Positions 1 through 64,000 of a stretch of 64,000 nucleotides of DNA are shown here, in pieces. This DNA comes from Psychrobacter sp. DAB_AL43B. GTDB lineage: Bacteria > Pseudomonadota > Gammaproteobacteria > Pseudomonadales > Moraxellaceae. Numbering within the stretch: position 1 is the stretch's first letter; each line of letters opens with the position of its first letter. The notes beneath the pieces are model-generated. The model was not told where the DNA came from. It did no database searches and saw only the letters and a list, made by a program, of their open reading frames with translations. The stretch lies in the NCBI RefSeq assembly GCF_900168255.1, contig NZ_LT799838.1, forward strand, positions 1-64,000, given 5' to 3'. The position numbers and the translations under genes were made by a program.

Positions 1-485
1 TTTAGAAAAGATGTTTTTAAATCATTGTCTGTAGAATTCTGGTTATAAACCTTATTTGTTGAATTAAATATAACCGTGGTTTTCAATCACTTTTCAGAAG
101 TTATCCACAGTTTGAGTCGAATTCCATAATAATTAATTAATTAATATATATAGATATTGTTGTTATTGGGAGCTGTTTTTTCTGGGGTTAAGTGTGATTT
201 TCTCTTTATTATCAAAATACTAGGCTATGGGTAAGCCTGTGGATAACCTGTGGGTGAAATATGGATAACTTACTTTATTGACTTGTCCACAAAACTATCC
301 ACAGTGTTATCCACAAAAAACAAGGTGTTATCCACAGGGCGTTTGTGTTAGATTAGCCCCCTATCTGATGTGTGATTTTGAGTAATCTTATAATAGAGCT
401 TTTGATGTCAACATCAACGCTTTATCAGGTATGAGTTGACTGGTTTTTACAATAAAAAATATTGATATATTAGACTATAGGGTTA
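1..485. other. oriC: Chromosomal replication origin region (oriC)
   Basis: This non-coding stretch precedes dnaA. It holds perfect DnaA boxes TTATCCACA at 101-109, 307-315 and 328-336, and one on the minus strand at 238-246. One-mismatch boxes are TTGTCCACA at 283-291 and CTATCCACA at 295-303. The four boxes at 283-336 lie within about 55 bp. An AT-only tract around 127-152 is a plausible unwinding element. The dnaA promoter and any autoregulation by DnaA would also sit here. The combination of clustered boxes, AT-rich tract and adjacent dnaA is standard for bacterial origins. Exact origin limits cannot be set from sequence alone. Confidence 0.88.
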
Positions 486-494
486 GTGATATTC

Positions 495-1940
495 ATGATA
501 GATACAGCAAATATTTGGGATAAATGCCTAAACGACCTACGTTATCACGTCAAAGATAATGTGTTCACTATGTGGTTAAGACCACTGTCCGCTCATCAAG
601 AAGCCAACACATTGATTATTCTTGCTCCCAATGATTATTTTGTGACATATATCAAAAAGAACCATTTAGCGGACATTCAGCAGCTGGTTACTAAGCATAG
701 CCAAGGCAATATAGAAGAAGTTATCGTCCGTGTCGATAATGCTGGCCGTGATACCAATGATGATGTTCAGTCACAATCAGGATCCTTATTTGCAGAAGAT
801 AACCTCCCCTCTCCTACTGCAGATCATAAGTTTGAAACCATCCATCATAACAATGCCAAAGCAGATATCGATGCCAATATGCGTCACGCAGAGCTGGTCG
901 ACTCGGGTGATGCGAAATCATTAAGTTATTTAAATCCTGATTTTACCTTTGAAACCTTTGTCACTGGTAAGTCAAACAATCTGGCTTATAAGGCGTGTTA
1001 TGAGCTTGGTAAACGTCAATCAAAAAATCGTCACAATCCTTTATTTATATATGGACCTTCTGGTTTGGGGAAAACGCATTTAATGCATTCTGTAGCCCAT
1101 CGCTATTTAAAAAATAATCAAAGTTTTTATTATTTCACTTCTGAAAAATTTATTAATCAATTAGTTTATTCATTAAGAAATAATAAAATAGAAGATTTTA
1201 AAAAGAAAATAAAAAAAGTGGATTTATTAATTGTAGATGATATTCACGTATTGGCTGGAAAGACTAAAAGTAGTAATGAGTTTTTGACATTGTTTGCAGA
1301 TTTTACCAGTGGTGATAAACAACTGATTTTAGCTTCGGATCGGCATCCATCACAGATGACTGAGTTTGACGAACGCTTTAGATCGCGTTTTTCTTGGGGT
1401 TTAACGGTCGCCGTTGATCCACCTGAAATTGATACGCGTGTACAAATCTTACAAAGGAAAGCTGCTTCGTATGGCATGAGCTTACCTAAAGAGTGCGCGT
1501 TATTTATCGCTCAAAACGTCGTCTCTAACGTGAGGCGTTTAGAAGGTGCATTGAACCAAGTATTTGCTAATGCTAACTTAACCGGTGCCCCTATTACGCT
1601 TGAGATGGTGCAATATGCGCTAAAAGACATCGTTGCAATGCGCGTACAAGCCGTTAATATGGATAATATTCGTAAAGTGGTCGCTGAATATTATGATGTG
1701 ACCATTAAAGATATGCTGGGACGCAAACGTACGCGTAGTATTGCTAGACCACGCCAAATAGCGATGGCATTATCACGAGAGTTGACTAGCGATAGCTTTC
1801 CTGAGATTGGACAATCCTTTGGTGGACGCGACCATACGACAGTGATGCATGCTTGCGATAAGGTTAATGAGTTGCGAGCAGCAGATCCAGCGTTTGACAA
1901 GGATTACAAGACGCTAGCACTGATGTTGCAAGCGGGTTAG
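495..1940 (+). CDS. dnaA: Chromosomal replication initiator protein DnaA
   Basis: DnaA is the AAA+ initiator that binds TTATCCACA boxes, melts the origin and recruits the DnaB helicase. The protein has domain I at its N-terminus (IWDKCL ... FTMWLRPL), a poorly conserved linker at about 85-145, then the ATPase domain. Walker A GPSGLGKTH is near residue 190 and Walker B LLIVDDIH near 245. The C-terminal DNA-binding helix GRDHTTVMHACDKV is near 445. A GTG at 486 would add three residues. ATG at 495 is preferred because AGGG at 479-482 is too close to the GTG, and because the distance to the first Trp then fits the family. It heads the dnaA-dnaN-recF-gyrB series and lies directly beside the DnaA-box cluster. 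Confidence 0.98.
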   Translation: MIDTANIWDKCLNDLRYHVKDNVFTMWLRPLSAHQEANTLIILAPNDYFVTYIKKNHLADIQQLVTKHSQGNIEEVIVRVDNAGRDTNDDVQSQSGSLFAEDNLPSPTADHKFETIHHNNAKADIDANMRHAELVDSGDAKSLSYLNPDFTFETFVTGKSNNLAYKACYELGKRQSKNRHNPLFIYGPSGLGKTHLMHSVAHRYLKNNQSFYYFTSEKFINQLVYSLRNNKIEDFKKKIKKVDLLIVDDIHVLAGKTKSSNEFLTLFADFTSGDKQLILASDRHPSQMTEFDERFRSRFSWGLTVAVDPPEIDTRVQILQRKAASYGMSLPKECALFIAQNVVSNVRRLEGALNQVFANANLTGAPITLEMVQYALKDIVAMRVQAVNMDNIRKVVAEYYDVTIKDMLGRKRTRSIARPRQIAMALSRELTSDSFPEIGQSFGGRDHTTVMHACDKVNELRAADPAFDKDYKTLALMLQAG

Positions 1941-2101
1941 AAGGCTTTGCTATCACTATATTTTAGTAGATAGATATGGTTTATAATATTGAAAATAAGC
2001 GTACACAGACAGCTAATGGATTATCGTCAGTAGACAAGGTATTATTAAGCCATTATTTTATATTTTTATAAAAAGAATCATTTAAATAAGAGTAACTAAG
2101 C

Positions 2102-3277
2102 ATGCAATTATCGATTAATCGAGAGTCGTTACTAAAAGCCATAAACTTGATCGCCAAGGCTGCGGATAAACGCCACAATATGGTTATCTTGGGTAATATC
2201 AAGTTGCAATTGTCTGAGTCAGAGCTTGTTTTGACAGCTTCTGATTTAGAAGTAGAGCTGACATCGACGTTGAAATTGCCTGCCGGTGCTTGTGTTCAAG
2301 CAGGTACATCGACGTTACCGGCGACCAAATTAAGAGATATTTGTAAATCATTACCCGCTCAAGCACAAATCAACCTTGCCACTCAAGAAAACGAGCGCTG
2401 CTTATTGACCAGTGGCAAAAGCCGCTTTACCTTGGGCACATTGCCCAGCGAAGATTATCCAAGCTTGGGAAATCCTGAAAATATTACCCCTTTGACTATC
2501 AATCGTAGTCGTCTTACGGATTTGATTCATAAAACGCAGTTTGCGATGGCGATTCAAGATGTACGCTATTATCTGACGGGTATGCTGTTTGACGTATCGC
2601 AGCAGCAGCTAACGACGGTTGCGACCGATGGACATAGACTGGCCTTAGCACGTAGCGTTATCGACGTCAGTGCGGATTTGAATATGCAGGCTATTTTGCC
2701 GCGTAAAGCTGTGATTGAGCTTGAACGTCTAGCTTCTGAGCTAGGTAAGATGCTTGGCGATCAAGATAACGCAGTCACGTTAAGTTTCGGTCGTGAGTTT
2801 TTGCAAGTCAGTTTGCCGTTTGGTGATGTAGATAGTGCAGGGCAGGTCAGTCAAAACCTTATGGTGACTTTTACCGCGCGTTTAATTGATGGTAAATTCC
2901 CTGATTATCGCCGTGTGATGCCTAGCAATACTGATAAGCTGGCCTTATTCAATCAAGAAAAAATGATGGATGTGCTGCGCCGCGTCGCGATTTTGAGTAA
3001 TGAAAAATCTCGCGGGGTGGTATTTAATTTTGCAAGCGATGGCATGGTAGAAGTACGTGCCAATAATGCTGAGCAAGATGAAGCGGTTGAGATGATACAA
3101 GCCAAGTATCAAGGTGAACCAATGGAGCTGTCATTTAATGCCGCCTATTTACAAGACGTGCTAGGTGTCATCCAAGGTGACTTACAAATGCATATGAGCC
3201 AATCAAATGCGTCGGTATTGGTCAATCAGTTAAATGATGAATTCCATCAGTACGTGATTATGCCAATGCGTATCTAG
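2102..3277 (+). CDS. dnaN: DNA polymerase III subunit beta (sliding clamp)
   Basis: This is the ring-shaped processivity clamp that tethers DNA polymerase III and many repair proteins to DNA. The 391-aa protein shows the family N-terminus (MQLSINRESLLKAI), the central IDGKFPDYRRVMP motif near residue 265 and the conserved C-terminus HQYVIMPMRI. It is slightly longer than the usual 366-380 aa. It lies 161 bp downstream of dnaA and 117 bp upstream of recF, the normal order at origins of this group. The upstream gap is AT-rich and may carry an internal promoter. Identity is very secure. Confidence 0.98.
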   Translation: MQLSINRESLLKAINLIAKAADKRHNMVILGNIKLQLSESELVLTASDLEVELTSTLKLPAGACVQAGTSTLPATKLRDICKSLPAQAQINLATQENERCLLTSGKSRFTLGTLPSEDYPSLGNPENITPLTINRSRLTDLIHKTQFAMAIQDVRYYLTGMLFDVSQQQLTTVATDGHRLALARSVIDVSADLNMQAILPRKAVIELERLASELGKMLGDQDNAVTLSFGREFLQVSLPFGDVDSAGQVSQNLMVTFTARLIDGKFPDYRRVMPSNTDKLALFNQEKMMDVLRRVAILSNEKSRGVVFNFASDGMVEVRANNAEQDEAVEMIQAKYQGEPMELSFNAAYLQDVLGVIQGDLQMHMSQSNASVLVNQLNDEFHQYVIMPMRI

Positions 3278-3394
3278 TTTGTTATTCAAAAATATTGGGT
3301 GGTTAGGCTTTAAGTTTAACCTCCCACACCTAGATATTTTATTAAACTTATGTTTGTTAATTATCATTGATTTTTATAGGCGGCTATCGGTATT

Positions 3395-4609
3395 ATGATT
3401 GAACGTCTACAAATTTCACACCTGCGTAATTTAACGCAAGTCAATCTAGCGTCTGCTGCTTGCAACGTTATTATCGGCGCTAATGGCAGCGGTAAAACCT
3501 CGCTACTTGAAGCGATATTCTTGCTATCAAGAGGCAAGAGTTTCCGCCATAATCAGCCTAAACGCTATATTCAGCACCATCAAAACGCAGCAACCGTGCA
3601 TGCCAAACTCAGCGATAGCAGTACATTGGCTATCCAAAAGCAAGCGGATGCTACGACGATTTTACGTCTCAATCAAACCACGGTTTATAACCAGAGTATC
3701 TTAACTGAGCAGCTGCCAACATTACTCATAGATCCATCGACGATGGACATGCTAGAGCAGGGCAGTGCCAGTCGTCGGCAGTTATTAGATTGGTTGGTGT
3801 TTCACATGAAACAAGGCTTCCACCCGCAATGGCTTGCTTATCAACGCCTGTTAAAACAGCGCAATAGTTTGCTAAAACAGAGGCGGCATCTTAGTCAAGT
3901 TCAGCTTGCTGAGCTAAAGTCATGGGATAAAGGGCTTAGCAATCATGCAGCCTTGATTCATCATTATCGTGAATCTATATTTGAAGCGTGGCAGCCTTAT
4001 TTTTCTGAGAGTATTACTCAGTTATTGCCATCCTATGCGCAGCAATTAAGCTTAAGCTACAATGCAGGTTACGATACTGGTATAGCACTCGATATACAGC
4101 TTAACGAGCGTTTAGAGCAGGATTTACAGCTCGGTTATACCCGTATCGGTAACCATCGCGCTGACATTCATGTGCATTGGCGATCTAGCGATCCAGTAGC
4201 AATGAATAATGAACACCCAACTATCAGTACCATCTCGGCAGCCGATGTAAGTGTTAAATTGCCAGTTCTAAAAGAGCAGGCGGCTAACGTCTTGTCGCGT
4301 GGTGAAAAAAAGCTGTTAATTACCGCATTACGCTTATCGCAGTTGCCATTGTTGCTTAACGTTAAAAATAATAGTGAGCTATCTAGCAGTGACGCTAAGC
4401 TAAACGCTACACCAGTGGTACTGTTAGATGATATTACTGCAGAGCTTGATGAGAGAGCGATAGATATTTTACTGTCTACCTTAGCGCAGCTACCGTGTCA
4501 GGTGTTTATGAGCAGTCTGACCGACAGTATCTTGCCACTGATAAATGAATATTGGTCAGAGCCTAAAGTGTTTCACATGAAACAAGGTGATATTTTACTT
4601 ACTCAATAA
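3395..4609 (+). CDS. recF: DNA replication and repair protein RecF
   Basis: RecF is an SMC/ABC-like ATPase that, with RecO and RecR, loads RecA at gapped DNA. The 404-aa protein has the N-terminal LRNLTQVNL, Walker A GANGSGKTS near residue 29, and signature motif LSRGEKKLL near 300. Walker B LLDDITAELDE is near 350. It is longer than the E. coli protein (357 aa), with extra residues before the signature motif and between the signature and Walker B. Two near-perfect parS sites lie inside the reading frame, and both encode the same stretch VFHMKQG, first near residue 135 and again near the C-terminus. Confidence 0.97.
   Translation: MIERLQISHLRNLTQVNLASAACNVIIGANGSGKTSLLEAIFLLSRGKSFRHNQPKRYIQHHQNAATVHAKLSDSSTLAIQKQADATTILRLNQTTVYNQSILTEQLPTLLIDPSTMDMLEQGSASRRQLLDWLVFHMKQGFHPQWLAYQRLLKQRNSLLKQRRHLSQVQLAELKSWDKGLSNHAALIHHYRESIFEAWQPYFSESITQLLPSYAQQLSLSYNAGYDTGIALDIQLNERLEQDLQLGYTRIGNHRADIHVHWRSSDPVAMNNEHPTISTISAADVSVKLPVLKEQAANVLSRGEKKLLITALRLSQLPLLLNVKNNSELSSSDAKLNATPVVLLDDITAELDERAIDILLSTLAQLPCQVFMSSLTDSILPLINEYWSEPKVFHMKQGDILLTQ
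3798..3813. promoter_or_regulatory. parS-like ParB-binding site
   Basis: TGTTTCACATGAAACA matches the parS palindrome TGTTTCACGTGAAACA at 15 of 16 positions; the centre is CATG instead of CGTG. It lies in the recF coding region. ParB spreads from such sites to organise the origin region for segregation. Confidence 0.7.
4569..4584. promoter_or_regulatory. parS-like ParB-binding site
   Basis: TGTTTCACATGAAACA again, identical to the site 771 bp upstream in the same gene, 15 of 16 to the parS consensus. It lies near the 3' end of recF. Having the same variant twice in one gene argues against chance. Confidence 0.7.
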
Positions 4610-4766
4610 TTTTCAATTGACTTAATTATCCTTAAATAATTTAATGGTTATTGATATTTTTAAGTGCCTAGCTTCTTTTATAACTTGCTATAAATTATAT
4701 TCAAATCCACGCTCAACTTCCTCGATTCACCCAACCTTCTAGAACTGATAAAACTACCAGTAAACA

Positions 4767-4795
4767 GTGACTTACAAGCAAAAAAATGCTAAAAT
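4767..4795 (+). promoter_or_regulatory. Candidate promoter upstream of gyrB
   Basis: In the 530-bp gap between recF and gyrB, GTGACT at 4767-4772 (4 of 6 to TTGACA) is followed after 17 bp by TAAAAT at 4790-4795, with TG one base before it (extended -10). Transcription would give a leader of about 340 nt. The rest of the gap has no convincing ORF or RNA gene, apart from the hairpin at 4950-4980. Confidence 0.35.
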
Positions 4796-4949
4796 AGGGC
4801 TTTATTTTTGTTCTATTCTCAGCGAGCTGTCTTACTGTTTTATATAAATATTTATTACTGATTGGACGCATTTAAGTCTTTGATAAATAACCGTTTAATA
4901 TTATTCTTCAAAGTGTGTTGAAGATTGAAAATACTGGCAATGATTGTTT

Positions 4950-4980
4950 TATAAATAATACTAAGTCTGTATTATTTATA
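4950..4980 (+). promoter_or_regulatory. Perfect 12-bp hairpin in the gyrB leader
   Basis: TATAAATAATAC at 4950-4961 and its exact reverse complement at 4969-4980 flank a 7-nt loop (TAAGTCT). It is all but GC-free and has no T-tract, so it is not a standard terminator. It lies about 165 bp before gyrB, between the candidate promoter and the start codon. It could be an operator or an mRNA structure; the function is unknown. Confidence 0.4.
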
Positions 4981-5133
4981 ACTGGTTTTCGCCCGTATTT
5001 CAACTGTTGGAAATCTTAGGTCAACCACACTAATAGCAGAATTTAACTATAAAAACGATAGCTAAGATAGCATCATCAAGTATTGCCACTGTGGTGATGA
5101 TTGATGGTACGCAGCTGATAATGGCTAGATTAA

Positions 5134-7770
<2,637 letters not shown>

Positions 7771-7800
7771 TATTTGAAATTAACTTATTAATTCTATAAA

Positions 7801-7829
7801 GTCATCTTGCTAGCAAGGTGGCTTTTTTT
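7801..7829 (+). terminator. Rho-independent terminator of gyrB
   Basis: GTCATCTTGC and GCAAGGTGGC pair across a central TA (10 bp counting G-U pairs), followed by a run of seven T. It lies 30 bp after the gyrB stop. Confidence 0.85.
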
Positions 7830-7844
7830 GTTTCACGTGGAACT
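7829..7844. promoter_or_regulatory. parS-like site, degenerate
   Basis: TGTTTCACGTGGAACT matches parS at 14 of 16 positions, keeping the TTTCACGTG half. It lies between the gyrB terminator and mntP. Confidence 0.5.
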
Positions 7845-7879
7845 TAATTTAAGACTGGCTTTAACCGGTGGAAATATAA

Positions 7880-8488
7880 ATGATTGAAGTAATCTTACTC
7901 GCCATTGCGCTGGCGATGGATGCGTTTGCCGTAGCGATTGGGCTGGGTGCTAAGTCCCAAAAGCACAGTCGTCCTTACGTACTGCGTTTGGCGTTTTATG
8001 CGGCACTGTACTTTGGTATTGCGCAGGGTGTGATGCCGCTCATCGGCTATTTACTGGGTGCTGTGATGTTGGGTTGGCTGGCATCTGCTGCACCATGGAT
8101 TGGCGGTATAATTCTGCTGGCTTTAGGTGGAAAAATGCTCTACGAAGCTCTGAGTGCTGATGTTCAAGATGCGATAGATGAGTCTATTCAAGGCTTTGAT
8201 AGTGGGGCTATGAATGCTAACAACAGGCAAGAATATATCAATCATCGTACGATGTTGACGCTCGCTATTGCGACCAGTATTGATGCGATGGCAGCAGGAT
8301 TTACTTTAAACTTATTATCACTTAATGCATGGTTAGCTTGTCTAATAATTGCAATAGTCACTGCTGGGTTTGGACTGTTCGGTGTCTATTTGGGTAAGCA
8401 CTCCGGCACGTGGCTTGAGGATAAAGCTGAAATTTTAGGGGGAGTGGTGCTGATCGCGATCGCGATAAAGGTTATGTTTTTTAGTTAA
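7880..8488 (+). CDS. mntP: Manganese efflux pump MntP
   Basis: MntP is an inner-membrane exporter that protects cells from excess Mn2+. The 202-aa protein has six predicted membrane segments in two homologous halves. Each half carries the acidic motif of the family: [14 protein letters not shown] near residue 10 and [11 protein letters not shown] near 130. The central loop is hydrophilic (about 90-125). Only about 50 bp separate the gyrB terminator from the start, so there is no room for the long yybP-ykoY Mn riboswitch found before some mntP genes. A bidirectional terminator follows. Confidence 0.92.
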
Positions 8489-8520
8489 GTAACGCTAGTG
8501 TTTCAGCTTATTTTGCCCAT

Positions 8521-8559
8521 AAAAAAGCACCACTTTGGATACCAGAGTGGTGTTTTTTT
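8521..8559. terminator. Bidirectional terminator between mntP and rlmF
   Basis: CACCACTTTGG (8528-8538) and CCAGAGTGGTG (8542-8552) form an 11-bp stem with one mismatch and a 3-nt loop. Six A precede it and seven T follow it, so it can serve the convergent genes on both strands. Confidence 0.85.
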
Positions 8560-8570
8560 AATAAGGGCTG

Positions 8571-8586
8571 TGTTTCACGTGAAACT
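8571..8586. promoter_or_regulatory. parS-like ParB-binding site
   Basis: TGTTTCACGTGAAACT matches parS at 15 of 16 positions, differing only at the last base. It is intergenic, between the mntP/rlmF terminator and the rlmF stop. Confidence 0.75.
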
Positions 8587-8613
8587 ATAGTTATTTTTAA
8601 TTTTAACTATTAC

Positions 8614-9702
8614 TTATTCTTCATCAGTATTAAAGCGCCAAGCCAATATACGGGTGTTCTTTTGACCTTGACTCATCTCAATGATACGCATCTGGGCGAC
8701 ACTGAGTTGCGTTAATAATAACTGCAAAGGCTTCACGTTTTCAGATTTTGACACTAAGCTGGTAAACCAGCCTACATGCTCTGCAAAGTCTTGACTCTCT
8801 TTTATCATCTTAGTTAAAAAAGCAATCTCGCCGCCTTCACTCCACAGCTCTTTATGCTGACCACCAAAGTTCAGATTCTGTGCCGCATTGCCAGATTTTG
8901 TTGAGCTACGGCTGATTTGCTCGTTCTCATTCTTACCACGATGTCGTTGCAGATTATGCTGCTTACGGCTATTGGCTTCCATCGCTTCTTCTAATGAGGC
9001 ATGAAACGGCGGGTTACAAACGACCACATCAAAGTAATCTTGGCGACCAATGATATTTTTAAAGATAAATTTAGGCTCAGGTTGCAGCTTTACTTTAACC
9101 GCACTTTTTAGCTTGGGATTGGTTTCACAGATAAGCGCGGCAGTATTGACCGAAATAGGGTCAATATCAGTGGCGGTAAAGCGCCAACCATAGCTTTGGC
9201 TACCGACAATGGGATAGATAGCACTGGCACCGGTACCAATATCAAGGGCGTGGATTTCTTTGCCAGTTGGTGGCGTATTATCTTTATTAACATGCGTGGT
9301 CTGCGCGAGCAGGTCGGCAATATAATGAATGTAATCTGCACGTCCAGGAATTGGTGGGCACAAATAGCCTTCCGGAATATCCCAAAATTTAACACCGTAA
9401 TAATGAGCCAGCAGCGCCTGATTAAGCACGCGCACGGCGGCACTGTCAGAGAAGTTAATCGTCGACTCGCCTTTAGGATTAGTAATGGTATGCTGGGCAA
9501 GCTCAGGTAAGGCACGGGTCAATACTTCAAAATCATAGCGACCTTGATGCGGATTACGCGGATGCAGTTGGCCAAGTTTTTTGGCAGTCTCAGGCGATCT
9601 ATTTCTGTGATTATTGGTGGTCGGGCGACGGTTCATAGGCTTACTGGTCATAGTATCGGGCTTTGATGTTTGAATATAATGATCCATTTTAGCAGATTTC
9701 AT
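8614..9702 (-). CDS. rlmF: 23S rRNA (adenine(1618)-N(6))-methyltransferase RlmF
   Basis: RlmF uses S-adenosylmethionine to methylate A1618 of 23S rRNA. The family hallmarks are [13 protein letters not shown] near residue 47, [21 protein letters not shown] near 95-115 and GRADYIH near 120. The SAM-binding motif [13 protein letters not shown] is near 152, and the N6-adenine catalytic motif NPPFH is near 230. The protein is 362 aa against about 308 in E. coli; most of the excess is a basic, low-complexity N-terminus. A later ATG (9687 or 9651) may therefore be the true start. It is convergent with mntP. Confidence 0.92.
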
Positions 9703-9877
9703 CTCAGTCTATCTGTTTATCCACTGCGAATAACCAATGCCAAGCGAACCGTTGGTTTATTTCTATACTTGCGTTGTAGGGTTCGGGTGTCTATATTGAA
9801 AGTAAGGCAAATTAACATCAAGTGGATGTTATTTACACTGCGTACACCATAATAATAGACCTTAAAAGGATAAGATC

Positions 9878-10693
9878 ATGACTACGGAAAGCCACAATAG
9901 CAATAACACTAGCAATGACACTCGTATTACCTATGCCGTCCAAGATTACATCTGCCTAATCGGGCTCAATCGTGCCGATAAACGCAATGCCTTTGACAGT
10001 CATATGATTAAGCAACTGTCTGAGGCACTGACTCAATATGAGAATGATGCGAATCTCCGCTGTGCATTGATATTCGCTCATGGTGAGCATTTCACCGCAG
10101 GGCTTGATTTGATGGAGCTACAAGATAAATGGGATAAAGGCGCGTTTGAGTTTGCTGCCGACGAAATCGATCCTTGGGGTATCGGTGGACAATTGCGCAG
10201 CAAACCAGTCGTCGTCGCGGTTCAAGGAACTTGCTTTACCGCTGGCATTGAGCTGATGCTCAATAGTGACGTGGTCATCGCAAGTAGCAACTGCAACTTT
10301 GCGCAAATGGAAGTTCAGCGCGGCATCATGCCGTTTGGTGGCGCGACCGTACGCTTTGTCGCTGCTGCTGGTTGGCAAAAAGCTATGCCTTATTTACTGA
10401 CAGGCAAGCCGTTCAATGTGCAGATTGCTGATAGGCTCAATTTAGTCAGTGAAGTGGTCGAAAATGGCGAAGAATATGAGCGCGCGCTAACTATCGCCCA
10501 AGAGATTTGTAAAGCTGCACCGCTTGGCGTGCAAGGATTACTATCCTCAGCACAAGATGCCAGTCGTAATGGTGCAAGCTCAGCATTGGCTAACATTCAT
10601 AGCTATCTGCCGCCGCTATTTCATTCAGAAGATGCCAGAGAGGGTGCGATGGCGATGGTTGAGAGAAGGGCGGCTGAGTTTGTGGGGAAGTGA
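9878..10693 (+). CDS. Enoyl-CoA hydratase/isomerase (crotonase) family protein
   Basis: Crotonase-fold enzymes act on acyl-CoA thioesters through an oxyanion hole, usually in fatty-acid or amino-acid breakdown. The 271-aa length is normal. The oxyanion motifs HFTAGLDL (about 71-78) and CFTAGIEL (about 119-126) are present. Glu125 and Glu145 have the 20-residue spacing of the two catalytic glutamates of true enoyl-CoA hydratases, so hydratase activity is plausible. The RGIMPFGGA stretch lies next to the second Glu. The substrate cannot be read from sequence. AAAGGA lies upstream of the ATG. No other beta-oxidation gene is adjacent. Confidence 0.85.
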   Translation: MTTESHNSNNTSNDTRITYAVQDYICLIGLNRADKRNAFDSHMIKQLSEALTQYENDANLRCALIFAHGEHFTAGLDLMELQDKWDKGAFEFAADEIDPWGIGGQLRSKPVVVAVQGTCFTAGIELMLNSDVVIASSNCNFAQMEVQRGIMPFGGATVRFVAAAGWQKAMPYLLTGKPFNVQIADRLNLVSEVVENGEEYERALTIAQEICKAAPLGVQGLLSSAQDASRNGASSALANIHSYLPPLFHSEDAREGAMAMVERRAAEFVGK

Positions 10694-10710
10694 AATATAA
10701 GGTCTAGTTT

Positions 10711-11697
10711 ATGTGGAAGCAAAAAATAATAGCGATATGGTCTAAGTGTTTTTTAAAAATTTCAAAAAGTTGGCAACCAGACTTTGAAGAGCTTTCAGCT
10801 TATATCTCTCCAGATATTCTATATTTCTTCACTGTAGATAAAAACTCTTCATATTGCATATCATGGAATACGACGTATTCAGAACTGTTAGCACTTAATT
10901 TAGGACATCTAGAAATAGATATAAATGGTGTACAGTTTTATCATTTTGATATACCTATTATAGTGGGTCATATCAAATTTAATCATGCAAAGATTTTATG
11001 GAACTCTACTTCATTAGCGTCACCAATCCAGCATTATATAGTCGACATTAGAGAGGGAGTAAGGCATACAGACACTTACTCACAGCTAGCAGGAATTCTC
11101 TCTAAATATGAGACGTACGCGCAAAAAATTACCGATAATACGGTTATGGATGAAAACTCTTTCAATTTGCGCATAAAAGATATCTTTTACGTTCTTAATT
11201 ATTCGATACCTGATAGATGTACTCGCTTAGATATTTATAATAAGAGAGATTATGCTTATCCTATTTTACTAGATAGTAATTATCAGCATCAAGGCACTGT
11301 TAGCAAAATTCACTATATGAGCTATGGGCTTAAAATTGAGCAATATCATCACTATTATGATTACTGTATAAAACCTGTACCAAGCTTTGTTACGGCATTA
11401 CTCAAGTATGATGAAGATAATATCGTATGGATTGATAATATAAATAAGGTAATAGGTTTCAAAGGTGATAATTCTTGCTTGGTACTACCTAATAAAATCC
11501 AAAGTATACAGATTGACAATCTACGTCCTGCAAAAGGTTGGGGTGGTTGTTGGATGGAGATTAGGATAGAGGGTTTTAAAGATAGCATTCGTATTTATCA
11601 AGTACTAGATGTTAATCAATTAGATAAACACGTAGACGACTTTTCTGAATTTTTTGGAGTTGATGTTGTTATCAATGATAGAGGCTATGATTGTTAG
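10711..11697 (+). CDS. Hypothetical protein, no recognised family
   Basis: This 328-aa product is not recognised. It begins 17 bp after the crotonase stop with AAGG 8 nt before the ATG, so co-transcription is possible. No signal peptide or clear membrane span is seen. The protein is rich in Tyr, Ile and Asp, and has an aromatic patch YHHYYDY near residue 210. A segment near 270 reads RPAKGWGGCWMEIRI. Base composition is visibly more AT-rich than the genes on either side, suggesting an accessory acquisition. The long uninterrupted frame supports a real gene. Confidence 0.6.
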   Translation: MWKQKIIAIWSKCFLKISKSWQPDFEELSAYISPDILYFFTVDKNSSYCISWNTTYSELLALNLGHLEIDINGVQFYHFDIPIIVGHIKFNHAKILWNSTSLASPIQHYIVDIREGVRHTDTYSQLAGILSKYETYAQKITDNTVMDENSFNLRIKDIFYVLNYSIPDRCTRLDIYNKRDYAYPILLDSNYQHQGTVSKIHYMSYGLKIEQYHHYYDYCIKPVPSFVTALLKYDEDNIVWIDNINKVIGFKGDNSCLVLPNKIQSIQIDNLRPAKGWGGCWMEIRIEGFKDSIRIYQVLDVNQLDKHVDDFSEFFGVDVVINDRGYDC

Positions 11698-11951
11698 ATT
11701 AATGACGCTTCTTTAATTAATATCAGATACTAACAAATCTATAAATTAAACAATAATAGCGGATGGCAGGATTGGCTACTCATACATCCAACTCTAATCA
11801 AACCGTTAAATCCCCTTTCTAGTGTTTCACAGCATTAATCTTTTAGCGTTAGTCTTATAGCGCATCTATACAAACGCCATAAAGCGATTGGTGATGACGC
11901 CATTCATGTTGTACCCTAAACCATTATTTTTTTCTAACTCAGGAGAATACG

Positions 11952-13118
11952 GTGTTGTACAACTTTGATGAAATAATAGACAGACGTAATACGGGATCGC
12001 TTAAATGGCATTATACCGATGATACGATTCCGCTATGGGTCGCGGATATGGACTTTAAGACCGCCCAGCCTATTTTAAAGGCGATTGAGCAAGTAGCGCA
12101 GCATGGCGTCTTGGGTTACACCGTCCCGACCGAGCCTTTGTACCAAGCGATTATTCAGTGGCATGGCAGTCGTTATGACTTATGGCTCGATAAGCAGAAT
12201 ATCCTTTTCTCTCCGGGTGTGGTGCCAAGTTTGGTGCTGATGATGGTCGTATTTACCGAGGAAAGGGATGCGGTACTTATCAATGATCCTATTTATACGC
12301 CTTTTATGACCAAGGTTTTGGACAATGGACGTAAGCTTGTGACTTCTGCACTCAAAGAAGTTGAGGGACAGTATCGTTTGGATTTGGTCGATATCGAAGC
12401 CAAGATTATCGAGCATAAAGTGAAGCTTTATTTACTGTGTAATCCACATAATCCTGGCGGGCGCGTATGGACGACCGAGGAGCTTGAAGCATTACTTTTA
12501 ATCTGTAAAAAGCATAATGTGGGAATTGTTAGTGATGAAATTCATCAAGATTTAACCTTAAGTAGTCAAAAATTCATCCCCTTTTTAACTCTAGCAAAAG
12601 GCTATGAGCACAAAGTGGTGAGCCTGACCTCGATGACTAAAACTTTTAATATTGCCGGTATCAAAGGTTCGATGATCTTTGCTAAAGATAGCGCATTACT
12701 CAGTAAAATTAACCAGCAGCAGCGCTTAAGTGACGAGCATGAGCTAAATTTATTTGCTTATACGGCGATGCGTAGTGCTTATGAGCAAGGTGGTGACTGG
12801 TTGGTACAGGCGCTTGCTTATATCGAAGCCAATATTGACTTAACCCTGCAGTTTTTAGCTCAGCATCTGCCTAAAATTAAAGCCATGCGCCCAGAAGCTT
12901 CGTATTTGATTTGGCTAGATTGCTCGGCATATGCGCAAGACGATCAAATGATTTATGACGCGCTTAGAGATGCTAAAGTTGAGCTTAGTGCGGGCATCAA
13001 ATATGGTAATGAGGGACATTTGAAAATGCGCCTCAATGTGGCGTGTCCTAAAGCGATATTAATAGAGGGATTGAATCGTATGCATACCGCCTTAAATGAT
13101 ATGTGCCAACCCTTATAA
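11952..13118 (+). CDS. MalY/PatB family PLP-dependent aminotransferase (probable cystathionine beta-lyase)
   Basis: This is a fold-type I PLP enzyme of the PatB/MalY group, whose members cleave cystathionine or cysteine to ammonia, pyruvate and a thiol. The 388-aa protein has DNFDEIIDRR-like NFDEIIDRRNTGSLKW at the N-terminus and WVADMDFKTAQPI near 30. It also has the family's NPHNPGGRVWT near 165 and the PLP lysine in SMTKTFNIAG near 230. The start is GTG at 11952, set by AGGAGA at 11941-11946; a TTG follows at once. The 254-bp upstream gap shows no other feature. It could serve methionine biosynthesis or sulfur release. Confidence 0.88.
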   Translation: MLYNFDEIIDRRNTGSLKWHYTDDTIPLWVADMDFKTAQPILKAIEQVAQHGVLGYTVPTEPLYQAIIQWHGSRYDLWLDKQNILFSPGVVPSLVLMMVVFTEERDAVLINDPIYTPFMTKVLDNGRKLVTSALKEVEGQYRLDLVDIEAKIIEHKVKLYLLCNPHNPGGRVWTTEELEALLLICKKHNVGIVSDEIHQDLTLSSQKFIPFLTLAKGYEHKVVSLTSMTKTFNIAGIKGSMIFAKDSALLSKINQQQRLSDEHELNLFAYTAMRSAYEQGGDWLVQALAYIEANIDLTLQFLAQHLPKIKAMRPEASYLIWLDCSAYAQDDQMIYDALRDAKVELSAGIKYGNEGHLKMRLNVACPKAILIEGLNRMHTALNDMCQPL

Positions 13119-13140
13119 AATGAGATGAGATTTGCTTGTT

Positions 13141-13641
13141 TTAAGGGTTTACTTGATCCAAATTTTCTAAATCTACAAATTCCTTTTTGCCATGAATATT
13201 GTACATTTTGCGCTCAATGTCTGGATAGTTGGTGATATCAATGGGTGGTCTGCTACCGCCCATAAGATAGACGGCATCGCTATCGCTGTCGTTACGCATA
13301 GAATGCGCCGCTCCATGTGCTGGGAAGCCGACGAAATCACCCGTATTTAATAAATAAGTGTCATCGCCATAACGTAGCGTAAGCTTACCAGATAGCACAT
13401 AAATGAACTCGTCCGATTCTTCATGATAGTGATGTTGGGTCGTCTCATCACCCGATTCAACGCGTACGAGATGCAAACCAAATTTGGTTAAACCAACGAT
13501 GTCGCTCAATGAGACCGTATGGCGAATAGCTTGTTCGTTAAATTGGTGCACGTGTCTGGTTTCAGGAATGCTGTCAATATGAGACTTGATTAGAACGTAA
13601 TCTTGGGTGTTTTTAAGCTCAGGCTTTGATGTCATGGTCAT
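13141..13641 (-). CDS. Cupin-domain protein
   Basis: This is a small beta-barrel protein of 166 aa. The cupin metal-binding motifs are visible: TTQHHYHEESDEFIYVLSG near residues 67-85 holds two His, a Glu and the usual spacing. The second motif, around GDFVGFPAHGAAHSM near 107-121, supplies the other His. Such proteins range from sugar isomerases to dioxygenases and sensors, so the reaction cannot be assigned. It is convergent with the PatB-like gene, 22 bp away, with no obvious terminator between. Confidence 0.8.
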   Translation of the reverse strand: MTMTSKPELKNTQDYVLIKSHIDSIPETRHVHQFNEQAIRHTVSLSDIVGLTKFGLHLVRVESGDETTQHHYHEESDEFIYVLSGKLTLRYGDDTYLLNTGDFVGFPAHGAAHSMRNDSDSDAVYLMGGSRPPIDITNYPDIERKMYNIHGKKEFVDLENLDQVNP

Positions 13642-13708
13642 TAAGTAATCCCCGTTGTTATTATTTTAATCTTATAACAGCCGTAATGAGTGGAGTGCAA
13701 GGTTTGGA

Positions 13709-15277
13709 TTACTTAGCTGGATAACCAGTGATATCTTGAATGCTTTGATATAAAGGTTTTAAGCGCTCATACATTTTCAGATAGACTTCATTATATAAGC
13801 GTTTATAGAGCTGGACGTTGGCGTCAATTGGCAAAAATTCATCGCCCAAATGGGTCATCGCTTCAGTAGCTGTTAAGTGGTCAGGATAAACACCAAGCCC
13901 TACCGCACAATTGATAGCAGCCCCTAAGCCTGAAGCTTCATAAGTATGCGGACGATAAGCGGGCATACCAAAGATATCTGCCGTCAGCTGCATCGCCGAG
14001 TCGCTTTGGGAGCCGCCACCAGAGACGCGCAAGTGTTTGATGGTTTTGCCTGTGCGTTTTTCAATGGTATCAAAGCCAAGTTTAAGCTCATAAGCAAGCC
14101 CTTCCAAGATAGCGCGGTAAACGTGCGCGCGCGTATGCACATCACCAAAACCAATGAGCGCACCTTTACCTTCAAGTCCCGGATGACGAACGCCGGGCGA
14201 CCAATACGGCTGCATCATCAGTCCCATACAGCCTGCGGGAATGTCCTTGACTGCTTGATCGAGGAGTTTTTCGGTATCGATACCCTGCGTTTTTGCCAGT
14301 TGCTCTTCATAGTGAGCGAACTGCTCTTTAAACCAGCTAACCATCCAAAAGCCACGATAAATCATATATTCATGGTTGTAGTAATTGGGTGCGGCGGCGG
14401 TATAAGCGGGCATGTGCTTGAGTATTTCAACATAATTTGTTGAGGTGGTATTGACGGTCGCGGTAGTGCCAAAGCTTAAGCAAGCGGTATCGGCGGCGAG
14501 TCCAGCAGAACCTAACGCTTCACAGGCTTTATCGCTGGCAGCAGCGATCATTGGCGTACCTTCAAGAATACCGGTTTCGGCAGCAGCTTTAGCAGTAATA
14601 TGACCAAGTAGCTGCCCAGGTGGCATGAGTTTGGGCATTTGCTCTAGTCGGCAATTAAATAGTCGCCATTTTAGATTTTTGGGCTTCATCCATGTCTGAG
14701 CTTTATAGTCATAAGGCAGGTAGCCTAGCGCGTGACCCGTAGAATCGGCCAGTTGGTCCGTAAGCTGATAGGTTAAATAAGCAGAGAGATTGACATAATA
14801 GGCTGTTTTTGCCCACATCTCCGGCTCATGATGAGCAAGCCAATTACAGCGTGCCTTTTGCTGCGCCTCTTGTACCAGCTCGCCCATACCGATGACTTTT
14901 GTAAGCGGATTAAGAAAGCCTATGTCATTGGCTTCGCCTCGGCGCAAATCCATCCATACAATGGCTGGGCGTAGCGGCTGTTTATCCTTATCCAAACATA
15001 TCATGGTATAGCGCTGGGTGGCGAGACTGACACCAGCAATTTGCGCTGGCGTGATATCGCAGGTTTGCCATAATTGCTGGCAAGCCTCGCTTAATTTTTG
15101 CCAATAGTAGTCGGCATGTTGCTCAGCAAAATTGGGCTGCGTTGAAAAATACGGCTCGATAGGAACGCGTGCTTTGGCAATCTCGGTGCCAAATTGATCA
15201 AAGATAAGCGCCCTAACGCTTTGGGTGCCATTGTCTATGGCTAAGAAATAAATAGGGGCATCAAAATTGTTGGTCAT
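13709..15277 (-). CDS. FGGY-family carbohydrate kinase (glycerol-kinase-like)
   Basis: FGGY kinases phosphorylate sugars or polyols with ATP. The 522-aa protein starts with the phosphate-binding FLAIDNGTQSVRALIFDQFG (residues 11-30). It has the second ATP-site motif SFGTTATVNTT near 265 and the C-terminal adenosine motif LRVSGGGSQSD near 415. The exact substrate is uncertain; glycerol is suggested because the next gene upstream (44 bp away, same strand) is a glycerol-3-phosphate dehydrogenase. It is probably the last gene of a three-gene set with the flavoproteins at 15322 and 17239. Classical GlpK signatures are not obvious, so it may act on glycerol or a related polyol. Confidence 0.85.
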   Translation of the reverse strand: MTNNFDAPIYFLAIDNGTQSVRALIFDQFGTEIAKARVPIEPYFSTQPNFAEQHADYYWQKLSEACQQLWQTCDITPAQIAGVSLATQRYTMICLDKDKQPLRPAIVWMDLRRGEANDIGFLNPLTKVIGMGELVQEAQQKARCNWLAHHEPEMWAKTAYYVNLSAYLTYQLTDQLADSTGHALGYLPYDYKAQTWMKPKNLKWRLFNCRLEQMPKLMPPGQLLGHITAKAAAETGILEGTPMIAAASDKACEALGSAGLAADTACLSFGTTATVNTTSTNYVEILKHMPAYTAAAPNYYNHEYMIYRGFWMVSWFKEQFAHYEEQLAKTQGIDTEKLLDQAVKDIPAGCMGLMMQPYWSPGVRHPGLEGKGALIGFGDVHTRAHVYRAILEGLAYELKLGFDTIEKRTGKTIKHLRVSGGGSQSDSAMQLTADIFGMPAYRPHTYEASGLGAAINCAVGLGVYPDHLTATEAMTHLGDEFLPIDANVQLYKRLYNEVYLKMYERLKPLYQSIQDITGYPAK

Positions 15278-15321
15278 AGTCGTCCTTAACTATGTAGTGA
15301 TAAGCAGTAATAAAAATAAGC

Positions 15322-16977
15322 TTAAGCTGCTGGCAGATAATAGTAGCGTTGCCACAACTGTTGATAACGTTTAACTTCTTGCTGCCATTTTTGTTCATCC
15401 CATCCAAGCTCCTGCTGACAGATTTGCTTCAGTCTTTCACTAATCAACGGCGTCATCGCGCCATGCGGCAGTATTAATCCTAAGCGCGTACGGCGTAATA
15501 ATAAATCATCTAAATGAATGACTTGCTCGTAGTGAGCAGCAAAGCGAATCTCCGCCCAGATAGTATTGCTGTCAGTCACATAAGCCAAGTCGTCGTCATG
15601 CGCCAGCTCTAGTAAGCTATCAAGTTGCCTACCATAAAATCCTCGCAAGCGCTGTTGTAGCGATATCGGTAGGGTAGCAAGCTTGGCATTGGTTGGCGTT
15701 TGATTACTAAAAACTTGGCTGCTATATGACGCATTATCTTGAGTAGCTGACTCATCAAGTTCGAGCACTTTTTGGCAAACCTTAAGCACATCAAGAGCGA
15801 TTAGGCGAAAGGTGGTTAGCTTGCCGCCGCTGACGGTAACCAAATTATTATCCAACCAAACGCTATGGTCGCGCTTTTCTTTACTAGGGCTAACGCGCTT
15901 GCCATCGCCGCCTTCTGAAATCAGTGGACGCACGCCTGCCCAAGTACTGATGACATCCTCTCGGCTTAGTTTGGCATGATCAAAGAGATTATTGGTCGCC
16001 ACCAATAGATAGTCTACCTCTTCATTAGTGATACCGACTTCATTGTCGTCTAAGGTTGGATGATCTAAATCGGTGGTGCCAAGGACGGTACGGTTTTCCC
16101 ACGGAAAGACAAAGACGGCTCTTTTATCGACAGGGTGCAAAAAGGTATAGGCTTGTGTAAGCGGCAGACGCTCTTGACTGACCACCAAATGACTGCCGCG
16201 CGATGGACGAATTTGTTTTTGAAAGCTCTGTTCCGTCTGCTTGCTGGCTTGCATACGTAAGGTATCAGCCCAAGCACCCGTGGCACTAACCACCACTTTT
16301 GCGTGAATATGGTAAGTATGATTGCTATCATCAGATGCGGTATCTTTTAGAGTAGCGCCTACGACCAAGCCTTGCTCATTGGTAATTAATGATTCGGCTT
16401 TAAGGTAATTGATTGCGCACGCACCGTCATGAATAGCTTCATCTAGCACACGCATCACAAGGCGTGAGTCATCGGTTACCGCGTCACTAAACTGGCTGGC
16501 ACCCAAAAACTTCTCTTGCTTGATACCAGGATTTAAACTTAAAAAAGCATCTTTTTTAAAGTACTTAGAGTAGCGCTTGCCCGCTAAGCCATCGTAGACA
16601 CGGAGCAAAGTATTGAATATCCATGGCGGTGGAAATTTGCCTTTATAATGCGGCATGACGTAATGCATCTCGTTGACCAAGCCACTAGCCTCGCTTAGCA
16701 TGCGCTCACGTTCACGGACGCTAAGTAAGGTCGTTTTATAATCGCCAGAGGCAATATAGCGCAGTCCGCCATGTACCATTTTGCTAGAGCGGCTAGAGGT
16801 GCCCCAAGCAAAGTCTTTTTGCTCAATTAACAATACCGCTAAGCCGCGTCTTGCTGCTTCACGAGCAATCCCAGCGCCTGTGATACCGCCACCGATGATC
16901 AGCATATCCCAAGGTTCTGAGCGTACTAAAGGCGCTAATGCTTGCTGGCGTTGCTGATAGGGCTTAGCTTGGTTCAT
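15322..16977 (-). CDS. Glycerol-3-phosphate dehydrogenase/oxidase (GlpD-like)
   Basis: GlpD-type flavoproteins oxidise sn-glycerol-3-phosphate to dihydroxyacetone phosphate and pass electrons to quinone at the membrane. The FAD-binding DMLIIGGGITGAGIAREAARRG spans residues 19-40. The conserved SSRSSKMVHGGLRYI is near 61-75, followed by LLSVRERERML. GTTDLDHP and TWAGVRPLI lie in the substrate region (about 300-350). Length 551 aa is normal. It lies between an FGGY kinase and an alkyl-DHAP-synthase-like gene on the same strand. The combination would turn glycerol into G3P and then DHAP, the backbone used by the third enzyme. Confidence 0.9.
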   Translation of the reverse strand: MNQAKPYQQRQQALAPLVRSEPWDMLIIGGGITGAGIAREAARRGLAVLLIEQKDFAWGTSSRSSKMVHGGLRYIASGDYKTTLLSVRERERMLSEASGLVNEMHYVMPHYKGKFPPPWIFNTLLRVYDGLAGKRYSKYFKKDAFLSLNPGIKQEKFLGASQFSDAVTDDSRLVMRVLDEAIHDGACAINYLKAESLITNEQGLVVGATLKDTASDDSNHTYHIHAKVVVSATGAWADTLRMQASKQTEQSFQKQIRPSRGSHLVVSQERLPLTQAYTFLHPVDKRAVFVFPWENRTVLGTTDLDHPTLDDNEVGITNEEVDYLLVATNNLFDHAKLSREDVISTWAGVRPLISEGGDGKRVSPSKEKRDHSVWLDNNLVTVSGGKLTTFRLIALDVLKVCQKVLELDESATQDNASYSSQVFSNQTPTNAKLATLPISLQQRLRGFYGRQLDSLLELAHDDDLAYVTDSNTIWAEIRFAAHYEQVIHLDDLLLRRTRLGLILPHGAMTPLISERLKQICQQELGWDEQKWQQEVKRYQQLWQRYYYLPAA

Positions 16978-17038
16978 AGAAGACTCATTTTAATGGTTAT
17001 TTAATTTCAGCTAAGTAGATTATCTAAATTGTTTAATT

Positions 17039-17180
17039 TATAGTCATTATTCAAAAAAATAGATGCGTTTTATTATGACGCGCGACTGGTATTAATTTTC
17101 CTTGCGTGCTGTGCCTACGCCGACAGAGGCTGCGCAAAATCAATATCAGCCGCGCTGTACAGCGCTTATATTAAATTAAA
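17039..17180 (-). repeat. Intergenic palindromic repeat, copy 1
   Basis: The core on the minus strand reads GCAGCCTCTGTCGGCG ... AGGCACAGCACGCAAG. The arms GCGCGACTGGTATTAATTTT (from 17080) and AAAATCAATATCAGCCGCGC pair with a few G-U positions. The left flank (TATAGTCATT...) resembles the outer ends of copies 3 and 4. It lies between the GlpD-like and AGPS-like genes. See also 26409, 32942, 35960 and 49798. Confidence 0.8.
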
Positions 17181-17238
17181 CATACCTAAGCTAAGACTGC
17201 AAATAAGCCCTGACTTTGAAATCCATTGTTAACTAGAA

Positions 17239-18975
17239 CTAATCTTTAAGCAAAACACCCGGATTCATACGTTGTTCAGGATCTAAGCTTTTGAGCATAT
17301 CGCTGGTTACCTGAATACCTAGCTTACCTTTTTCGGCAGCAAGGTATGGGGCATGGTCACGACCAACACCATGTTGATGCGATATCGTCGCTGTACCATT
17401 AGCCAGACTTGAGCTGGCAGCATGTTTGATTTTCTGCCAGCGGCTTAAGGTACTAGCGTGATCTTTTGCCGCTCTAAAGAAGTAGGTGGTATAAAGACTG
17501 GCGCCTTGTTTATATACATGCGATATATGAGTAAAGGCCATCACTTCCTCGCCTTCATCGGCTAGCGAGGTTTTCACTGCCTCCTGCATCTGCGCCATCT
17601 GCTCGTCGATACGACTCCAATTGGTTGCGGTTTCAAAGGTATCGACCATGATGCCCTTTTCCCATAAGGTGCCGCGCAAATAAGGAAATTTAAAGCGTCC
17701 ATGCGCCCACACACTACCCATAATATTGGTTATTTTGCCAGTCACACTACCGTGCTGTTTTAACAGTTTATTAAACTGAGATAGCGCCAGTTTATTCTGT
17801 GCTTTATCGCCCGATACGCCATAAGTGAGCATGACTTTATCTGAGCTGAGTCCGCGCGCTTTTAGATAAGTACTAATCGCTAAAAACTGGCTGGGCGTCG
17901 TACCTAAATGCAAGTGCGCGTCAGTCTCAACCGCATTACTCAGGCGTAGCATAGATAAGCGAATGTTCTTTTGCACGGCTTGTCTAAGCACTTCTTTACC
18001 CGCTTCCCAGTTAGGCAGAAATGCGACTTTAAACAGCTCTTCTTCAGGCTGCTGTTGCACACGCATTTTGACTTCAGTAAAAATACCGGCGCGACCTTCC
18101 GTGCCCATCATCATCTCACGCAGATCAGGCCCTGCCGCTGATGCTGGAATATCAGCAATATTGAGCACCCCTTGCGGGGTGACTAACGTACCACCAGCAA
18201 ACATCTGCTCGATACGTCCATAGCCTAACGACTGCTGACCACTAGAGCGTGCAGCAATCCAACCGCCAAGTGTCGATAGCTCCCAAGACTGCGGATAATG
18301 CCCCAAGCGATAGCCGTACTCGTCCAATTGTGCTTCGACGGCAGGTCCTTGCGTACCAGCACCAAAGGTAGCAATTTGACTCTCAAAATCTAAATCAATA
18401 AGCTGAGCCATCTTGCTCATCGCTACAGTCAATACGGGGCGTGAACCTTTTTGTGGATTGATATGCCCGACCACGGACGTACCGCCGCCAAAAGGAATAA
18501 CAATAAGGTCGTGCTCGTGAGCCAGTTTCAATAAGGTTTCGACATCAGCGGTAGATTCAGGAAAAGCGACCCCATCAGGGAAGACTTCAAAGTCGCCACC
18601 ATGCATGGCTATCCAGTCAGGAAAGCTCTGTCCACGCGCATGTCTAAGTCTATCTTCACTATCGACAGACACCATATCAAGCTCAGTAATGGTAGCGGGC
18701 AGGCGCGATTTTGGTACGGTTTTGAGTACCTGTTGTAAGCTCACAGACGATAGTTTTTTGGTTTTACCAATATGTGATTTGATTAATTTCGCCCCATGCG
18801 CTGAGACTTTTTTATTAATACTGATATTGCCCCAGCCATTCCAGCGCGTTTGCTCTATCGGCGTGTTGGCGGTCATGTTAATGGGCGTATCATTTTTCGA
18901 GGCATTATCTAATTTAGTGTTGTCAGTATTGTTAGACGTAGTGGTTTTACGAATAAGGGATTTGATTTTGCTCAT
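17239..18975 (-). CDS. FAD-binding oxidase, alkyldihydroxyacetonephosphate-synthase-like
   Basis: This is a vanillyl-alcohol-oxidase-fold flavoprotein of 578 aa. The FAD motif VIPFGGGTSVVGHI is near residue 165. The stretch STLGGWIAARSSGQQSLGYG (about 240) and the C-terminal SHQHGVGRDHAPYL (about 540) closely resemble those of eukaryotic alkyl-DHAP synthase (AGPS), including the clustered histidines. AGPS swaps the acyl chain of acyl-DHAP for a fatty alcohol, the first ether-lipid step. Several bacterial relatives have unproven roles, so a different oxidase function remains possible. A hydrophilic, low-complexity N-terminus of about 60 residues precedes the domain. It is on the same strand as the GlpD-like gene but separated from it by repeat copy 1. 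Confidence 0.8.
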   Translation of the reverse strand: MSKIKSLIRKTTTSNNTDNTKLDNASKNDTPINMTANTPIEQTRWNGWGNISINKKVSAHGAKLIKSHIGKTKKLSSVSLQQVLKTVPKSRLPATITELDMVSVDSEDRLRHARGQSFPDWIAMHGGDFEVFPDGVAFPESTADVETLLKLAHEHDLIVIPFGGGTSVVGHINPQKGSRPVLTVAMSKMAQLIDLDFESQIATFGAGTQGPAVEAQLDEYGYRLGHYPQSWELSTLGGWIAARSSGQQSLGYGRIEQMFAGGTLVTPQGVLNIADIPASAAGPDLREMMMGTEGRAGIFTEVKMRVQQQPEEELFKVAFLPNWEAGKEVLRQAVQKNIRLSMLRLSNAVETDAHLHLGTTPSQFLAISTYLKARGLSSDKVMLTYGVSGDKAQNKLALSQFNKLLKQHGSVTGKITNIMGSVWAHGRFKFPYLRGTLWEKGIMVDTFETATNWSRIDEQMAQMQEAVKTSLADEGEEVMAFTHISHVYKQGASLYTTYFFRAAKDHASTLSRWQKIKHAASSSLANGTATISHQHGVGRDHAPYLAAEKGKLGIQVTSDMLKSLDPEQRMNPGVLLKD

Positions 18976-19490
18976 AGGGACATACCTGTCGATTTATTAG
19001 GGCTGTTTATTATAATTAAGGGTTCGGATAATGGTGGGTCAATCTGGCTGCTGGTAATTAGCTAAGAGTCATCATAAAAAAACATACGATATTAAAGTCT
19101 TATACTAAATATGCCGTCTTAAAAATAAAGTATTTATCATTCGAGCATAGCACAATATAAACAAATTTTTTATATAGACTCGTCATTTGTATAATAAAGA
19201 TTTATAGGATTTTGTGAATAATAAAAATATTACCACCGTCATCGTTTAGTAACTTATTAAAAAAATATCTAATCAAGCCACTTATTTATTATCAACCTTA
19301 TCACCTCTTGTTTTGTACGCTTAGCTTCCGAACATTCAAATAATCGCTAATATCTGTTAATAACTATCACTATCCATTAACAACTATCAAGAACTGTGAA
19401 TTATCATGAATAATTAACCATCTAATCGCCATCATCGTGCGGAAACTTGTTAAAATAGGCCACTAATTTTTTCTTGATGGACATCGATTT
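18976..19490. promoter_or_regulatory. 515-bp divergent gap with candidate guaA promoter
   Basis: This AT-rich gap lies between the divergently transcribed AGPS-like gene and guaA. Near its right end TGTTAAAAT (19448-19456) is an extended -10 (TG, one base, TAAAAT) followed by AGG. The same TGnTAAAATAGG string occurs at the candidate gyrB promoter. No good -35 is seen. No ORF, tRNA or strong hairpin was found in the rest. Confidence 0.4.
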
Positions 19491-21095
19491 ATGACCACTG
19501 CCGCTGCCACTCCTGCAATACCTACTATCAAAGAAGACCGCATCTTAATTCTTGATTTTGGCTCACAATATAGCCAACTAATCGCCCGCCGTGTACGCGA
19601 TTCAGGCGTATTCTGTGAGATGTTCCCATTTGACATTGACACCCAGCGCATCACTGATTTTGGCGCAAAAGGTATCATCCTATCGGGTGGCCCTGAAAGC
19701 GTGCATGCGGAAAACAGCCCGCGCATTAACGATGCCGTCTTTGACTTAGGCGTACCAGTACTGGGTATTTGCTACGGTATGCAAGCGATGGCAGAGCGTT
19801 TCGGTGGTAAAGTTCACGCCAGTGATATCCATGAGTTTGGCGCATCGACTATCAATATTGATGGTAAATCTGTACTTATAGATGGCATCGAAGACGCTGC
19901 TGGTAAGCTCAATGTGTGGATGAGTCATGGCGATAAAGTCATTGAAGCGCCTGAAGGTTTTGATATCGTTGCCAGTACACCAAGCTGTCCGATTGCAATT
20001 ATGGCCGATGAGTCGCGCCATTATTATGGTCTACAGTTCCATCCTGAAGTCACCCATACCGCGCAGGGTGAGGCGTTGATAGGACGTTTTGTGCATCAAA
20101 TCTGTGACTGCGCGGGCAGCTGGACGCCTGATAATATTATCGATATGCGTATTGCACAATTGCAAAAGCAAATCGGTGATAAACAAGTATTGCTCGGTCT
20201 GTCAGGTGGTGTCGATAGCTCAGTCGTCGCGGCATTATTGCATAAAGCCATTGGCGATCAATTAACGTGCGTGTTTGTCGATACTGGTTTATTACGTCTG
20301 CACGAAGGCGACCAAGTGATGCAAGTATTTGCGGAAAACATGGGCGTTAAAGTGATTCGTGTTGATGCCGAAGATTTATTCTTGAATGCATTGGCTGGCG
20401 AGTCTGATCCTGAAGCGAAGCGCAAAATTATTGGTAAAACCTTTATCGACGTCTTTGCCAATAGCGCCCGTGAAATCAGCGAGCAAAGCGATGGTAAAGT
20501 CATTGAGTTCTTAGCACAAGGGACGATTTACCCAGACGTTATCGAATCAGCTAAGTCACATCAGGGTAAGGCTCACGTGATTAAGAGCCATCATAACGTT
20601 GGCGGTTTGCCGGATGATTTAGCGTTTGAATTGGTTGAGCCGTTACGTGATTTGTTTAAAGATGAAGTGCGTAAACTCGGTATTACCCTTGGTTTACCGG
20701 CTAAAATGATTAACCGTCATCCGTTCCCAGGACCGGGTTTGGGCGTGCGTATTTTAGGTGAAGTCACTAAAGAATTTGCCGATATTCTGCGCTCAGCTGA
20801 TGCTATCTTTATGGAAGAGTTAGAAAAATCTGGCTGGTATGAGAAGACCGCGCAAGCATTTGCGGTATTCCAACCGATTAAATCGGTCGGCGTGGTCGGT
20901 GATGGCCGCCGTTATGCATGGGTGATTGCGCTACGTGCAGTCGAAACCGTGGACTTTATGACCGCACGCTTTGCGCATCTGCCGTATGACTTAATTGAGA
21001 CGGTATCGAATCGCATTATGAATGAAATCGCTGAAGTATCACGCGTGACTTATGATGTGTCGAGCAAGCCACCGGCTACTATTGAGTGGGAATAA
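19491..21095 (+). CDS. guaA: GMP synthase (glutamine-hydrolysing)
   Basis: GuaA makes GMP from XMP, ATP and glutamine. The class I glutamine amidotransferase domain occupies the first ~210 residues: [17 protein letters not shown], then LGICYGMQ with the nucleophilic Cys near 86, and [11 protein letters not shown] with the catalytic His near 180. The PP-loop ATP pyrophosphatase motif LSGGVDSSV follows near 235. The C-terminal dimerisation domain ends [17 protein letters not shown], the invariant family terminus. The 534-aa length is near normal, with about 10 extra residues at the N-terminus. It is a single-gene unit with its own terminator. Confidence 0.98.
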
Positions 21096-21127
21096 TTAAT
21101 CACTTAATCTTTAGCTGAAAATAAAAA

Positions 21128-21156
21128 AACACTCAACTTGGTTGGGTGTTTTTTTT
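21128..21156 (+). terminator. Rho-independent terminator of guaA
   Basis: AACACTCAAC and GTTGGGTGTT form a 10-bp stem (one G-U) with a 3-nt loop, followed by T-run. The same CACTCAACTTGGTTGGGTG sequence recurs at 22891. Confidence 0.9.
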
Positions 21157-21307
21157 GCTTAAAATAAGCAGGTGATTATGAATATAATAGTTTTTATTGA
21201 ACATTTGTTTTTATTATCTATAATAGTGCCGACTTTAATTGGTTTTTATTGTTAAAGTAGAGTTGAAACGCTAAAGCAATCAGTGTTCAGTAAAATTAAG
21301 GTATAAG

Positions 21308-21994
21308 ATGATTTGTAATAACTGTAATCAAGAGAATTCAAGTGATGTTATCGTCTGTTCAAATTGTGAACAACGCCTGTCTGATGTTCAAGCACACACA
21401 CCGCCACCATTAACGGCGGTTAATATTGCTAAAGATACGCAAAACATGCAAAACAGCGCATCTTCTAGTGTTGAAAGTGCTGATACTTTATTGGCGGCTT
21501 TTGTCGGTGAAAAGTATGACAGCTATTATCGCGATAAATGGTTTAAAAACCATGTACCTACTTTAATTGCTGACAATAAAAGTTTCAATATCCAAAGCTT
21601 TAATCTCGCAGGGCTTCTGTTGGGAGCGTCTTGGTTATGCTATCGCAAAATGTATCTAATCGCTTTTTTTGTTGTACTTGGCATCAATGCGGTTGATTTG
21701 GTCTTAATGCATCTATTAGGTATGGAGACGTATAACAATCTTGGTCAAACCAGTTTTTTTATAGCGTGGGCAGTATTAACGGGCATTTTAGGTAATTACT
21801 TTTACTTTAATCACAGTGTCAAAAATATAGAAAAAGTCATGAGTAATACAGCTGACCCAGCTATGGTTGAACAAGAGTTAGCGGCAAAGGGTGGTACGTC
21901 ATGGGTTGGCGCTATCGTGGGTAGTATATTGGTGGTATTACTATCAATAGGTATATCCTACTTATTTGCGCCTGACTGGTATTGGATAGTATAA
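21308..21994 (+). CDS. DUF2628-type membrane protein with N-terminal zinc ribbon
   Basis: A 228-aa protein. Residues 1-25 (MICNNCNQENSSDVIVCSNC) are a two-CxxC zinc ribbon. After a variable linker comes the DUF2628 pattern: YYRDKWF near 77, then SFNLAGLLLGASWLCYRKMYLIAF near 102-125 at the first membrane segment. At least two more segments follow, the last at the C-terminus. The function of the family is unknown; the zinc ribbon implies a protein or nucleic-acid contact in the cytoplasm. It follows the guaA terminator, so it needs its own promoter. Confidence 0.75.
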   Translation: MICNNCNQENSSDVIVCSNCEQRLSDVQAHTPPPLTAVNIAKDTQNMQNSASSSVESADTLLAAFVGEKYDSYYRDKWFKNHVPTLIADNKSFNIQSFNLAGLLLGASWLCYRKMYLIAFFVVLGINAVDLVLMHLLGMETYNNLGQTSFFIAWAVLTGILGNYFYFNHSVKNIEKVMSNTADPAMVEQELAAKGGTSWVGAIVGSILVVLLSIGISYLFAPDWYWIV

Positions 21995-22148
21995 GTCACT
22001 TAATGATATATCTAATCAAGCTAATAGCGTCCATTGTATGACGTTTAAATGTGAAATCTATTCATAGCCTTTCCATCTGTATTCCATCTTACTTATAACA
22101 GACTCACGCTAAGATATTATCAATATCCAAATCCAGTGTGAGACTGTT

Positions 22149-22847
22149 ATGACACCAAAAAATAAAAAATACGCCAAATATCTTGGCCTGTTTATCCTGT
22201 CGGTAAGCCTACTTAATTCTCCATATTTTGGCAGTTTTGGACCAATTTTAAGTCTACTCAGTGTGCTTTTCTTTCTTATTGCTGGGTTACTATTTTCAGT
22301 TTTAAATATATTTAGCAAAGGATATAAAAAGCCATCTTCTTACGCGCCATTAGTCATATTCCCCATAGTGACTGTAATTGCACTTTCTCTTTCAGTAACG
22401 GGTACGGGCGATCACGTGCATTTCTTACTCAATAAAAGTAATTTGCAAGCCATAGATACTCTCAGCCAAGATGCTAACATCCACCAGATAAGTAATATGC
22501 GTCGACATCATAAGATGTTAAATGATCAGCTTATTTCCAATGACGATAGCTATACGACTAAACAAGAAATAGCGGCAGCGTACGCTGGAACGATTAGAGT
22601 AGATAACTTAGATGTAGAAAAAGTCGCTTTGCTACGTAAGAAGCTGGACCGATCTGGTGTCGTTAGTATGGCTCGAGAGCAGGGTTATATAGTGCTAACA
22701 ATGGGTGGCTTTTTAGATAATGAGTTTGGCTACCTAAAAGCGCCAAATAACGATATTGAAGTTGGCTATATGATACCGCCTTATGGACTTACCGTAATAT
22801 CTCTCACTGAGCTGCATAATGGTTGGTATTTCTATTATACGACGTGA
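22149..22847 (+). CDS. Hypothetical membrane protein
   Basis: A 232-aa protein with no recognised family. Three hydrophobic segments lie in the first ~95 residues (about 11-30, 32-52 and 68-85). A soluble C-terminal part of about 145 residues follows. It has no Cys ligands or obvious catalytic motif. The ATG has no strong ribosome-binding site. It sits after the DUF2628 gene (154-bp gap) and is closed by a terminator that is a copy of the guaA one. Being bracketed by two copies of the same terminator suggests these two genes arrived or moved as a block. Confidence 0.6.
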   Translation: MTPKNKKYAKYLGLFILSVSLLNSPYFGSFGPILSLLSVLFFLIAGLLFSVLNIFSKGYKKPSSYAPLVIFPIVTVIALSLSVTGTGDHVHFLLNKSNLQAIDTLSQDANIHQISNMRRHHKMLNDQLISNDDSYTTKQEIAAAYAGTIRVDNLDVEKVALLRKKLDRSGVVSMAREQGYIVLTMGGFLDNEFGYLKAPNNDIEVGYMIPPYGLTVISLTELHNGWYFYYTT

Positions 22848-22889
22848 GTAGGTTTTCCGTTTACCATTAGTTTTTAGATGAAATAAAAA

Positions 22890-22917
22890 GCACTCAACTT
22901 GGTTGGGTGTTTTTTTT
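22890..22917 (+). terminator. Rho-independent terminator, copy of the guaA terminator
   Basis: CACTCAACTTGGTTGGGTG followed by a T-run is identical in stem and loop to the terminator at 21128. A few flanking bases (AAATAAAAA) also match. Confidence 0.88.
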
Positions 22918-22984
22918 GAAATTTTTATCTAAGAATTTTGGATGTCGGTATAAATAAGCAGCATACCAGCAGCTAAGTTTTCAG

Positions 22985-23938
22985 TTATTTAAGACTATAT
23001 AAGTTACCGCTTTTGTCTACAGGTCCATCTAAAGAAGACCAAACTGTATATTGTCTACCTTTTATTTTTTCTAAAAAATCATTAGGTGGACATGGATTAG
23101 CAATAATTATTTCACAATCTTGAGGTAATGAGTCAACTATTCTATCAATTTCATCTCTATCGCAAGAGAAATAAGAGATGCCAATAAATAGACAGTATTT
23201 ACTTTCTTTTAGAATAGACTCAAACCACTTGTTAGCTGGCTCAACCCATTGATAATCTTTATATTTATTAGCTTCATTTGGAATAATACAAAGAGGTTGC
23301 TTACGTGGATATATTAAACTATTACAATCTAAGCGCTTAATCGGTGTGTTATTTAAATCGACAAAAATACCACCTAATGGATATTGTGCATTATAAGATA
23401 TCATTCCATCTGCCATTTCAAAATCTACAGAACCATGCGGTTTTACTAAGGGTATACCTTTTCCATAATGGTTAACTTGTAGTGAGTAGTAAGTCATTGC
23501 TAACTTATCAAAAATTGACTCAAGTAATAAATCATAATTAAGTGAAAAAGCTCCATTAATTCTAGCTTTGTGTAAGCTAATCCATTTAAACCAACTCCAG
23601 TCTGGATTTAAATTATTACTTTGTAATAGGCTATATTCTGAAAATGCAATAGTTAAAAAATGCCTAGCTTCTAGAGTAGTTTTGGAAGAGTCAAGACCAA
23701 TCAAATTACAATAAAATCTATCTAAAGCGAATGCAAATATGTCGAAATGTGGTCTGTTCATATTTTTTTCTAATATCTTTTTTAGGCTAGGGAAACTATC
23801 TATTAAAAGACCACCTGTGGATGGACATTTCACACTCCAATTTAAGGGTTGTTGTGAATTAAACTTAGTGTTAATTCCACTCTGAGCTCCAAAACTCATT
23901 GATAAACCATTTCCAACCACTAATGAAATTTTTGACAT
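22985..23938 (-). CDS. SIR2-like domain protein
   Basis: A 317-aa protein with the layout of stand-alone SIR2-like proteins. A Rossmann nucleotide-binding start LVVGNGLSMSFG (residues 6-17) leads. FSLNYDLLLE near 132 supplies the Asn-x-Asp equivalent, and VKPHGSVDF near 170 supplies the catalytic-type His. A late Rossmann strand CLFIGISYFSCDRDEIDRIV lies near 254. The zinc-binding cysteines of true sirtuins are missing. Many such proteins degrade NAD+ in phage-defence systems, but no partner gene is adjacent, so a defence role is inference. The gene is notably AT-rich (a sampled 60-base line has 21 G+C), suggesting acquisition. Confidence 0.65.
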   Translation of the reverse strand: MSKISLVVGNGLSMSFGAQSGINTKFNSQQPLNWSVKCPSTGGLLIDSFPSLKKILEKNMNRPHFDIFAFALDRFYCNLIGLDSSKTTLEARHFLTIAFSEYSLLQSNNLNPDWSWFKWISLHKARINGAFSLNYDLLLESIFDKLAMTYYSLQVNHYGKGIPLVKPHGSVDFEMADGMISYNAQYPLGGIFVDLNNTPIKRLDCNSLIYPRKQPLCIIPNEANKYKDYQWVEPANKWFESILKESKYCLFIGISYFSCDRDEIDRIVDSLPQDCEIIIANPCPPNDFLEKIKGRQYTVWSSLDGPVDKSGNLYSLK

Positions 23939-24056
23939 TGACTGCTCGCTTCTATTAATTATAATTAATAAAAAAATATTTATTATGAATAAATTCCAAC
24001 CTTATAGTTAAAAAAGTAACTCTCCAACGCTTTAAAAATCTCAAAATAAACTTGTT

Positions 24057-24102
24057 AAAAAAAGCAATGGCAGCGCCCCAAAGTAAAGAACGCTGCCACT
24101 GC
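24057..24102 (-). terminator. Terminator (minus strand) after the MDR remnant
   Basis: GCAATGGCAGCG (24064-24075) pairs with CGCTGCCACTGC (24091-24102), with one mismatch. The A-run at 24057-24063 becomes the T-tract on the minus strand. It is a diverged copy of the terminator at 26733. Confidence 0.75.
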
Positions 24103-24128
24103 TTGTAACTCTAAAAGTTAATAATTAA

Positions 24129-24268
24129 TTAAGCCTTCAAAAGCACCTTACCTTTCTTATCTGACTGCAATTTACCATCAACTGCTTTAAGTATTTCTAC
24201 CAAATTAAAAGTCGCTTCAAATGAACTTACTGCCCTAAAAGCTCTTTAGAACAACTTGCTTAAAAATT
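24129..24268 (-). pseudogene. Truncated 3' tail of an MDR reductase paralogue
   Basis: Read on the minus strand, this gives IFKQVVLKSF then a stop. In another frame it continues RAVSSFEATFNLVEILKAVDG and QSDKKGKVLLKA then TAA. These match IFKQAVLKGFWG and EAVFDLADVLKAVDG ... AEKKGKVLLRA of the intact paralogue at 26807, with the segment between deleted. It has no start codon and follows the acuI stop by a few bases. It is a broken duplicate that still carries the terminator of its parent. Confidence 0.88.
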
Positions 24269-24274
24269 TAAATT

Positions 24275-25294
24275 CTAACCCCGAACATTCACCACATAAC
24301 GACCCAAAGTTTTACTATCTATAAATCGATCTAAGTATTCAGGCGTTTGCTCTAAGGTAATCTCTTCGCAATATTTCTCAAGATTGGGCAGCTTCATATC
24401 AGTGGCGACACGCTCCCAGATAGCCTTTTTATCAGCCAGTGGAATATAGACCGAATCGATACCCAATAAAGAGACGGCTCTGGTGATAAAAGGCATGACC
24501 GTCATCGAAAACTCAGCGCCGCCTGCTAAGCCACAACTAGTGACTGCGCCGCCCGCTTTGGTCTGTTTGAGTAAGTTTGCCAAATAGTCACCGCCTATCG
24601 TATCGATAGCATTTGCCCACAGTTCACGGCCAATAGGTTTATTGCCGATATCATTGATGGTATCGCGATGACGTACTTCGCTCGCGCCCAATTCTTTTAG
24701 GTGCTCGCTTTGCTCAGGTTTACCAGAAAAGGCAATGACCTCGTAGCCTAGCTGCTTTAAGATAGCGATGCTGATACTACCGACGCCGCCAGTTGCCCCA
24801 GTGACAGCAACTGGTCCATCGCTTGGTTTTGCACCCATTTTTTCTAACTTTTGAATGCTTAATGCTGCTGTTAAGCCACCAGTACCGTAAATCATCGCTT
24901 CTTTTAGAGTCAATGAAGACGGGCAGGGCAGCGCCCAATCGGCTGGAATAGAAATCATTTGACTTAAGCCACCATCGGTATCCATACCCAAATCATAACC
25001 GAAGACCACAACCTCTTGACCTGCTTTAAAAGTACCAGATTTATCACTGATCACGATTCCTGCCGCATCGATACCAGGCGTATGCGGATAGTTTTTAGTA
25101 ATTCTTTTATTGCCCGATGCCGACATAGCATCTTTAAAATTTAACGATGAATAATGCACTTCGATTACTAAATCGTTTGCAGGTAAATCACTGAGGTTAC
25201 GCACTTGGATGCTTTTAGTGAATTTACCATCGCTAGTTTCTTCGACGACCAAGGCTTTAAAGGTTTTGTTGTTAGCGTCCGTTTGGTTAGACAT
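24275..25294 (-). CDS. acuI: AcuI/YhdH-family acrylyl-CoA reductase (MDR superfamily)
   Basis: AcuI-type quinone-oxidoreductase-like enzymes reduce acryloyl-CoA to propionyl-CoA with NADPH. This detoxifies acrylate, including that made from DMSP. The 339-aa protein shows HYSSLNFKDAMSASGNKRI near residue 50 and HTPGIDAAG near 73. The NADPH motif VTGATGGVGSISIAILK is near 165. GLAGGAEFSMTVMPFITRAVSLLGIDSV near 250-280 is the YhdH signature region. No zinc ligands are seen. It lies upstream of the MDR remnant on the same strand and 65 bp downstream of another MDR gene, and may share its transcript. Confidence 0.85.
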   Translation of the reverse strand: MSNQTDANNKTFKALVVEETSDGKFTKSIQVRNLSDLPANDLVIEVHYSSLNFKDAMSASGNKRITKNYPHTPGIDAAGIVISDKSGTFKAGQEVVVFGYDLGMDTDGGLSQMISIPADWALPCPSSLTLKEAMIYGTGGLTAALSIQKLEKMGAKPSDGPVAVTGATGGVGSISIAILKQLGYEVIAFSGKPEQSEHLKELGASEVRHRDTINDIGNKPIGRELWANAIDTIGGDYLANLLKQTKAGGAVTSCGLAGGAEFSMTVMPFITRAVSLLGIDSVYIPLADKKAIWERVATDMKLPNLEKYCEEITLEQTPEYLDRFIDSKTLGRYVVNVRG

Positions 25295-25359
25295 TATATT
25301 ATTTCCTTTTTATTTCCTTTATTATTAATTTTATATTGAATAAATTTTAAACAAATCGC

Positions 25360-26340
25360 TTAAGGTTTAATCAATATTTTGCCTTTTTTCTCAGATTGTA
25401 CTTTTTCAGAGACCGCTTTTTGAATATCGGCTAAATCATAAACGCCACCAGTAGGCAGCTTTAATGTACCGCTAGCCGCGCGTTCGATCAGCTCTTTCGT
25501 TAAGCGCTGCATGTCATCGGCACTGATCTCTTGCATCAGATCGCTTGCCCAAAAACCTTTTACCTTGCTCAAATTAAAAATCAGATGACTGGGGTTAATC
25601 ATCAGCGGTTCGCCAGACATAGAGCCTAAGGATGCCATCGCACCGTGTTTACCTAGCAGCGATAGGAGCTCGCCACCAGACTTACCACCGACCGCATCGA
25701 CTGCACCGCTTATTTTGGCATCACCAACGATTTTTTGTACTTGCTCTTTCCAGCCGTCATCATCGGTCACCACATTGTTTTCGGTGATACCAAGCTCAAT
25801 CAGCTCTTTTTCTGATTCTTTACTGCGCACTAAATTAATCGTATTAATATTGCGCTCGGGCGCGAGCATCGCCATGGATTCACCGACTGCACCGTTGGCA
25901 GCGTTTTGTATAATCCATTGACCGGGTTCGATGTTTAAGAATTCAATCAGTAACAGCGCACTCATAGGCATAGCGATGAGTTGAGCCGCCATTTCATCGT
26001 CGATGGCGTCTGGTATTGGAATGATACGTTGGGCTGGCGCAATAAAATACTCCGCCCACGTGCCCTCTACACCAGAAACGACCACGCGCTGACCTTTTTT
26101 AAAACCTTCTACGTCTTTACCAAGCAGGTCAATAGTACCCACCGCTTCGCTACCGCCAGTCGCAGGTAATTTAGGTTTATTACCGTATTCGCCTTTAATA
26201 GTCACTAGATCATGATTGTGGATGGAGGATAAGATAGTCTTGATACGAACCTCATTATCCTTTGGTTCTGGGGTAGGGCTATCGGTTACGCTTAGGACTT
26301 CTGAAGGTTTGCCAAAATTATTATAAGTTGCGCTACGCAT
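25360..26340 (-). CDS. Zinc-independent MDR reductase, enoyl-thioester-reductase-like (paralogue B)
   Basis: A 326-aa medium-chain dehydrogenase/reductase. Residues 1-10 (MRSATYNNFG) and SIHNHDLVTIKGEYG near 40 match the sister gene at 26807 almost residue for residue. The cofactor loop is QNAANGAVGES near 142, the AxxGxxG form of enoyl-thioester reductases and quinone reductases. Catalytic zinc Cys/His ligands are missing. The substrate is unknown; reduction of an alpha,beta-unsaturated carbonyl is likely. It is the middle member of a three-gene run on the minus strand and lies 65 bp upstream of acuI. Confidence 0.8.
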   Translation of the reverse strand: MRSATYNNFGKPSEVLSVTDSPTPEPKDNEVRIKTILSSIHNHDLVTIKGEYGNKPKLPATGGSEAVGTIDLLGKDVEGFKKGQRVVVSGVEGTWAEYFIAPAQRIIPIPDAIDDEMAAQLIAMPMSALLLIEFLNIEPGQWIIQNAANGAVGESMAMLAPERNINTINLVRSKESEKELIELGITENNVVTDDDGWKEQVQKIVGDAKISGAVDAVGGKSGGELLSLLGKHGAMASLGSMSGEPLMINPSHLIFNLSKVKGFWASDLMQEISADDMQRLTKELIERAASGTLKLPTGGVYDLADIQKAVSEKVQSEKKGKILIKP

Positions 26341-26408
26341 AAGGATTTCCTTTATTTATTTTTTAGGTGGACAGATAAAAGTCGCTGATCATTTTTATTA
26401 TTGATATA

Positions 26409-26553
26409 TAGTCCGTTCGAAATAAAAGCGATACGATGGTAGTGACGTGCTACGGCTATGAATTTTTGCAGCCTCTGTCACGCCTGCGAACAGCAAGCAA
26501 GAAAAGTTATAGCCATAGCACGGTATCGTTTTTAAAGTGACGCCACTATAGAT
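26409..26553 (+). repeat. Intergenic palindromic repeat, copy 2
   Basis: The core reads GCAGCCTCTGTCACGCC ... ACAGCAAGCAAG. The arms CGTGCTACGGCTATGAA (from 26446) and TTATAGCCATAGCACG pair although their sequence differs from the CTACTGGTAT arms of other copies. Outer ends TATAGTCCGTTC and CGCCACTATA resemble copies 3 and 4. It separates the two intact MDR paralogues. The rest of the 466-bp gap shows only the terminator at 26733. Confidence 0.8.
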
Positions 26554-26732
26554 ATACGGAATCGTTATCAGTCATCAACCTTAACAACTTAGCCTTAGCG
26601 TACTCAACCTGACTTTGGTTAAGGAACCTTGTTGTTTGCTGATAATTGTAAAAGACAAGCGTCTGAGGTTAAGGTAACGTTGCACCCCAAATGTTAGAGA
26701 CTGTTACCTTCTAGGCTACTGGATTGATTGCC

Positions 26733-26780
26733 AAAAAAAAGCAATGACGGCGCTCCATAGTTAGGAGACGCCGCCACTGC
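26733..26780 (-). terminator. Terminator (minus strand) of MDR paralogue A
   Basis: GCAATGACGGCG (26741-26752) pairs with CGCCGCCACTGC (26769-26780) with two mismatches, preceded by eight A (a U-tract on the minus strand). Sequence and position relative to the gene match the terminator at 24057. Confidence 0.75.
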
Positions 26781-26806
26781 TGATAATGCTCATACTTAAG
26801 AAACTA

Positions 26807-27784
26807 TTAAGCTCTCAAAAGTACCTTACCTTTCTTCTCAGCCTGAATTTTGCCATCAACTGCTTTCAAAACATCTGCCAAATCAAACACCGCTTCAACG
26901 GGTAGTTTTAATTTGCCATCAACCGCACGATCTATCAGCTCTTTGACGAGGCGTTGCTTGTTCCCGACGCTCATTTCTTGACTAAGTTTACTGCCCCAAA
27001 AACCTTTTAGAACGGCTTGTTTGAAGATCATATCAGTCGGGTTAAGCATCATCGGCTTGCCTGACATCGCGCCAAATACCGCAAACACGCCGCCATGACC
27101 CAGTAGCGATAACAGATTGCCACTGTCTTCACCGCCGACAGAATCGACCGCTGCGCTGATTTTATCATCGCCAATGATAGCTTTGACTTGGTCTTTCCAG
27201 TCGTCATCAGACGTATTGATATTGTTTTTGATATCGAGCGCTTCTAACTCTGCGAGCGCATCGTTACTGCGGACTAGGTTAATGGTTTTGACACCGCGCG
27301 CAGCCGCTAGCATGGCAAGTGATTTACCGACCGCACCATTGGCGGCGTTATGGATAACCCACTGACCGCTTTCTACTTCTAAAAATTCAAGCAGCATCAA
27401 TGCACTCAGCGGCATAGCGATTAATTGTGCCGCCATTTCATCCTTTAAGCTATCAGGTACGGGGAAAATCATGTCGGCTGATGCGACAAAATACTCTGCC
27501 CAAGTTGCCTGCACGCTGGCTGCTGCAACACGTTGACCCACTTTTAAATCTTTGACTTCGCTGCCAACTGCATCAATGACACCCAAGGCTTCGCTGCCAC
27601 CGATGGCCGGTAGCTCAGGTTTAAAGCCATATTTGCCACGAATTGTGAGCAAGTCGTGATTATGAATCGAGGCTAAGATAGTTTTAACGCGGACATCATT
27701 GGCTTTTGGCTCTGGAGTAGGGCGGTCGCCGAGACTTAGTACTTCGGTTGGTTTACCGAAATGGTCGTAAGTTGCGCTACGCAT
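26807..27784 (-). CDS. Zinc-independent MDR reductase, enoyl-thioester-reductase-like (paralogue A)
   Basis: A 325-aa paralogue of the gene at 25360. It shares MRSATYDHFGKPTEVLS, SIHNHDLLTIRGKYG and the cofactor loop HNAANGAVGKS near 142. It ends AEKKGKVLLRA, the segment also kept in the broken copy at 24129. The two intact copies have clearly diverged inside (e.g. residues 80-130 and 165-185), so the duplication is not recent. No zinc ligands are seen. It has its own terminator and is separated from paralogue B by repeat copy 2. The substrate is unknown. Confidence 0.8.
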   Translation of the reverse strand: MRSATYDHFGKPTEVLSLGDRPTPEPKANDVRVKTILASIHNHDLLTIRGKYGFKPELPAIGGSEALGVIDAVGSEVKDLKVGQRVAAASVQATWAEYFVASADMIFPVPDSLKDEMAAQLIAMPLSALMLLEFLEVESGQWVIHNAANGAVGKSLAMLAAARGVKTINLVRSNDALAELEALDIKNNINTSDDDWKDQVKAIIGDDKISAAVDSVGGEDSGNLLSLLGHGGVFAVFGAMSGKPMMLNPTDMIFKQAVLKGFWGSKLSQEMSVGNKQRLVKELIDRAVDGKLKLPVEAVFDLADVLKAVDGKIQAEKKGKVLLRA

Positions 27785-27921
27785 GATAAATTCCTTTATT
27801 TATTATTTGAGTGACTGTCTGATTAAATAGTTAAAACGACAAGCAACAGTAACAAGTCGCGCGCATCTATCGCAATATCAGTTTGGTTAATGAAGGCTAT
27901 CACCTAGTCCACGGTCAATAC

Positions 27922-28545
27922 TCAAAGCGATGCGTCATCGGCTGATTCAGTTTTACTCTCAACCCCTTTAATAATTTGAAATTTATCGTTTACCATGTTC
28001 GTTAATAGCGGCTCGCCTTTATCATTCACGCGAAACAGGCCATATTCAGCAGCTTCAAACGCCTCAGCATGACCTTCTTGAAAGAAGAAGGCATTGGTCG
28101 CCAGCTTCATGGTGTTATTACGTACGCGGTAGTGAATCGCCATCTCGTTCGCGGCTAGATGGGTAGGCTTTGCATCTATTAATCGGCTGAATTTACCAAC
28201 TTTATTATTATCTAAGGTGACAATGACGTAACCTTCAGTAGCGTTAATATAGTATTCGTTTTCTGGGAATCTTTCGTTTAACTTATTAAAAACCTCAGCT
28301 TCTAACGCATAACGCAACGTCATATAATCGCCTTGCATAAAGCCGCGCGGATCAACAGGCGCTAGCTCTAATAATACGGTATCACCAGTAGCTAAATGAT
28401 TCTCATATTTCGCGACATTGATGGTCATCACGATTAATATAATGATAAGTCCAAGTAGGCCGATAGTAATTCTAACAGTGCGTTTCTCAAGCCATCCAAG
28501 CGATTTCAGCAGCGGCAACTTTTGAGTTATCGTATTATTACTCAT
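27922..28545 (-). CDS. GDYXXLXY-domain membrane-anchored protein
   Basis: A 207-aa protein with one N-terminal membrane anchor (about residues 25-45) and a periplasmic domain. The domain carries the name-giving motif as GDYMTLRY near residue 72, preceded by LAPVDPRGFMQ. The family has no known biochemical function. It regularly sits next to DUF4401 and DUF2157 proteins. Here its start overlaps the end of the DUF4401 gene by 4 bp, a sign of translational coupling in a three-gene operon. Confidence 0.82.
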   Translation of the reverse strand: MSNNTITQKLPLLKSLGWLEKRTVRITIGLLGLIIILIVMTINVAKYENHLATGDTVLLELAPVDPRGFMQGDYMTLRYALEAEVFNKLNERFPENEYYINATEGYVIVTLDNNKVGKFSRLIDAKPTHLAANEMAIHYRVRNNTMKLATNAFFFQEGHAEAFEAAEYGLFRVNDKGEPLLTNMVNDKFQIIKGVESKTESADDASL

Positions 28546-29741
28546 AATAAGCGCTCCTGACTGTCAGCTTTACTAAGTTCATTTTCACTAAGTTCATTTT
28601 TACTAGGTGTCGAGCTGTTGTCCCATGCTGTGCTATTGGCAAGGTAATAGTGAATGAGCAGCCAACGCATGAGCAATAAGCCGATACCTACAATTAGCAT
28701 AGAAGCCGACTTTAATAATAAAGACGTATCGAGCTGATAGTAGTACCAAAATATATAGCTGACCAACGCCACAATACCCAGCCCTAATAGCACGCGCTGA
28801 CTATTAGCGATAGCGATGACGATGATCAGGCTAGTGGCAAGCAATCCTGAGACGTAAATCGACATGACACCTAAGACGATAATGGCGCAGACGATAATGA
28901 TACTTGCTGATGATAGCAGTTTGACTTGATAGCGTTTGAGAATAAGCAAAGCAGCATAAAGGCTGGCGAGCGTCAGTAGCCCTTGTGCCAAATAGTAGTT
29001 GTAGCTGAAAGCCGCATTATAGTGAACAAAGCTATTTCCATATTCAGCGGCAATAAAATACACCGAAACGCATAGCAGCATAAGCGCGCTGGCATAGCCA
29101 AATGCGCTAATGATAGCCTTTGCATAGGCTTGCCACTGGCGAGAAATACGTTGTAATAGTGGATAGCGTTGCAATTGAGTCACTATGGTCAATAGCGCCA
29201 ACACCCCCAAACTCAACTCAGGCAGCTGATAATAATTGAATAAATATACCGTGACACCGAGTGCGATACTAGCGCTTATCAGTCGATAAACGACATTGGG
29301 TATGATAAAAGTCAAACAACTCTGAATGATCAAAAACAGCCAGACTGCTAAAGGTAACTCTACCTGGTAAAAGAATAATCCAGCAGCGACATAAAGCTGC
29401 CCAGTGACACTAATGGCAAAAGCTGAATACTCAAAGAACAGGCTATGATGTTTGCTTGCTACTTTAAATAGGCAAAGACCCAGTGCGCTTAATAGCAATC
29501 CTACTATAATCAATCCTACCGTACTTTCTAAAAGATTAGACCCAGCTAAAACTAAGGTTAGAAAACCTGTGAAAAACAAACTGGCTAACAGCCCACCAAA
29601 ACCGATAAAAACTTGCAAAAACCAAGGGGTGTGTTTCTCGGACCTGTTACTTAGATGGTTATCAGCGACGCTATAATCGCTAGCGACTAAGCCGCTATTT
29701 TGTAACGATGTCAGTTCTCGCTGGTATTGATCACTATTCAT
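28542..29741 (-). CDS. DUF4401-domain integral membrane protein
   Basis: A protein of about 399 aa with roughly ten to twelve hydrophobic helices from FIGFGGLLASLFFTGFL onward. The family function is unknown. ATG at 29741 is chosen rather than an upstream ATG at 29849. It is preceded on the minus strand by GGGGTGG, it gives the family N-terminus MNSDQYQREL, and it leaves only an 8-bp overlap with the DUF2157 stop. The longer frame would overlap by over 100 bp. It is the middle gene of the DUF2157-DUF4401-GDYXXLXY operon. Confidence 0.82.
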   Translation of the reverse strand: MNSDQYQRELTSLQNSGLVASDYSVADNHLSNRSEKHTPWFLQVFIGFGGLLASLFFTGFLTLVLAGSNLLESTVGLIIVGLLLSALGLCLFKVASKHHSLFFEYSAFAISVTGQLYVAAGLFFYQVELPLAVWLFLIIQSCLTFIIPNVVYRLISASIALGVTVYLFNYYQLPELSLGVLALLTIVTQLQRYPLLQRISRQWQAYAKAIISAFGYASALMLLCVSVYFIAAEYGNSFVHYNAAFSYNYYLAQGLLTLASLYAALLILKRYQVKLLSSASIIIVCAIIVLGVMSIYVSGLLATSLIIVIAIANSQRVLLGLGIVALVSYIFWYYYQLDTSLLLKSASMLIVGIGLLLMRWLLIHYYLANSTAWDNSSTPSKNELSENELSKADSQERLL

Positions 29742-30921
29742 GGTCCACCCCTTTTCTGTACACAGTAGTATCAACAACTTTAGAAAATTCATGGTTTTCG
29801 GGATGATTGTTATCTGCTTTTGCGATCGCAAATAACCACTTGATAGCATAAGTAATCATGCCAAGCAGCAGAAAAGTTAAGAAAAGAAATGTGCCAGCAT
29901 CGAAATTACTTGGTAATAATTTAACCGCCCAAAACATCACTACAATGATAGTAGAAAAGCAAAAATAGGTCAGCATTAGTATATCGAGTTGCTTTATATA
30001 AAAACGCCAAACCATAAAGGCGCACCAGCCTCCCCATAACAGTAAAGATAGAAGCGTGGCCAAAATACTATCAACGTCAAAAACAGTGATAATAGCTAGG
30101 AAGGTAATAGAGATAGTGCTTACTAGACCGACAAGATAACTACTCCAGTGTAAGCCAGTCTGAGCTCGTGAGACGGTGTCGTTAGTAGAGTTTTTGGAAT
30201 TGGGGAGATTGGAAAGACTAGAATCAGAGATTGAAGTATCAGAATTTAAAGCATCAGTAGCAGTATCAGAATTGAGAGCTTGGCTAGAGATATTACGTTT
30301 ATTATCGAGAAAGGTAAGCCAGAGATTCAACGCTATAAAATTGACTAGAGCCAATATTCCAGCTTGTATAACGCCTTGATAGCTTTCATTAATAAAAGAG
30401 AGATCTACGATATCAAGATAAAGTAATAGAAAAGTATTAATCAGCCCGAGCCATAGTAGCCACAGCGCTGGGAAGCGAGCGATAAGCACCCAAGGACTAA
30501 TCAATAACGCCCAACCAAAGAACAGCTGCCACGTATCCGCGCCCGTCTGATAGACCTGTCCAAACAAGGCCAGCAAACTCCCAGTGATGATACTTGCTAA
30601 TAGAAGTAATAACTGGCGAATAAGTTGAAATTTTTGTTTAAAAGAGAGCGCAACGTAAAGCGCGATAATGAGAGCAAGTGCGCCTTCGACCAAAGCAAAT
30701 TTGCCTATTTTGCCTAAATTCTGCCAGTTATAGGCAATAAAAAATACTAGCGATAATACTAAGGCAATCGACCCGATAATGAGCAAAGCTTTGTCAAAAA
30801 AGGATAGCCAAGTACGTTTGCTAGGATAAACCTCTAAATATATAGCAGCGGCATCGGCTTGCTCAACAGACAACGCGCCTTTATTGAGCAATTGCTCGAT
30901 AGTGCGCCGTGGTTGACTCAT
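29734..30921 (-). CDS. DUF2157-domain integral membrane protein
   Basis: A 395-aa protein. The N-terminus MSQPRRTIEQLLNKGALSVEQ is a short helical domain with the DUF2157 pattern. LSFFDKALLIIGSIALVLSLVFFIAYNW follows, opening a series of about ten membrane helices. A hydrophilic Ser/Asn/Thr-rich loop at about 205-250 is built from near-repeats of LNSDT and SLSNLPNSKNS and is probably disordered. It is the first gene of the three-gene membrane operon. Function is unknown; the conserved gene set suggests a complex. Confidence 0.8.
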   Translation of the reverse strand: MSQPRRTIEQLLNKGALSVEQADAAAIYLEVYPSKRTWLSFFDKALLIIGSIALVLSLVFFIAYNWQNLGKIGKFALVEGALALIIALYVALSFKQKFQLIRQLLLLLASIITGSLLALFGQVYQTGADTWQLFFGWALLISPWVLIARFPALWLLWLGLINTFLLLYLDIVDLSFINESYQGVIQAGILALVNFIALNLWLTFLDNKRNISSQALNSDTATDALNSDTSISDSSLSNLPNSKNSTNDTVSRAQTGLHWSSYLVGLVSTISITFLAIITVFDVDSILATLLSLLLWGGWCAFMVWRFYIKQLDILMLTYFCFSTIIVVMFWAVKLLPSNFDAGTFLFLTFLLLGMITYAIKWLFAIAKADNNHPENHEFSKVVDTTVYRKGVDHE

Positions 30922-31043
30922 AGCATTCTCTAGATAAAAAGATTATTTAGCTCATCTTATCTGTTTTTATAACTTACGAGTACACTAAAGTTGGAAAATA
31001 ATTATTTAATATACAATTAGAGGTTTAAGACAGCGAGCGTAGT

Positions 31044-31589
31044 TTAAGAGTCGGCATCAGGAATAAGCATTAATAAATCTGTTTCGCCAATATCCACACC
31101 TATCTGATTAAGTAACGTCGTTAATTGACCACGGTGATGGGTCTGATGATTGAATAGATGTTGTAGTAGCATAGCGAACGGCTTATTAAATATTTTACCT
31201 TGAGTGTTGGTATAAGTAAGAGTTTGTGAATAATCACTCTCAACGGTCTCATTGATAAATTGGATGATTACCCAATCTAATATTTGACGGTTTTTTGTGA
31301 AGTCATGCATATTTAAATATAAAAACTGAGTAAGCGTGGTTGGTGATGGAAAATCTGCTAACGACTCCAGCGCTTTGAAGCCAGCACGATAATTAGAGTG
31401 AGCACCAAAACGTCTTAGCCAAATTAGATCACCTACCATTAAATGGTTTAGCGTTCCTAATATTGAACCAAAGAACGCCTTATTATCTTGCCATAAAGCG
31501 TCTTCAGAAAGGCTCTCTATACTGTCGCAGACTTTTTGATTCATGACAGCGTTATAATTTGCCATTAGTGCAAAGTGAGGTTTCATCAT
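31044..31589 (-). CDS. DinB-family (YfiT-like) protein
   Basis: DinB-family proteins are four-helix bundles with a metal site made of three His. The start MMKPHFALMANYNAVMN fits the usual MKxHFxLMAxYNxWMN. Candidate ligands are LNHLMVGDLIWLRRF near residue 53 and LLQHLFNHQTHHRGQLTTLL near 138-157, with the HxxxHHRGQ motif. Members may be thiol-dependent transferases; the activity is unassigned. The frame opens 27 bp earlier at TTG (31616), overlapping the DUF2798 stop, but the double ATG at 31589 gives the family-like N-terminus. It is probably co-transcribed with the DUF2798 gene. Confidence 0.8.
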   Translation of the reverse strand: MMKPHFALMANYNAVMNQKVCDSIESLSEDALWQDNKAFFGSILGTLNHLMVGDLIWLRRFGAHSNYRAGFKALESLADFPSPTTLTQFLYLNMHDFTKNRQILDWVIIQFINETVESDYSQTLTYTNTQGKIFNKPFAMLLQHLFNHQTHHRGQLTTLLNQIGVDIGETDLLMLIPDADS

Positions 31590-31612
31590 TGTTTTTTCAT
31601 CTTTTATATCCC

Positions 31613-31867
31613 TCAATAAAACTCAATCCGACTTAGCAGATGCTCTTGGATTAAATAAGCACAGATATAAGCGCTTGGCCACGCCACTATAAAGGCATAC
31701 TTCCATGAGTGAAACAATGTCATAAAGAAGCCGTCGACAAACCCGACGTTTATCAATAGCAGTGCCGTCGATATAATCGTAGACATCAGTAGCGCCATTA
31801 AAAAGGTAAAAATAAGCCGGTAGTATTTGCGCCGTGTGCGTATTCTGACGGTCGGGAATTTTGCCAT
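31613..31867 (-). CDS. DUF2798-domain small membrane protein
   Basis: An 84-aa protein with a basic N-terminus (RIRTRRKYYR) and two membrane helices (about 17-40 and 48-72). It contains FHSWKYAFIVAWPSAYI, typical of DUF2798, which has no known function. It precedes the DinB-family gene on the same strand with essentially no gap. The 231-bp region upstream, towards the divergent racemase gene, holds the promoters of both. Confidence 0.75.
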   Translation of the reverse strand: MAKFPTVRIRTRRKYYRLIFTFLMALLMSTIISTALLLINVGFVDGFFMTLFHSWKYAFIVAWPSAYICAYLIQEHLLSRIEFY

Positions 31868-32098
31868 AACGTTATATCGTCCTGCATGATGAGAGCCACG
31901 CTTAAGTACTGAAATAAACGTGATTTTGTGAGCTGAGAGAGGATGAATTTAAGCATTGCGAATGCTTGGCGGCGACTATGATATCGTGTGATGATGACGA
32001 GGTAAAATGGTTATTATCAATCATTACGTGCAAGTTTTTATATTGCGATGAGCTTAATGCTTAACTTTTATCATGAAAAAAATCATTAGGGATAAAGA

Positions 32099-32872
32099 AT
32101 GTCTACTGAACAACGAACCGCTAATCAAAGAACACTTCAACAAAGAACACTTCAACAAAGAACACTTCAACAAAGAACATTAGGCATCATTGGTGGTATG
32201 AGTTGGGAGAGTACACAAAGCTACTATCGACTGATTAATGAAGGTATCAAAGCTGAGCTTGTTAATTTACATTCAGCAGATTTATTGATTCATAGCGTGG
32301 ATTTTGCCCCCATTGGTGCTTTGCAAGCGCAAGGTGCGTGGGATGAGTTAGGCGACATAATGGTGAGTAGCGGCAAACGCTTACAAGCAGCAGGCGCGCA
32401 AGGGTTGTTAATTGCCACCAATACCATGCATAAAGTCGCAGAGCAGGTACAAGTTGCGACAGATTTACCGCTTATTCATATCGCTGAAGCGACTGCCAAA
32501 GTGATTCAAGATAAAGGTTTAACCCGTGTGGCGTTGCTCGGTACAGAGTTTACGATGACCGAAGACTTTTACAAGCAGCGCCTTATTGATGCAGGCTTAG
32601 AAGTGCTGATACCAGATACCGAAGCGCGAGCAGAAGTCCATCGCATCATCTACGATGAGCTGTGCCAAGGGCAGCTACTTGATAGCTCACGGCAGTATTA
32701 TCGCCAAGTGATTACAGACTTAGCTGAGCAAGGAGCACAAGGCGTGATACTAGGATGTACCGAAATTGGACTACTTATTAAGCAAGCAGACAGCCCAATC
32801 CTCGTATTTGATACCACTGTGATTCATGCAGCTGCAGCGGTGGGTTTTTTATTAGGTAATGCAAATTTTTAA
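32099..32872 (+). CDS. Aspartate/glutamate racemase family protein (YgeA-like)
   Basis: A PLP-independent amino-acid racemase, 257 aa. The domain starts at LGIIGGMSWESTQSYYR near residue 28. The first catalytic motif reads LIATNTMHK near 102, with Thr in place of the usual Cys. The second, VILGCTEIGLL near 215, keeps its Cys. This Thr/Cys pairing is known from the YgeA subgroup. The N-terminus carries an in-frame 15-bp tandem repeat that adds about 25 residues absent from relatives. AGGGA 6 bases before ATG 32099 supports the long form. Confidence 0.85.
   Translation: MSTEQRTANQRTLQQRTLQQRTLQQRTLGIIGGMSWESTQSYYRLINEGIKAELVNLHSADLLIHSVDFAPIGALQAQGAWDELGDIMVSSGKRLQAAGAQGLLIATNTMHKVAEQVQVATDLPLIHIAEATAKVIQDKGLTRVALLGTEFTMTEDFYKQRLIDAGLEVLIPDTEARAEVHRIIYDELCQGQLLDSSRQYYRQVITDLAEQGAQGVILGCTEIGLLIKQADSPILVFDTTVIHAAAAVGFLLGNANF
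32129..32173 (+). repeat. 15-bp in-frame tandem repeat (three units)
   Basis: AGAACACTTCAACAA is repeated three times without change (32129, 32144, 32159), then a partial AGAACATTA. It encodes RTLQQ repeats at the N-terminus of the racemase. Exact identity indicates recent slippage, so copy number may vary between strains. Confidence 0.95.
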
Positions 32873-32941
32873 TCTTTTATCAACACACTTTCAGCTTGTG
32901 AATCCTCTACACTGATGGGCGAAAGCCGCCCGCTTGAAGTT

Positions 32942-33090
32942 CTATAGTCGATCCACTATAAAACAAACACAGTGCTACTGGGATAAGTATTGCGCAGCCT
33001 CTGTCTGCGCAGGCACAGCAAGCAAGGAAAACTTATATCAGTAGCGCGTTATAATATTTGTGCTTATTTTATTTAGGACTGACTATATAT
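32942..33090 (+). repeat. Intergenic palindromic repeat, copy 3
   Basis: Core GCAGCCTCTGTCTGCG with GGCACAGCAAGCAAG. Arms GTGCTACTGGGATAAGT (from 32972) and ACTTATATCAGTAGCGC pair. Outer ends TATAGTCGATCCACTATA and AGGACTGACTATATA match copy 4 in inverted order, giving a full element of about 150 bp. It ends 11 bp before the stop of the MATE gene. Confidence 0.85.
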
Positions 33091-33101
33091 GAACCGCGCT
33101 A

Positions 33102-34667
33102 TTATCGTTTATTCTTTTTTATCATGTGGCGTCTATGAAGTCGTCTACGAAGTCGTCGATGCAACCTTGTAATACGGCGCAAAGGTAATAGCTTCCATAC
33201 AGTCGTTGGTACAATATCACGGAACGATGCACTGGTACCTGTATTCGCGCGAAACTCCTCAGATCTTTGCGCAGCCTCATCTGCAGGCAACATTTTACCT
33301 TTACGCCATCCGCCGTGTAGATACAGTCCTACCCCCATCAGGGCAGTCGCCACCATGCCTGCTGGGAACGATAGCCAAAGTGCATCGTCGCCAAGCATTG
33401 GATAAAGCCCAAAAGCAAATCCAAGACGCACTGGGTACATCGAAATAATCATCACAATCAATGGCCAAATTACATAGCCATTTGCCCGCATGGTGCCGAA
33501 CAAAACCTGCGCTATCCCAAAAAACATAAATCCCCATGTCGCCATTATCTGAATATGCCGCCCGATTGGAACTGCTTGGCTGTCACTGCCAAGAAACAGA
33601 GCTAAAAAGGTTTCATCAAAAATGGTGAGCACCACGATGACAGCTCCTGTCAATACCAGATTAAAAATGAGCCCCCAGCGTGTGATTCCTGCAACCCTGT
33701 GCCATTGGTTGGCACCAATATTCTGTGCAACCATCGCACTCGCCGCGGCACTTAGCGCCATTGCAGGCATCTGCACGTATGTCCAAAGCTGTTGGGTCGC
33801 GCTATAAGCGGCTGTCGTCTGCACCCCTTCACGGTTTATCAGCGACAGCATGGTTAACGCGGCTGAAGAGATGACGATCATCTGAATGCCCATCGGCAAT
33901 CCTTTCGAGAACATCGACTTCAAAATTTCTGGATCTGCGCGCAAAAAGCGCAGCTCAGGCATGCGAAGTGCCAGCACAGAGCCACGCAGGTACATAGTGA
34001 TGAGCATGCCAATAAGCGCGAGTGTATTTGCGACGGCGGTTGCGAAGGCCGAGCCAAATATACCCCATTCGGGAAAGGGCCCGAGACCCAGAATGAGCGT
34101 CGGTGTCAAAATCAAGTCAATAACGACCGACATAGCTATGAACCAAAGCGGCGTTGTAGAATCGCCCGTCCCGCGCAGTGCCATCATTATCAGCGTAAAT
34201 GTTAATGTGACCGGCATCGCAATAAAAATCATCCGCATATAGGTCAGAGCAAGGCTTGCAGCACTTGGCGGCGTGCCAAGCAAATCAAGCAGCATCGGCG
34301 CAAATATCCACCCTCCTGCCGACACCAATACACTGATCGGAATAATGCTGCCTAGCGCCGTTCCCATGGTTTTTTTGACCATGGATTCGTTGCGGCGACC
34401 CATTGCCTGACCAATTAAAATAGTAGACGCCATACCGAAACCGAAAACGAAAGAGATCAGTATAAACATCAAGATGTTGCCGTTCGCCGTCGCTGCCAAC
34501 GCTTCTTCACCTAAAGAACGGCCCACCCAAACGGCATTGATCGATCCGTTCAACGACTGTAGTGCCGATGATCCAAGGGTTGGCAATGCAAACAGGAGCA
34601 TGGTTTTGGCAATCGACCCTTCGGTAAGGTCAAGCCGCTTAGCAGTGGAGGTAGCTGTTTTACTCAA
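33102..34667 (-). CDS. MATE-family multidrug efflux transporter
   Basis: MATE exporters use Na+ or H+ gradients to expel cationic drugs. The 521-aa protein has about twelve membrane helices, with MLLFALPTLGSSALQSLNGSINAVWVG opening the first half (about 23-50) and GLPMGIQMIVISSAALTML the second (about 255-273). It is unusual in two ways. Its base composition is richer in G+C than its neighbours (33 of 60 in one sampled line). Its C-terminal end is an Arg/His-rich tail (RRITRLHRRLRRRLHRR) made by short DNA repeats. Both suggest horizontal transfer with a remade 3' end next to repeat copy 3. Confidence 0.88.
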   Translation of the reverse strand: MSKTATSTAKRLDLTEGSIAKTMLLFALPTLGSSALQSLNGSINAVWVGRSLGEEALAATANGNILMFILISFVFGFGMASTILIGQAMGRRNESMVKKTMGTALGSIIPISVLVSAGGWIFAPMLLDLLGTPPSAASLALTYMRMIFIAMPVTLTFTLIMMALRGTGDSTTPLWFIAMSVVIDLILTPTLILGLGPFPEWGIFGSAFATAVANTLALIGMLITMYLRGSVLALRMPELRFLRADPEILKSMFSKGLPMGIQMIVISSAALTMLSLINREGVQTTAAYSATQQLWTYVQMPAMALSAAASAMVAQNIGANQWHRVAGITRWGLIFNLVLTGAVIVVLTIFDETFLALFLGSDSQAVPIGRHIQIMATWGFMFFGIAQVLFGTMRANGYVIWPLIVMIISMYPVRLGFAFGLYPMLGDDALWLSFPAGMVATALMGVGLYLHGGWRKGKMLPADEAAQRSEEFRANTGTSASFRDIVPTTVWKLLPLRRITRLHRRLRRRLHRRHMIKKNKR

Positions 34668-34709
34668 TGTTTATCCTTTTGCGCCAGACGGTTAATTTGG
34701 GGGCTTATA

Positions 34710-34721
34710 ATTAGCGCTAAT
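34710..34721. promoter_or_regulatory. Candidate operator upstream of the MATE gene
   Basis: ATTAGCGCTAAT is a perfect 12-bp palindrome 43 bp before the MATE start codon, with a further half site AGCTAAT 11 bases later. It could be a regulator site. No regulator gene is adjacent, so this is weak. Confidence 0.25.
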
Positions 34722-34954
34722 AATTGGAGCTAATGAAACGAAAATACTTATCATAAACCAGAAAGCTTGTGCCGTCTTTATTAGAGCTGTAACCCCTCAG
34801 CAAACGCTATGATTATTTGCCTGTCATTTTTTTAGGCGATTGTCGAGCAATTTGTAGGGAGGGATAGTTATTATGAGCGCTTAAACTCAACATAAGCTTG
34901 TGCTAGGATGATGCTTTTTAATTTACTCTGCTAGATTTTAACAAGGATGTTTCG

Positions 34955-35902
34955 ATGATCTTAAAACGCCTAGGCTTTGCCACTCTATTAAGTCTGTCAA
35001 TCGTTGGCTGTACCACTGCGCCCAATACCTTAGCGGTAAATACCACTCAAAAGATTATTCAGTATGAACGCTCAAAATCTGACTTAGCCATAAAGGCGCT
35101 GACATTAAGCTCTGGTGACAAAATGGTCTATGCCGAAAATGGCAATATAGCGGGCGAGCCTTTATTATTGATTCATGGCTTTGGCGGTAATAAAGACAAC
35201 TTTACCCGTATTGCTCGGCAGTTGGAAAACTATAATCTGATCATTCCTGACTTGCTCGGCTTTGGTGATTCTAGCAAACCGATAGCGGCTGACTATCGCT
35301 CGGAAGCGCAAGCAACGCGTTTGCATGAGTTGATGCAAGCTAAGGGCTTAGCATCCAATATTCATATCGGCGGCAATTCGATGGGTGGTGCTATCAGTGT
35401 GGCTTATGCCGCGAAGTATCCCAAAGAGGTCAACAGCCTGTGGTTGATAGATAGTGCGGGCTTTTGGTCAGCGGGCGTGCCGAAGTCTTTGGAGAATGCC
35501 ACCCTTGAGAACAATCCGCTATTAATCAATAAGACGGAAGACTTTTATAATATGTATGACTTTGTCATGTCTAAGCCGCCTTATATCCCTAAGTCAGTAA
35601 AAGCCGTATTCGCGCAAGAACGTATCGCTAATAAAGCGCTAGAATCTAAGATACTTGAGCAAATAGTCGAAGACAATGTCGAGGAACGCGCTAAGATTAT
35701 TGCTGAATATAATATTCCCACGCTAGTGGTTTGGGGTGAGGAGGATAAGGTAATCAAGCCTGAAACGGTTACACTGATAAAAGAAATCATCCCGCAATCG
35801 CAAGTTATTACCATGCCAGAAATTGGTCATGTACCGATGATAGAGGCGGTAAAACAGACGGCGAATGATTATAAAGCGTTTCGTGAAGAGCTAAAGAAAT
35901 AG
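34955..35902 (+). CDS. Alpha/beta-fold hydrolase lipoprotein
   Basis: A 315-aa predicted lipoprotein. The signal peptide ends in the lipobox SIVGC at residues 15-19, so it is probably anchored in the outer membrane. The hydrolase domain has the oxyanion HGFGGNKDNF near 74, nucleophile elbow GGNSMGG with Ser near 142, an acid in VVWGEEDKVI near 252 and the catalytic His in IGHVPMIE near 287. This is the layout of secreted lipases/esterases and C-C hydrolases; the substrate is unknown. No chaperone (lipase foldase) gene is adjacent. Confidence 0.85.
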   Translation: MILKRLGFATLLSLSIVGCTTAPNTLAVNTTQKIIQYERSKSDLAIKALTLSSGDKMVYAENGNIAGEPLLLIHGFGGNKDNFTRIARQLENYNLIIPDLLGFGDSSKPIAADYRSEAQATRLHELMQAKGLASNIHIGGNSMGGAISVAYAAKYPKEVNSLWLIDSAGFWSAGVPKSLENATLENNPLLINKTEDFYNMYDFVMSKPPYIPKSVKAVFAQERIANKALESKILEQIVEDNVEERAKIIAEYNIPTLVVWGEEDKVIKPETVTLIKEIIPQSQVITMPEIGHVPMIEAVKQTANDYKAFREELKK

Positions 35903-35959
35903 TCGTTTAGATATAATTTTTTAAGCGGTGATTGATCCAAATATTGATTAAGTATGAGC

Positions 35960-36105
35960 TGTAGTCAGTCCTAAATAAAAGAAATATAAACATTATAAGA
36001 TGCTACTGGTATCAATTTTTCTTGCTTGCTGTGCCTATGCAGACAGAGGCTGCGAATAATTAATCCCAGTAGCACTGTATTCTTTTAAAAGGGTATCCAC
36101 TATAT
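35960..36105 (-). repeat. Intergenic palindromic repeat, copy 4
   Basis: The minus-strand core is GCAGCCTCTGTCTGCATAGG. Arms TGCTACTGGTATCAATT (from 36001) and AATTAATCCCAGTAGCA pair. Outer ends TGTAGTCAGTCCTAAATAAAA and GTATCCACTATA align with the reverse complement of copy 3 over nearly the full length. Confidence 0.85.
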
Positions 36106-36139
36106 TGTAGGCTGGGTTAAAAACTCAGCCTACGTCAAA

Positions 36140-37183
36140 CTAACTCTCTTTTACCAGCCGCTCTAATAACTCAATCGTCCTCTCTTGTCTGACCAATGCA
36201 ACCCCTTGTCCTGCCCATAAAGATTGATGTTCTGGATCAAGATTCTTTTTCGCATCAGCACGCAAAAATTTGGTCATGGCATTTAATTGTGGATAAGGCG
36301 GCAAATCATAAGCGCTTTCAAATTGAGCAAAATCACGCAAATAGTCGTTTAATAAACCACGAGCCTGCTTACCTGAGAATAGTCGAGTTAAGCGCGTCTC
36401 CGTACTACGCTTGCCAAGACTTGCATCGAGCAATGCTTGCTTATAAATATCGCTAATACCGCATTTATCGGTGGTCAAAAATGCCGTCCCTATTTGTGCC
36501 AGCTCAGCACCTGCTGTTTGAATTGCCTTGATGGCTTGCCCCGTTATAATACCACCCGCTGCAATTAACGGAATATCGGTACACGCACGAGTTTGACTAA
36601 TCAACGTCAATAATCCCAATGGGTCACTTGCGCTTTGCGGCAACCAACCGCCTCGATGTCCGCCCGCTTCTGACCCTTGTACACATACCGCATTTGCGCC
36701 AATATCTGCCCACTCTTTTGCTTCTAAAGGGTGATTGGCAGTACCGATGACGCGCGTACCTAAACTCTGCAAACGCTGAATTTTCTCAGCACTGATAATG
36801 CCAAAGGTGAAACTTGCTACCGGAACAGGATTGTCATAGAGCACTTGTAGCTGATCGGCAAAGCTTAGCGCGGGGCGTTCAGGTAATGCCATTTCTATAT
36901 TGTTTTCTTGATAGTACTTACTTAGCCAAGCAGGAATTGCGCTGTCCAAAGTAGTAGAGTCGTGCTCGGATAACACCATTAAATTGATCATAAAAGGGCG
37001 GTTAGTCAGAGTTTTAAGGGTATTGATTTGGTCGTTTAAAACCTCTGGCGCCGTCGTACCTCCTCCTAATGAGCCTAATCCACCAAAGTTACTCACCGTC
37101 GCTGCCAGCTCTGGTGTGGTAGCTCCTGCCATCGGTGCTTGAACAATAGGATGGGTTAAATTCAGGGTATCAAGTAAGGTCAT
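36140..37183 (-). CDS. Nitronate monooxygenase family flavoprotein
   Basis: FMN-dependent TIM-barrel enzymes of this family oxidise propionate-3-nitronate and other nitronates to aldehydes. The 347-aa protein has HPIVQAPMAGATTPELAA at residues 11-28 and GGLGSLGGG near 35. The class motif QGSEAGGHRGG near 167 carries the catalytic His. IPLIAAGGIITGQAIKA near 205 and AQIGTAFLTTDKCGIS near 228 bind the FMN phosphate. Members with 2-nitropropane dioxygenase annotations belong here. It is a single-gene unit. A pyridine-nucleotide quinone reductase role, known in some relatives, is an alternative. Confidence 0.88.
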   Translation of the reverse strand: MTLLDTLNLTHPIVQAPMAGATTPELAATVSNFGGLGSLGGGTTAPEVLNDQINTLKTLTNRPFMINLMVLSEHDSTTLDSAIPAWLSKYYQENNIEMALPERPALSFADQLQVLYDNPVPVASFTFGIISAEKIQRLQSLGTRVIGTANHPLEAKEWADIGANAVCVQGSEAGGHRGGWLPQSASDPLGLLTLISQTRACTDIPLIAAGGIITGQAIKAIQTAGAELAQIGTAFLTTDKCGISDIYKQALLDASLGKRSTETRLTRLFSGKQARGLLNDYLRDFAQFESAYDLPPYPQLNAMTKFLRADAKKNLDPEHQSLWAGQGVALVRQERTIELLERLVKES

Positions 37184-37297
37184 GACGGGCTTCCTTTTTA
37201 TTTTATTGAAGAATTTACAATACTTACTTTAACAAAGCTGAGCGCCGTGCGTGTTAGATAATGTTTATTTAGTTATTCAATAAAAGAAATAGGTTTT

Positions 37298-37378
37298 GGC
37301 TACAAGTTTGTAGCTAAAGTATTTGACTACGGTTTTGTAGTTAAGTATTATGACTATAAATCTATAGTTAAGTAGAGA
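37298..37378 (+). promoter_or_regulatory. Three 27-bp direct repeats, each with an internal inverted repeat
   Basis: Units start at 37298, 37325 and 37352, exactly 27 bp apart. Each has an inverted repeat near its start: CTACAAGTTTGTAG, CTACGGTTTTGTAG and CTATAAATCTATAG. The shared tail is TAGTTAAGTA or close to it. The array runs up to 8 bp before the ATG of the ATPase operon and replaces a normal leader. It looks like an array of operator sites or an RNA hairpin series. ATG TTA AAA TGA at 37378-37389 is a three-codon ORF whose stop overlaps the ATPase start. Confidence 0.7.
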
Positions 37379-37385
37379 TGTTAAA

Positions 37386-38576
37386 ATGAGCACAGGAAAT
37401 ATAGTTTACGGAAATAATTATTTTCCACGCCCGAAAGATGAAAAAAGAATATGGCGAAAAATTGCTCAAGGTGACCATTTGCTACTACTTGCCCCAAGAC
37501 GTGTAGGTAAATCTTCTTTGCTGCATCATTTGAAAGACAACCCTAAACCAGGTTATGCCATTATATACAGCTATGTTCAAGATTGTACGGACGCACAAGA
37601 GTTCTATATGAAACTGCTGAAGTCCATTACACAGTCAGAGTTTGTAACTAATACTGCCAATGTATCTAATAAATTAAATGGCTGGTTCAGTAAACTCTCA
37701 ATTGATTTTTCAATAGAGGCGTTTGGAGTAAAGCTAGCAGCTGATAAAAAGACTAGTGATGAACCTCCTATCATTGATACAGACGTTATTCGTCAAGTAT
37801 TAATGGACAGTTTGAAGGAGACAGATATTATTCTAGTAATCGCTATTGATGAATTCCCTGATGCTCTCATTAATATCCATAAAAAGCATGGCGAAATAGC
37901 AGCTATTAAGTTTTTATCAGGTATCAGAGAGATGTGCCAAGACGTCAACTTTAATAAGAAAGTACGCTTTATATTCACAGGCTCTATCGGACTGGATACA
38001 GTAGCCAAGAAACTCAATCTTAGTAATTTGATTAATGTTTTCGTCCATACAACGATTGAGCCTTTATCAGACATAGAAGCTCAGAAATTTATCGATTTTT
38101 ATTTTAGTAAGTCTTCGGAACGGATAATAACTGACCACTTAAAAGAGATTATCATCAAGCAAGTGGGTTGGAATATGCCTTACTACCTTGCTTTAGTTTG
38201 CGAAGAAATAGTTGATAACTATGATGATAGCCATCTACTGGAAGAGTCGGACATTTTAAAGTGTGTTGAACAGCTGTTTGAGCAAGAGACGAAGACAAAG
38301 TTTTCTCACTGGCGCGAACGTTTAAATCGGCTAGAAAAGCAAGAAAGGTTATTCGCTGAATCAATATTAACGCTTGTTTGTGACCATGATGAATCATTAC
38401 CATACGCCGATATTTTTAACTTAAGCCAACATGCAGACTATAAAGATAACGTTAATGCTAATTACGTATTGACCTGTCTTAAACACGAAGGCTATCTTTT
38501 CAATCAAACAGAAGATAATACTTATAAATTTACTTCACCTCTACTCAAGCGCTGGTGGAATCGTTATGGAAAATAA
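37386..38576 (+). CDS. AAA-type ATPase of the STAND/archaeal-ATPase-like kind (first of pair)
   Basis: A 396-aa P-loop protein. Walker A APRRVGKSSLL is at residues 36-46 and Walker B LVIAIDEFPD at 150-159. The sensor-like FIFTGSIGLD is near 198. The C-terminal third is helical with a winged-helix-like end (YVLTCLKHEGYLFNQ ... YKFTSPLLKRWW). This layout is common in orphan ATP-binding proteins of accessory regions; the precise function is unknown. It overlaps the second ATPase by 11 bp, so the two are surely co-translated. Composition is AT-rich. No nuclease, methylase or transposase lies beside it. Confidence 0.75.
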   Translation: MSTGNIVYGNNYFPRPKDEKRIWRKIAQGDHLLLLAPRRVGKSSLLHHLKDNPKPGYAIIYSYVQDCTDAQEFYMKLLKSITQSEFVTNTANVSNKLNGWFSKLSIDFSIEAFGVKLAADKKTSDEPPIIDTDVIRQVLMDSLKETDIILVIAIDEFPDALINIHKKHGEIAAIKFLSGIREMCQDVNFNKKVRFIFTGSIGLDTVAKKLNLSNLINVFVHTTIEPLSDIEAQKFIDFYFSKSSERIITDHLKEIIIKQVGWNMPYYLALVCEEIVDNYDDSHLLEESDILKCVEQLFEQETKTKFSHWRERLNRLEKQERLFAESILTLVCDHDESLPYADIFNLSQHADYKDNVNANYVLTCLKHEGYLFNQTEDNTYKFTSPLLKRWWNRYGK

Positions 38577-40650
38577 AAAAAACGAGACAACGGATACGAT
38601 GAGTCGTTCAGTCCTTTTATATAATACTCAAAATATAGATGCTCAGTTGCTAAAGGCGGGTTTTAGTATTCGTAAAAAAGAATACCAACGCATCTGGAAG
38701 GATATTCAAACGAGTAAAATGACTCATCCAGAGACTCATTACCTTATTCAAGGCGTAAGAGGAGCAGGTAAAACCACTCTATTATCTCGTCTTTCCTATG
38801 AAATTGCTGAAGATGACAAATTAAGTAAATGGCTGATACCTATCTTATTGAATGAAGAAGAGTACGGTATATTATCGCTATTTACTTTTTGGCTGCGTAT
38901 CGCTGAAAAGCTAGCAGAACATGATGTTCAGCTGTATTCAGAGCTATTTCAACAAGTCTTGAGCTTAGACGATGATGCGGTAGTTGCTTGGGAGCTTATA
39001 CAACATTATTTAAATAAAAATAAGCAAAAAATTATCGTTTTTGTCGATAATTTAGGAGAGTTATTTAAGGATTTTGATGATATTGAGCATGCTCAACTGC
39101 GTGAAGTGTTGAGTCTACATCCGCATATTCGGCTTATTGGTGGTTCAAGCCAATCACTAGAAGCACATTTTGATGTATCAGCTCCGTTCTACCAGTTTTT
39201 CAAATTGATTAATTTAAAGTCAATTAATGAAACGGAAATGCATGAACTGTTGCGCTCTTTAGCACAACAAACTAATGAAGAAGCGATAAAGACTATCGAA
39301 GAAATTATCACTGAACATCCTGAACGTATCGAAGCGGTTAGACGTCTCACTGATGGCGTACCTCGCACTATTGTATTGCTATTTCAAATTATCATGGAAG
39401 GGGCAAAAGAAAGTAGTTACGCTTACTTAGAGGAAACTATTGATAAGACTACACCCTTGTATAAACATCGAATGGACGATTTATCACGTCAACAAAAAGC
39501 GATTGTACATACTATAGCGATGAATTGGGATGCAATGAGTACCAAGGAAATCGCTGAGCAAACTCGCTTGCCAAGTAAGACAGTATCTGCGCAGTTGGTA
39601 AAGCTACAGCAACAATGGGTAGTCGATAAAATTGAGACAGATACTAAGAATCACTTATACATTATCAAAGAACGTTTCTTTAATATCTGGTATCTCATGA
39701 GATATGGAAATCAGACAGATAAGCGTCGTGTTCTGTGGCTTACAAGATTTTTGGAGAGTTGGTGTGACGAAAGAGAGTTATCAACAAGGTTTTTAGAAGC
39801 TGCTTTCAATATTGAAACTAATCAGACTAATGTATCGGATGTATACTTCAGTGCACTTTTAGCTTCAGAAAAAATTGATAGTGAAATTAAAAAGTCAATT
39901 GTAGATGGAATGCAATTTAGAAATAAAGGAAGAATGATAGATTATCAGAATAGTGATTATAAAAATATAGAGATACCTCTAAGAGAGCTAGTGAGTATAA
40001 ATAAAATAGAAGAAGCATACCAGTTAGTAGAAAATAACTTTAAAAACCTAACAATAAAAGACTATTTATTTAATTTACACACATTATACCTAGTAAGACC
40101 AGAAAGCTTTGAACCAGAAGTGTATGGCCTAAAACTGCTTGAAAAAACAAATTTTGCAGCACTTGAATTGTCATACTTACTATTTATTATATTTAATAAT
40201 AATTTTTATGAATATAAGGAGGTGTTTTTTAAAGTATTGTCAGTAGTTATTGAAAATATAGATATCAATCTAAATCAAATCGCTATAGTACACTCTTATA
40301 TCCTTTATGCCTTATGGAATAATGATTTTATATGCTTAAAAAGCTTCATAAATGAGTTAAAAAATACTAAATTCATGGATGAATTTATAAAGTTTGAAGA
40401 TGATGATAAATTTTATATGTTTTTTGAGAATATAATTATAATGCTACTTTCAAAAAGACAAATTGAAATAGCTTTCAGTATTATTGTAGAGTTTAATCTC
40501 AAAGAGGAGTTAAAACCCCTTTACTACGCTACAATTTCTTTGCTTAAAGACGAACGTCAGAAAGAGTACTTACGTATGGGTTCGGAACTAAAAGGTACAG
40601 TCAACGAAATACTGCAAACGGTTGAAGAGTATCGTACTAAATATTCTTAG
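38566..40650 (+). CDS. Large P-loop ATPase with winged helix and helical C-terminus (second of pair)
   Basis: A 694-aa protein. Walker A GVRGAGKTTLL is at 63-73. The Walker B strand IIVFVDNLGELF (156-167) has Asp but no directly following Glu. RLIGGSSQS near 190 is sensor-like and LTDGVPRTIVLL near 260 resembles STAND ATPases. A winged-helix domain (STKEIAEQTRLPSKTVSAQLVKL) lies near 325-350, then IIKERFFNIWYLMRYG near 365. The last ~300 residues are AT-rich, Asn/Ile/Leu/Phe-rich helices, perhaps a sensor or effector-recognition region. GGTGG precedes the ATG inside the first gene. A role in defence or DNA-linked signalling is inference only. Confidence 0.72.
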   Translation: MENKKNETTDTMSRSVLLYNTQNIDAQLLKAGFSIRKKEYQRIWKDIQTSKMTHPETHYLIQGVRGAGKTTLLSRLSYEIAEDDKLSKWLIPILLNEEEYGILSLFTFWLRIAEKLAEHDVQLYSELFQQVLSLDDDAVVAWELIQHYLNKNKQKIIVFVDNLGELFKDFDDIEHAQLREVLSLHPHIRLIGGSSQSLEAHFDVSAPFYQFFKLINLKSINETEMHELLRSLAQQTNEEAIKTIEEIITEHPERIEAVRRLTDGVPRTIVLLFQIIMEGAKESSYAYLEETIDKTTPLYKHRMDDLSRQQKAIVHTIAMNWDAMSTKEIAEQTRLPSKTVSAQLVKLQQQWVVDKIETDTKNHLYIIKERFFNIWYLMRYGNQTDKRRVLWLTRFLESWCDERELSTRFLEAAFNIETNQTNVSDVYFSALLASEKIDSEIKKSIVDGMQFRNKGRMIDYQNSDYKNIEIPLRELVSINKIEEAYQLVENNFKNLTIKDYLFNLHTLYLVRPESFEPEVYGLKLLEKTNFAALELSYLLFIIFNNNFYEYKEVFFKVLSVVIENIDINLNQIAIVHSYILYALWNNDFICLKSFINELKNTKFMDEFIKFEDDDKFYMFFENIIIMLLSKRQIEIAFSIIVEFNLKEELKPLYYATISLLKDERQKEYLRMGSELKGTVNEILQTVEEYRTKYS

Positions 40651-40657
40651 ATAAAAC

Positions 40658-40698
40658 AAAGGTCATAATCTAGTTCCAAAGACTAAATTATGACCTTT
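40658..40698. terminator. Bidirectional terminator after the ATPase pair
   Basis: AAAGGTCATAATCTAGT and ACTAAATTATGACCTTT form a long stem with one mismatch and a 7-nt loop, between convergent genes. The T-tract is short on both sides. Confidence 0.7.
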
Positions 40699-40702
40699 CA
40701 AG

Positions 40703-41245
40703 CTAATCCTGCGGCGGCCATGGACGGTCAGCATCACTGACAATCCATTCTTCTACATAGCCGCTCGGTGGTAGCGCCCAATCAGATTGGTCCAAAGCCG
40801 CCAAGATACGAGCGGTCTCGATGACTTTACCACCTTCGGTGACGCCAGTGCGCAGTAAGGCAGATGAGCAAGGCTTACCTTTGACCCACATTGATTGCTC
40901 GATATATATCCAACGCTCATCGAACGCGACGATTTTGGTTTTCATAGTAACTTTTTCAAAAGCGCGAATCCGCCTGCGATATTGAATCGTACTGCCAGCG
41001 ACCACCAAACCCCAACGCTGTTTTAGTAGCTGTTTGCCAAGTCCGCTACGTACCGCAAAGTCGGTACGCCCCATATCATAAAGTGTGAAGACGCGACCAT
41101 TATTCATCTCTAAAAAATTAACGATATCTGATAAACGGCAGCGAAAAGTAATTTCACTGGTATCTTTAAACGTTAAAGTATTGCCTTTTTTTACTTGTAG
41201 CGCGGCATGGGCGATGGTGCTGGCATAACGAATAAATGGATACAT
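40703..41245 (-). CDS. Acyl-CoA thioesterase-like protein (hotdog fold)
   Basis: A 180-aa protein of the 4HBT-type hotdog-fold thioesterases. The pattern is LSDIVNFLEMNNGRVFTLYDMGRTDF near residues 39-64 (central hotdog helix with an acidic residue). RRRIRAFEKVTMKTKIVAFDERWIYIEQSMW near 90-120 is the typical beta-strand pair. Such proteins hydrolyse acyl-CoA; the chain-length specificity is unknown. It ends close to the terminator shared with the ATPase pair and lies 49 bp downstream of the yheT-like gene on the same strand. Confidence 0.78.
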   Translation of the reverse strand: MYPFIRYASTIAHAALQVKKGNTLTFKDTSEITFRCRLSDIVNFLEMNNGRVFTLYDMGRTDFAVRSGLGKQLLKQRWGLVVAGSTIQYRRRIRAFEKVTMKTKIVAFDERWIYIEQSMWVKGKPCSSALLRTGVTEGGKVIETARILAALDQSDWALPPSGYVEEWIVSDADRPWPPQD

Positions 41246-41294
41246 AGAACAATCTCAAAAAGGTTAGAAAATAGGTTTAAGGTTGATCAAATTA

Positions 41295-42341
41295 TTATTT
41301 ATTAGACGACACGCCAATATGGTTAAAATAAGCGCTAACAGTTTCAGGTATCCAATTAATATCAAATCTTGATTTTTTATAAAGATGAGGTGACTTGTCT
41401 TTGTCCGAACAATAACGCAAATAACCGACATGACCACCATGGTCAGTATCCAAGATAGTGACACTGTCCGAGACATCGTTTGGCGTGGCGGTAAAACCAA
41501 TAAAGGGATCGTCTTTGGCGGTAATTAATAGCAGCGGATGGGTAACATCTCTTAAATAAGGCAGGGCAGAAGACGAGTGATAATAGTCGTTTTTAGAACG
41601 ATAACCATGGCGCGGCGCGGTAAAAATATCATCAAAATCACTGATGCGATTGGCCGCTTTGATAGAGTTGATTTCATCTTGACTCAAATCGTTGGCCAGT
41701 GCTTTTTTGATAATTGGGTTGAGCAGATACGGCGTATAGATACGATGGCTCAAAAAGCTATGCATAGTAATAGCAGCAGATGACATATCGACGGGGGCAG
41801 AAATCACTGCTGCGCCTTCGCATAACGCTTTATCACCATATTCGCCCATATATTTTGCTAGTGCATTACCGCCAAGTGATACCCCAACGCCATAAATATG
41901 AGCATAATTCTCCCACAAATTTTCTAACATATGATGCACTTCTTCCGTGTCACCAGCGTTATAAAACACCCTGCCATTAGCTGGAATGCCGCCACAACTG
42001 CGAAAGTGGGCAACCACAAAGTGCCAGCCTTGCGCATGCATCTGATACGCCAAAGCGCGTGCATAATGACTGTCACTGCTACCTTCCATCCCATGAAATA
42101 GTACAATCAATGGCGTTTGTTCAAGCGACCCATTTTCTGCATGTTCGATAGGATGGGCATCATAAAAATCATAAGCGATATCTGTTTCAGCAAGGGAGTC
42201 TTGCTTAATCACACGGCGATAATTGGGCGCTTTTGGCGCAAAAAACTTAGGTAGGATACTTTGCAAATGCGGATTAGACAGCCAAAATGGCGGTTTAAAA
42301 GGAGCGGGCGCGAAAGGCTTAGTAGGTTTTGAAGTTGACAT
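41295..42341 (-). CDS. YheT-family alpha/beta hydrolase
   Basis: A 348-aa hydrolase of the YheT/ABHD1-3 group. The N-terminus PPFWLSNPHLQSILPKFF is diagnostic. The oxyanion region LFHGMEGSSDSHYAR is near 80, RSCGGIPANGRVFYNAG near 112, and the nucleophile elbow GVGVSLGGNALAKYMGE near 150. Acid ITAKDDPFIG lies near 273 and the catalytic His in DTDHGGHVGYL near 299. Substrates of bacterial members are unknown; esterase activity towards short acyl esters is likely. It ends upstream of the thioesterase gene and follows yigZ, all minus strand. Confidence 0.9.
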   Translation of the reverse strand: MSTSKPTKPFAPAPFKPPFWLSNPHLQSILPKFFAPKAPNYRRVIKQDSLAETDIAYDFYDAHPIEHAENGSLEQTPLIVLFHGMEGSSDSHYARALAYQMHAQGWHFVVAHFRSCGGIPANGRVFYNAGDTEEVHHMLENLWENYAHIYGVGVSLGGNALAKYMGEYGDKALCEGAAVISAPVDMSSAAITMHSFLSHRIYTPYLLNPIIKKALANDLSQDEINSIKAANRISDFDDIFTAPRHGYRSKNDYYHSSSALPYLRDVTHPLLLITAKDDPFIGFTATPNDVSDSVTILDTDHGGHVGYLRYCSDKDKSPHLYKKSRFDINWIPETVSAYFNHIGVSSNK

Positions 42342-42475
42342 AAAGGCGTCTTATTTAATGGCAGTTGAAAATCATTGTTAATAATCAGTGCTTTATCATA
42401 CCGATGGTAGTTATCAAAACCAATGACTTTCAGTGAACGCTCAGTGAACGAATGGTTACTCAAAATATTCATGAG

Positions 42476-43072
42476 TCACGGTGACTCTAATACCCGCCCA
42501 TCCATCGCAAGGCGTTCTTTTAGATTGTTGATATCTGCTTCAGCAAGCGTCACGGTCAAGGTGACTTGCTTACTATAATCAACCTCATCAATGCTGCCGT
42601 TTAAGCTATCGACGATATAGCGGCATTGTGCTTCGGTGGCAAATTCTGCCAATATTTGCACTTGCGCCATCGCTACATAAGGGCTTAATATCATCTGGTC
42701 AACTGCCGCTTGCGCCGAGCCTGCATAAGCGCGGGTCAGACCGCCAGCACCGAGCTTGATACCACCAAAATAACGCACTACGATGATAATAATATTACCA
42801 ATAGCTTTATGTTGCAGTACATTTAATATCGGTCGACCTGCTGTACCATTTGGTTCACCATCATCATCGAAGCCTGCACTGGTAGTATTATTAGGGTCGC
42901 CAATAATATAAGCCCAGCAATGATGACGAGCATCGGCATACTGCTCACGTAGCCGTTCCACGTGAAACATCGCTTGTTCACGCGAGGTGACTGGATAAGC
43001 ATAGGCAATAAACTCAGATTTTTTAATTTCTAAGCGCGCAGTGACGGCACGTTTTAGTGTTTGATAGCTCAT
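42476..43072 (-). CDS. YigZ/IMPACT family protein
   Basis: A 198-aa member of the conserved YigZ (UPF0029/IMPACT) family, linked in eukaryotes to control of translation stress kinases but of unclear bacterial function. It shows EIKKSEFIAYAYPV near 16 and ARHHCWAYIIG near 48. The hallmark DDGEPNGTAGRPILNVL is near 70-86, followed by VRYFGGIKLGAGGLTRAYAGSA near 98. A degenerate parS site lies inside it. The 5' end is near the divergently transcribed rsuA. Confidence 0.88.
   Translation of the reverse strand: MSYQTLKRAVTARLEIKKSEFIAYAYPVTSREQAMFHVERLREQYADARHHCWAYIIGDPNNTTSAGFDDDGEPNGTAGRPILNVLQHKAIGNIIIIVVRYFGGIKLGAGGLTRAYAGSAQAAVDQMILSPYVAMAQVQILAEFATEAQCRYIVDSLNGSIDEVDYSKQVTLTVTLAEADINNLKERLAMDGRVLESP
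42954..42969. promoter_or_regulatory. parS-like site, degenerate
   Basis: CGTTCCACGTGAAACA matches parS at 14 of 16 positions and keeps the CACGTGAAAC core. It lies in the yigZ coding region. Confidence 0.5.
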
Positions 43073-43268
43073 ATTTCATCAGGTCTAGGTTGGATATGGT
43101 AAACTTGTCTCACTTTCACTGTTGTCCGTATTTGGCGCAGTGTAAATTTCATTTTTCATTATAGTACCACTTCTAACCATTGAAGATAGCCAACAACAAA
43201 CCTGTAAGTGCATGCGTCGTTGGTCTTTGATTGAGAGTGAGTATCCCAAAACGAATGGTAGGCAATAT

Positions 43269-43973
43269 ATGCGTCTAGATAAATTTCTGAGTAAAGCCAC
43301 TGAACTATCGCGTAAAGAATCAAAAAAAATTCTGCACGCTGGTGAAGTTACCGTAAACGAGCAGGTTATCAAAGATCCAGGTGTACATGTCGATATCGTC
43401 AATGACGATGTACAATGGGCAGGCGAGCCATTGTCGGTTGCGACTGGCAATCGCTATATTCTACTTCATAAACCTGAAGGCTTTGAATGTACCTTAAAAG
43501 CCAAAGAGTACCCAATCGTCACCGACCTCATTGCGGTTCCAGAACTTGGTAGCTTACGTATTGCTGGGCGTCTTGATGTCGATACGACTGGCGCATTGCT
43601 CATCAGTGATGATGGCGGCTGGCTACATCGCGTGACCAGCCCTAAGCACGAACATGCCAAAATCTACGAGCTGACGCTAGCGGATGCTATGGATAGTGCA
43701 GCACAAGCCAATGCTATCAAAGAAGTAGCTGAAGGGGTTTTATTAGAAGGTGATCATGAAGAAACGAAGCCTGCGACCCTTGAGTTCATTGACGAGACTC
43801 ATGCACGCTTGACGTTAGAGCAAGGTAAATATCATCAAGTTAAACGTATGATGGGCTATTTTGGTAATAGAGTGGTTGAGCTGCATCGTGCCAGTGTCGG
43901 TCATATCAATTTAAACGGCTTAGAGAAAGGCGACAGTCGCTTCTTAACACCTGAAGAAGTAGCCAAGTTTTAA
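43269..43973 (+). CDS. rsuA: 16S rRNA pseudouridine(516) synthase RsuA
   Basis: RsuA isomerises U516 of 16S rRNA to pseudouridine. The N-terminal S4 RNA-binding domain MRLDKFLSKATELSRKESKK covers residues 1-20 from the chosen start. The synthase motif GRLDVDTTGALLISDDG is near 99-115 with the catalytic Asp, and GKYHQVKRMMGYFGNRVVELHR near 185-206 completes the fold. The frame is open from 43212, but ATG 43269 is preferred because it starts at the S4 domain as in homologues and follows TAGG. The shorter protein is about 234 aa, as in E. coli (231). Confidence 0.9.
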   Translation: MRLDKFLSKATELSRKESKKILHAGEVTVNEQVIKDPGVHVDIVNDDVQWAGEPLSVATGNRYILLHKPEGFECTLKAKEYPIVTDLIAVPELGSLRIAGRLDVDTTGALLISDDGGWLHRVTSPKHEHAKIYELTLADAMDSAAQANAIKEVAEGVLLEGDHEETKPATLEFIDETHARLTLEQGKYHQVKRMMGYFGNRVVELHRASVGHINLNGLEKGDSRFLTPEEVAKF

Positions 43974-44340
43974 GTTTATGCCCTATTAAATTCTAAAGTA
44001 ATCCTCTAAAAACAATCCTCTAAAAACATTGTTTTGACATCAGTTTCTAACATCAGCAGCCACTAAAAAGTGTGCTGCTTTTTGCGGTCTGCTAGTTTTG
44101 TTAGTTATTGCTCTCAGTTAGTATTAAGGGCTGCCTGTGTTGCCTATCTCTTAAAGCTCAGTAGCAGTTTTGCAAAATTGGGTCGTTAAGACTTTAAAAA
44201 ATCCGTTCATATGCTACAGTCTGCTTATCTTTTTTAATCTACATTTTTACATAATATAGTTATCGTTATTTAAAGTTTTCCTTATTAACCACGCATTATT
44301 AAATAACGGTCGTTATTAAAAACCAGATAGGACTGTCTCT
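43974..44340. other. 367-bp gap with weak terminator and dsbC promoter region
   Basis: AGCAGC (44055-44060) and GCTGCT (44074-44079), with inner ACT/AGT pairs and a short T-run, form a possible rsuA terminator. The region after it is AT-rich and presumably carries the promoter of the dsbC-like gene. No ORF or RNA gene was seen. Confidence 0.5.
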
Positions 44341-45405
44341 GTGAAACTCCCTGTATTAAAAGCTGCAAGTTTGATTGGTGTTATGTTGTTGGCAACCACT
44401 GCCTGTGCGCAGCCGAGCACTACCGACATGACCAATAAAACCGCAGGCCAAACCAGCCAGAATACGCAAGCTATTGGCACAGTCAGTAAGTCTGTTGATA
44501 GCCGCTTGCGCCAATTACTGACTCAAGCGGGTATCAAAACGCAGATAACCTCGATTGTACCCTCTAAATTACCCAATATGTATCAAGTCAATTTGGCGGA
44601 ACAGTTGCCGTTACATATCACTAAAGATGGTAAATATGTCATTCAAGGCGAGCTTCAAAAGAACCCAAGTAAGCGGGTAGTGTCTAAAGTACCGCCGCGT
44701 AGTAATAGTGCGCAAATAGGTAAGCCTGTCAGTGCCAGTGTCAAATCTGACATACTGGCAAATATGGAGGCGCTCAAAAACATGAGTGCAAAAACGCCCT
44801 TCTTTTATACCGCAGTGCCAGGTGTCATTTGGGGCGCAACATTAGAAGGCGTACCGTTCTTGTTATCAGATGACGCCCAGTACATCACCGATGGTGAGAT
44901 ATCAGTGATCGAAAACGGTCAGTTTATTGGGCTCGATGAAACATTTGAAAAGCAAAAAAATCAGTCTGTTTTTGCTACTTTGGATGATAAGCAGTTAATC
45001 AATTATCCAGCCACTAGTCCTGAAAGAGCGGTTATTTACGTGGCCACTGATGTCAATTGTCCTTACTGCCGCCGTCTACATCAACAGCTACCGATGCTGA
45101 ATGCCAAAGGCGTGACGGTAAAAACTATTGGCTATCCGATCTATGAAGAGTCGCCTAAGCAAATGCGCGGCATTTGGTGTCAAGGGAGCGAGGACGGTCG
45201 CCGTAAAGCTTTCGATAAAGCAATGTTACAAGGTAAGATGACTCCAGCAGCGGCAAGCTGTACTACCGACAATGTGACCGCTAACCGCGAAAAAGCTGCA
45301 GGGCTTGCGGTAATGGCGACGCCTGCCATTTATCGTGAAGATGGCGTACTGTTTCAAGCGAGCTTTGAAAGTCCTGAGTTTTTAGAGTTTTTGGGTGTGC
45401 AATAG
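44341..45405 (+). CDS. DsbC-family periplasmic disulfide isomerase with extra N-terminal region
   Basis: DsbC reshuffles wrong disulfides in the periplasm. The thioredoxin-fold domain carries CPYCRRLHQQ near residue 240, a second Cys pair (WCQGSE near 280 and AASCTTDN near 304) and the cis-Pro in VMATPAIYRED near 325. The protein is 354 aa, over 100 longer than E. coli DsbC. Two stretches look like the cystatin-like dimerisation domain: VDSRLRQLLTQAGIKTQITSI ... ITKDGKYVIQGEL (about 52-102) and PGVIWGATLEGVPFLLSDDAQYITDGEI (about 161-188). The start is GTG after a weak AGGA. The N-terminus resembles a signal peptide ending TTACAQP, perhaps a lipobox. Confidence 0.85.
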   Translation: MKLPVLKAASLIGVMLLATTACAQPSTTDMTNKTAGQTSQNTQAIGTVSKSVDSRLRQLLTQAGIKTQITSIVPSKLPNMYQVNLAEQLPLHITKDGKYVIQGELQKNPSKRVVSKVPPRSNSAQIGKPVSASVKSDILANMEALKNMSAKTPFFYTAVPGVIWGATLEGVPFLLSDDAQYITDGEISVIENGQFIGLDETFEKQKNQSVFATLDDKQLINYPATSPERAVIYVATDVNCPYCRRLHQQLPMLNAKGVTVKTIGYPIYEESPKQMRGIWCQGSEDGRRKAFDKAMLQGKMTPAAASCTTDNVTANREKAAGLAVMATPAIYREDGVLFQASFESPEFLEFLGVQ

Positions 45406-45477
45406 TTCAGGCAGATATATAAAACAGTTACTAATGGAGAATGTATTAAGTAATGCATATCTTAATACTGATAAAAA

Positions 45478-45510
45478 AACCGCCACATAATCAATTTATG
45501 TGGCGGTTTT
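45478..45510. terminator. Bidirectional terminator, dsbC / DUF2939
   Basis: AACCGCCACATAA and TTATGTGGCGGTT form a perfect 13-bp stem with a 5-nt loop, A-run before and T-run after, between convergent genes. Confidence 0.92.
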
Positions 45511-45538
45511 TCTATAAATTGTCTTACAAGGCAGATAT

Positions 45539-46189
45539 TTAAGGCAAAACGATATCAACGATTTTCCAATCAATCAGACCTTCACGCTGCATCTCTATGG
45601 TAAGCGGATAGCCTTTCACTTGCCCGCTAATATTAAAGCAATTAATACCGCAATAGCTCAACTTTGGCTTATCACTATCAGAGCCTTGCGCAGCTTGCTT
45701 TTCAAGCTCATCCGCTTGTTTTTCCATGATTTGCTGCATTTGATTTTTCACCACCGCATCGATATCACCGCGCTGGATGATTAAGTTTTGAATCAGGTTT
45801 TTTAAGTCGACTTGATTGCTGGCGATGGCCCATGCTGCAGCCAGCTCTTTGGTAGCGGTATTGGCTTGACCTTGGGTGTTAATGACTTTTTCGATATTTT
45901 TCGGCGTGATAGCGCCAGCGACTGCTTGCATGATAAAGCCGTTAGCCGCCTCTTTTAATGGCTCGCCGCCAAGCTCAGCGACCAAAGGATACTTGGTCAT
46001 GGTCATGGCAAATTGACTGGTTAGTTGGTTTTGAATACTCGGGCGCACTCGTTCATAGTCAATAGCCGCTGCGATAGTGGCACCGTCTTTGGCATCATAG
46101 GCATTTTTAAGCTGATAAGCGCTGTAATAAGGCGAGCCTGCATAGACAGTGACTGCAATAACAATCAATAAAACAATCAGCTTTTTCAT
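45539..46189 (-). CDS. DUF2939-domain protein
   Basis: A 216-aa protein with an N-terminal hydrophobic anchor or signal (KKLIVLLIVIAVTVYAGSPYYSAYQL, 1-27). The DUF2939 pattern runs straight on: AYDAKDGATIAAAIDYERVRPSIQNQL. The function is unknown and the location is probably periplasmic. Two Cys in CGINCFN near 178-184 could form a disulfide, notable opposite a disulfide isomerase gene, although the two are convergent and not an operon. Confidence 0.75.
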   Translation of the reverse strand: MKKLIVLLIVIAVTVYAGSPYYSAYQLKNAYDAKDGATIAAAIDYERVRPSIQNQLTSQFAMTMTKYPLVAELGGEPLKEAANGFIMQAVAGAITPKNIEKVINTQGQANTATKELAAAWAIASNQVDLKNLIQNLIIQRGDIDAVVKNQMQQIMEKQADELEKQAAQGSDSDKPKLSYCGINCFNISGQVKGYPLTIEMQREGLIDWKIVDIVLP

Positions 46190-46649
46190 AAAAATCGATA
46201 CCTTGTTGCAAACTTAATGGTTATTAATATAAATCTGAAAACAGAGTTTAGACATACGTGGATATGGCGATAAATACTAGCATGGCTAACCCTGATAAAG
46301 GTATGAAAACCTTTGTTGATTCCTTAATAGAACCTTTTTAATATATAGGAAACCCCATAATTTATACTTTCCATACCTCAAAGCTTGATAAACGGCGATG
46401 CCATCTCCATAAATAGCGCAAACTTTTAATAATTGATTTGGCTAAGCAGCATCCCACCATATTGCTTGTAAGATTCATACGATTACCATCTCTGTCCTTT
46501 ATACTCCGTTATGTTTCATGTGAAACCTTTGGGTACGATGATGGACGATATTAAGATAATCGTTCGTTAACTAACGTTGATAAAATGTATTAATGAATCG
46601 GGTTGATGAATCGACCGAGTGGTGGACTGTAAAGACGATAGGAGAGCTC
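46190..46649. other. 460-bp gap upstream of dnaJ
   Basis: An AT-rich gap between the divergent DUF2939 gene and dnaJ. It holds the degenerate parS at 46512-46527. A reading frame in phase with dnaJ opens at 46593 but does not look like a DnaJ N-terminus. No heat-shock promoter or RNA gene was identified with confidence. Confidence 0.4.
46512..46527. promoter_or_regulatory. parS-like site, degenerate
   Basis: TGTTTCATGTGAAACC matches parS at 14 of 16 positions. It is intergenic, 122 bp before dnaJ. Confidence 0.5.
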
Positions 46650-47786
46650 ATGAGTAAGCGCGATTTTTATGAAGTATTAGGTGTCAGTAAGACCGTTGAA
46701 ACCAAGGAAATCAAGCGAGCCTACCGCAAGCTTGCCATGAAATACCATCCAGACCGTAACTCTGACGATCCTGATGCCGAAGAGAAGTTTAAAGAAGCGT
46801 CGATGGCTTATGAAGTACTGAGCAACGAAGAAAAGCGCTCTGCTTATGACCGTATGGGTCATTCAGCCTTTGAAAACGGTATGGGCGGTGGCGGTTTCGG
46901 TGGTGGTGGTAGCGGCAATTTCCAAGATATTTTTGGTGACATCTTTGGTAACTTTGGCGATATCTTTGGTCAATCACGTGGCGGCGGCGGTGGACGTTCG
47001 CGTCGCGGCTCAGACCTGCGTTATGTAATTGAGCTGACCTTAGAAGAAGCGGTACGTGGCTGCAAAAAAGAAATTAGCTTTACGGCTCCTGCGCCTTGCG
47101 ACACTTGTAATGGTAAGGGCGCAAAAAACGCCTCTGATATTGTGACTTGTCAAACCTGTCATGGCCAAGGTCAAGTGCGCATGCAGCAAGGCTTCTTTGC
47201 CGTTCAACAAGCCTGCCCACATTGTGGCGGTACTGGCAAACAAATCAAAAACCCTTGTTCTGACTGTCACGGTAATGGCGTCAAAGACAAGTCACGTACG
47301 CTAGAAGTTTCTATCCCAGCGGGTGTTGATGATGGTGATCGCGTGCGCTTAGCAGGAGAAGGCGAAGCGGGCGGCGCTGGCGTGCAAAACGGCGATTTAT
47401 ACGTCGAAGTACGTGTCAAACCGCACAACGTCTTTACTCGTCAAGGGGCAGATCTATATATGGATGTGCCGGTTAGCATTACTGATGCCGCATTGGGTAA
47501 AGAAGTTGAAATACCAACCTTAGATGGCAAAGTAAAAATCAAAGTCGCCGAAGGTACGCAAAGTGGCAAGCTGCTACGTGTGCGCGGTAGAGGCGTGACG
47601 CCAGTACGTACCACGATGAAAGGCGATTTGATTTGCCGTGTGGTTATCGAGACACCAGTGAATCTAAACCGTGAGCAAAAAGATCTGTTACGTCAGTTTC
47701 AAGATACGCTTGATGGTGATAGTAAGCATCAGCAGTCGCCACATAAAAAATCTTTCTTTAAAAAGATAGGCGAATTGTTTGATTAA
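46650..47786 (+). CDS. dnaJ: Chaperone protein DnaJ
   Basis: DnaJ is the Hsp40 partner of DnaK. From ATG 46650 the 378-aa protein has the J domain ([13 protein letters not shown] ... YHPDRN with the HPD triad near 33). A Gly-rich linker with [10 protein letters not shown] follows. Four CxxCxGxG zinc motifs come next ([32 protein letters not shown]; about 149-207), then the substrate-binding C-terminal domain. The start is chosen because AGGAGA lies at the right distance and [11 protein letters not shown] is the standard N-terminus. dnaK is not in the window. The gene ends in a terminator that contains a perfect parS. Confidence 0.98.
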
Positions 47787-47818
47787 AAATTTAACTTATT
47801 TGATTTGCTAAGTTATCT

Positions 47819-47856
47819 AAAGCCCCATTGTTTCACGTGAAACAATGGGGCTTTTT
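47819..47856 (+). terminator. dnaJ terminator whose stem is a perfect parS
   Basis: Positions 47819-47854 are a 36-bp perfect palindrome, AAAGCCCCATT-parS-AATGGGGCTTT, followed by a T-run. The central 16 bp (47829-47844) are TGTTTCACGTGAAACA, the exact parS consensus. As RNA it forms a strong hairpin with a U-tract; as DNA it is an ideal ParB site. Confidence 0.92.
47829..47844. promoter_or_regulatory. parS, perfect ParB-binding site
   Basis: TGTTTCACGTGAAACA, 16 of 16 to the consensus. It is the only perfect copy found in this window. Confidence 0.92.
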
Positions 47857-47955
47857 GTTAGTGGTATAAAAAACCATTCATACATTATATTTGCTAAACT
47901 TAGCGGGATAATTTTAAAAACAGCGGATCAAAAATAAAATATTTAGGGTAATGAT

Positions 47956-48786
47956 ATGAGTCAGAAAGAGAATAAAAAAATGATTAAGGTCGGTGTCATC
48001 GGTGCAGGCGGGCGTATGGGTCGTATGCTTATCGAAGCGATACAAGATAATCCGCAAACGACACTTAACGCTGCCATTGAGCGTCAAGGTTCAAGTCTTG
48101 TCGGAGCAGACGCTGGAGAAGTCGCTGCTATCGGACGCTTAGAGGTACAGATTGTTGATGACCTAAAGGCAGTGATTAATGATATCGACGTATTGATTGA
48201 TTTTAGCTTGCCTGCTGCCACTGAACAAAACATGCAAGTCTGTGCTGAGCATAATGTTGCCATGGTCATCGGTACGACAGGATTTAATGAGCAGCAAGAG
48301 CAAGTACTAGCAAAAGCAAGTGAGCAAGTTGCTATCGTTTACGCGGGTAACTATTCAACAGGCGTCAATCTGTCATTAAAATTGCTAGGTATGGCTGCTA
48401 AAGCTTTTGGCATTGAGGCAGATGTAGAAATCATCGAAGCGCATCATAAGCATAAAATCGATGCCCCATCCGGTACAGCTTATATGATGGCAGAGGCAGT
48501 GGCAGAAGCACGTGGACAGAACCTAAAAGAGGTTGCCGTTTATGGCCGTGAAGGACAGACTGGAGAGCGCGAAGCGGGCACGATTGGTATTCATGCGATT
48601 CGTGGCGGTGAAATCATTGGCGATCATACCGTGATGTTTATTGCCGATGGCGAAGTGGTCGAGATTACCCATCGAGCGCGCGCAAGAATGACCTTTGCCG
48701 CTGGTGCAGTGCGCGCCGCTACTTGGATCGTTCAGCAGCCTACTGGACAATATAACATGCAGGATGTTTTAGGCTTGAACGATTAG
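47956..48786 (+). CDS. dapB: 4-Hydroxy-tetrahydrodipicolinate reductase
   Basis: DapB reduces the DapA product with NAD(P)H in the lysine/diaminopimelate pathway, feeding peptidoglycan. The Rossmann motif VGVIGAGGRMGRML is near residues 12-25 and ATEQNMQVCAEHNVAMVIGTTGF near 85-107. The catalytic EAHHKHKIDAPSGTA near 160-174 has the two adjacent His and the Lys. Length 276 aa is normal. The first nine residues (MSQKENKKM) are an extension; ATG at 47980 is a possible alternative. TTGCTAAACT near 47891 may be an extended -10. Confidence 0.96.
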   Translation: MSQKENKKMIKVGVIGAGGRMGRMLIEAIQDNPQTTLNAAIERQGSSLVGADAGEVAAIGRLEVQIVDDLKAVINDIDVLIDFSLPAATEQNMQVCAEHNVAMVIGTTGFNEQQEQVLAKASEQVAIVYAGNYSTGVNLSLKLLGMAAKAFGIEADVEIIEAHHKHKIDAPSGTAYMMAEAVAEARGQNLKEVAVYGREGQTGEREAGTIGIHAIRGGEIIGDHTVMFIADGEVVEITHRARARMTFAAGAVRAATWIVQQPTGQYNMQDVLGLND

Positions 48787-48848
48787 GTTTAAGCTACTAG
48801 ATTTAAATGAAGGGCTTTTTAATTATTGATTACGGCTAGGAGTCAGAT

Positions 48849-49766
48849 ATGGATAAGTTTGGATATAATCTGATAGCAGTATTTAGTCGGGCTATCACTA
48901 CAGTCAGAAGTGCTAACTACGCGCGCCAAACAGCTTTTGCGTTAACTCTGACTCTCCTACCGTTAACAGTGCAAGCTGCCAACAATCAAAGCAGTTATGA
49001 GACTTACGTGATAGAAACCTATGGCGGCGACGCATTATTGCCTGCCGTTCGTCAGCAATTAAATAACAGCCGTGACGGCGGTACGGTCGCCATTTATCAA
49101 GATAAGCTAGTACTTCGCACCAGTGCTGCCAATTATCAGGCGGTACAACAGCTATTGACACAGATTGACCGTCAGCCGCAAGCGTTAACGGTTTCTGTGC
49201 GTGTCGGCAATAATAGCAGTAGCCAAGGTAATATCCAGCAAGGCCAGGTGATTATCACCAATCGTGGTATCCAAGGCGCAGGAATCATTAATCAGCGTAA
49301 CAGCCAACAGCAAAGCAATAATTTATATCAAGTACAAACACTGTCTGGTAGTGCGGCAAGCATCAGTACAGGTACGCTTTATTCACTAAACCAAACCTAT
49401 ACTACCAATAGTTATCCTACCTATAATCGACCGTCGGGACAGATTATTATTCAGCAGCAGGTATTACTGCCAACGACGCAAGGCATTGCTGTTACGCCTA
49501 GACTGTTACTTAATGGACAAGTTGAAGTAAAATTATCACAAGTGGAAGAGCAGCTAGTACGATCTAATTCTTCTTATCGTCAAAATAGTTATGGCAGTAA
49601 TGCTATTCAAGGTCAGCGTTTAAACAGCACGATTATCGTACCGCGCGGGCAGTGGGTGACTATCGGACAAATCTCTCAAAACGGTCAAAACCAAAGCTCA
49701 AGTTATGGGAGTAACCGCACAAATAATAGTAGTAATAGCGTGCCTATTTCACTATTGGTACAGTAG
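48849..49766 (+). CDS. Secretin-like short exported protein
   Basis: A 305-aa protein. A signal peptide follows a ~30-residue N-terminal extension (AFALTLTLLPLTVQA, cleavage near residue 43). RDGGTVAIYQDKLVLRTSAANYQAVQQLLTQIDRQPQALTVSVRVG (about 75-120) strongly resembles the N-domain that precedes secretin pores. The later RLLLNGQVEVKLSQVEEQL and the terminal segment resemble parts of a secretin C-domain. It is far too short for a full secretin. Tracts rich in Gln, Asn and Ser (QQQSNN, NGQNQSSSYGSNRTNNSSNS) link the parts. It starts 63 bp after dapB; its role is unknown. Confidence 0.65.
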   Translation: MDKFGYNLIAVFSRAITTVRSANYARQTAFALTLTLLPLTVQAANNQSSYETYVIETYGGDALLPAVRQQLNNSRDGGTVAIYQDKLVLRTSAANYQAVQQLLTQIDRQPQALTVSVRVGNNSSSQGNIQQGQVIITNRGIQGAGIINQRNSQQQSNNLYQVQTLSGSAASISTGTLYSLNQTYTTNSYPTYNRPSGQIIIQQQVLLPTTQGIAVTPRLLLNGQVEVKLSQVEEQLVRSNSSYRQNSYGSNAIQGQRLNSTIIVPRGQWVTIGQISQNGQNQSSSYGSNRTNNSSNSVPISLLVQ

Positions 49767-49797
49767 GCTATCGTCAAAATACCTTAAAAACGTGAGG

Positions 49798-49873
49798 GTA
49801 CTGCTGGTATAGTTTTTTTGCAGCCTCTGTCTGCGTAGGCACAGCAAGCAAGAAAAATTTATACCAGCAGTAC
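49798..49873 (+). repeat. Intergenic palindromic repeat, copy 5
   Basis: Core GCAGCCTCTGTCTGCGTAGG and CACAGCAAGCAAG. The ends are perfect 14-bp inverted repeats, GTACTGCTGGTATA (49798-49811) and TATACCAGCAGTAC (49860-49873). The outer flanks are less like copies 3 and 4. It lies between the secretin-like gene and the ornithine decarboxylase terminator. Confidence 0.88.
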
Positions 49874-49930
49874 ATGATGTATCGATATTACACTTCACTG
49901 CCTACATCTCATAAATAATAAAAAACATAA

Positions 49931-49967
49931 AAAAGCGCGGCATTATTATTCACAATGCCACGCTTTT
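49931..49967. terminator. Bidirectional terminator, secretin-like / ornithine decarboxylase
   Basis: AAAAGCGCGGCATT and AATGCCACGCTTTT form a 14-bp stem with one mismatch and a 9-nt loop, bordered by A- and T-runs, between convergent genes. Confidence 0.85.
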
Positions 49968-49992
49968 TATATTAACGATTATTTATGAAAAA

Positions 49993-51174
49993 CTAGTCAA
50001 CATAGACTACTTCTAAAGGCGGAAAACCATTGAACTCAATTGACGAATAAGAGTTAGTATAAGCGCCAGTGGCTAACCAAAATATCTTATCACCAATCTC
50101 AAGCTCTTCTGGTAGCTGATAGTCGGTTTCTTCATACATAATATCAGCCGAATCACAGGTTGGACCCGCCAATACTACCCTACCTGCGTTGGTTGAGGTT
50201 TCCATTTTAGCGGTATAAACAGGATATTTAATCGCTTCACCTAAGGTTTCGATTAAGCCTTGAAATAAGCCCACATCGGTATAAACCCAGCGCGTGGTAT
50301 CGTCATGCGACTTGCGTGAAATCAGCACGACCTCACTGACCAAAACCCCAGAGCTTGCCGCCAATGAGCGACCCGGCTCCAAGATAATCTCCGGCATATC
50401 GTCAACACCATAACTATCCACTAAATACTGCTTTACCGCTTCAGCATATTCCTTAATCGGATTGACTTGACTTAAGTATCTAGCAGGGAAGCCGCCACCT
50501 AAGTTAATCATTTGCAGCTTGATACCTTGCTCGTTTAGCAACTGTTCAAATATATTTTTAACCGTCATCAAAGCATCATTCCATACCGCAACAGATTTTT
50601 GCTGACTGCCGACATGAAATGAGACACCATAGGGTACTAAGCCCAAGTCACGCGCTTGAATCAGCAAATCAGTTGCCATAGCAGGATCACAACCAAACTT
50701 GCGCGACAGCGGCCACTCAGCAGTGTCCGAACCTTCTACTAAAATGCGTACAAACACATTAGAGCCGGGCGCATAGGTAGCAATATTTTTTAGATCGGCT
50801 TCTGAGTCGGTCGCATACAATCGCACGCCTCTCTCATAAGCGTATTTAACATGTTGTGCTTTTTTAATGGTATTACCGTAGGAGATACGATTGGCATCGA
50901 CAGCGCAGTTAAGCACGCGATCTAGCTCATAAATCGATGCACAGTCAAAGTTTGATCCTAGATCGGCAAGTAAATTAATCACCTCAACGGCAGGACTGGC
51001 TTTCATTGCATAATGAATCTTTGCCTCAGGAAAAAGTCCAACCATTTCATTATATTTGCTTTTGATACGGCTAAGGTCAACGACTAAGAAAGGGGTTTCA
51101 CGACCTTCAGCAGCTTGAGTGAATTTCTGCCAGCTGGCAGGGTCAAAATATTGGTCAATTTTGATCATGGTCAT
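49993..51174 (-). CDS. Ornithine/lysine decarboxylase (type III PLP-dependent)
   Basis: A fold-type III (alanine-racemase-like) decarboxylase of 393 aa that makes putrescine from ornithine, or cadaverine from lysine. The PLP lysine is in HYAMKASPAVEVI near residue 58. NLGGGFPARYL near 187 binds phosphate and EPGRSLAASSGVLV near 237 follows. The catalytic Cys lies in GPTCDSADIMYEE near 340. Specificity between ornithine and lysine cannot be decided by eye. This type is the eukaryote-like ODC, unrelated to the large E. coli SpeC. It is a single-gene unit, with a 70-bp gap to def. Confidence 0.88.
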   Translation of the reverse strand: MTMIKIDQYFDPASWQKFTQAAEGRETPFLVVDLSRIKSKYNEMVGLFPEAKIHYAMKASPAVEVINLLADLGSNFDCASIYELDRVLNCAVDANRISYGNTIKKAQHVKYAYERGVRLYATDSEADLKNIATYAPGSNVFVRILVEGSDTAEWPLSRKFGCDPAMATDLLIQARDLGLVPYGVSFHVGSQQKSVAVWNDALMTVKNIFEQLLNEQGIKLQMINLGGGFPARYLSQVNPIKEYAEAVKQYLVDSYGVDDMPEIILEPGRSLAASSGVLVSEVVLISRKSHDDTTRWVYTDVGLFQGLIETLGEAIKYPVYTAKMETSTNAGRVVLAGPTCDSADIMYEETDYQLPEELEIGDKIFWLATGAYTNSYSSIEFNGFPPLEVVYVD

Positions 51175-51245
51175 GCTAGGTAACCCTTAATAAAAACAAT
51201 AAAATAGGTAGATAACGAATGCAGGTGGTATTAATACGACTGGTA

Positions 51246-51800
51246 TTAAACAGTCGTTGGTTGTGGCTGCTTATCCGCTTCTTGTTTTTCACGTATTTTT
51301 AGCACTTTACGGACTTTATCACGAGCGCGGGTTTGCTTAAGGTTTGATAAATAATCGACGAATATTACCCCGTTTAGATGATCCATCTCATGTTGAATAC
51401 ATACCGCAAGTAACCCTTCTACCTCTTCATCAATCGCATTGCCATCTTGATCGAGTGCTTCTATACGTACTTTGTTTGGACGCTCAACTTTATCATAGAC
51501 ATCCGGTACCGATAAACAACCTTCTTCATAGGGTTGTTTCTCTTCGACTAATGGCGTTACTTTCGGATTGATAAACACCCTTGGGCTATCTTTATCTTCT
51601 GATAAATCCATAACGATGAGCTGAATATGGCGATCAACCTGACTGGCAGCCAGACCAATACCTTGCGCATCATACATCGTCTCAATCATATCGGTGATTA
51701 AGGTTTTGATTTCAGCAGTGACTTCCTTGACAGGCGTTGCAATCGTGCGCAAGCGCGGGTCGGGATAGCTTAAAATAGGGAGTAATGCCATAAGGCTCAC
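51246..51800 (-). CDS. def: Peptide deformylase
   Basis: Def removes the formyl group from nascent N-termini, using Fe2+. All three motifs are present: [10 protein letters not shown] near residue 46, EGCLSVPD near 92 with the metal-binding Cys, and [12 protein letters not shown] near 135 with the two metal His and the catalytic Glu. Length 184 aa is normal, with a C-terminal charged tail. It is not next to fmt, unlike in many genomes. Confidence 0.95.
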
Positions 51801-51933
51801 CTCAATGATAAAGATAAAATAGGTTTGATATTATAAGATAAATGGGGGCAAAAGTAATGCTTATCAATACTTTCCCGCAATTATCACTTTTCATGATTCT
51901 AAAAAACTAAGATGAGAATTTCAATAGAACAGG

Positions 51934-51965
51934 AAAAAAGGCCTCACAAATAAGCAAGGCCTTTC
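51934..51965 (-). terminator. Terminator after the GlsB/YeaQ-like gene
   Basis: AAAGGCCT and AGGCCTTT pair around a 12-nt loop. The A-run before it gives the U-tract on the minus strand, 32 bp after the stop of the gene at 51997. Confidence 0.75.
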
Positions 51966-51996
51966 TTTTATATGACATCCATTGAGGTAGGCTCAA

Positions 51997-52257
51997 TTAT
52001 ATGCGGCGTTTACTCATAATCATCTCATAGATGAACAGTAAGATAATCGCGCCGATTACTGAGAAGATAAGACCAGTAAAGCCACCGTCAGCATTGATAC
52101 CGATTAAACCAGCAACAAAGCCACCAAGCATCGCACCAACGATACCCAATACGATCGTCATAATCCAACCCATAGGGTCACTGCCTGGTTTAATGGCACG
52201 TGCTAATAAACCTGCGACCAAACCGACGATAATCATCCAAATAAAGCTCATATTCAC
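51997..52257 (-). CDS. GlsB/YeaQ/YmgE-family stress-response membrane protein
   Basis: An 86-aa, Gly-rich protein with three membrane helices. WMIIVGLVAGLLARAIKPG and GWIMTIVLGIVGAMLGGFVAGL are the family's transglycosylase-associated pattern. Members are induced by stress in several bacteria; the molecular role is unknown. AGGAG precedes the ATG on the minus strand. A long frame exists on the opposite strand but the family match supports this one. Confidence 0.88.
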   Translation of the reverse strand: MNMSFIWMIIVGLVAGLLARAIKPGSDPMGWIMTIVLGIVGAMLGGFVAGLIGINADGGFTGLIFSVIGAIILLFIYEMIMSKRRI

Positions 52258-52587
52258 TCTCCTAAAATGTTTTAATTTATAATGGTTTACTTATTGTGAT
52301 GGATTCATTGTAGTCACTCTTTAGGTTGAAAAATAAGCAAAAAATGTTATCTGTGTATGCGCTATGTGAGAAAAATGCCATATTTGCTATTTAGCAGAGG
52401 AGATAGGTAAACGGGAGGTTACAAAGGTAGGAGAGTCGCAAACGCCGTTAAGGATAAATGGCTAGCACAAATTAAAATTAACGTTAGAAACTATAAAATA
52501 TAGACGATAAAATAAAAAAGCGTAGCTCGTCAACAACGATACTACGCTTCAATTTTAAATTTTTTAAGCAGCTTTTATTTAGCCAGA
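52258..52587. terminator. 330-bp gap containing the mpl terminator
   Basis: AAGCGTAG (52519-52526) and CTACGCTT (52542-52549) form the stem of a terminator for mpl (minus strand, A-run at 52511-52518). The remaining upstream part presumably holds the promoter of the GlsB/YeaQ-like gene. No ORF or RNA gene was seen. Confidence 0.65.
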
Positions 52588-54093
52588 CTATTTGCCATTT
52601 AAGACTGCTAATAGACGTTGGTGAATCCCTTCAAAGCCGCCATTAGACATAATCACAATGGCATCGCCCGCTTTTGCGTGGCTGCGGATATGCTCAATAA
52701 TGGCATCGACACTAGAGAGGACTTGTTGGCTGCCAATATTGGGGTTTTTGGCATTGGCATGTTCGATGACTTCCTTTAGACCCCATTCTAGACCAGTAGG
52801 CTCATACCATAATGTATAGTCGGCGAGGGCAGCAGACTCGGCTAGGCTATCTTGATGGATACCCATCTTCATGGTATTACTACGCGGCTCAATGATGGCC
52901 CAAATGCGTCTACCTGCCAGCTTTTTCTTAGCACCATCTAGCGTGGTGGTAATGGCGGTTGGGTGATGAGCAAAATCATCAAACACTAAGATATCGTTCA
53001 CATCACCAATCAGCTCCATCCGGCGCTTAATACCCGCGAAGTCGGATAAGGCGGCGCAAGCAGTTTTAACGTCAACCCCAATATTATAAGCAGCAGCTAC
53101 CGCAACAAGCGCATTATTGACGTTATGCACACCGCTCATCGACCAATCTACCAGCGCCGTGGCATCCTTATCATCATTAAAGCTCACAGTAAACTGGCTA
53201 CCGTCTGCGCTCATGAGCTTAGCTTGCCAGTCGCTACTATTTTCTGGTTGGCTATCTTGTATATCAGCATTAACCAAAGTATTAGCTTTAGCCAAATCTG
53301 AACCGATAACCGCTGTACGCCAAATGGGCGTCCAAACACCTTTTGCCAAAGTATCTTCTAGGCTAATGGTTGCTGCTGGCATGATGATTTTACCCGTGCT
53401 TGGAATCATGCGCACCATATGATGAAATTGGGTTTGAATGGCATTTAAATCTGCAAAAATATCTGCGTGATCAAATTCAAGGTTATTTAAAATCGCCGTA
53501 CGCGGGCGATAATGAACGAACTTTGAGCGTTTATCAAAAAACGCAGAATCATATTCGTCTGCTTCAATGACGAAATAGCCTGTGTTTGCTGAGTCATTAG
53601 GATCTTTTTCTCCCCCTAAATAACTGCTATGAGCAAAAACATGCTGCAAATGCTCATCAGGGGTATCGACCAAGGGCACGCCGCCGATCAAAAACCCAGT
53701 ATCAATACCGGCATAATGCAGTATCCAAGCGAGCATAGTCGTCGTCGTGGTCTTGCCATGAGTACCTGCCACCGCGATGACATGACGCGACTGCAATACC
53801 TGCTCAGATAAAAACTGTGGTCCGGAGGTGTAGCGCAGACCCGTATCAAGCATATATTCAATCACATCCATGCCACGCTTCATCGCGTTACCGACAACCA
53901 CTAAGTCCGGCGCAGGCTGCAAATGCTCTATCAGGTAGCCTTCTTCAATAGTGACGCCCGCATGTTCAAGTTGGGTAGACATAGGAGGGTAAATATTGGC
54001 ATCTGAGCCCGTGACTGTATGTCCAAGCGCCCGCGCCAGCAATGCCAGCGAGCCCATAAAAGTACCACAAATACCAAGAATATGAATATGCAT
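52588..54093 (-). CDS. mpl: UDP-N-acetylmuramate:L-alanyl-gamma-D-glutamyl-meso-diaminopimelate ligase
   Basis: Mpl joins recycled murein tripeptide to UDP-MurNAc, returning cell-wall fragments to synthesis. The 501-aa protein begins HIHILGICGTFMGSLALLARALGH (residues 2-25), where Mpl has GTFMG in place of the MurC start. AVAGTHGKTTTTTML near 113 binds ATP, and EADEYDSAFFDKRSKFVHY near 193 and DFAHHPTAI near 374 complete the Mur-ligase set. It is about 40 residues longer than in E. coli (457 aa). GlyGly/Asp inserts lie in the middle. Confidence 0.95.
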   Translation of the reverse strand: MHIHILGICGTFMGSLALLARALGHTVTGSDANIYPPMSTQLEHAGVTIEEGYLIEHLQPAPDLVVVGNAMKRGMDVIEYMLDTGLRYTSGPQFLSEQVLQSRHVIAVAGTHGKTTTTTMLAWILHYAGIDTGFLIGGVPLVDTPDEHLQHVFAHSSYLGGEKDPNDSANTGYFVIEADEYDSAFFDKRSKFVHYRPRTAILNNLEFDHADIFADLNAIQTQFHHMVRMIPSTGKIIMPAATISLEDTLAKGVWTPIWRTAVIGSDLAKANTLVNADIQDSQPENSSDWQAKLMSADGSQFTVSFNDDKDATALVDWSMSGVHNVNNALVAVAAAYNIGVDVKTACAALSDFAGIKRRMELIGDVNDILVFDDFAHHPTAITTTLDGAKKKLAGRRIWAIIEPRSNTMKMGIHQDSLAESAALADYTLWYEPTGLEWGLKEVIEHANAKNPNIGSQQVLSSVDAIIEHIRSHAKAGDAIVIMSNGGFEGIHQRLLAVLNGK

Positions 54094-54433
54094 AGACGTT
54101 CCATACGAGCTTAAATAAAAGGAATAAAAATCTAAAATTAGCCGGTAAAATATAGAGATTTACATGCTTAGCATCACCTAATAATAAAGCTAAGACTGAT
54201 TCAGCTATGTTTAGTACGGGCTTATATCTTTGATAAACAGTTGCCAATAGTGACTAATATCGTAGTGTGGCAGACCAGCGCTCATTGTAAAGTAAACGCT
54301 GTTCGTTGACCAATAAAAAACGCCTAACAAGTAGGCGTTTTGCAATTTGTAAAGCAGTCTTATTCATGCTTATACTATTTATATAGGCTATAACATCTAT
54401 ATAGGTTATAACCTGTTTTATTGACGCGTGTCT
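54094..54433. terminator. 340-bp gap with terminator of the NlpE-like gene
   Basis: AACGCCTA (54319-54326) and TAGGCGTT (54332-54339) form a stem with a 5-nt loop, six A before it and T-rich sequence after it. It serves the gene at 54434 (minus strand). The part nearer mpl should contain the mpl promoter. Nothing else was recognised. Confidence 0.7.
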
Positions 54434-55060
54434 TTATATACGAGACAACGTGTAGTCTTCATCAGGGTTTTTGTCCTCATTCATCATTACTAAATGATTG
54501 TCTTGGATATGATAAGTTTCAATATCTTTGCTCTCATAAACAACCGTAATCATATCATTGTCTTGACGATATACACCGGATTCGACTGAGGTTGGTTGCT
54601 GCGCTTCAGCATCGTTTAAGACACTGGTTTTCAGTACAGAACCATCAGCAAATAAATTTAAAGTGATATTGATGCTTTCGCAAGATGAGCACGGCACGAT
54701 GCCACCATAATCGCCCATTAATGTGGCTTGCAGCATACTGTCGCTATTCAATGCTGAAATCATCGGTGAGTTATGCGACCTCGCGTTTGGGTTGGCAGTT
54801 GCAATGAGCGATTGTTCTTGATTATCTGCTTCATCCGCTAAATCTTTAGCATCGCTCTTTTGTGAAACAGTGTCATCATCTTTCGCGTCAGTATTCTGTG
54901 TACTATTAATCGTTGCACCTTGAGTCATCTTATTATTAGTAGAAGATGAAGCACTGTCGCAGCTCATGAGCAGTATACATACTGGCACAGCCAATAGTGG
55001 ACGCATACAGCGTCTGATGACGGTAACAGTAGATAAGGAGACGGGTGAAAGATATGTCAT
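54434..55060 (-). CDS. NlpE-like lipoprotein (copper-resistance NlpE N-terminal domain)
   Basis: A 208-aa predicted lipoprotein. A lipobox-like LLMSC follows a hydrophobic stretch after MRPLLAVPV; the true start may be that Met rather than the upstream ATG at 55060. A polar, Asp/Asn-rich linker leads to ATLMGDYGGIVPCSSCESINITLNLFADGSVL near 112-145, the NlpE N-domain with its CxxC. NlpE signals surface adhesion and envelope stress through Cpx in E. coli. Whether this one signals is unknown. It lies beside dsbB, another envelope disulfide gene, on the same strand. Confidence 0.75.
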   Translation of the reverse strand: MTYLSPVSLSTVTVIRRCMRPLLAVPVCILLMSCDSASSSTNNKMTQGATINSTQNTDAKDDDTVSQKSDAKDLADEADNQEQSLIATANPNARSHNSPMISALNSDSMLQATLMGDYGGIVPCSSCESINITLNLFADGSVLKTSVLNDAEAQQPTSVESGVYRQDNDMITVVYESKDIETYHIQDNHLVMMNEDKNPDEDYTLSRI

Positions 55061-55289
55061 AGTGATACCAAAAAACAGTTTTTAAATAGTATTTTTAAAT
55101 GTTGTCAGCATTATGCATGACCTAAAGCTGTGATAAACAATCATGATAATGACTAGCTTAACGATAATAAGTAAACTGTGCGAGCCTGACTTCGTTAAAT
55201 TATGTGTTAAGAAGGCCGGTATCGTTTTGAAAGGTTTTAACCAGTGAGCGCTTATAAAGCACAAAAGTGATATAACCATCAGCCGTTTA

Positions 55290-55814
55290 TTAAGCGTGAC
55301 GGTTAGAAATAGGTCGCACGATACGCCATAATATTAGCAGGTGAGCCAGTATCAGGATGCTAAACAGAATCAAGGATTGCTCGGGAATACTCAACCCCAA
55401 AAATGTCCATTCAATAGAAGCACATTCACCAGAACCAGCAAAAACTTCTTTTAATACCTGTTGCATGGGTAGCGTATCAAGCCAGTAGTCTAAGCCTGGA
55501 CCGCACGAAGGAACTTGGTCAGCAGGTAAATGCTGTAGCCAAACATGACGTCCTGCTACTACTGCCGCCCAACCAATACCGGCGAGGCTACCAAGCCACA
55601 ATAGTAATCTGATAGCCATAGATTTTGGATTAAATAAAGCGGCAATCAAAGCAAAACCGCCCATCACCATCAGTCCAATACGCTGAAAAATACACAGGGG
55701 ACAAGGTGAGAACCCCATGTAACGCTGTAAGAAAAACAGCGCAAAACTCATACCTATCACGGCCATTATCACTAAAAACACGTGCAGATTGCGGTAAGTG
55801 GTCAGCTGTAGCAT
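55290..55814 (-). CDS. dsbB: Disulfide bond formation protein B
   Basis: DsbB is the inner-membrane enzyme that reoxidises DsbA and passes electrons to quinone. The 174-aa protein has four membrane helices. The first Cys pair is in GFSPCPLCIFQRIG (residues 35-48) and the second in VPSCGPGLDYW (about 102) and GSGECASIEWTFLG (about 126). All four redox cysteines are kept. Together with the dsbC-like gene at 44341 it shows a full oxidising and isomerising system. Confidence 0.93.
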   Translation of the reverse strand: MLQLTTYRNLHVFLVIMAVIGMSFALFFLQRYMGFSPCPLCIFQRIGLMVMGGFALIAALFNPKSMAIRLLLWLGSLAGIGWAAVVAGRHVWLQHLPADQVPSCGPGLDYWLDTLPMQQVLKEVFAGSGECASIEWTFLGLSIPEQSLILFSILILAHLLILWRIVRPISNRHA

Positions 55815-55868
55815 AGGGCGGATACTCTTATAAGATATTTATGGATGAATGACAAAATTGGTGATGAA

Positions 55869-57452
55869 TTAGCGATACTGTTTTAAGAATTCCATAAAAT
55901 CTTCTGTTTCGGTTTCTTCAATCTCCGCTTGTTGTAAGATTGATTTTTCGGCCAATACTTCATATTTAGCTTGGGTGTTTGGACTGAGTGTTTGCTGTAA
56001 TAATGAATCGCGATGCTGCTGAGCCAGTGTAAAACCTAGCTGCCATAAGCTGCCTAAACGCTTACTATCAGAGTTTACTTGTGCAGATATGGTCGATTCA
56101 GGGTGACCGGCTTTACCTTGCATTAAGGCGACGGCCGCACGATAATCATTGCCGCCATAATGCGCGTCAAGTAATGCTGCCAATGGCTGCATACGGCTCA
56201 AATGTATGAGCATCCAGCTCTCGAGTGGTTGTTCGGTGCCATTATTGAGTATTTGTAAATTCTCACGGCGACCTTCATTGACAACACGCTCAAGATTAAT
56301 GGCCAGATCTTCTTCTTCCTCAGGCATCAATTCAGGCGAATCGCTTAATAGACAATATAGCGCCATCACTTCTAAAAAACAGGCGCTAGATAGGCGAATG
56401 CCAATATCGCTATAAGGGTCTAAATCAATCGCCCGAAACTCAACATAAGCAATACCACGACGCTCAAGCGCTTCGGTTGGTGTCTCGCCACTCATCGCGA
56501 TTTGCTTGGGGCGAATAGGGCTATAGTATTCATTTTCTATTTGTAAGATATGATTATTGATTTGAATAGGATTGCCATTCTCATCATCTAAACCGAGTTT
56601 CTCAAAGCTTTCATGCGGGGTTTGAATCGCACGGCGCAGTCCTTTGACATACTCTGGTAAATTGTTATAACGGATATCAAGGTGTTCTTGCACGCTATTG
56701 GTATAGCCAAGTTTACCCATACGCAGGCTGGTTGCAGTTGGCTTATAATAGGTTGATCCATTGAGCAGCTCGAGGTCATGGTCAATCCCTGCGACAAAGC
56801 AGGGGCAAACACTGGGACTCGCTCCTAATAAGTAAAGTACCAAACTGGTCAGACGCTTAAAGTTGCGAATAAGACCCAAATACTTATCGTTTTTAAAATC
56901 TGTCAGAGTTAGCGCTTGTGCCGTAGGCGTTTGCGCTTGCCATGCTGAAAATAAATCATCGCCAAACGACAGGTTATAATGTAGACCAGCAATCGTCTGC
57001 ATTCGGCGACCATAACGGATACCAAGTCCACTACGATACAAAGTTTTTAATTTACCGGTATTAGAGCTGCCATAGTCTGCCAGTGGAATATCTTCATCAT
57101 TCGCGGATAGCATACAAGGCATGGATAATGGCCACATCAGCTCATCTTCAGGCATACCTTGATAGACCAATAGGTGCAACTGGCGCAACATGGTAAGCGT
57201 TTCTTTTGGCGACGTTTTAGGGTCGGTAATCAGCTCAAGTAAGCTTTCTGAATAGTCGGTTGTGATAAACGGATGCGTAAGCTTTGAGCCAAGTTTGGCT
57301 GGATGCGGCGTTTGTGACAAATAACCATCAGGCTTAACGCGTAGCCCTTCTTTTTCGATACCGCGTAGCATGCCCGTTAAATGCTCACTAGTAAACCAAC
57401 CTGGAATGTCAAAATCGACAAAGCTACTCGCAAAATTACTCATAATAGTCAT
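55869..57452 (-). CDS. gshA: Glutamate--cysteine ligase
   Basis: GshA makes gamma-glutamylcysteine, the first step of glutathione synthesis. The 527-aa length equals that of the proteobacterial type (E. coli 518). MLRGIEKEGLRVKPDG at about 29-44 and FITTDYSESLLELIT near 64 are the hallmark stretches. GLHYNLSFGDDLF near 158 and the substrate-binding RGIAYVEFRAIDLDPY near 325-340 follow. The N-terminal 10 residues before the domain are variable. It is separated from dsbB by 54 bp and may be co-transcribed with it. Confidence 0.96.
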   Translation of the reverse strand: MTIMSNFASSFVDFDIPGWFTSEHLTGMLRGIEKEGLRVKPDGYLSQTPHPAKLGSKLTHPFITTDYSESLLELITDPKTSPKETLTMLRQLHLLVYQGMPEDELMWPLSMPCMLSANDEDIPLADYGSSNTGKLKTLYRSGLGIRYGRRMQTIAGLHYNLSFGDDLFSAWQAQTPTAQALTLTDFKNDKYLGLIRNFKRLTSLVLYLLGASPSVCPCFVAGIDHDLELLNGSTYYKPTATSLRMGKLGYTNSVQEHLDIRYNNLPEYVKGLRRAIQTPHESFEKLGLDDENGNPIQINNHILQIENEYYSPIRPKQIAMSGETPTEALERRGIAYVEFRAIDLDPYSDIGIRLSSACFLEVMALYCLLSDSPELMPEEEEDLAINLERVVNEGRRENLQILNNGTEQPLESWMLIHLSRMQPLAALLDAHYGGNDYRAAVALMQGKAGHPESTISAQVNSDSKRLGSLWQLGFTLAQQHRDSLLQQTLSPNTQAKYEVLAEKSILQQAEIEETETEDFMEFLKQYR

Positions 57453-57774
57453 CTATTGTTATTAATTATGGTCGCTCGAAATAAAGTTGATATTCGACCG
57501 TAAAAAGGGGTGAGATAATGACGTCAGTTTAGCCCAAAGCCAGTCTAAAAACCACGTACAATTACAAATACAGTAAGCTTCACTTGATGCTATTTGACTG
57601 ATAAAAATTGGCTTATCGCATCATTTGCATATGACATTTAGTCATCATTCAGGATCTACTTTAAACAAAAAAAGCATCTACTAATAAAGTAGATGCTTTA
57701 AATATCGTTAATCTGGATGGTGGTTTTTTATCAGTCATATGATGATTAATAACCGTTTCCAATGCGTCATTGGC
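57453..57774 (-). terminator. 322-bp gap with terminator of the LC7-like gene
   Basis: AAAGCATCTACT (57671-57682) and AGTAGATGCTTT (57688-57699) form a perfect 12-bp stem with a 5-nt loop. The A-run at 57665-57670 is the U-tract on the minus strand. The rest of the gap should contain the gshA promoter; no other feature was seen. Confidence 0.8.
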
Positions 57775-58131
57775 TTATGAGAATTCTAGTTCAGTCTCAA
57801 AGCTTTTTAGATTATGGCGTGCCATCGCAAGATTAGATTTTTGACGATCAAGTACTAGGTATAAAAATAAATTATCATTACGTACCAATGGACGTAGCAA
57901 ATGATATTGCTTGCCAAGGGTAATGAGAATGTCTTCAATGCTTTCGTTTAAGCCTAAAGATTCTGCCACTTTACGCTTAGAACGCAAGACATCAGTGTTG
58001 CCAGCAGAAGCAAGTTCAAGGTCAATACCAGAGCCTTGGGTTGCCATTGCGAGACCTGATTCGCTGTCTACCAGTGCTGCGGCAATAAAACCGTCAATGT
58101 CGTTTAATGCGTCAAGTGATAACTTCGCCAT
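57775..58131 (-). CDS. Roadblock/LC7-like small protein
   Basis: A 118-aa protein with an alternating helix-strand pattern. [23 protein letters not shown] (residues 12-34) matches the start of roadblock/LC7 domains, which serve as regulators of small GTPases and motility proteins. [24 protein letters not shown] near 82-105 matches the last strand-helix pair. No GTPase gene is adjacent, so the partner is unknown. It has its own terminator. Confidence 0.6.
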
Positions 58132-58443
58132 GCAAATATGCCTTAACTATTTCAGATATAAATAGGATTGATTAGATTAGCTACTTAAAAGTAGGCGGTA
58201 TTTAAGCATATACTAATAATAATGCAATCGTAAACCGACTAAATGCACTTTTAACCGGATTAACGGTATAAGGCATGTTTTTGGGTATACGTTTGTACAT
58301 TCATATCTATCTAAATAGTTCTGACCTACAACTTATCTGATTCACAATGATGGTTAAGTCAGTGAGCTTTGAATGATACGTGTCGTTAATAGCTGATAAA
58401 TTTATAGTAACCAAATTATCTACTATTGATTATGAGTACTTAC
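58132..58443. other. 312-bp gap, no feature recognised
   Basis: An AT-rich gap between erpA and the LC7-like gene, both on the minus strand. It presumably has the LC7 promoter near 58140-58200. No terminator for erpA with a clear T-run and no ORF with a good ribosome-binding site was found. Confidence 0.4.
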
Positions 58444-58812
58444 TTAGATAGAAAACGACGAACCACAGCCACAAGTGGTGGTTGCATTGGGGTTGGTGAC
58501 CACAAAGCGTGCTCCCTCTAGCCCTTCGGTATAATCAACAGTAGAGCCTTGTAAGTACTGATAACTTAGCGAATCGACAACTAATGTCACATCATTATTA
58601 TCAAAATTGGCATCATCTTCATTGAGCTCGTTAGCAAAGTTAAAGCCGTAAGAGAAGCCTGAGCAGCCGCCACCGGTCACATAAACGCGTAGCATCAGGT
58701 TGCTATCGCCTTCTTCTTCACGCAAGCGACGGACTTTTTGCGCCGCACTATCGGTTAAATTTAAAACCGTTGGATCTACGGGTTGGTTTGAGCTTGGGTC
58801 AAATTGGTTCAT
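58444..58812 (-). CDS. erpA: Iron-sulfur cluster insertion protein ErpA
   Basis: ErpA is an A-type carrier that delivers [4Fe-4S] clusters to targets such as isoprenoid enzymes. The 122-aa protein has [14 protein letters not shown] near 17 and [16 protein letters not shown] near 42-57 with the first Cys. [16 protein letters not shown] at the C-terminus supplies the other two Cys. All three cluster ligands are kept. The acidic [15 protein letters not shown] loop is a bit longer than usual. Assignment to ErpA rather than IscA rests on length and the isolated location. Confidence 0.85.
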
Positions 58813-59304
58813 ATTTACCTCAATTGCTAAAATCGAATGATATTATTTTTTACTGATGCGAGGTCGTCTATTTATACTGGATAATGCAGAGTTAGCAGGA
58901 GTTTTTAATGACTGCTGCTAATGAATCACAGGCGACGGTACTATTATTGAGAGTGGCGGTTATTTTAGCTAGCGACTGTGGCATAGCCGTTAGGCTAACA
59001 TTAAGGCTATTAGCACTTAACTGACTGATGTCAATAGTGTTTTGCTAGTATAACATAATTGGGGTAACGATTGATTTGTCAAGGGTGACAGCAGCGTTTG
59101 CCATTATATAAGGGTAGCATGCGTCACTTATTCTTTACTGATAGAACAGAATAATTAGCAGTATAAAGGATTGAATTTAAAATACTTATTTAATTGTTTG
59201 CCTATCGGTTAGGCGTTTGAAATAATAGCCGCCAGTAAACATGCCAGACGTGTGTTTTTCCTATTGCCTTATGTTTTATATTACCGCTGAGATGAAGAAA
59301 TTAT
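58813..59304. other. 492-bp divergent gap between erpA and the ABC-F gene
   Basis: It should hold promoters for both genes. It contains one small ORF with a proper ribosome-binding site (58908-59024, listed separately). No RNA gene, repeat copy or parS site was seen here. Confidence 0.4.
58908..59024 (+). CDS. Possible small hydrophobic protein (38 aa)
   Basis: The ORF MTAANESQATVLLLRVAVIL continues to 38 residues and ends LLALN. AGGAG at 58897-58901 lies 6 nt before the ATG, a better site than many real genes here have. The product has one hydrophobic stretch. No family is recognised and chance is possible. It could be a small membrane protein or a leader peptide for the ABC-F gene 280 bp downstream. 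Confidence 0.2.
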   Translation: MTAANESQATVLLLRVAVILASDCGIAVRLTLRLLALN

Positions 59305-61323
59305 ATGATCGAATTTAAAGACGTTGGTGTTCGCCGTGATGGTCGTGAGTTGTTTGCGGGCGCAAGCTTCCAGCTACATCCGGGCCATAAAGTTGGCTTA
59401 ACGGGCAATAACGGTACCGGTAAATCGACCTTGTTTGCCTTATTGTTGACACGAATGGGCACCGGTGATACCGAAGTGACGCTTGATAAAGGTGAAGTGA
59501 GCATTCCTGATAGCTGGCATGTGGCGCACATGGCGCAGGAAGTTGGCGCGACCACACAGACCGCGATTGACTATGTACTCAGCGGTGATGAGCAGTGGTA
59601 CGAGATTAATGCTACCTTGAATGACTTGAGCAGCGTCAGTGACGAGCAGATTGGCATACTGCATCAGCAGTTTGACGAAATTGATGGTTATCGTACGCCG
59701 ACTAAAGCGGCACAAATCATGGCGGGTTTAGGTTTTAATACCAATCAGCATGAATTGCCGGTAGAAGGCTTTTCGGGTGGTTGGCGCATGCGTCTAAACC
59801 TTGCTAAAACCTTGATGAGCCGTGCTGATTTAATGTTACTCGATGAGCCAACCAACCATTTGGACTTAGACGCTATTCTTTGGCTTGAGACTTGGATTAA
59901 TGCCTTTACTGGTCTGGTCATTGTTATCTCGCATGACCAAACCTTTTTAGATAATACCGTCGGTCATATCTTGCATGTTGAACAACAAAAAATTACCCTT
60001 TATACCGGTAACTACCAGCAGTTTATTCGTACCCGTCATGAGCGTATGGCACAGCAGCAACAAGCTTTTGAGAAGCAAGAAGCAACGAAAGCGCATTTAG
60101 ATGACTTTATTCGTCGTTTTCGTGCAAAGGCCAGTAAAGCAAAGCAAGCGCAGAGCCGTATCAAGCAGCTTGAACGCATGGCTGAGCTGTCACCGATGAT
60201 GGCGGACAATCCGTTTTCGTTCCGCTTTTATGAGCCTGCTAATATGAGCTCGCCATTGATTGAGTTGACCGATGCCGATATTGGTTATAGCGACACCCCG
60301 CTGCTTTATAATGCCAATGTACAAGTAACCCCTGACACTCGTATCGGACTACTTGGGATGAATGGCGCTGGTAAATCGACCTTGATTAAAGCCTTGGTCG
60401 GTGAGCTTGGTGTATTAACGGGCAGTTATAATGTTTCAGACACGCTAAAGCTTGGCTACTTTAACCAGCATCAAATGGATATTCTTGATCCCAAGGCAAC
60501 CCCGATAGAGATGATGCGTCGTTTAGCAGGCAAAACTTCTGATGCGATGCTACGGTCGTTTTTGGGTAGCTTTGATTTCCGTGGCGACCGTATCGATACC
60601 CCAAGTGAGCTATTCTCTGGTGGCGAGCGGGCGCGTTTGACCTTGGCATTAATCGTTTGGCAGCGTCCGAACGTCCTCGTACTCGATGAGCCAACCAACC
60701 ATTTAGATTTACAAATGCGTCAAGCGTTGACCATCGCCTTGCAAGGGTTCGAAGGGGCAGTGGTACTGGTCTCGCATGACCGCGAGCTGATTGCCAACGT
60801 CTGTGATGAGCTGTTTTTGGTACATGATGGGCAAATCGATGAGTTCGATGGCGATATCAGTGACTATGGTAAGTGGCTAGCTGAAAAACGTAAGCAAGAA
60901 AACTCACAAGATAAAAATACCAGTAAGAAAAAAAGTAAAAAAGAGAGTAAGAAGTTTGTTTCACGTGAAACGAATGACAATTCAGCAGACAGCCATGCGA
61001 GCAAGCAAGTGGGTAATAATGAGTCTCAGCCTGCGCTTAGTAAAGATGCCCAGCGTAAATTAGCCGCTGAGCAACGCAAACTAACCGCGCCTATTCGCCG
61101 CGATATTGAAAATATAGAAAAAGCCCTAGCTGATATTGATAAGAAGTTAGCGACCCTTGAGACAAAGCTTGCCGATACTGAGTTTTATGAAGAAAGCCGT
61201 AAGTCTGACTTAATGAAACTACTCAACGAGCAAACAGCATTGCAGCAGCAACATAGTGATAATGAAGAAAAACTATTGCTAGCGATGACGACGTTAGAGG
61301 AAATGGAAGCGGACATTAGCTAA
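59305..61323 (+). CDS. ABC-F family ATPase (YheS-like)
   Basis: ABC-F proteins bind the ribosomal exit site and rescue or tune translation. The 672-aa protein carries two ATPase domains: Walker A GNNGTGKSTL near 32 and GMNGAGKSTL near 350, signature FSGGWRMRLNLAK near 152 and FSGGERARLTLAL near 437. Two LDEPTNHLDL Walker B motifs lie near 180 and 458. The inter-domain linker (about 235-305) is the P-site-reaching arm. A charged C-terminal extension includes a coiled coil. Similarity at the N-terminus is closest to YheS. A parS site lies in the extension and encodes VSRET. Confidence 0.9.
   Translation: MIEFKDVGVRRDGRELFAGASFQLHPGHKVGLTGNNGTGKSTLFALLLTRMGTGDTEVTLDKGEVSIPDSWHVAHMAQEVGATTQTAIDYVLSGDEQWYEINATLNDLSSVSDEQIGILHQQFDEIDGYRTPTKAAQIMAGLGFNTNQHELPVEGFSGGWRMRLNLAKTLMSRADLMLLDEPTNHLDLDAILWLETWINAFTGLVIVISHDQTFLDNTVGHILHVEQQKITLYTGNYQQFIRTRHERMAQQQQAFEKQEATKAHLDDFIRRFRAKASKAKQAQSRIKQLERMAELSPMMADNPFSFRFYEPANMSSPLIELTDADIGYSDTPLLYNANVQVTPDTRIGLLGMNGAGKSTLIKALVGELGVLTGSYNVSDTLKLGYFNQHQMDILDPKATPIEMMRRLAGKTSDAMLRSFLGSFDFRGDRIDTPSELFSGGERARLTLALIVWQRPNVLVLDEPTNHLDLQMRQALTIALQGFEGAVVLVSHDRELIANVCDELFLVHDGQIDEFDGDISDYGKWLAEKRKQENSQDKNTSKKKSKKESKKFVSRETNDNSADSHASKQVGNNESQPALSKDAQRKLAAEQRKLTAPIRRDIENIEKALADIDKKLATLETKLADTEFYEESRKSDLMKLLNEQTALQQQHSDNEEKLLLAMTTLEEMEADIS
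60957..60972. promoter_or_regulatory. parS-like ParB-binding site
   Basis: TGTTTCACGTGAAACG matches parS at 15 of 16 positions. It lies in the low-complexity C-terminal extension of the ABC-F gene, where the protein sequence is free to accommodate it. Confidence 0.75.
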
Positions 61324-61399
61324 CAAGCTAGAGCTAACAAACCCACCGTTTTATCACGTTATCGTTCAATTACAAAACAAGCCATAAACAGTCAGTCAT

Positions 61400-61437
61400 A
61401 AAAAAAGGGAAGGCGTAAGCCTTCCCTTTTTTTATTT
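61400..61437. terminator. Bidirectional terminator, ABC-F / RlpA-like
   Basis: AAAGGGAAGGC and GCCTTCCCTTT form a perfect 11-bp stem with a GTAA tetraloop, with A-run before and T-run after, between convergent genes. Confidence 0.93.
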
Positions 61438-61444
61438 TATGCGC

Positions 61445-61807
61445 TTATTGCATACGATATTTACCATCCCCGTAAGAGAGGATTTTCATGGTGGTCGTAC
61501 AAAGCTGACAGTTTATTTGACCCGCAGCGGCTTTCGATAAATCAAGAATTCGACCTTTAATAAAAGGTCCTCTATCCGTAATTTTTACGATCACGCTCTG
61601 CTTTGTCTTTTTGTTGGTCACTTGTACCTTCGTACCAAACGGCAGCGTCTTATGCGCAGCAGTTAGGGAGTTCATATTGAAGATACTACCACTAGCAGTA
61701 CGTTTACCATGAAACTTACTACCATAATAACTGGTGTTTCCGGCAAAAACGGTGGTGCTTAATAATAGTGATAATGTGATAACCAAAGACTTAATTAAAT
61801 AAGACAT
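61445..61807 (-). CDS. RlpA-like septal lytic transglycosylase domain protein
   Basis: A 120-aa exported protein. The signal peptide is residues 1-22 (SLVITLSLLLSTTVFA), so the mature form starts near GNTSYYG. The double-psi beta-barrel domain shows YYGSKFHGKRTASGSIFN near 27-44, LPFGTKVQVTN near 55 and ITDRGPFIKGRILDLSKAAA near 76-95. The His and Asp used for catalysis in RlpA are present. The C-terminus holds a CQLC pair. No SPOR domain is present, unlike full-length RlpA, so it is a minimal form that may cleave or only bind naked glycan strands. Confidence 0.82.
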   Translation of the reverse strand: MSYLIKSLVITLSLLLSTTVFAGNTSYYGSKFHGKRTASGSIFNMNSLTAAHKTLPFGTKVQVTNKKTKQSVIVKITDRGPFIKGRILDLSKAAAGQINCQLCTTTMKILSYGDGKYRMQ

Positions 61808-62241
61808 TTAAAACCTGTGTTCTATTGATGAGATAGACAGATACCCTTGCCTATGTTATTCATATTCCCTGTGAGTACAAATAATATAAAATATCTTACA
61901 AGAAATAACTTGTCCGATTATTACAGCTCTGTGAAAGAACTCTCAAGGTCAAATATTTTCATATCGAAAACCAACTAAATGACCAGAAAAATACAAAATA
62001 AAGTATTGATTTAAAAGAAAATTAATTTTTCAAGAAGGGTGTTAGGAACAGTTCAAGCAAGGTTTTCTTATGGCTTAGCCCTTATACAAGGCGCTTACCG
62101 CTAGATTCTAGCTAACTCTATCGGAACGGTTTAACGCTGCCATAGTTGTGACAAAAAATTAAGCAAAAAGTCATGTAAATAAAACTTGCTATACTCTTAC
62201 GATTTTGTAATATGCGTAAGATTAAACATTATTTCATAGTA
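61808..62241. other. 434-bp gap, no feature recognised
   Basis: An AT-rich stretch between the RlpA-like gene and the 23-bp tandem repeat. No ORF with a good ribosome-binding site, RNA gene, parS site or repeat copy was found. It presumably carries promoters for the two divergent genes. Confidence 0.4.
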
Positions 62242-62295
62242 TTTGAATGAATATTTATAATAAGTTTGAATGAATATTTATAATAAATTTGAATG
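62242..62295 (+). repeat. 23-bp tandem repeat at the start of the DUF4105 gene
   Basis: TTTGAATGAATATTTATAATAAG (62242-62264) is repeated at 62265-62287 with one change, followed by the first eight bases again. The start codon of the next gene lies in this third, partial unit. No ribosome-binding site is visible before it, so the duplication may have moved or removed the original one. Confidence 0.9.
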
Positions 62296-64000
62296 CAAAA
62301 AATATTTTTGTGCGTGGTTTTTTTTGCTGTCTCTACTGCTTATGCAGCCGAAATCTATAACGTAGATTCGGTGGTGACTGAAGAAGAAGACAGTAATCCA
62401 TTTATTAATAATGAAACTGCTGAAATGCCCGTGCTTGTTAGTGGACTCGATACTTCGCCAGCAGAAGAGCATGGCGTACAACCGCTTAATGATAAAGATA
62501 CACTTGAGCCAAAACGAAAGCATAATAAAGACCTAGCTATCGCTCCCGAAAAGCTAAAAGCATTGGCTAAGCAGGCTAAGCAGGCTCAGTGGTAACATTT
62601 ATTATTCTATAAAAATGGCAAAGCTGAAGTTATTTCACCAAATTTCTATTTAACCAACCCAAAATCACGCTCAAAACGCAACTTCGATCCTTATGCAGAG
62701 CTGATGGCAACGATAGAGCAGGCAAGTAACGAGAGCGTTGTCTGCAAATATCCAGCCAGATATTTATGGCTCAATCACCATTTACCTGAATTGAATATCA
62801 GTTTCAAAAACTGCGCACAGTTGCCAGATCCAACCCAAGAAATAAGCCTCATCTTAGTCAGTAATTACTTAAAAAATCCCACCTCTTCGTTCGGTCATGT
62901 ATTGGTCAAAACCAGTATGCCAACAGACGATAAAGACAGTACTATTAAAGAAGTGAGAGAGCTTTCAAGCGAGAATTTGCTCAATAACCCCTATAACTTT
63001 GGCGCGCGTATTCCAGCCAATGAAAATGGTGCAATGTATGCTATCAAAGGGCTTTTTGGACTGTATGATGCTGGATTTTCGGAGACAGAGTTTTTTAAAC
63101 AAGATGCTGTGTACTCTAAGAATGAGCAACGAGATATGTGGGAGTATGTCCTCAATCTTGAAGCGTTTGAAACGCAGTTATTGAACTACCATTTATACGA
63201 AGCAAAATTAGCCCGATTTGATTATTACTTCATCAAGCAAAATTGTGGCTATCGTTCAGGCGAGATATTAGAGTTGATTAGCGATGTAAAAACGACTGAG
63301 CGTATAGGCCCGTGGTACGCACCAGATTATGTGTTTGACCAGTTGTTAGAACACGATAATGGCACAGAGCCATTAGTAGCTTCGGTACGTTATTTACCTT
63401 CTGAGCAAACGCAGCTGCGAGAGAAGTTTGTACAACTGTCCAAGCCAATACAAAGTATTATTAATGGGATCATTATTACAGAGGATACCACTTCGCTTGC
63501 CACTTTGAATGCCGATGATAGAGCGCTTGCACTGGATTTTTTGATTTTGCATCGCACCTATCAAATATCACAAGAGCATACGCCACATCAGCAAGCATTA
63601 AAAAATGAATTGTTGAGTCAACGTTTTACGCTACCAGCCAGTAACCGTTTAGCTAAGCTGGTTGTGCCTAATAAAGCGTCACCCGCATTGAGTAGTAAAA
63701 CCACGCAAACTAAAGTGATTTTATATGATGACAAAGCGGAGGTAGGGCTATCACTATTTGTGAAAGATCCGCTCAACGCTTACACTGATATTGATAAGCG
63801 GTTTGAAGCAGTACAAGTCTCTTTGGGCTATGATTTTGATGATAGTAAGTGGACGCTGACAGACTTCGTCTTTTTAGACATGCAGCAGATTGAAGACCTT
63901 AGACAACCGTTATCAGGCGAGCCCAAATTATCTTGGCAATTAAAAACAGGTGCTCGCACCGACTTGTTTACAGGTAATCATCACAGCCCTTATGCGCAAG
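62293..64000 (+). pseudogene. DUF4105-domain protein gene with an in-frame stop, partial at window end
   Basis: The frame begins with a signal peptide (MQKIFLCVVFFAVSTAYAAE) and runs 100 codons to TAA at 62593-62595. The same frame then stays open for the remaining 1.4 kb. Around the stop it reads ALAKQAKQAQW-stop-HLLFYKNGKAEVISPNFYL, which fits the W-x-x-LLHY start of DUF4105 proteins with no residue missing. Later SFGHVLVKTS, NFGARIPANENGAMYAIKGLFGL, DYYFIKQNCGYRSGEILEL match the rest. So one nonsense codon interrupts an otherwise intact gene that continues past the window. Recent decay, stop-codon readthrough or a sequencing error are all possible. DUF4105 function is unknown; the protein is probably exported. 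Confidence 0.8.

Follow-up and report, generated by a model that had tools for sequence, protein, structure and literature searches.

Avs and bNACHT are bacterial NLR-like STAND NTPases, and MalT is a STAND regulator; MalT has a LuxR domain and Avs an effector domain. The winged helix of many STAND proteins has a regulatory role and does not bind DNA. The WYL-domain transcription factor of CBASS is named CapW. The excerpted text of PMC9122588 describes regulation of CBASS by a WYL-domain transcription factor. In that of PMC12255303, how costly immune operons are controlled before infection is presented as poorly understood, and RptR is the repressor of a type I R-M/DarTG2 island. The locus described here lies in a window, the whole stretch of DNA analysed, of 64,000 nucleotides from Psychrobacter sp. 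DAB_AL43B. Of its two genes, A and B, the second would belong with the NLR-like STAND NTPases; judged from sequence, it differs in that this NTPase appears to regulate its own operon. A-B is probably an NLR-like, immune-type two-NTPase module, repressed by its own sensor protein.

Array, predicted promoter and genes

The locus is made up of the following features, in window coordinates:

37297..37316, plus strand: operator unit 1, 5' of the -35 hexamer, with a spacing kept in relatives
37323..37328, plus strand: predicted -35 hexamer TTGACT, scoring 10 of 12 together with the -10 (17-nt spacer), in the same place in relatives
37324..37343, plus strand: operator unit 2, filling the -35/-10 spacer, with most of the -35 supplied by its left arm
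37346..37351, plus strand: predicted -10 hexamer TATTAT, ending on the first base of unit 3
37351..37370, plus strand: operator unit 3, beginning on the last base of the -10
37386..38576, plus strand: gene A, a 396-aa P-loop NTPase (APRRVGKSS) related to archaeal-type Walker ATPases
38566..40650, plus strand: gene B, 694 aa, NTPase, winged helix and variable C-terminus, with TPR in relatives
39466..39780, plus strand: winged helix of B (residues ~301-405), recognition helix LPSKTVSAQL, the predicted array reader
39781..40485, plus strand: hypervariable, presumed sensor region of B (residues ~406-640)
40658..40698, minus strand: terminator-like hairpin of 17 pairs between B and a convergent gene, its T-run scored on the minus strand only

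The units, from 1 to 3, are TGGCTACAAGTTTGTAGCTA, TGACTACGGTTTTGTAGTTA and TGACTATAAATCTATAGTTA. Each is an imperfect dyad, and they start exactly 27 bp apart in an array (37297-37370) that lies 5' of A and B. An earlier note had described three units with inverted repeats at this spacing; these are confirmed, with dyads of about 20 bp that are slightly longer than first given. Its remark that the palindromes are kept despite base changes also holds, as the dyads retain their form across phyla. The array overlies the predicted promoter, and the placement of the -35 and -10 relative to the units recurs in relatives. In the stretch scanned, the TTGACT/TATTAT pair (10 of 12) shares the top promoter-like score with one other site; the 16 promoter-like sites there are as many as in shuffles (15.2). 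The same note offered RNA structure as a role for the repeats. This is unlikely, because units 1 and 2 sit upstream of or within the predicted promoter; Rfam gave no match in the window at gathering thresholds. Does the array mark other genes? With up to two mismatches, the single-unit pattern is rarer in the window's genome than its reversed control (98+103 vs 204+175), and no further regulon targets are therefore claimed.

The two ATPase genes reported 3' of the array are there, and they overlap by 11 nt. That no known family could be assigned also stands, as no PADLOC, NCBIfam or Pfam model named the pair. PADLOC 2.0.0 gave no full-length match, the best being mad8, which spans some 55 residues that surround the P-loop, and no model of NCBIfam 20.0 came near its cut-off for the pair. 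In the window's B, NACHT reaches 21.2 bits, under the curated cut-off of 26.7, which one relative (L104, 29.3 bits) passes. ATPase_2, AAA_16 and MarR_2 are all under their Pfam cut-offs in the window's B and TPR has no match there, but relatives L046 and L243 have AAA_16 and TPR above cut-off, and the alignment supports a single architecture. Weak NACHT, nSTAND and AAA_16 matches occur in B or the relatives scanned. Avs models were absent from PADLOC matches to A or B up to E=1, as was the LuxR HTH typical of MalT from Pfam matches to the window's B. Neither A and B of the window nor the relatives scanned have a recognised nuclease, membrane or other effector domain. Among solved structures, B matched none by single sequence or profile. 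A matched nothing significant by single sequence; its profile found the distant archaeal-type Walker ATPases 2fna (E 2.8e-7) and 2qen (E 0.0012). The C-terminus of A has, by eye, a winged-helix-like region, and its C-terminal helix is poorly conserved.

Distribution of the pair and the reader of the array

The A-B pair is an unnamed family found across many phyla. Gene A, whole or partial, adjoins B in 75 of 80 loci, and in all eight of the class-level loci read. The earlier note proposed looking for the same pair with a similar array elsewhere, and the array or a variant of it is present in 77 of 78 upstream regions, mostly at 27 bp. A position matrix trained on these loci finds at least two sites in 70 of the 78, vs none among mononucleotide-shuffled regions in 20 rounds; the array is thus not a chance occurrence. 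Gaps between units are exactly 27 bp in 93 of 120 cases. As to the eight regions missed by the matrix, L030 and L083 do have arrays, five Runella/Emticicia loci carry a variant array at 27 bp, and L107, from a record labelled UNVERIFIED_CONTAM, has no array within 200 nt. Outside Psychrobacter, the sites and phyla in which the array precedes A-B are unrelated. Within the searches made, then, the array accompanies homologous operons and no described family covers the pair.

A search of 369 genomes of the window's class (one from Psychrobacter) with a two-unit pattern, allowing one mismatch, matched two genomes, both with B. Seven other genomes with B were unmatched, and one of these (G465) has by eye three units at 27 and 28 bp. 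A phage origin was considered and rejected, as phage records hold no B homologue at E 1e-5 and no relative of either A or B was confirmed when viral contigs were scanned by pattern. Among open-licence papers, none was recognised that deals with this pair or with a defence hotspot in Psychrobacter.

Which protein reads the array? The winged helix of B had been suggested, and it is the likely reader, because units precede B at the three testable loci where no A was found, operator changes track the helix, and a locus with a degenerate helix is without an array. Five loci have no detectable A. Two of them, L087 and L110, begin at the edge of their contig and say nothing about upstream units; in the other three (L055, L076 and L093) B is preceded by one or two units. 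The recognition helix carries S-K in 69 of 70 array loci by script, and in the 70th by inspection, where the script missed it. In the five variant-array loci T-N replaces S-K, and at L107 the helix is degenerate and S-K is lost. Without Moraxellaceae, the residue ahead of S-K is 4th, 1st and 1st among 703, 675 and 682 columns of A and B for association with an operator base, and the one following S-K is 10th, 19th and 12th; in the first, unselected scan (Moraxellaceae kept, another statistic) the latter was just 55th of 703. Columns of A likewise rank high in both scans. Autoregulation of the operon is well supported by these co-occurrences and co-variations.

The Psychrobacter site

At one fixed site in Psychrobacter, median identity is 23% in the variable region of B, 85% in its NTPase and 93% in the winged helix. 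Sister loci have flanking genes of 92-100% identity, with 46% in A and 30% in the variable region. Presence of B is patchy (10 of 105 genomes), vs 57 of the 105 matched by the two-unit search, and 36 genomes without B retain the first two units. What follows these orphan units? In 30 such regions, 13 unrelated sequence clusters come after unit 2, with a junction that by eye lies within a few nucleotides of its end; the -10 is lost (2.13 of 6) and the dyad arms are still conserved.

A defence role for A-B is probable, and it is suggested by the fast change of the presumed sensor region. The site of B holds defence genes in Psychrobacter genomes without B, where 8 of 10 chosen cargo proteins match defence models, and plasmid copies of A-B in Moraxella adjoin Avs4, Qat and CARF genes, 6 of 8 neighbours matching such models. 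In other phyla the nearest neighbours, two per locus, were 134 proteins, or 124 after 10 from near-duplicate loci were dropped. They show no clear PADLOC excess, with 49 families matched vs 62 among 124 control proteins from 17 gammaproteobacterial stretches, a control that is not phylum-matched and counts that are family tallies. The earlier idea of an anti-phage module is therefore favoured by the Psychrobacter hotspot and the Moraxella plasmids, but not by the neighbours in other phyla.

Possible mechanism, alternatives and known systems

On the favoured reading B would be an NLR-like protein, with an NTPase of STAND type, a winged helix like that of MarR and a TPR-type sensor that varies. 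We infer that in a resting cell B, probably dimeric, would sit on the three dyads via its winged helix, covering the -35, -10 and start region and keeping the operon low as a repressor rather than an activator. Once the sensor encounters its trigger, which is presumably a phage product, an NTP-driven rearrangement of B, perhaps with A, would both start the response, putatively antiviral, and free the promoter. A broader version is doubtful: a phylum-spanning NLR-like family where one molecule is infection sensor and operator-binding repressor, its NTP-driven activation couples immune firing to promoter release, and the operator in Psychrobacter persists as a fixed slot after the system itself is gone. 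If the fixed slot is real, then unrelated defence genes (Lamassu LmuA, a PARIS fusion, AbiJ, type IIG R-M, GmrSD and RelA/SpoT) have been plugged in behind it at a single junction.

Could A-B instead regulate itself outside immunity, as a MalT-like stress or nutrient regulator whose variable TPR region senses an internal ligand? The NTPase-winged helix-TPR layout, a weak TPR_MalT match in one relative, the lack of a recognised effector domain and the lack of a clear defence excess among neighbours in other phyla would fit. Patchy presence, a hypervariable region with allele swapping at one site, the hotspot and the defence genes beside plasmid copies argue against such a regulator, which is a credible but unlikely explanation. 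It is highly improbable that the array, instead of being an operator, is a landmark for recombination or insertion in the Psychrobacter hotspot. The many clusters joined near the end of unit 2, and the loss of the -10 where dyad arms persist, would suit a landmark; however, the array precedes A-B at unrelated sites and phyla outside the genus, and no recombinase was noticed as its regular companion.

An operator might also be read by protein A or a separate host regulator, the co-variation of B's helix being a by-product of descent. The two-unit arrays in the 36 genomes without B point that way, as do the several A columns associated with an operator base. This is very unlikely, given the units at the three testable loci without A, the poor conservation of A's C-terminal helix, and the expectation that Bacteroidota, Gammaproteobacteria and Campylobacterota would not share a single host factor that changes along with B. 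Is B then an activator, bound at unit 1? That unit is upstream of the -35, a possible activator position, but units 2 and 3, over the spacer and start, have the geometry of a repressor in both kinds of predicted promoter, which makes activation quite unlikely.

If A-B is indeed a self-repressed immune module, a single protein would appear to serve as sensor, NTPase switch and repressor. The operator can be spotted by eye across phyla, and it varies together with the recognition helix. One small operon would then be enough for direct tests of binding specificity, of de-repression on infection and of sensor diversification, and the array offers a handle for finding more family members.

B appears to be like Avs, bNACHT and MalT in having a STAND-type NTPase, a winged helix and a superhelical variable C-terminus. 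It differs from all three in that the window's B is under Pfam cut-offs and is accompanied by a second NTPase, A. It also differs from Avs, to whose effector domain no counterpart was found, and from MalT, whose LuxR domain was not found; unlike in all three, the winged helix appears to read the operator of its own operon. The profile of A matches 2fna and 2qen, for which we know of no B partner or operator. As excerpted from PMC9122588, the CBASS factor is likewise a dedicated regulator of an immune operon, but of another protein family, with a WYL domain and not an NTPase. The closest parallel in layout is RptR: in the excerpted text of PMC12255303, three repeated palindromic sites also lie over a defence-operon promoter and are conserved with the regulator. 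RptR is there a small, separate protein whose TAGCTA sites of 6 bp lie in direct repeats of 9 bp, whereas in A-B the presumed regulator is a 694-aa NTPase, with dyads of about 20 bp every 27 bp.

The repeat array, its genes and its relatives

Three evenly spaced inverted-repeat units had been proposed to lie before two ATPase genes, and this arrangement is confirmed in the window. Gene A encodes a P-loop NTPase, and gene B an NTPase followed by a winged helix and a variable C-terminus.

Features in the window
37297, 37324 and 37351 (starts): dyads 1-3, imperfect, about 20 bp each, spacing exactly 27 bp
37323-37351: promoter-like site TTGACT-17-TATTAT, score 10/12
37386-38576: gene A, 396 aa, downstream of the dyads
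38566-40650: gene B, 694 aa, overlapping A by 11 nt
40658-40698: terminator-like hairpin, T-run on the minus strand

Searching species genomes for B gave 130 confirmed stretches, of which 80 were kept; these come from Bacteroidota, Gammaproteobacteria, Campylobacterota, SAR324 and others, many of them MAGs. A, whole or partial, was detected with B in 75/80 loci. It was not detected in L055, L076, L087, L093 and L110, and L087 and L110 start at a contig end. In the genus, B is found in 10 of 105 genomes (the window's genome and a broken copy among them), and also on Moraxella osloensis plasmids. In the class it is present in 9 of 369 genomes at E<=1e-30, and A adjoins B in all eight class-level loci read besides the window, distant subfamilies among them.

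The array travels with the pair. Scored with a position matrix built from these very loci, 70 of the 78 upstream regions, each 200 nt, have at least two sites. The regions include near-duplicates: the 68 array loci for which both proteins were aligned reduce to 42 at 75% identity. Twenty rounds of shuffled upstream regions gave none with two or more matrix sites. Gaps between sites are exactly 27 bp in 93/120 cases. Among the matrix misses, L030 has a broken operon and a normal array, L083 has a broken A with three units upstream, and five Runella/Emticicia loci carry GCAATA..TGC dyads that keep the 27-bp spacing. The 200 nt upstream in L107, from a record labelled UNVERIFIED_CONTAM, hold no array. 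In the class sample the two-unit pattern occurs in 2/369 genomes, both carrying B; seven other B genomes were missed by it. An expanded array precedes A-B in the SAR324 locus L046, with five units by matrix within 200 nt and six or seven by eye.

Promoter-like sites in the scanned stretch are no more numerous than in shuffles, so the A-B promoter call rests on a position conserved in relatives. Placement was examined in 33 listed non-Bacteroidota and 26 Bacteroidota loci. In the former, the -35 comes from the last-but-one unit (mean match 5.64/6, in part by construction), and the final base of the -10 is also base 1 of the last unit (3.79/6); an offset of +9, inside the unit, gives 3.82, and other offsets a mean of 2.21. 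The Bacteroidota promoter box has the consensus TAnnTTTG, and it ends on the last unit in 10/26 loci; all ten are among the 14 whose three units are evenly spaced.

The putative reader of the array

Which protein recognizes the units? The earlier note had suggested the winged helix of B, which would make the operon self-regulating, and the comparison supports this. B is present and A absent by profile in L055, L076 and L093, which retain two, two and one units upstream of B, respectively (in L076 a CRP-like gene, judged by eye, lies between units and B). The script detected a residue pair of the B recognition helix, S-K (window helix LPSKTVSAQL), in 69 array loci out of 70; L104 is the exception, where the script missed the helix and S-K is present. 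Five variant-operator loci have T-N in place of S-K, and L107 has lost S-K. The position after S-K holds T or S in 19/26 loci with any CT half-site versus 3/43 without, a grouping picked post hoc after inspection of the data. In a column scan that included Moraxellaceae the residue at this position ranks 55/703. A second scan excluded Moraxellaceae, replaced F with adjusted R2 and was run at three redundancy levels; the residue then ranks 10/703, 19/675 and 12/682, and the one just before S-K ranks 4, 1 and 1. Columns of A also rank high in both scans. The C-terminal helix of A has no S-K-like conservation across loci. Because A-less loci keep units, helix and operator co-vary, and the A helix is poorly conserved, B is the likely reader, with a partial control for descent.

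In the distant subfamilies L242-L247 the B helices differ. Differently built dyads, seen by eye, lie near the operon start in L242, L243, L244 and L245, each with a different B helix; those of L242 and L243 are three abutting 16-bp units.

Putative operator units in B-less Psychrobacter

The two-unit pattern, allowing one mismatch, occurs in 57/105 genus genomes; by eye, part of these matches are chance and lack the full dyad form. Among 80 regions read from 95 B-less genomes, units 1 and 2 are kept in 30, 29 of which were preselected by pattern match; partial array traces appear in seven of the remaining 50. Six more B-less genomes have two units and the same neighbours, bringing the total to 36. 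What comes after the two units in L141-L160, L209 and L212-L226, at one junction, is either almost no sequence or a varied set of genes that includes many defence genes.

Are these units relics or working parts? The simplest reading is that an ancestral A-B operon stood at this chromosomal hotspot and left them behind as ghost operators; they may instead have kept a function or serve as a landing site. The junction to the cargo lies within a few nt of the end of unit 2 (by eye), and the 160 nt that follow unit 2 form 13 sequence clusters across the 30 regions. Pairwise identity is 0.74-1.00 at arm positions outside the search pattern, 0.76 in the linker, 0.58-0.63 in the dyad centres and 0.34-0.48 past the junction. 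The -10 is lost (2.13/6).

Apparent allele exchange, defence context and protein type

All nine genus loci fetched occupy the window's chromosomal interval. Over the 36 pairs of nine Psychrobacter B proteins, median identity is 85% in the NTPase, 93% in the winged helix, 23% in residues 406-640, the presumed sensor, and 76% in the tail. L028 and L029 share three flanking genes at 92-100% and B N-termini at 90%, yet A is only 46% and the variable region 30% identical; L023 and L024 have A and the variable region at 99%, with flanks at 83-92%. Because of these mismatches, A-B alleles appear to have been exchanged in place. Some copies are damaged: both genes are broken in L030, A is broken in L026, and an IS5 element splits A in L017.

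In B-less Psychrobacter genomes other genes fill the interval. Ten cargo proteins were hand-picked from two-unit-array regions; at E<=0.001 eight matched PADLOC models, namely LmuA (two), GmrSD-type, type IIG R-M, RelA/SpoT (candidate family), PtuB-like HNH (weak), AriAB and AbiJ, and two matched none. Non-defence-looking cargo elsewhere in the hotspot includes a transposase pair (L143) and a metabolic block (L152), both judged by eye. A 1173-aa hotspot protein (L144, 1297-4818) joins an LmuA-like N-terminus to a weak mad8-like stretch. Six of eight plasmid neighbours of A-B scanned match defence models; L015:1937-3502 and L016:9784-11673 do not. In L015, on an M. osloensis plasmid, B overlaps at its end with an Avs4/PD-Lambda-4_A protein; on pNP7-2 (L016) A-B has QatD and a PD-T4-6-type kinase on its upstream side and, on its downstream side, PRTase_III-A, CARF6 and methylase proteins. 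Clustered with the latter is the ORC-CDC6-like protein at 9784-11673 (PF24389, E 1.1e-136).

In other phyla, the 124 nearest neighbours of A-B show no clear defence excess over 124 control proteins from 17 gammaproteobacterial stretches, unmatched by phylum (49 vs 62 families matched; top tallies mad3 5 vs 3, mad2 4 vs 2). The anti-phage idea of the earlier note is partly supported: hotspot cargo and plasmid neighbours make a defence role probable in Moraxellaceae, and neighbours in other phyla do not extend it.

No PADLOC or NCBIfam model fits the length of A or B from the window. Window A has an AAA_22 match below the Pfam threshold, and a PDB search with the A profile gave two archaeal-type Walker ATPases. 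Window B has sub-threshold matches including ATPase_2, AAA_16, NACHT and MarR_2. C-terminal TPR matches are strong in four of six B relatives scanned (L046, L051, L243, L019), weak in L062 and absent from the domain scan of L104. Distant B-like NTPase-TPR proteins on Agrobacterium and Sphingobium plasmids (L019, L020) adjoin adenylate/guanylate cyclase or Pycsar genes. From these domain matches B is read as a putative STAND-like NTPase with a winged helix and a TPR-type sensor, the TPR part of window B being predicted from its relatives.
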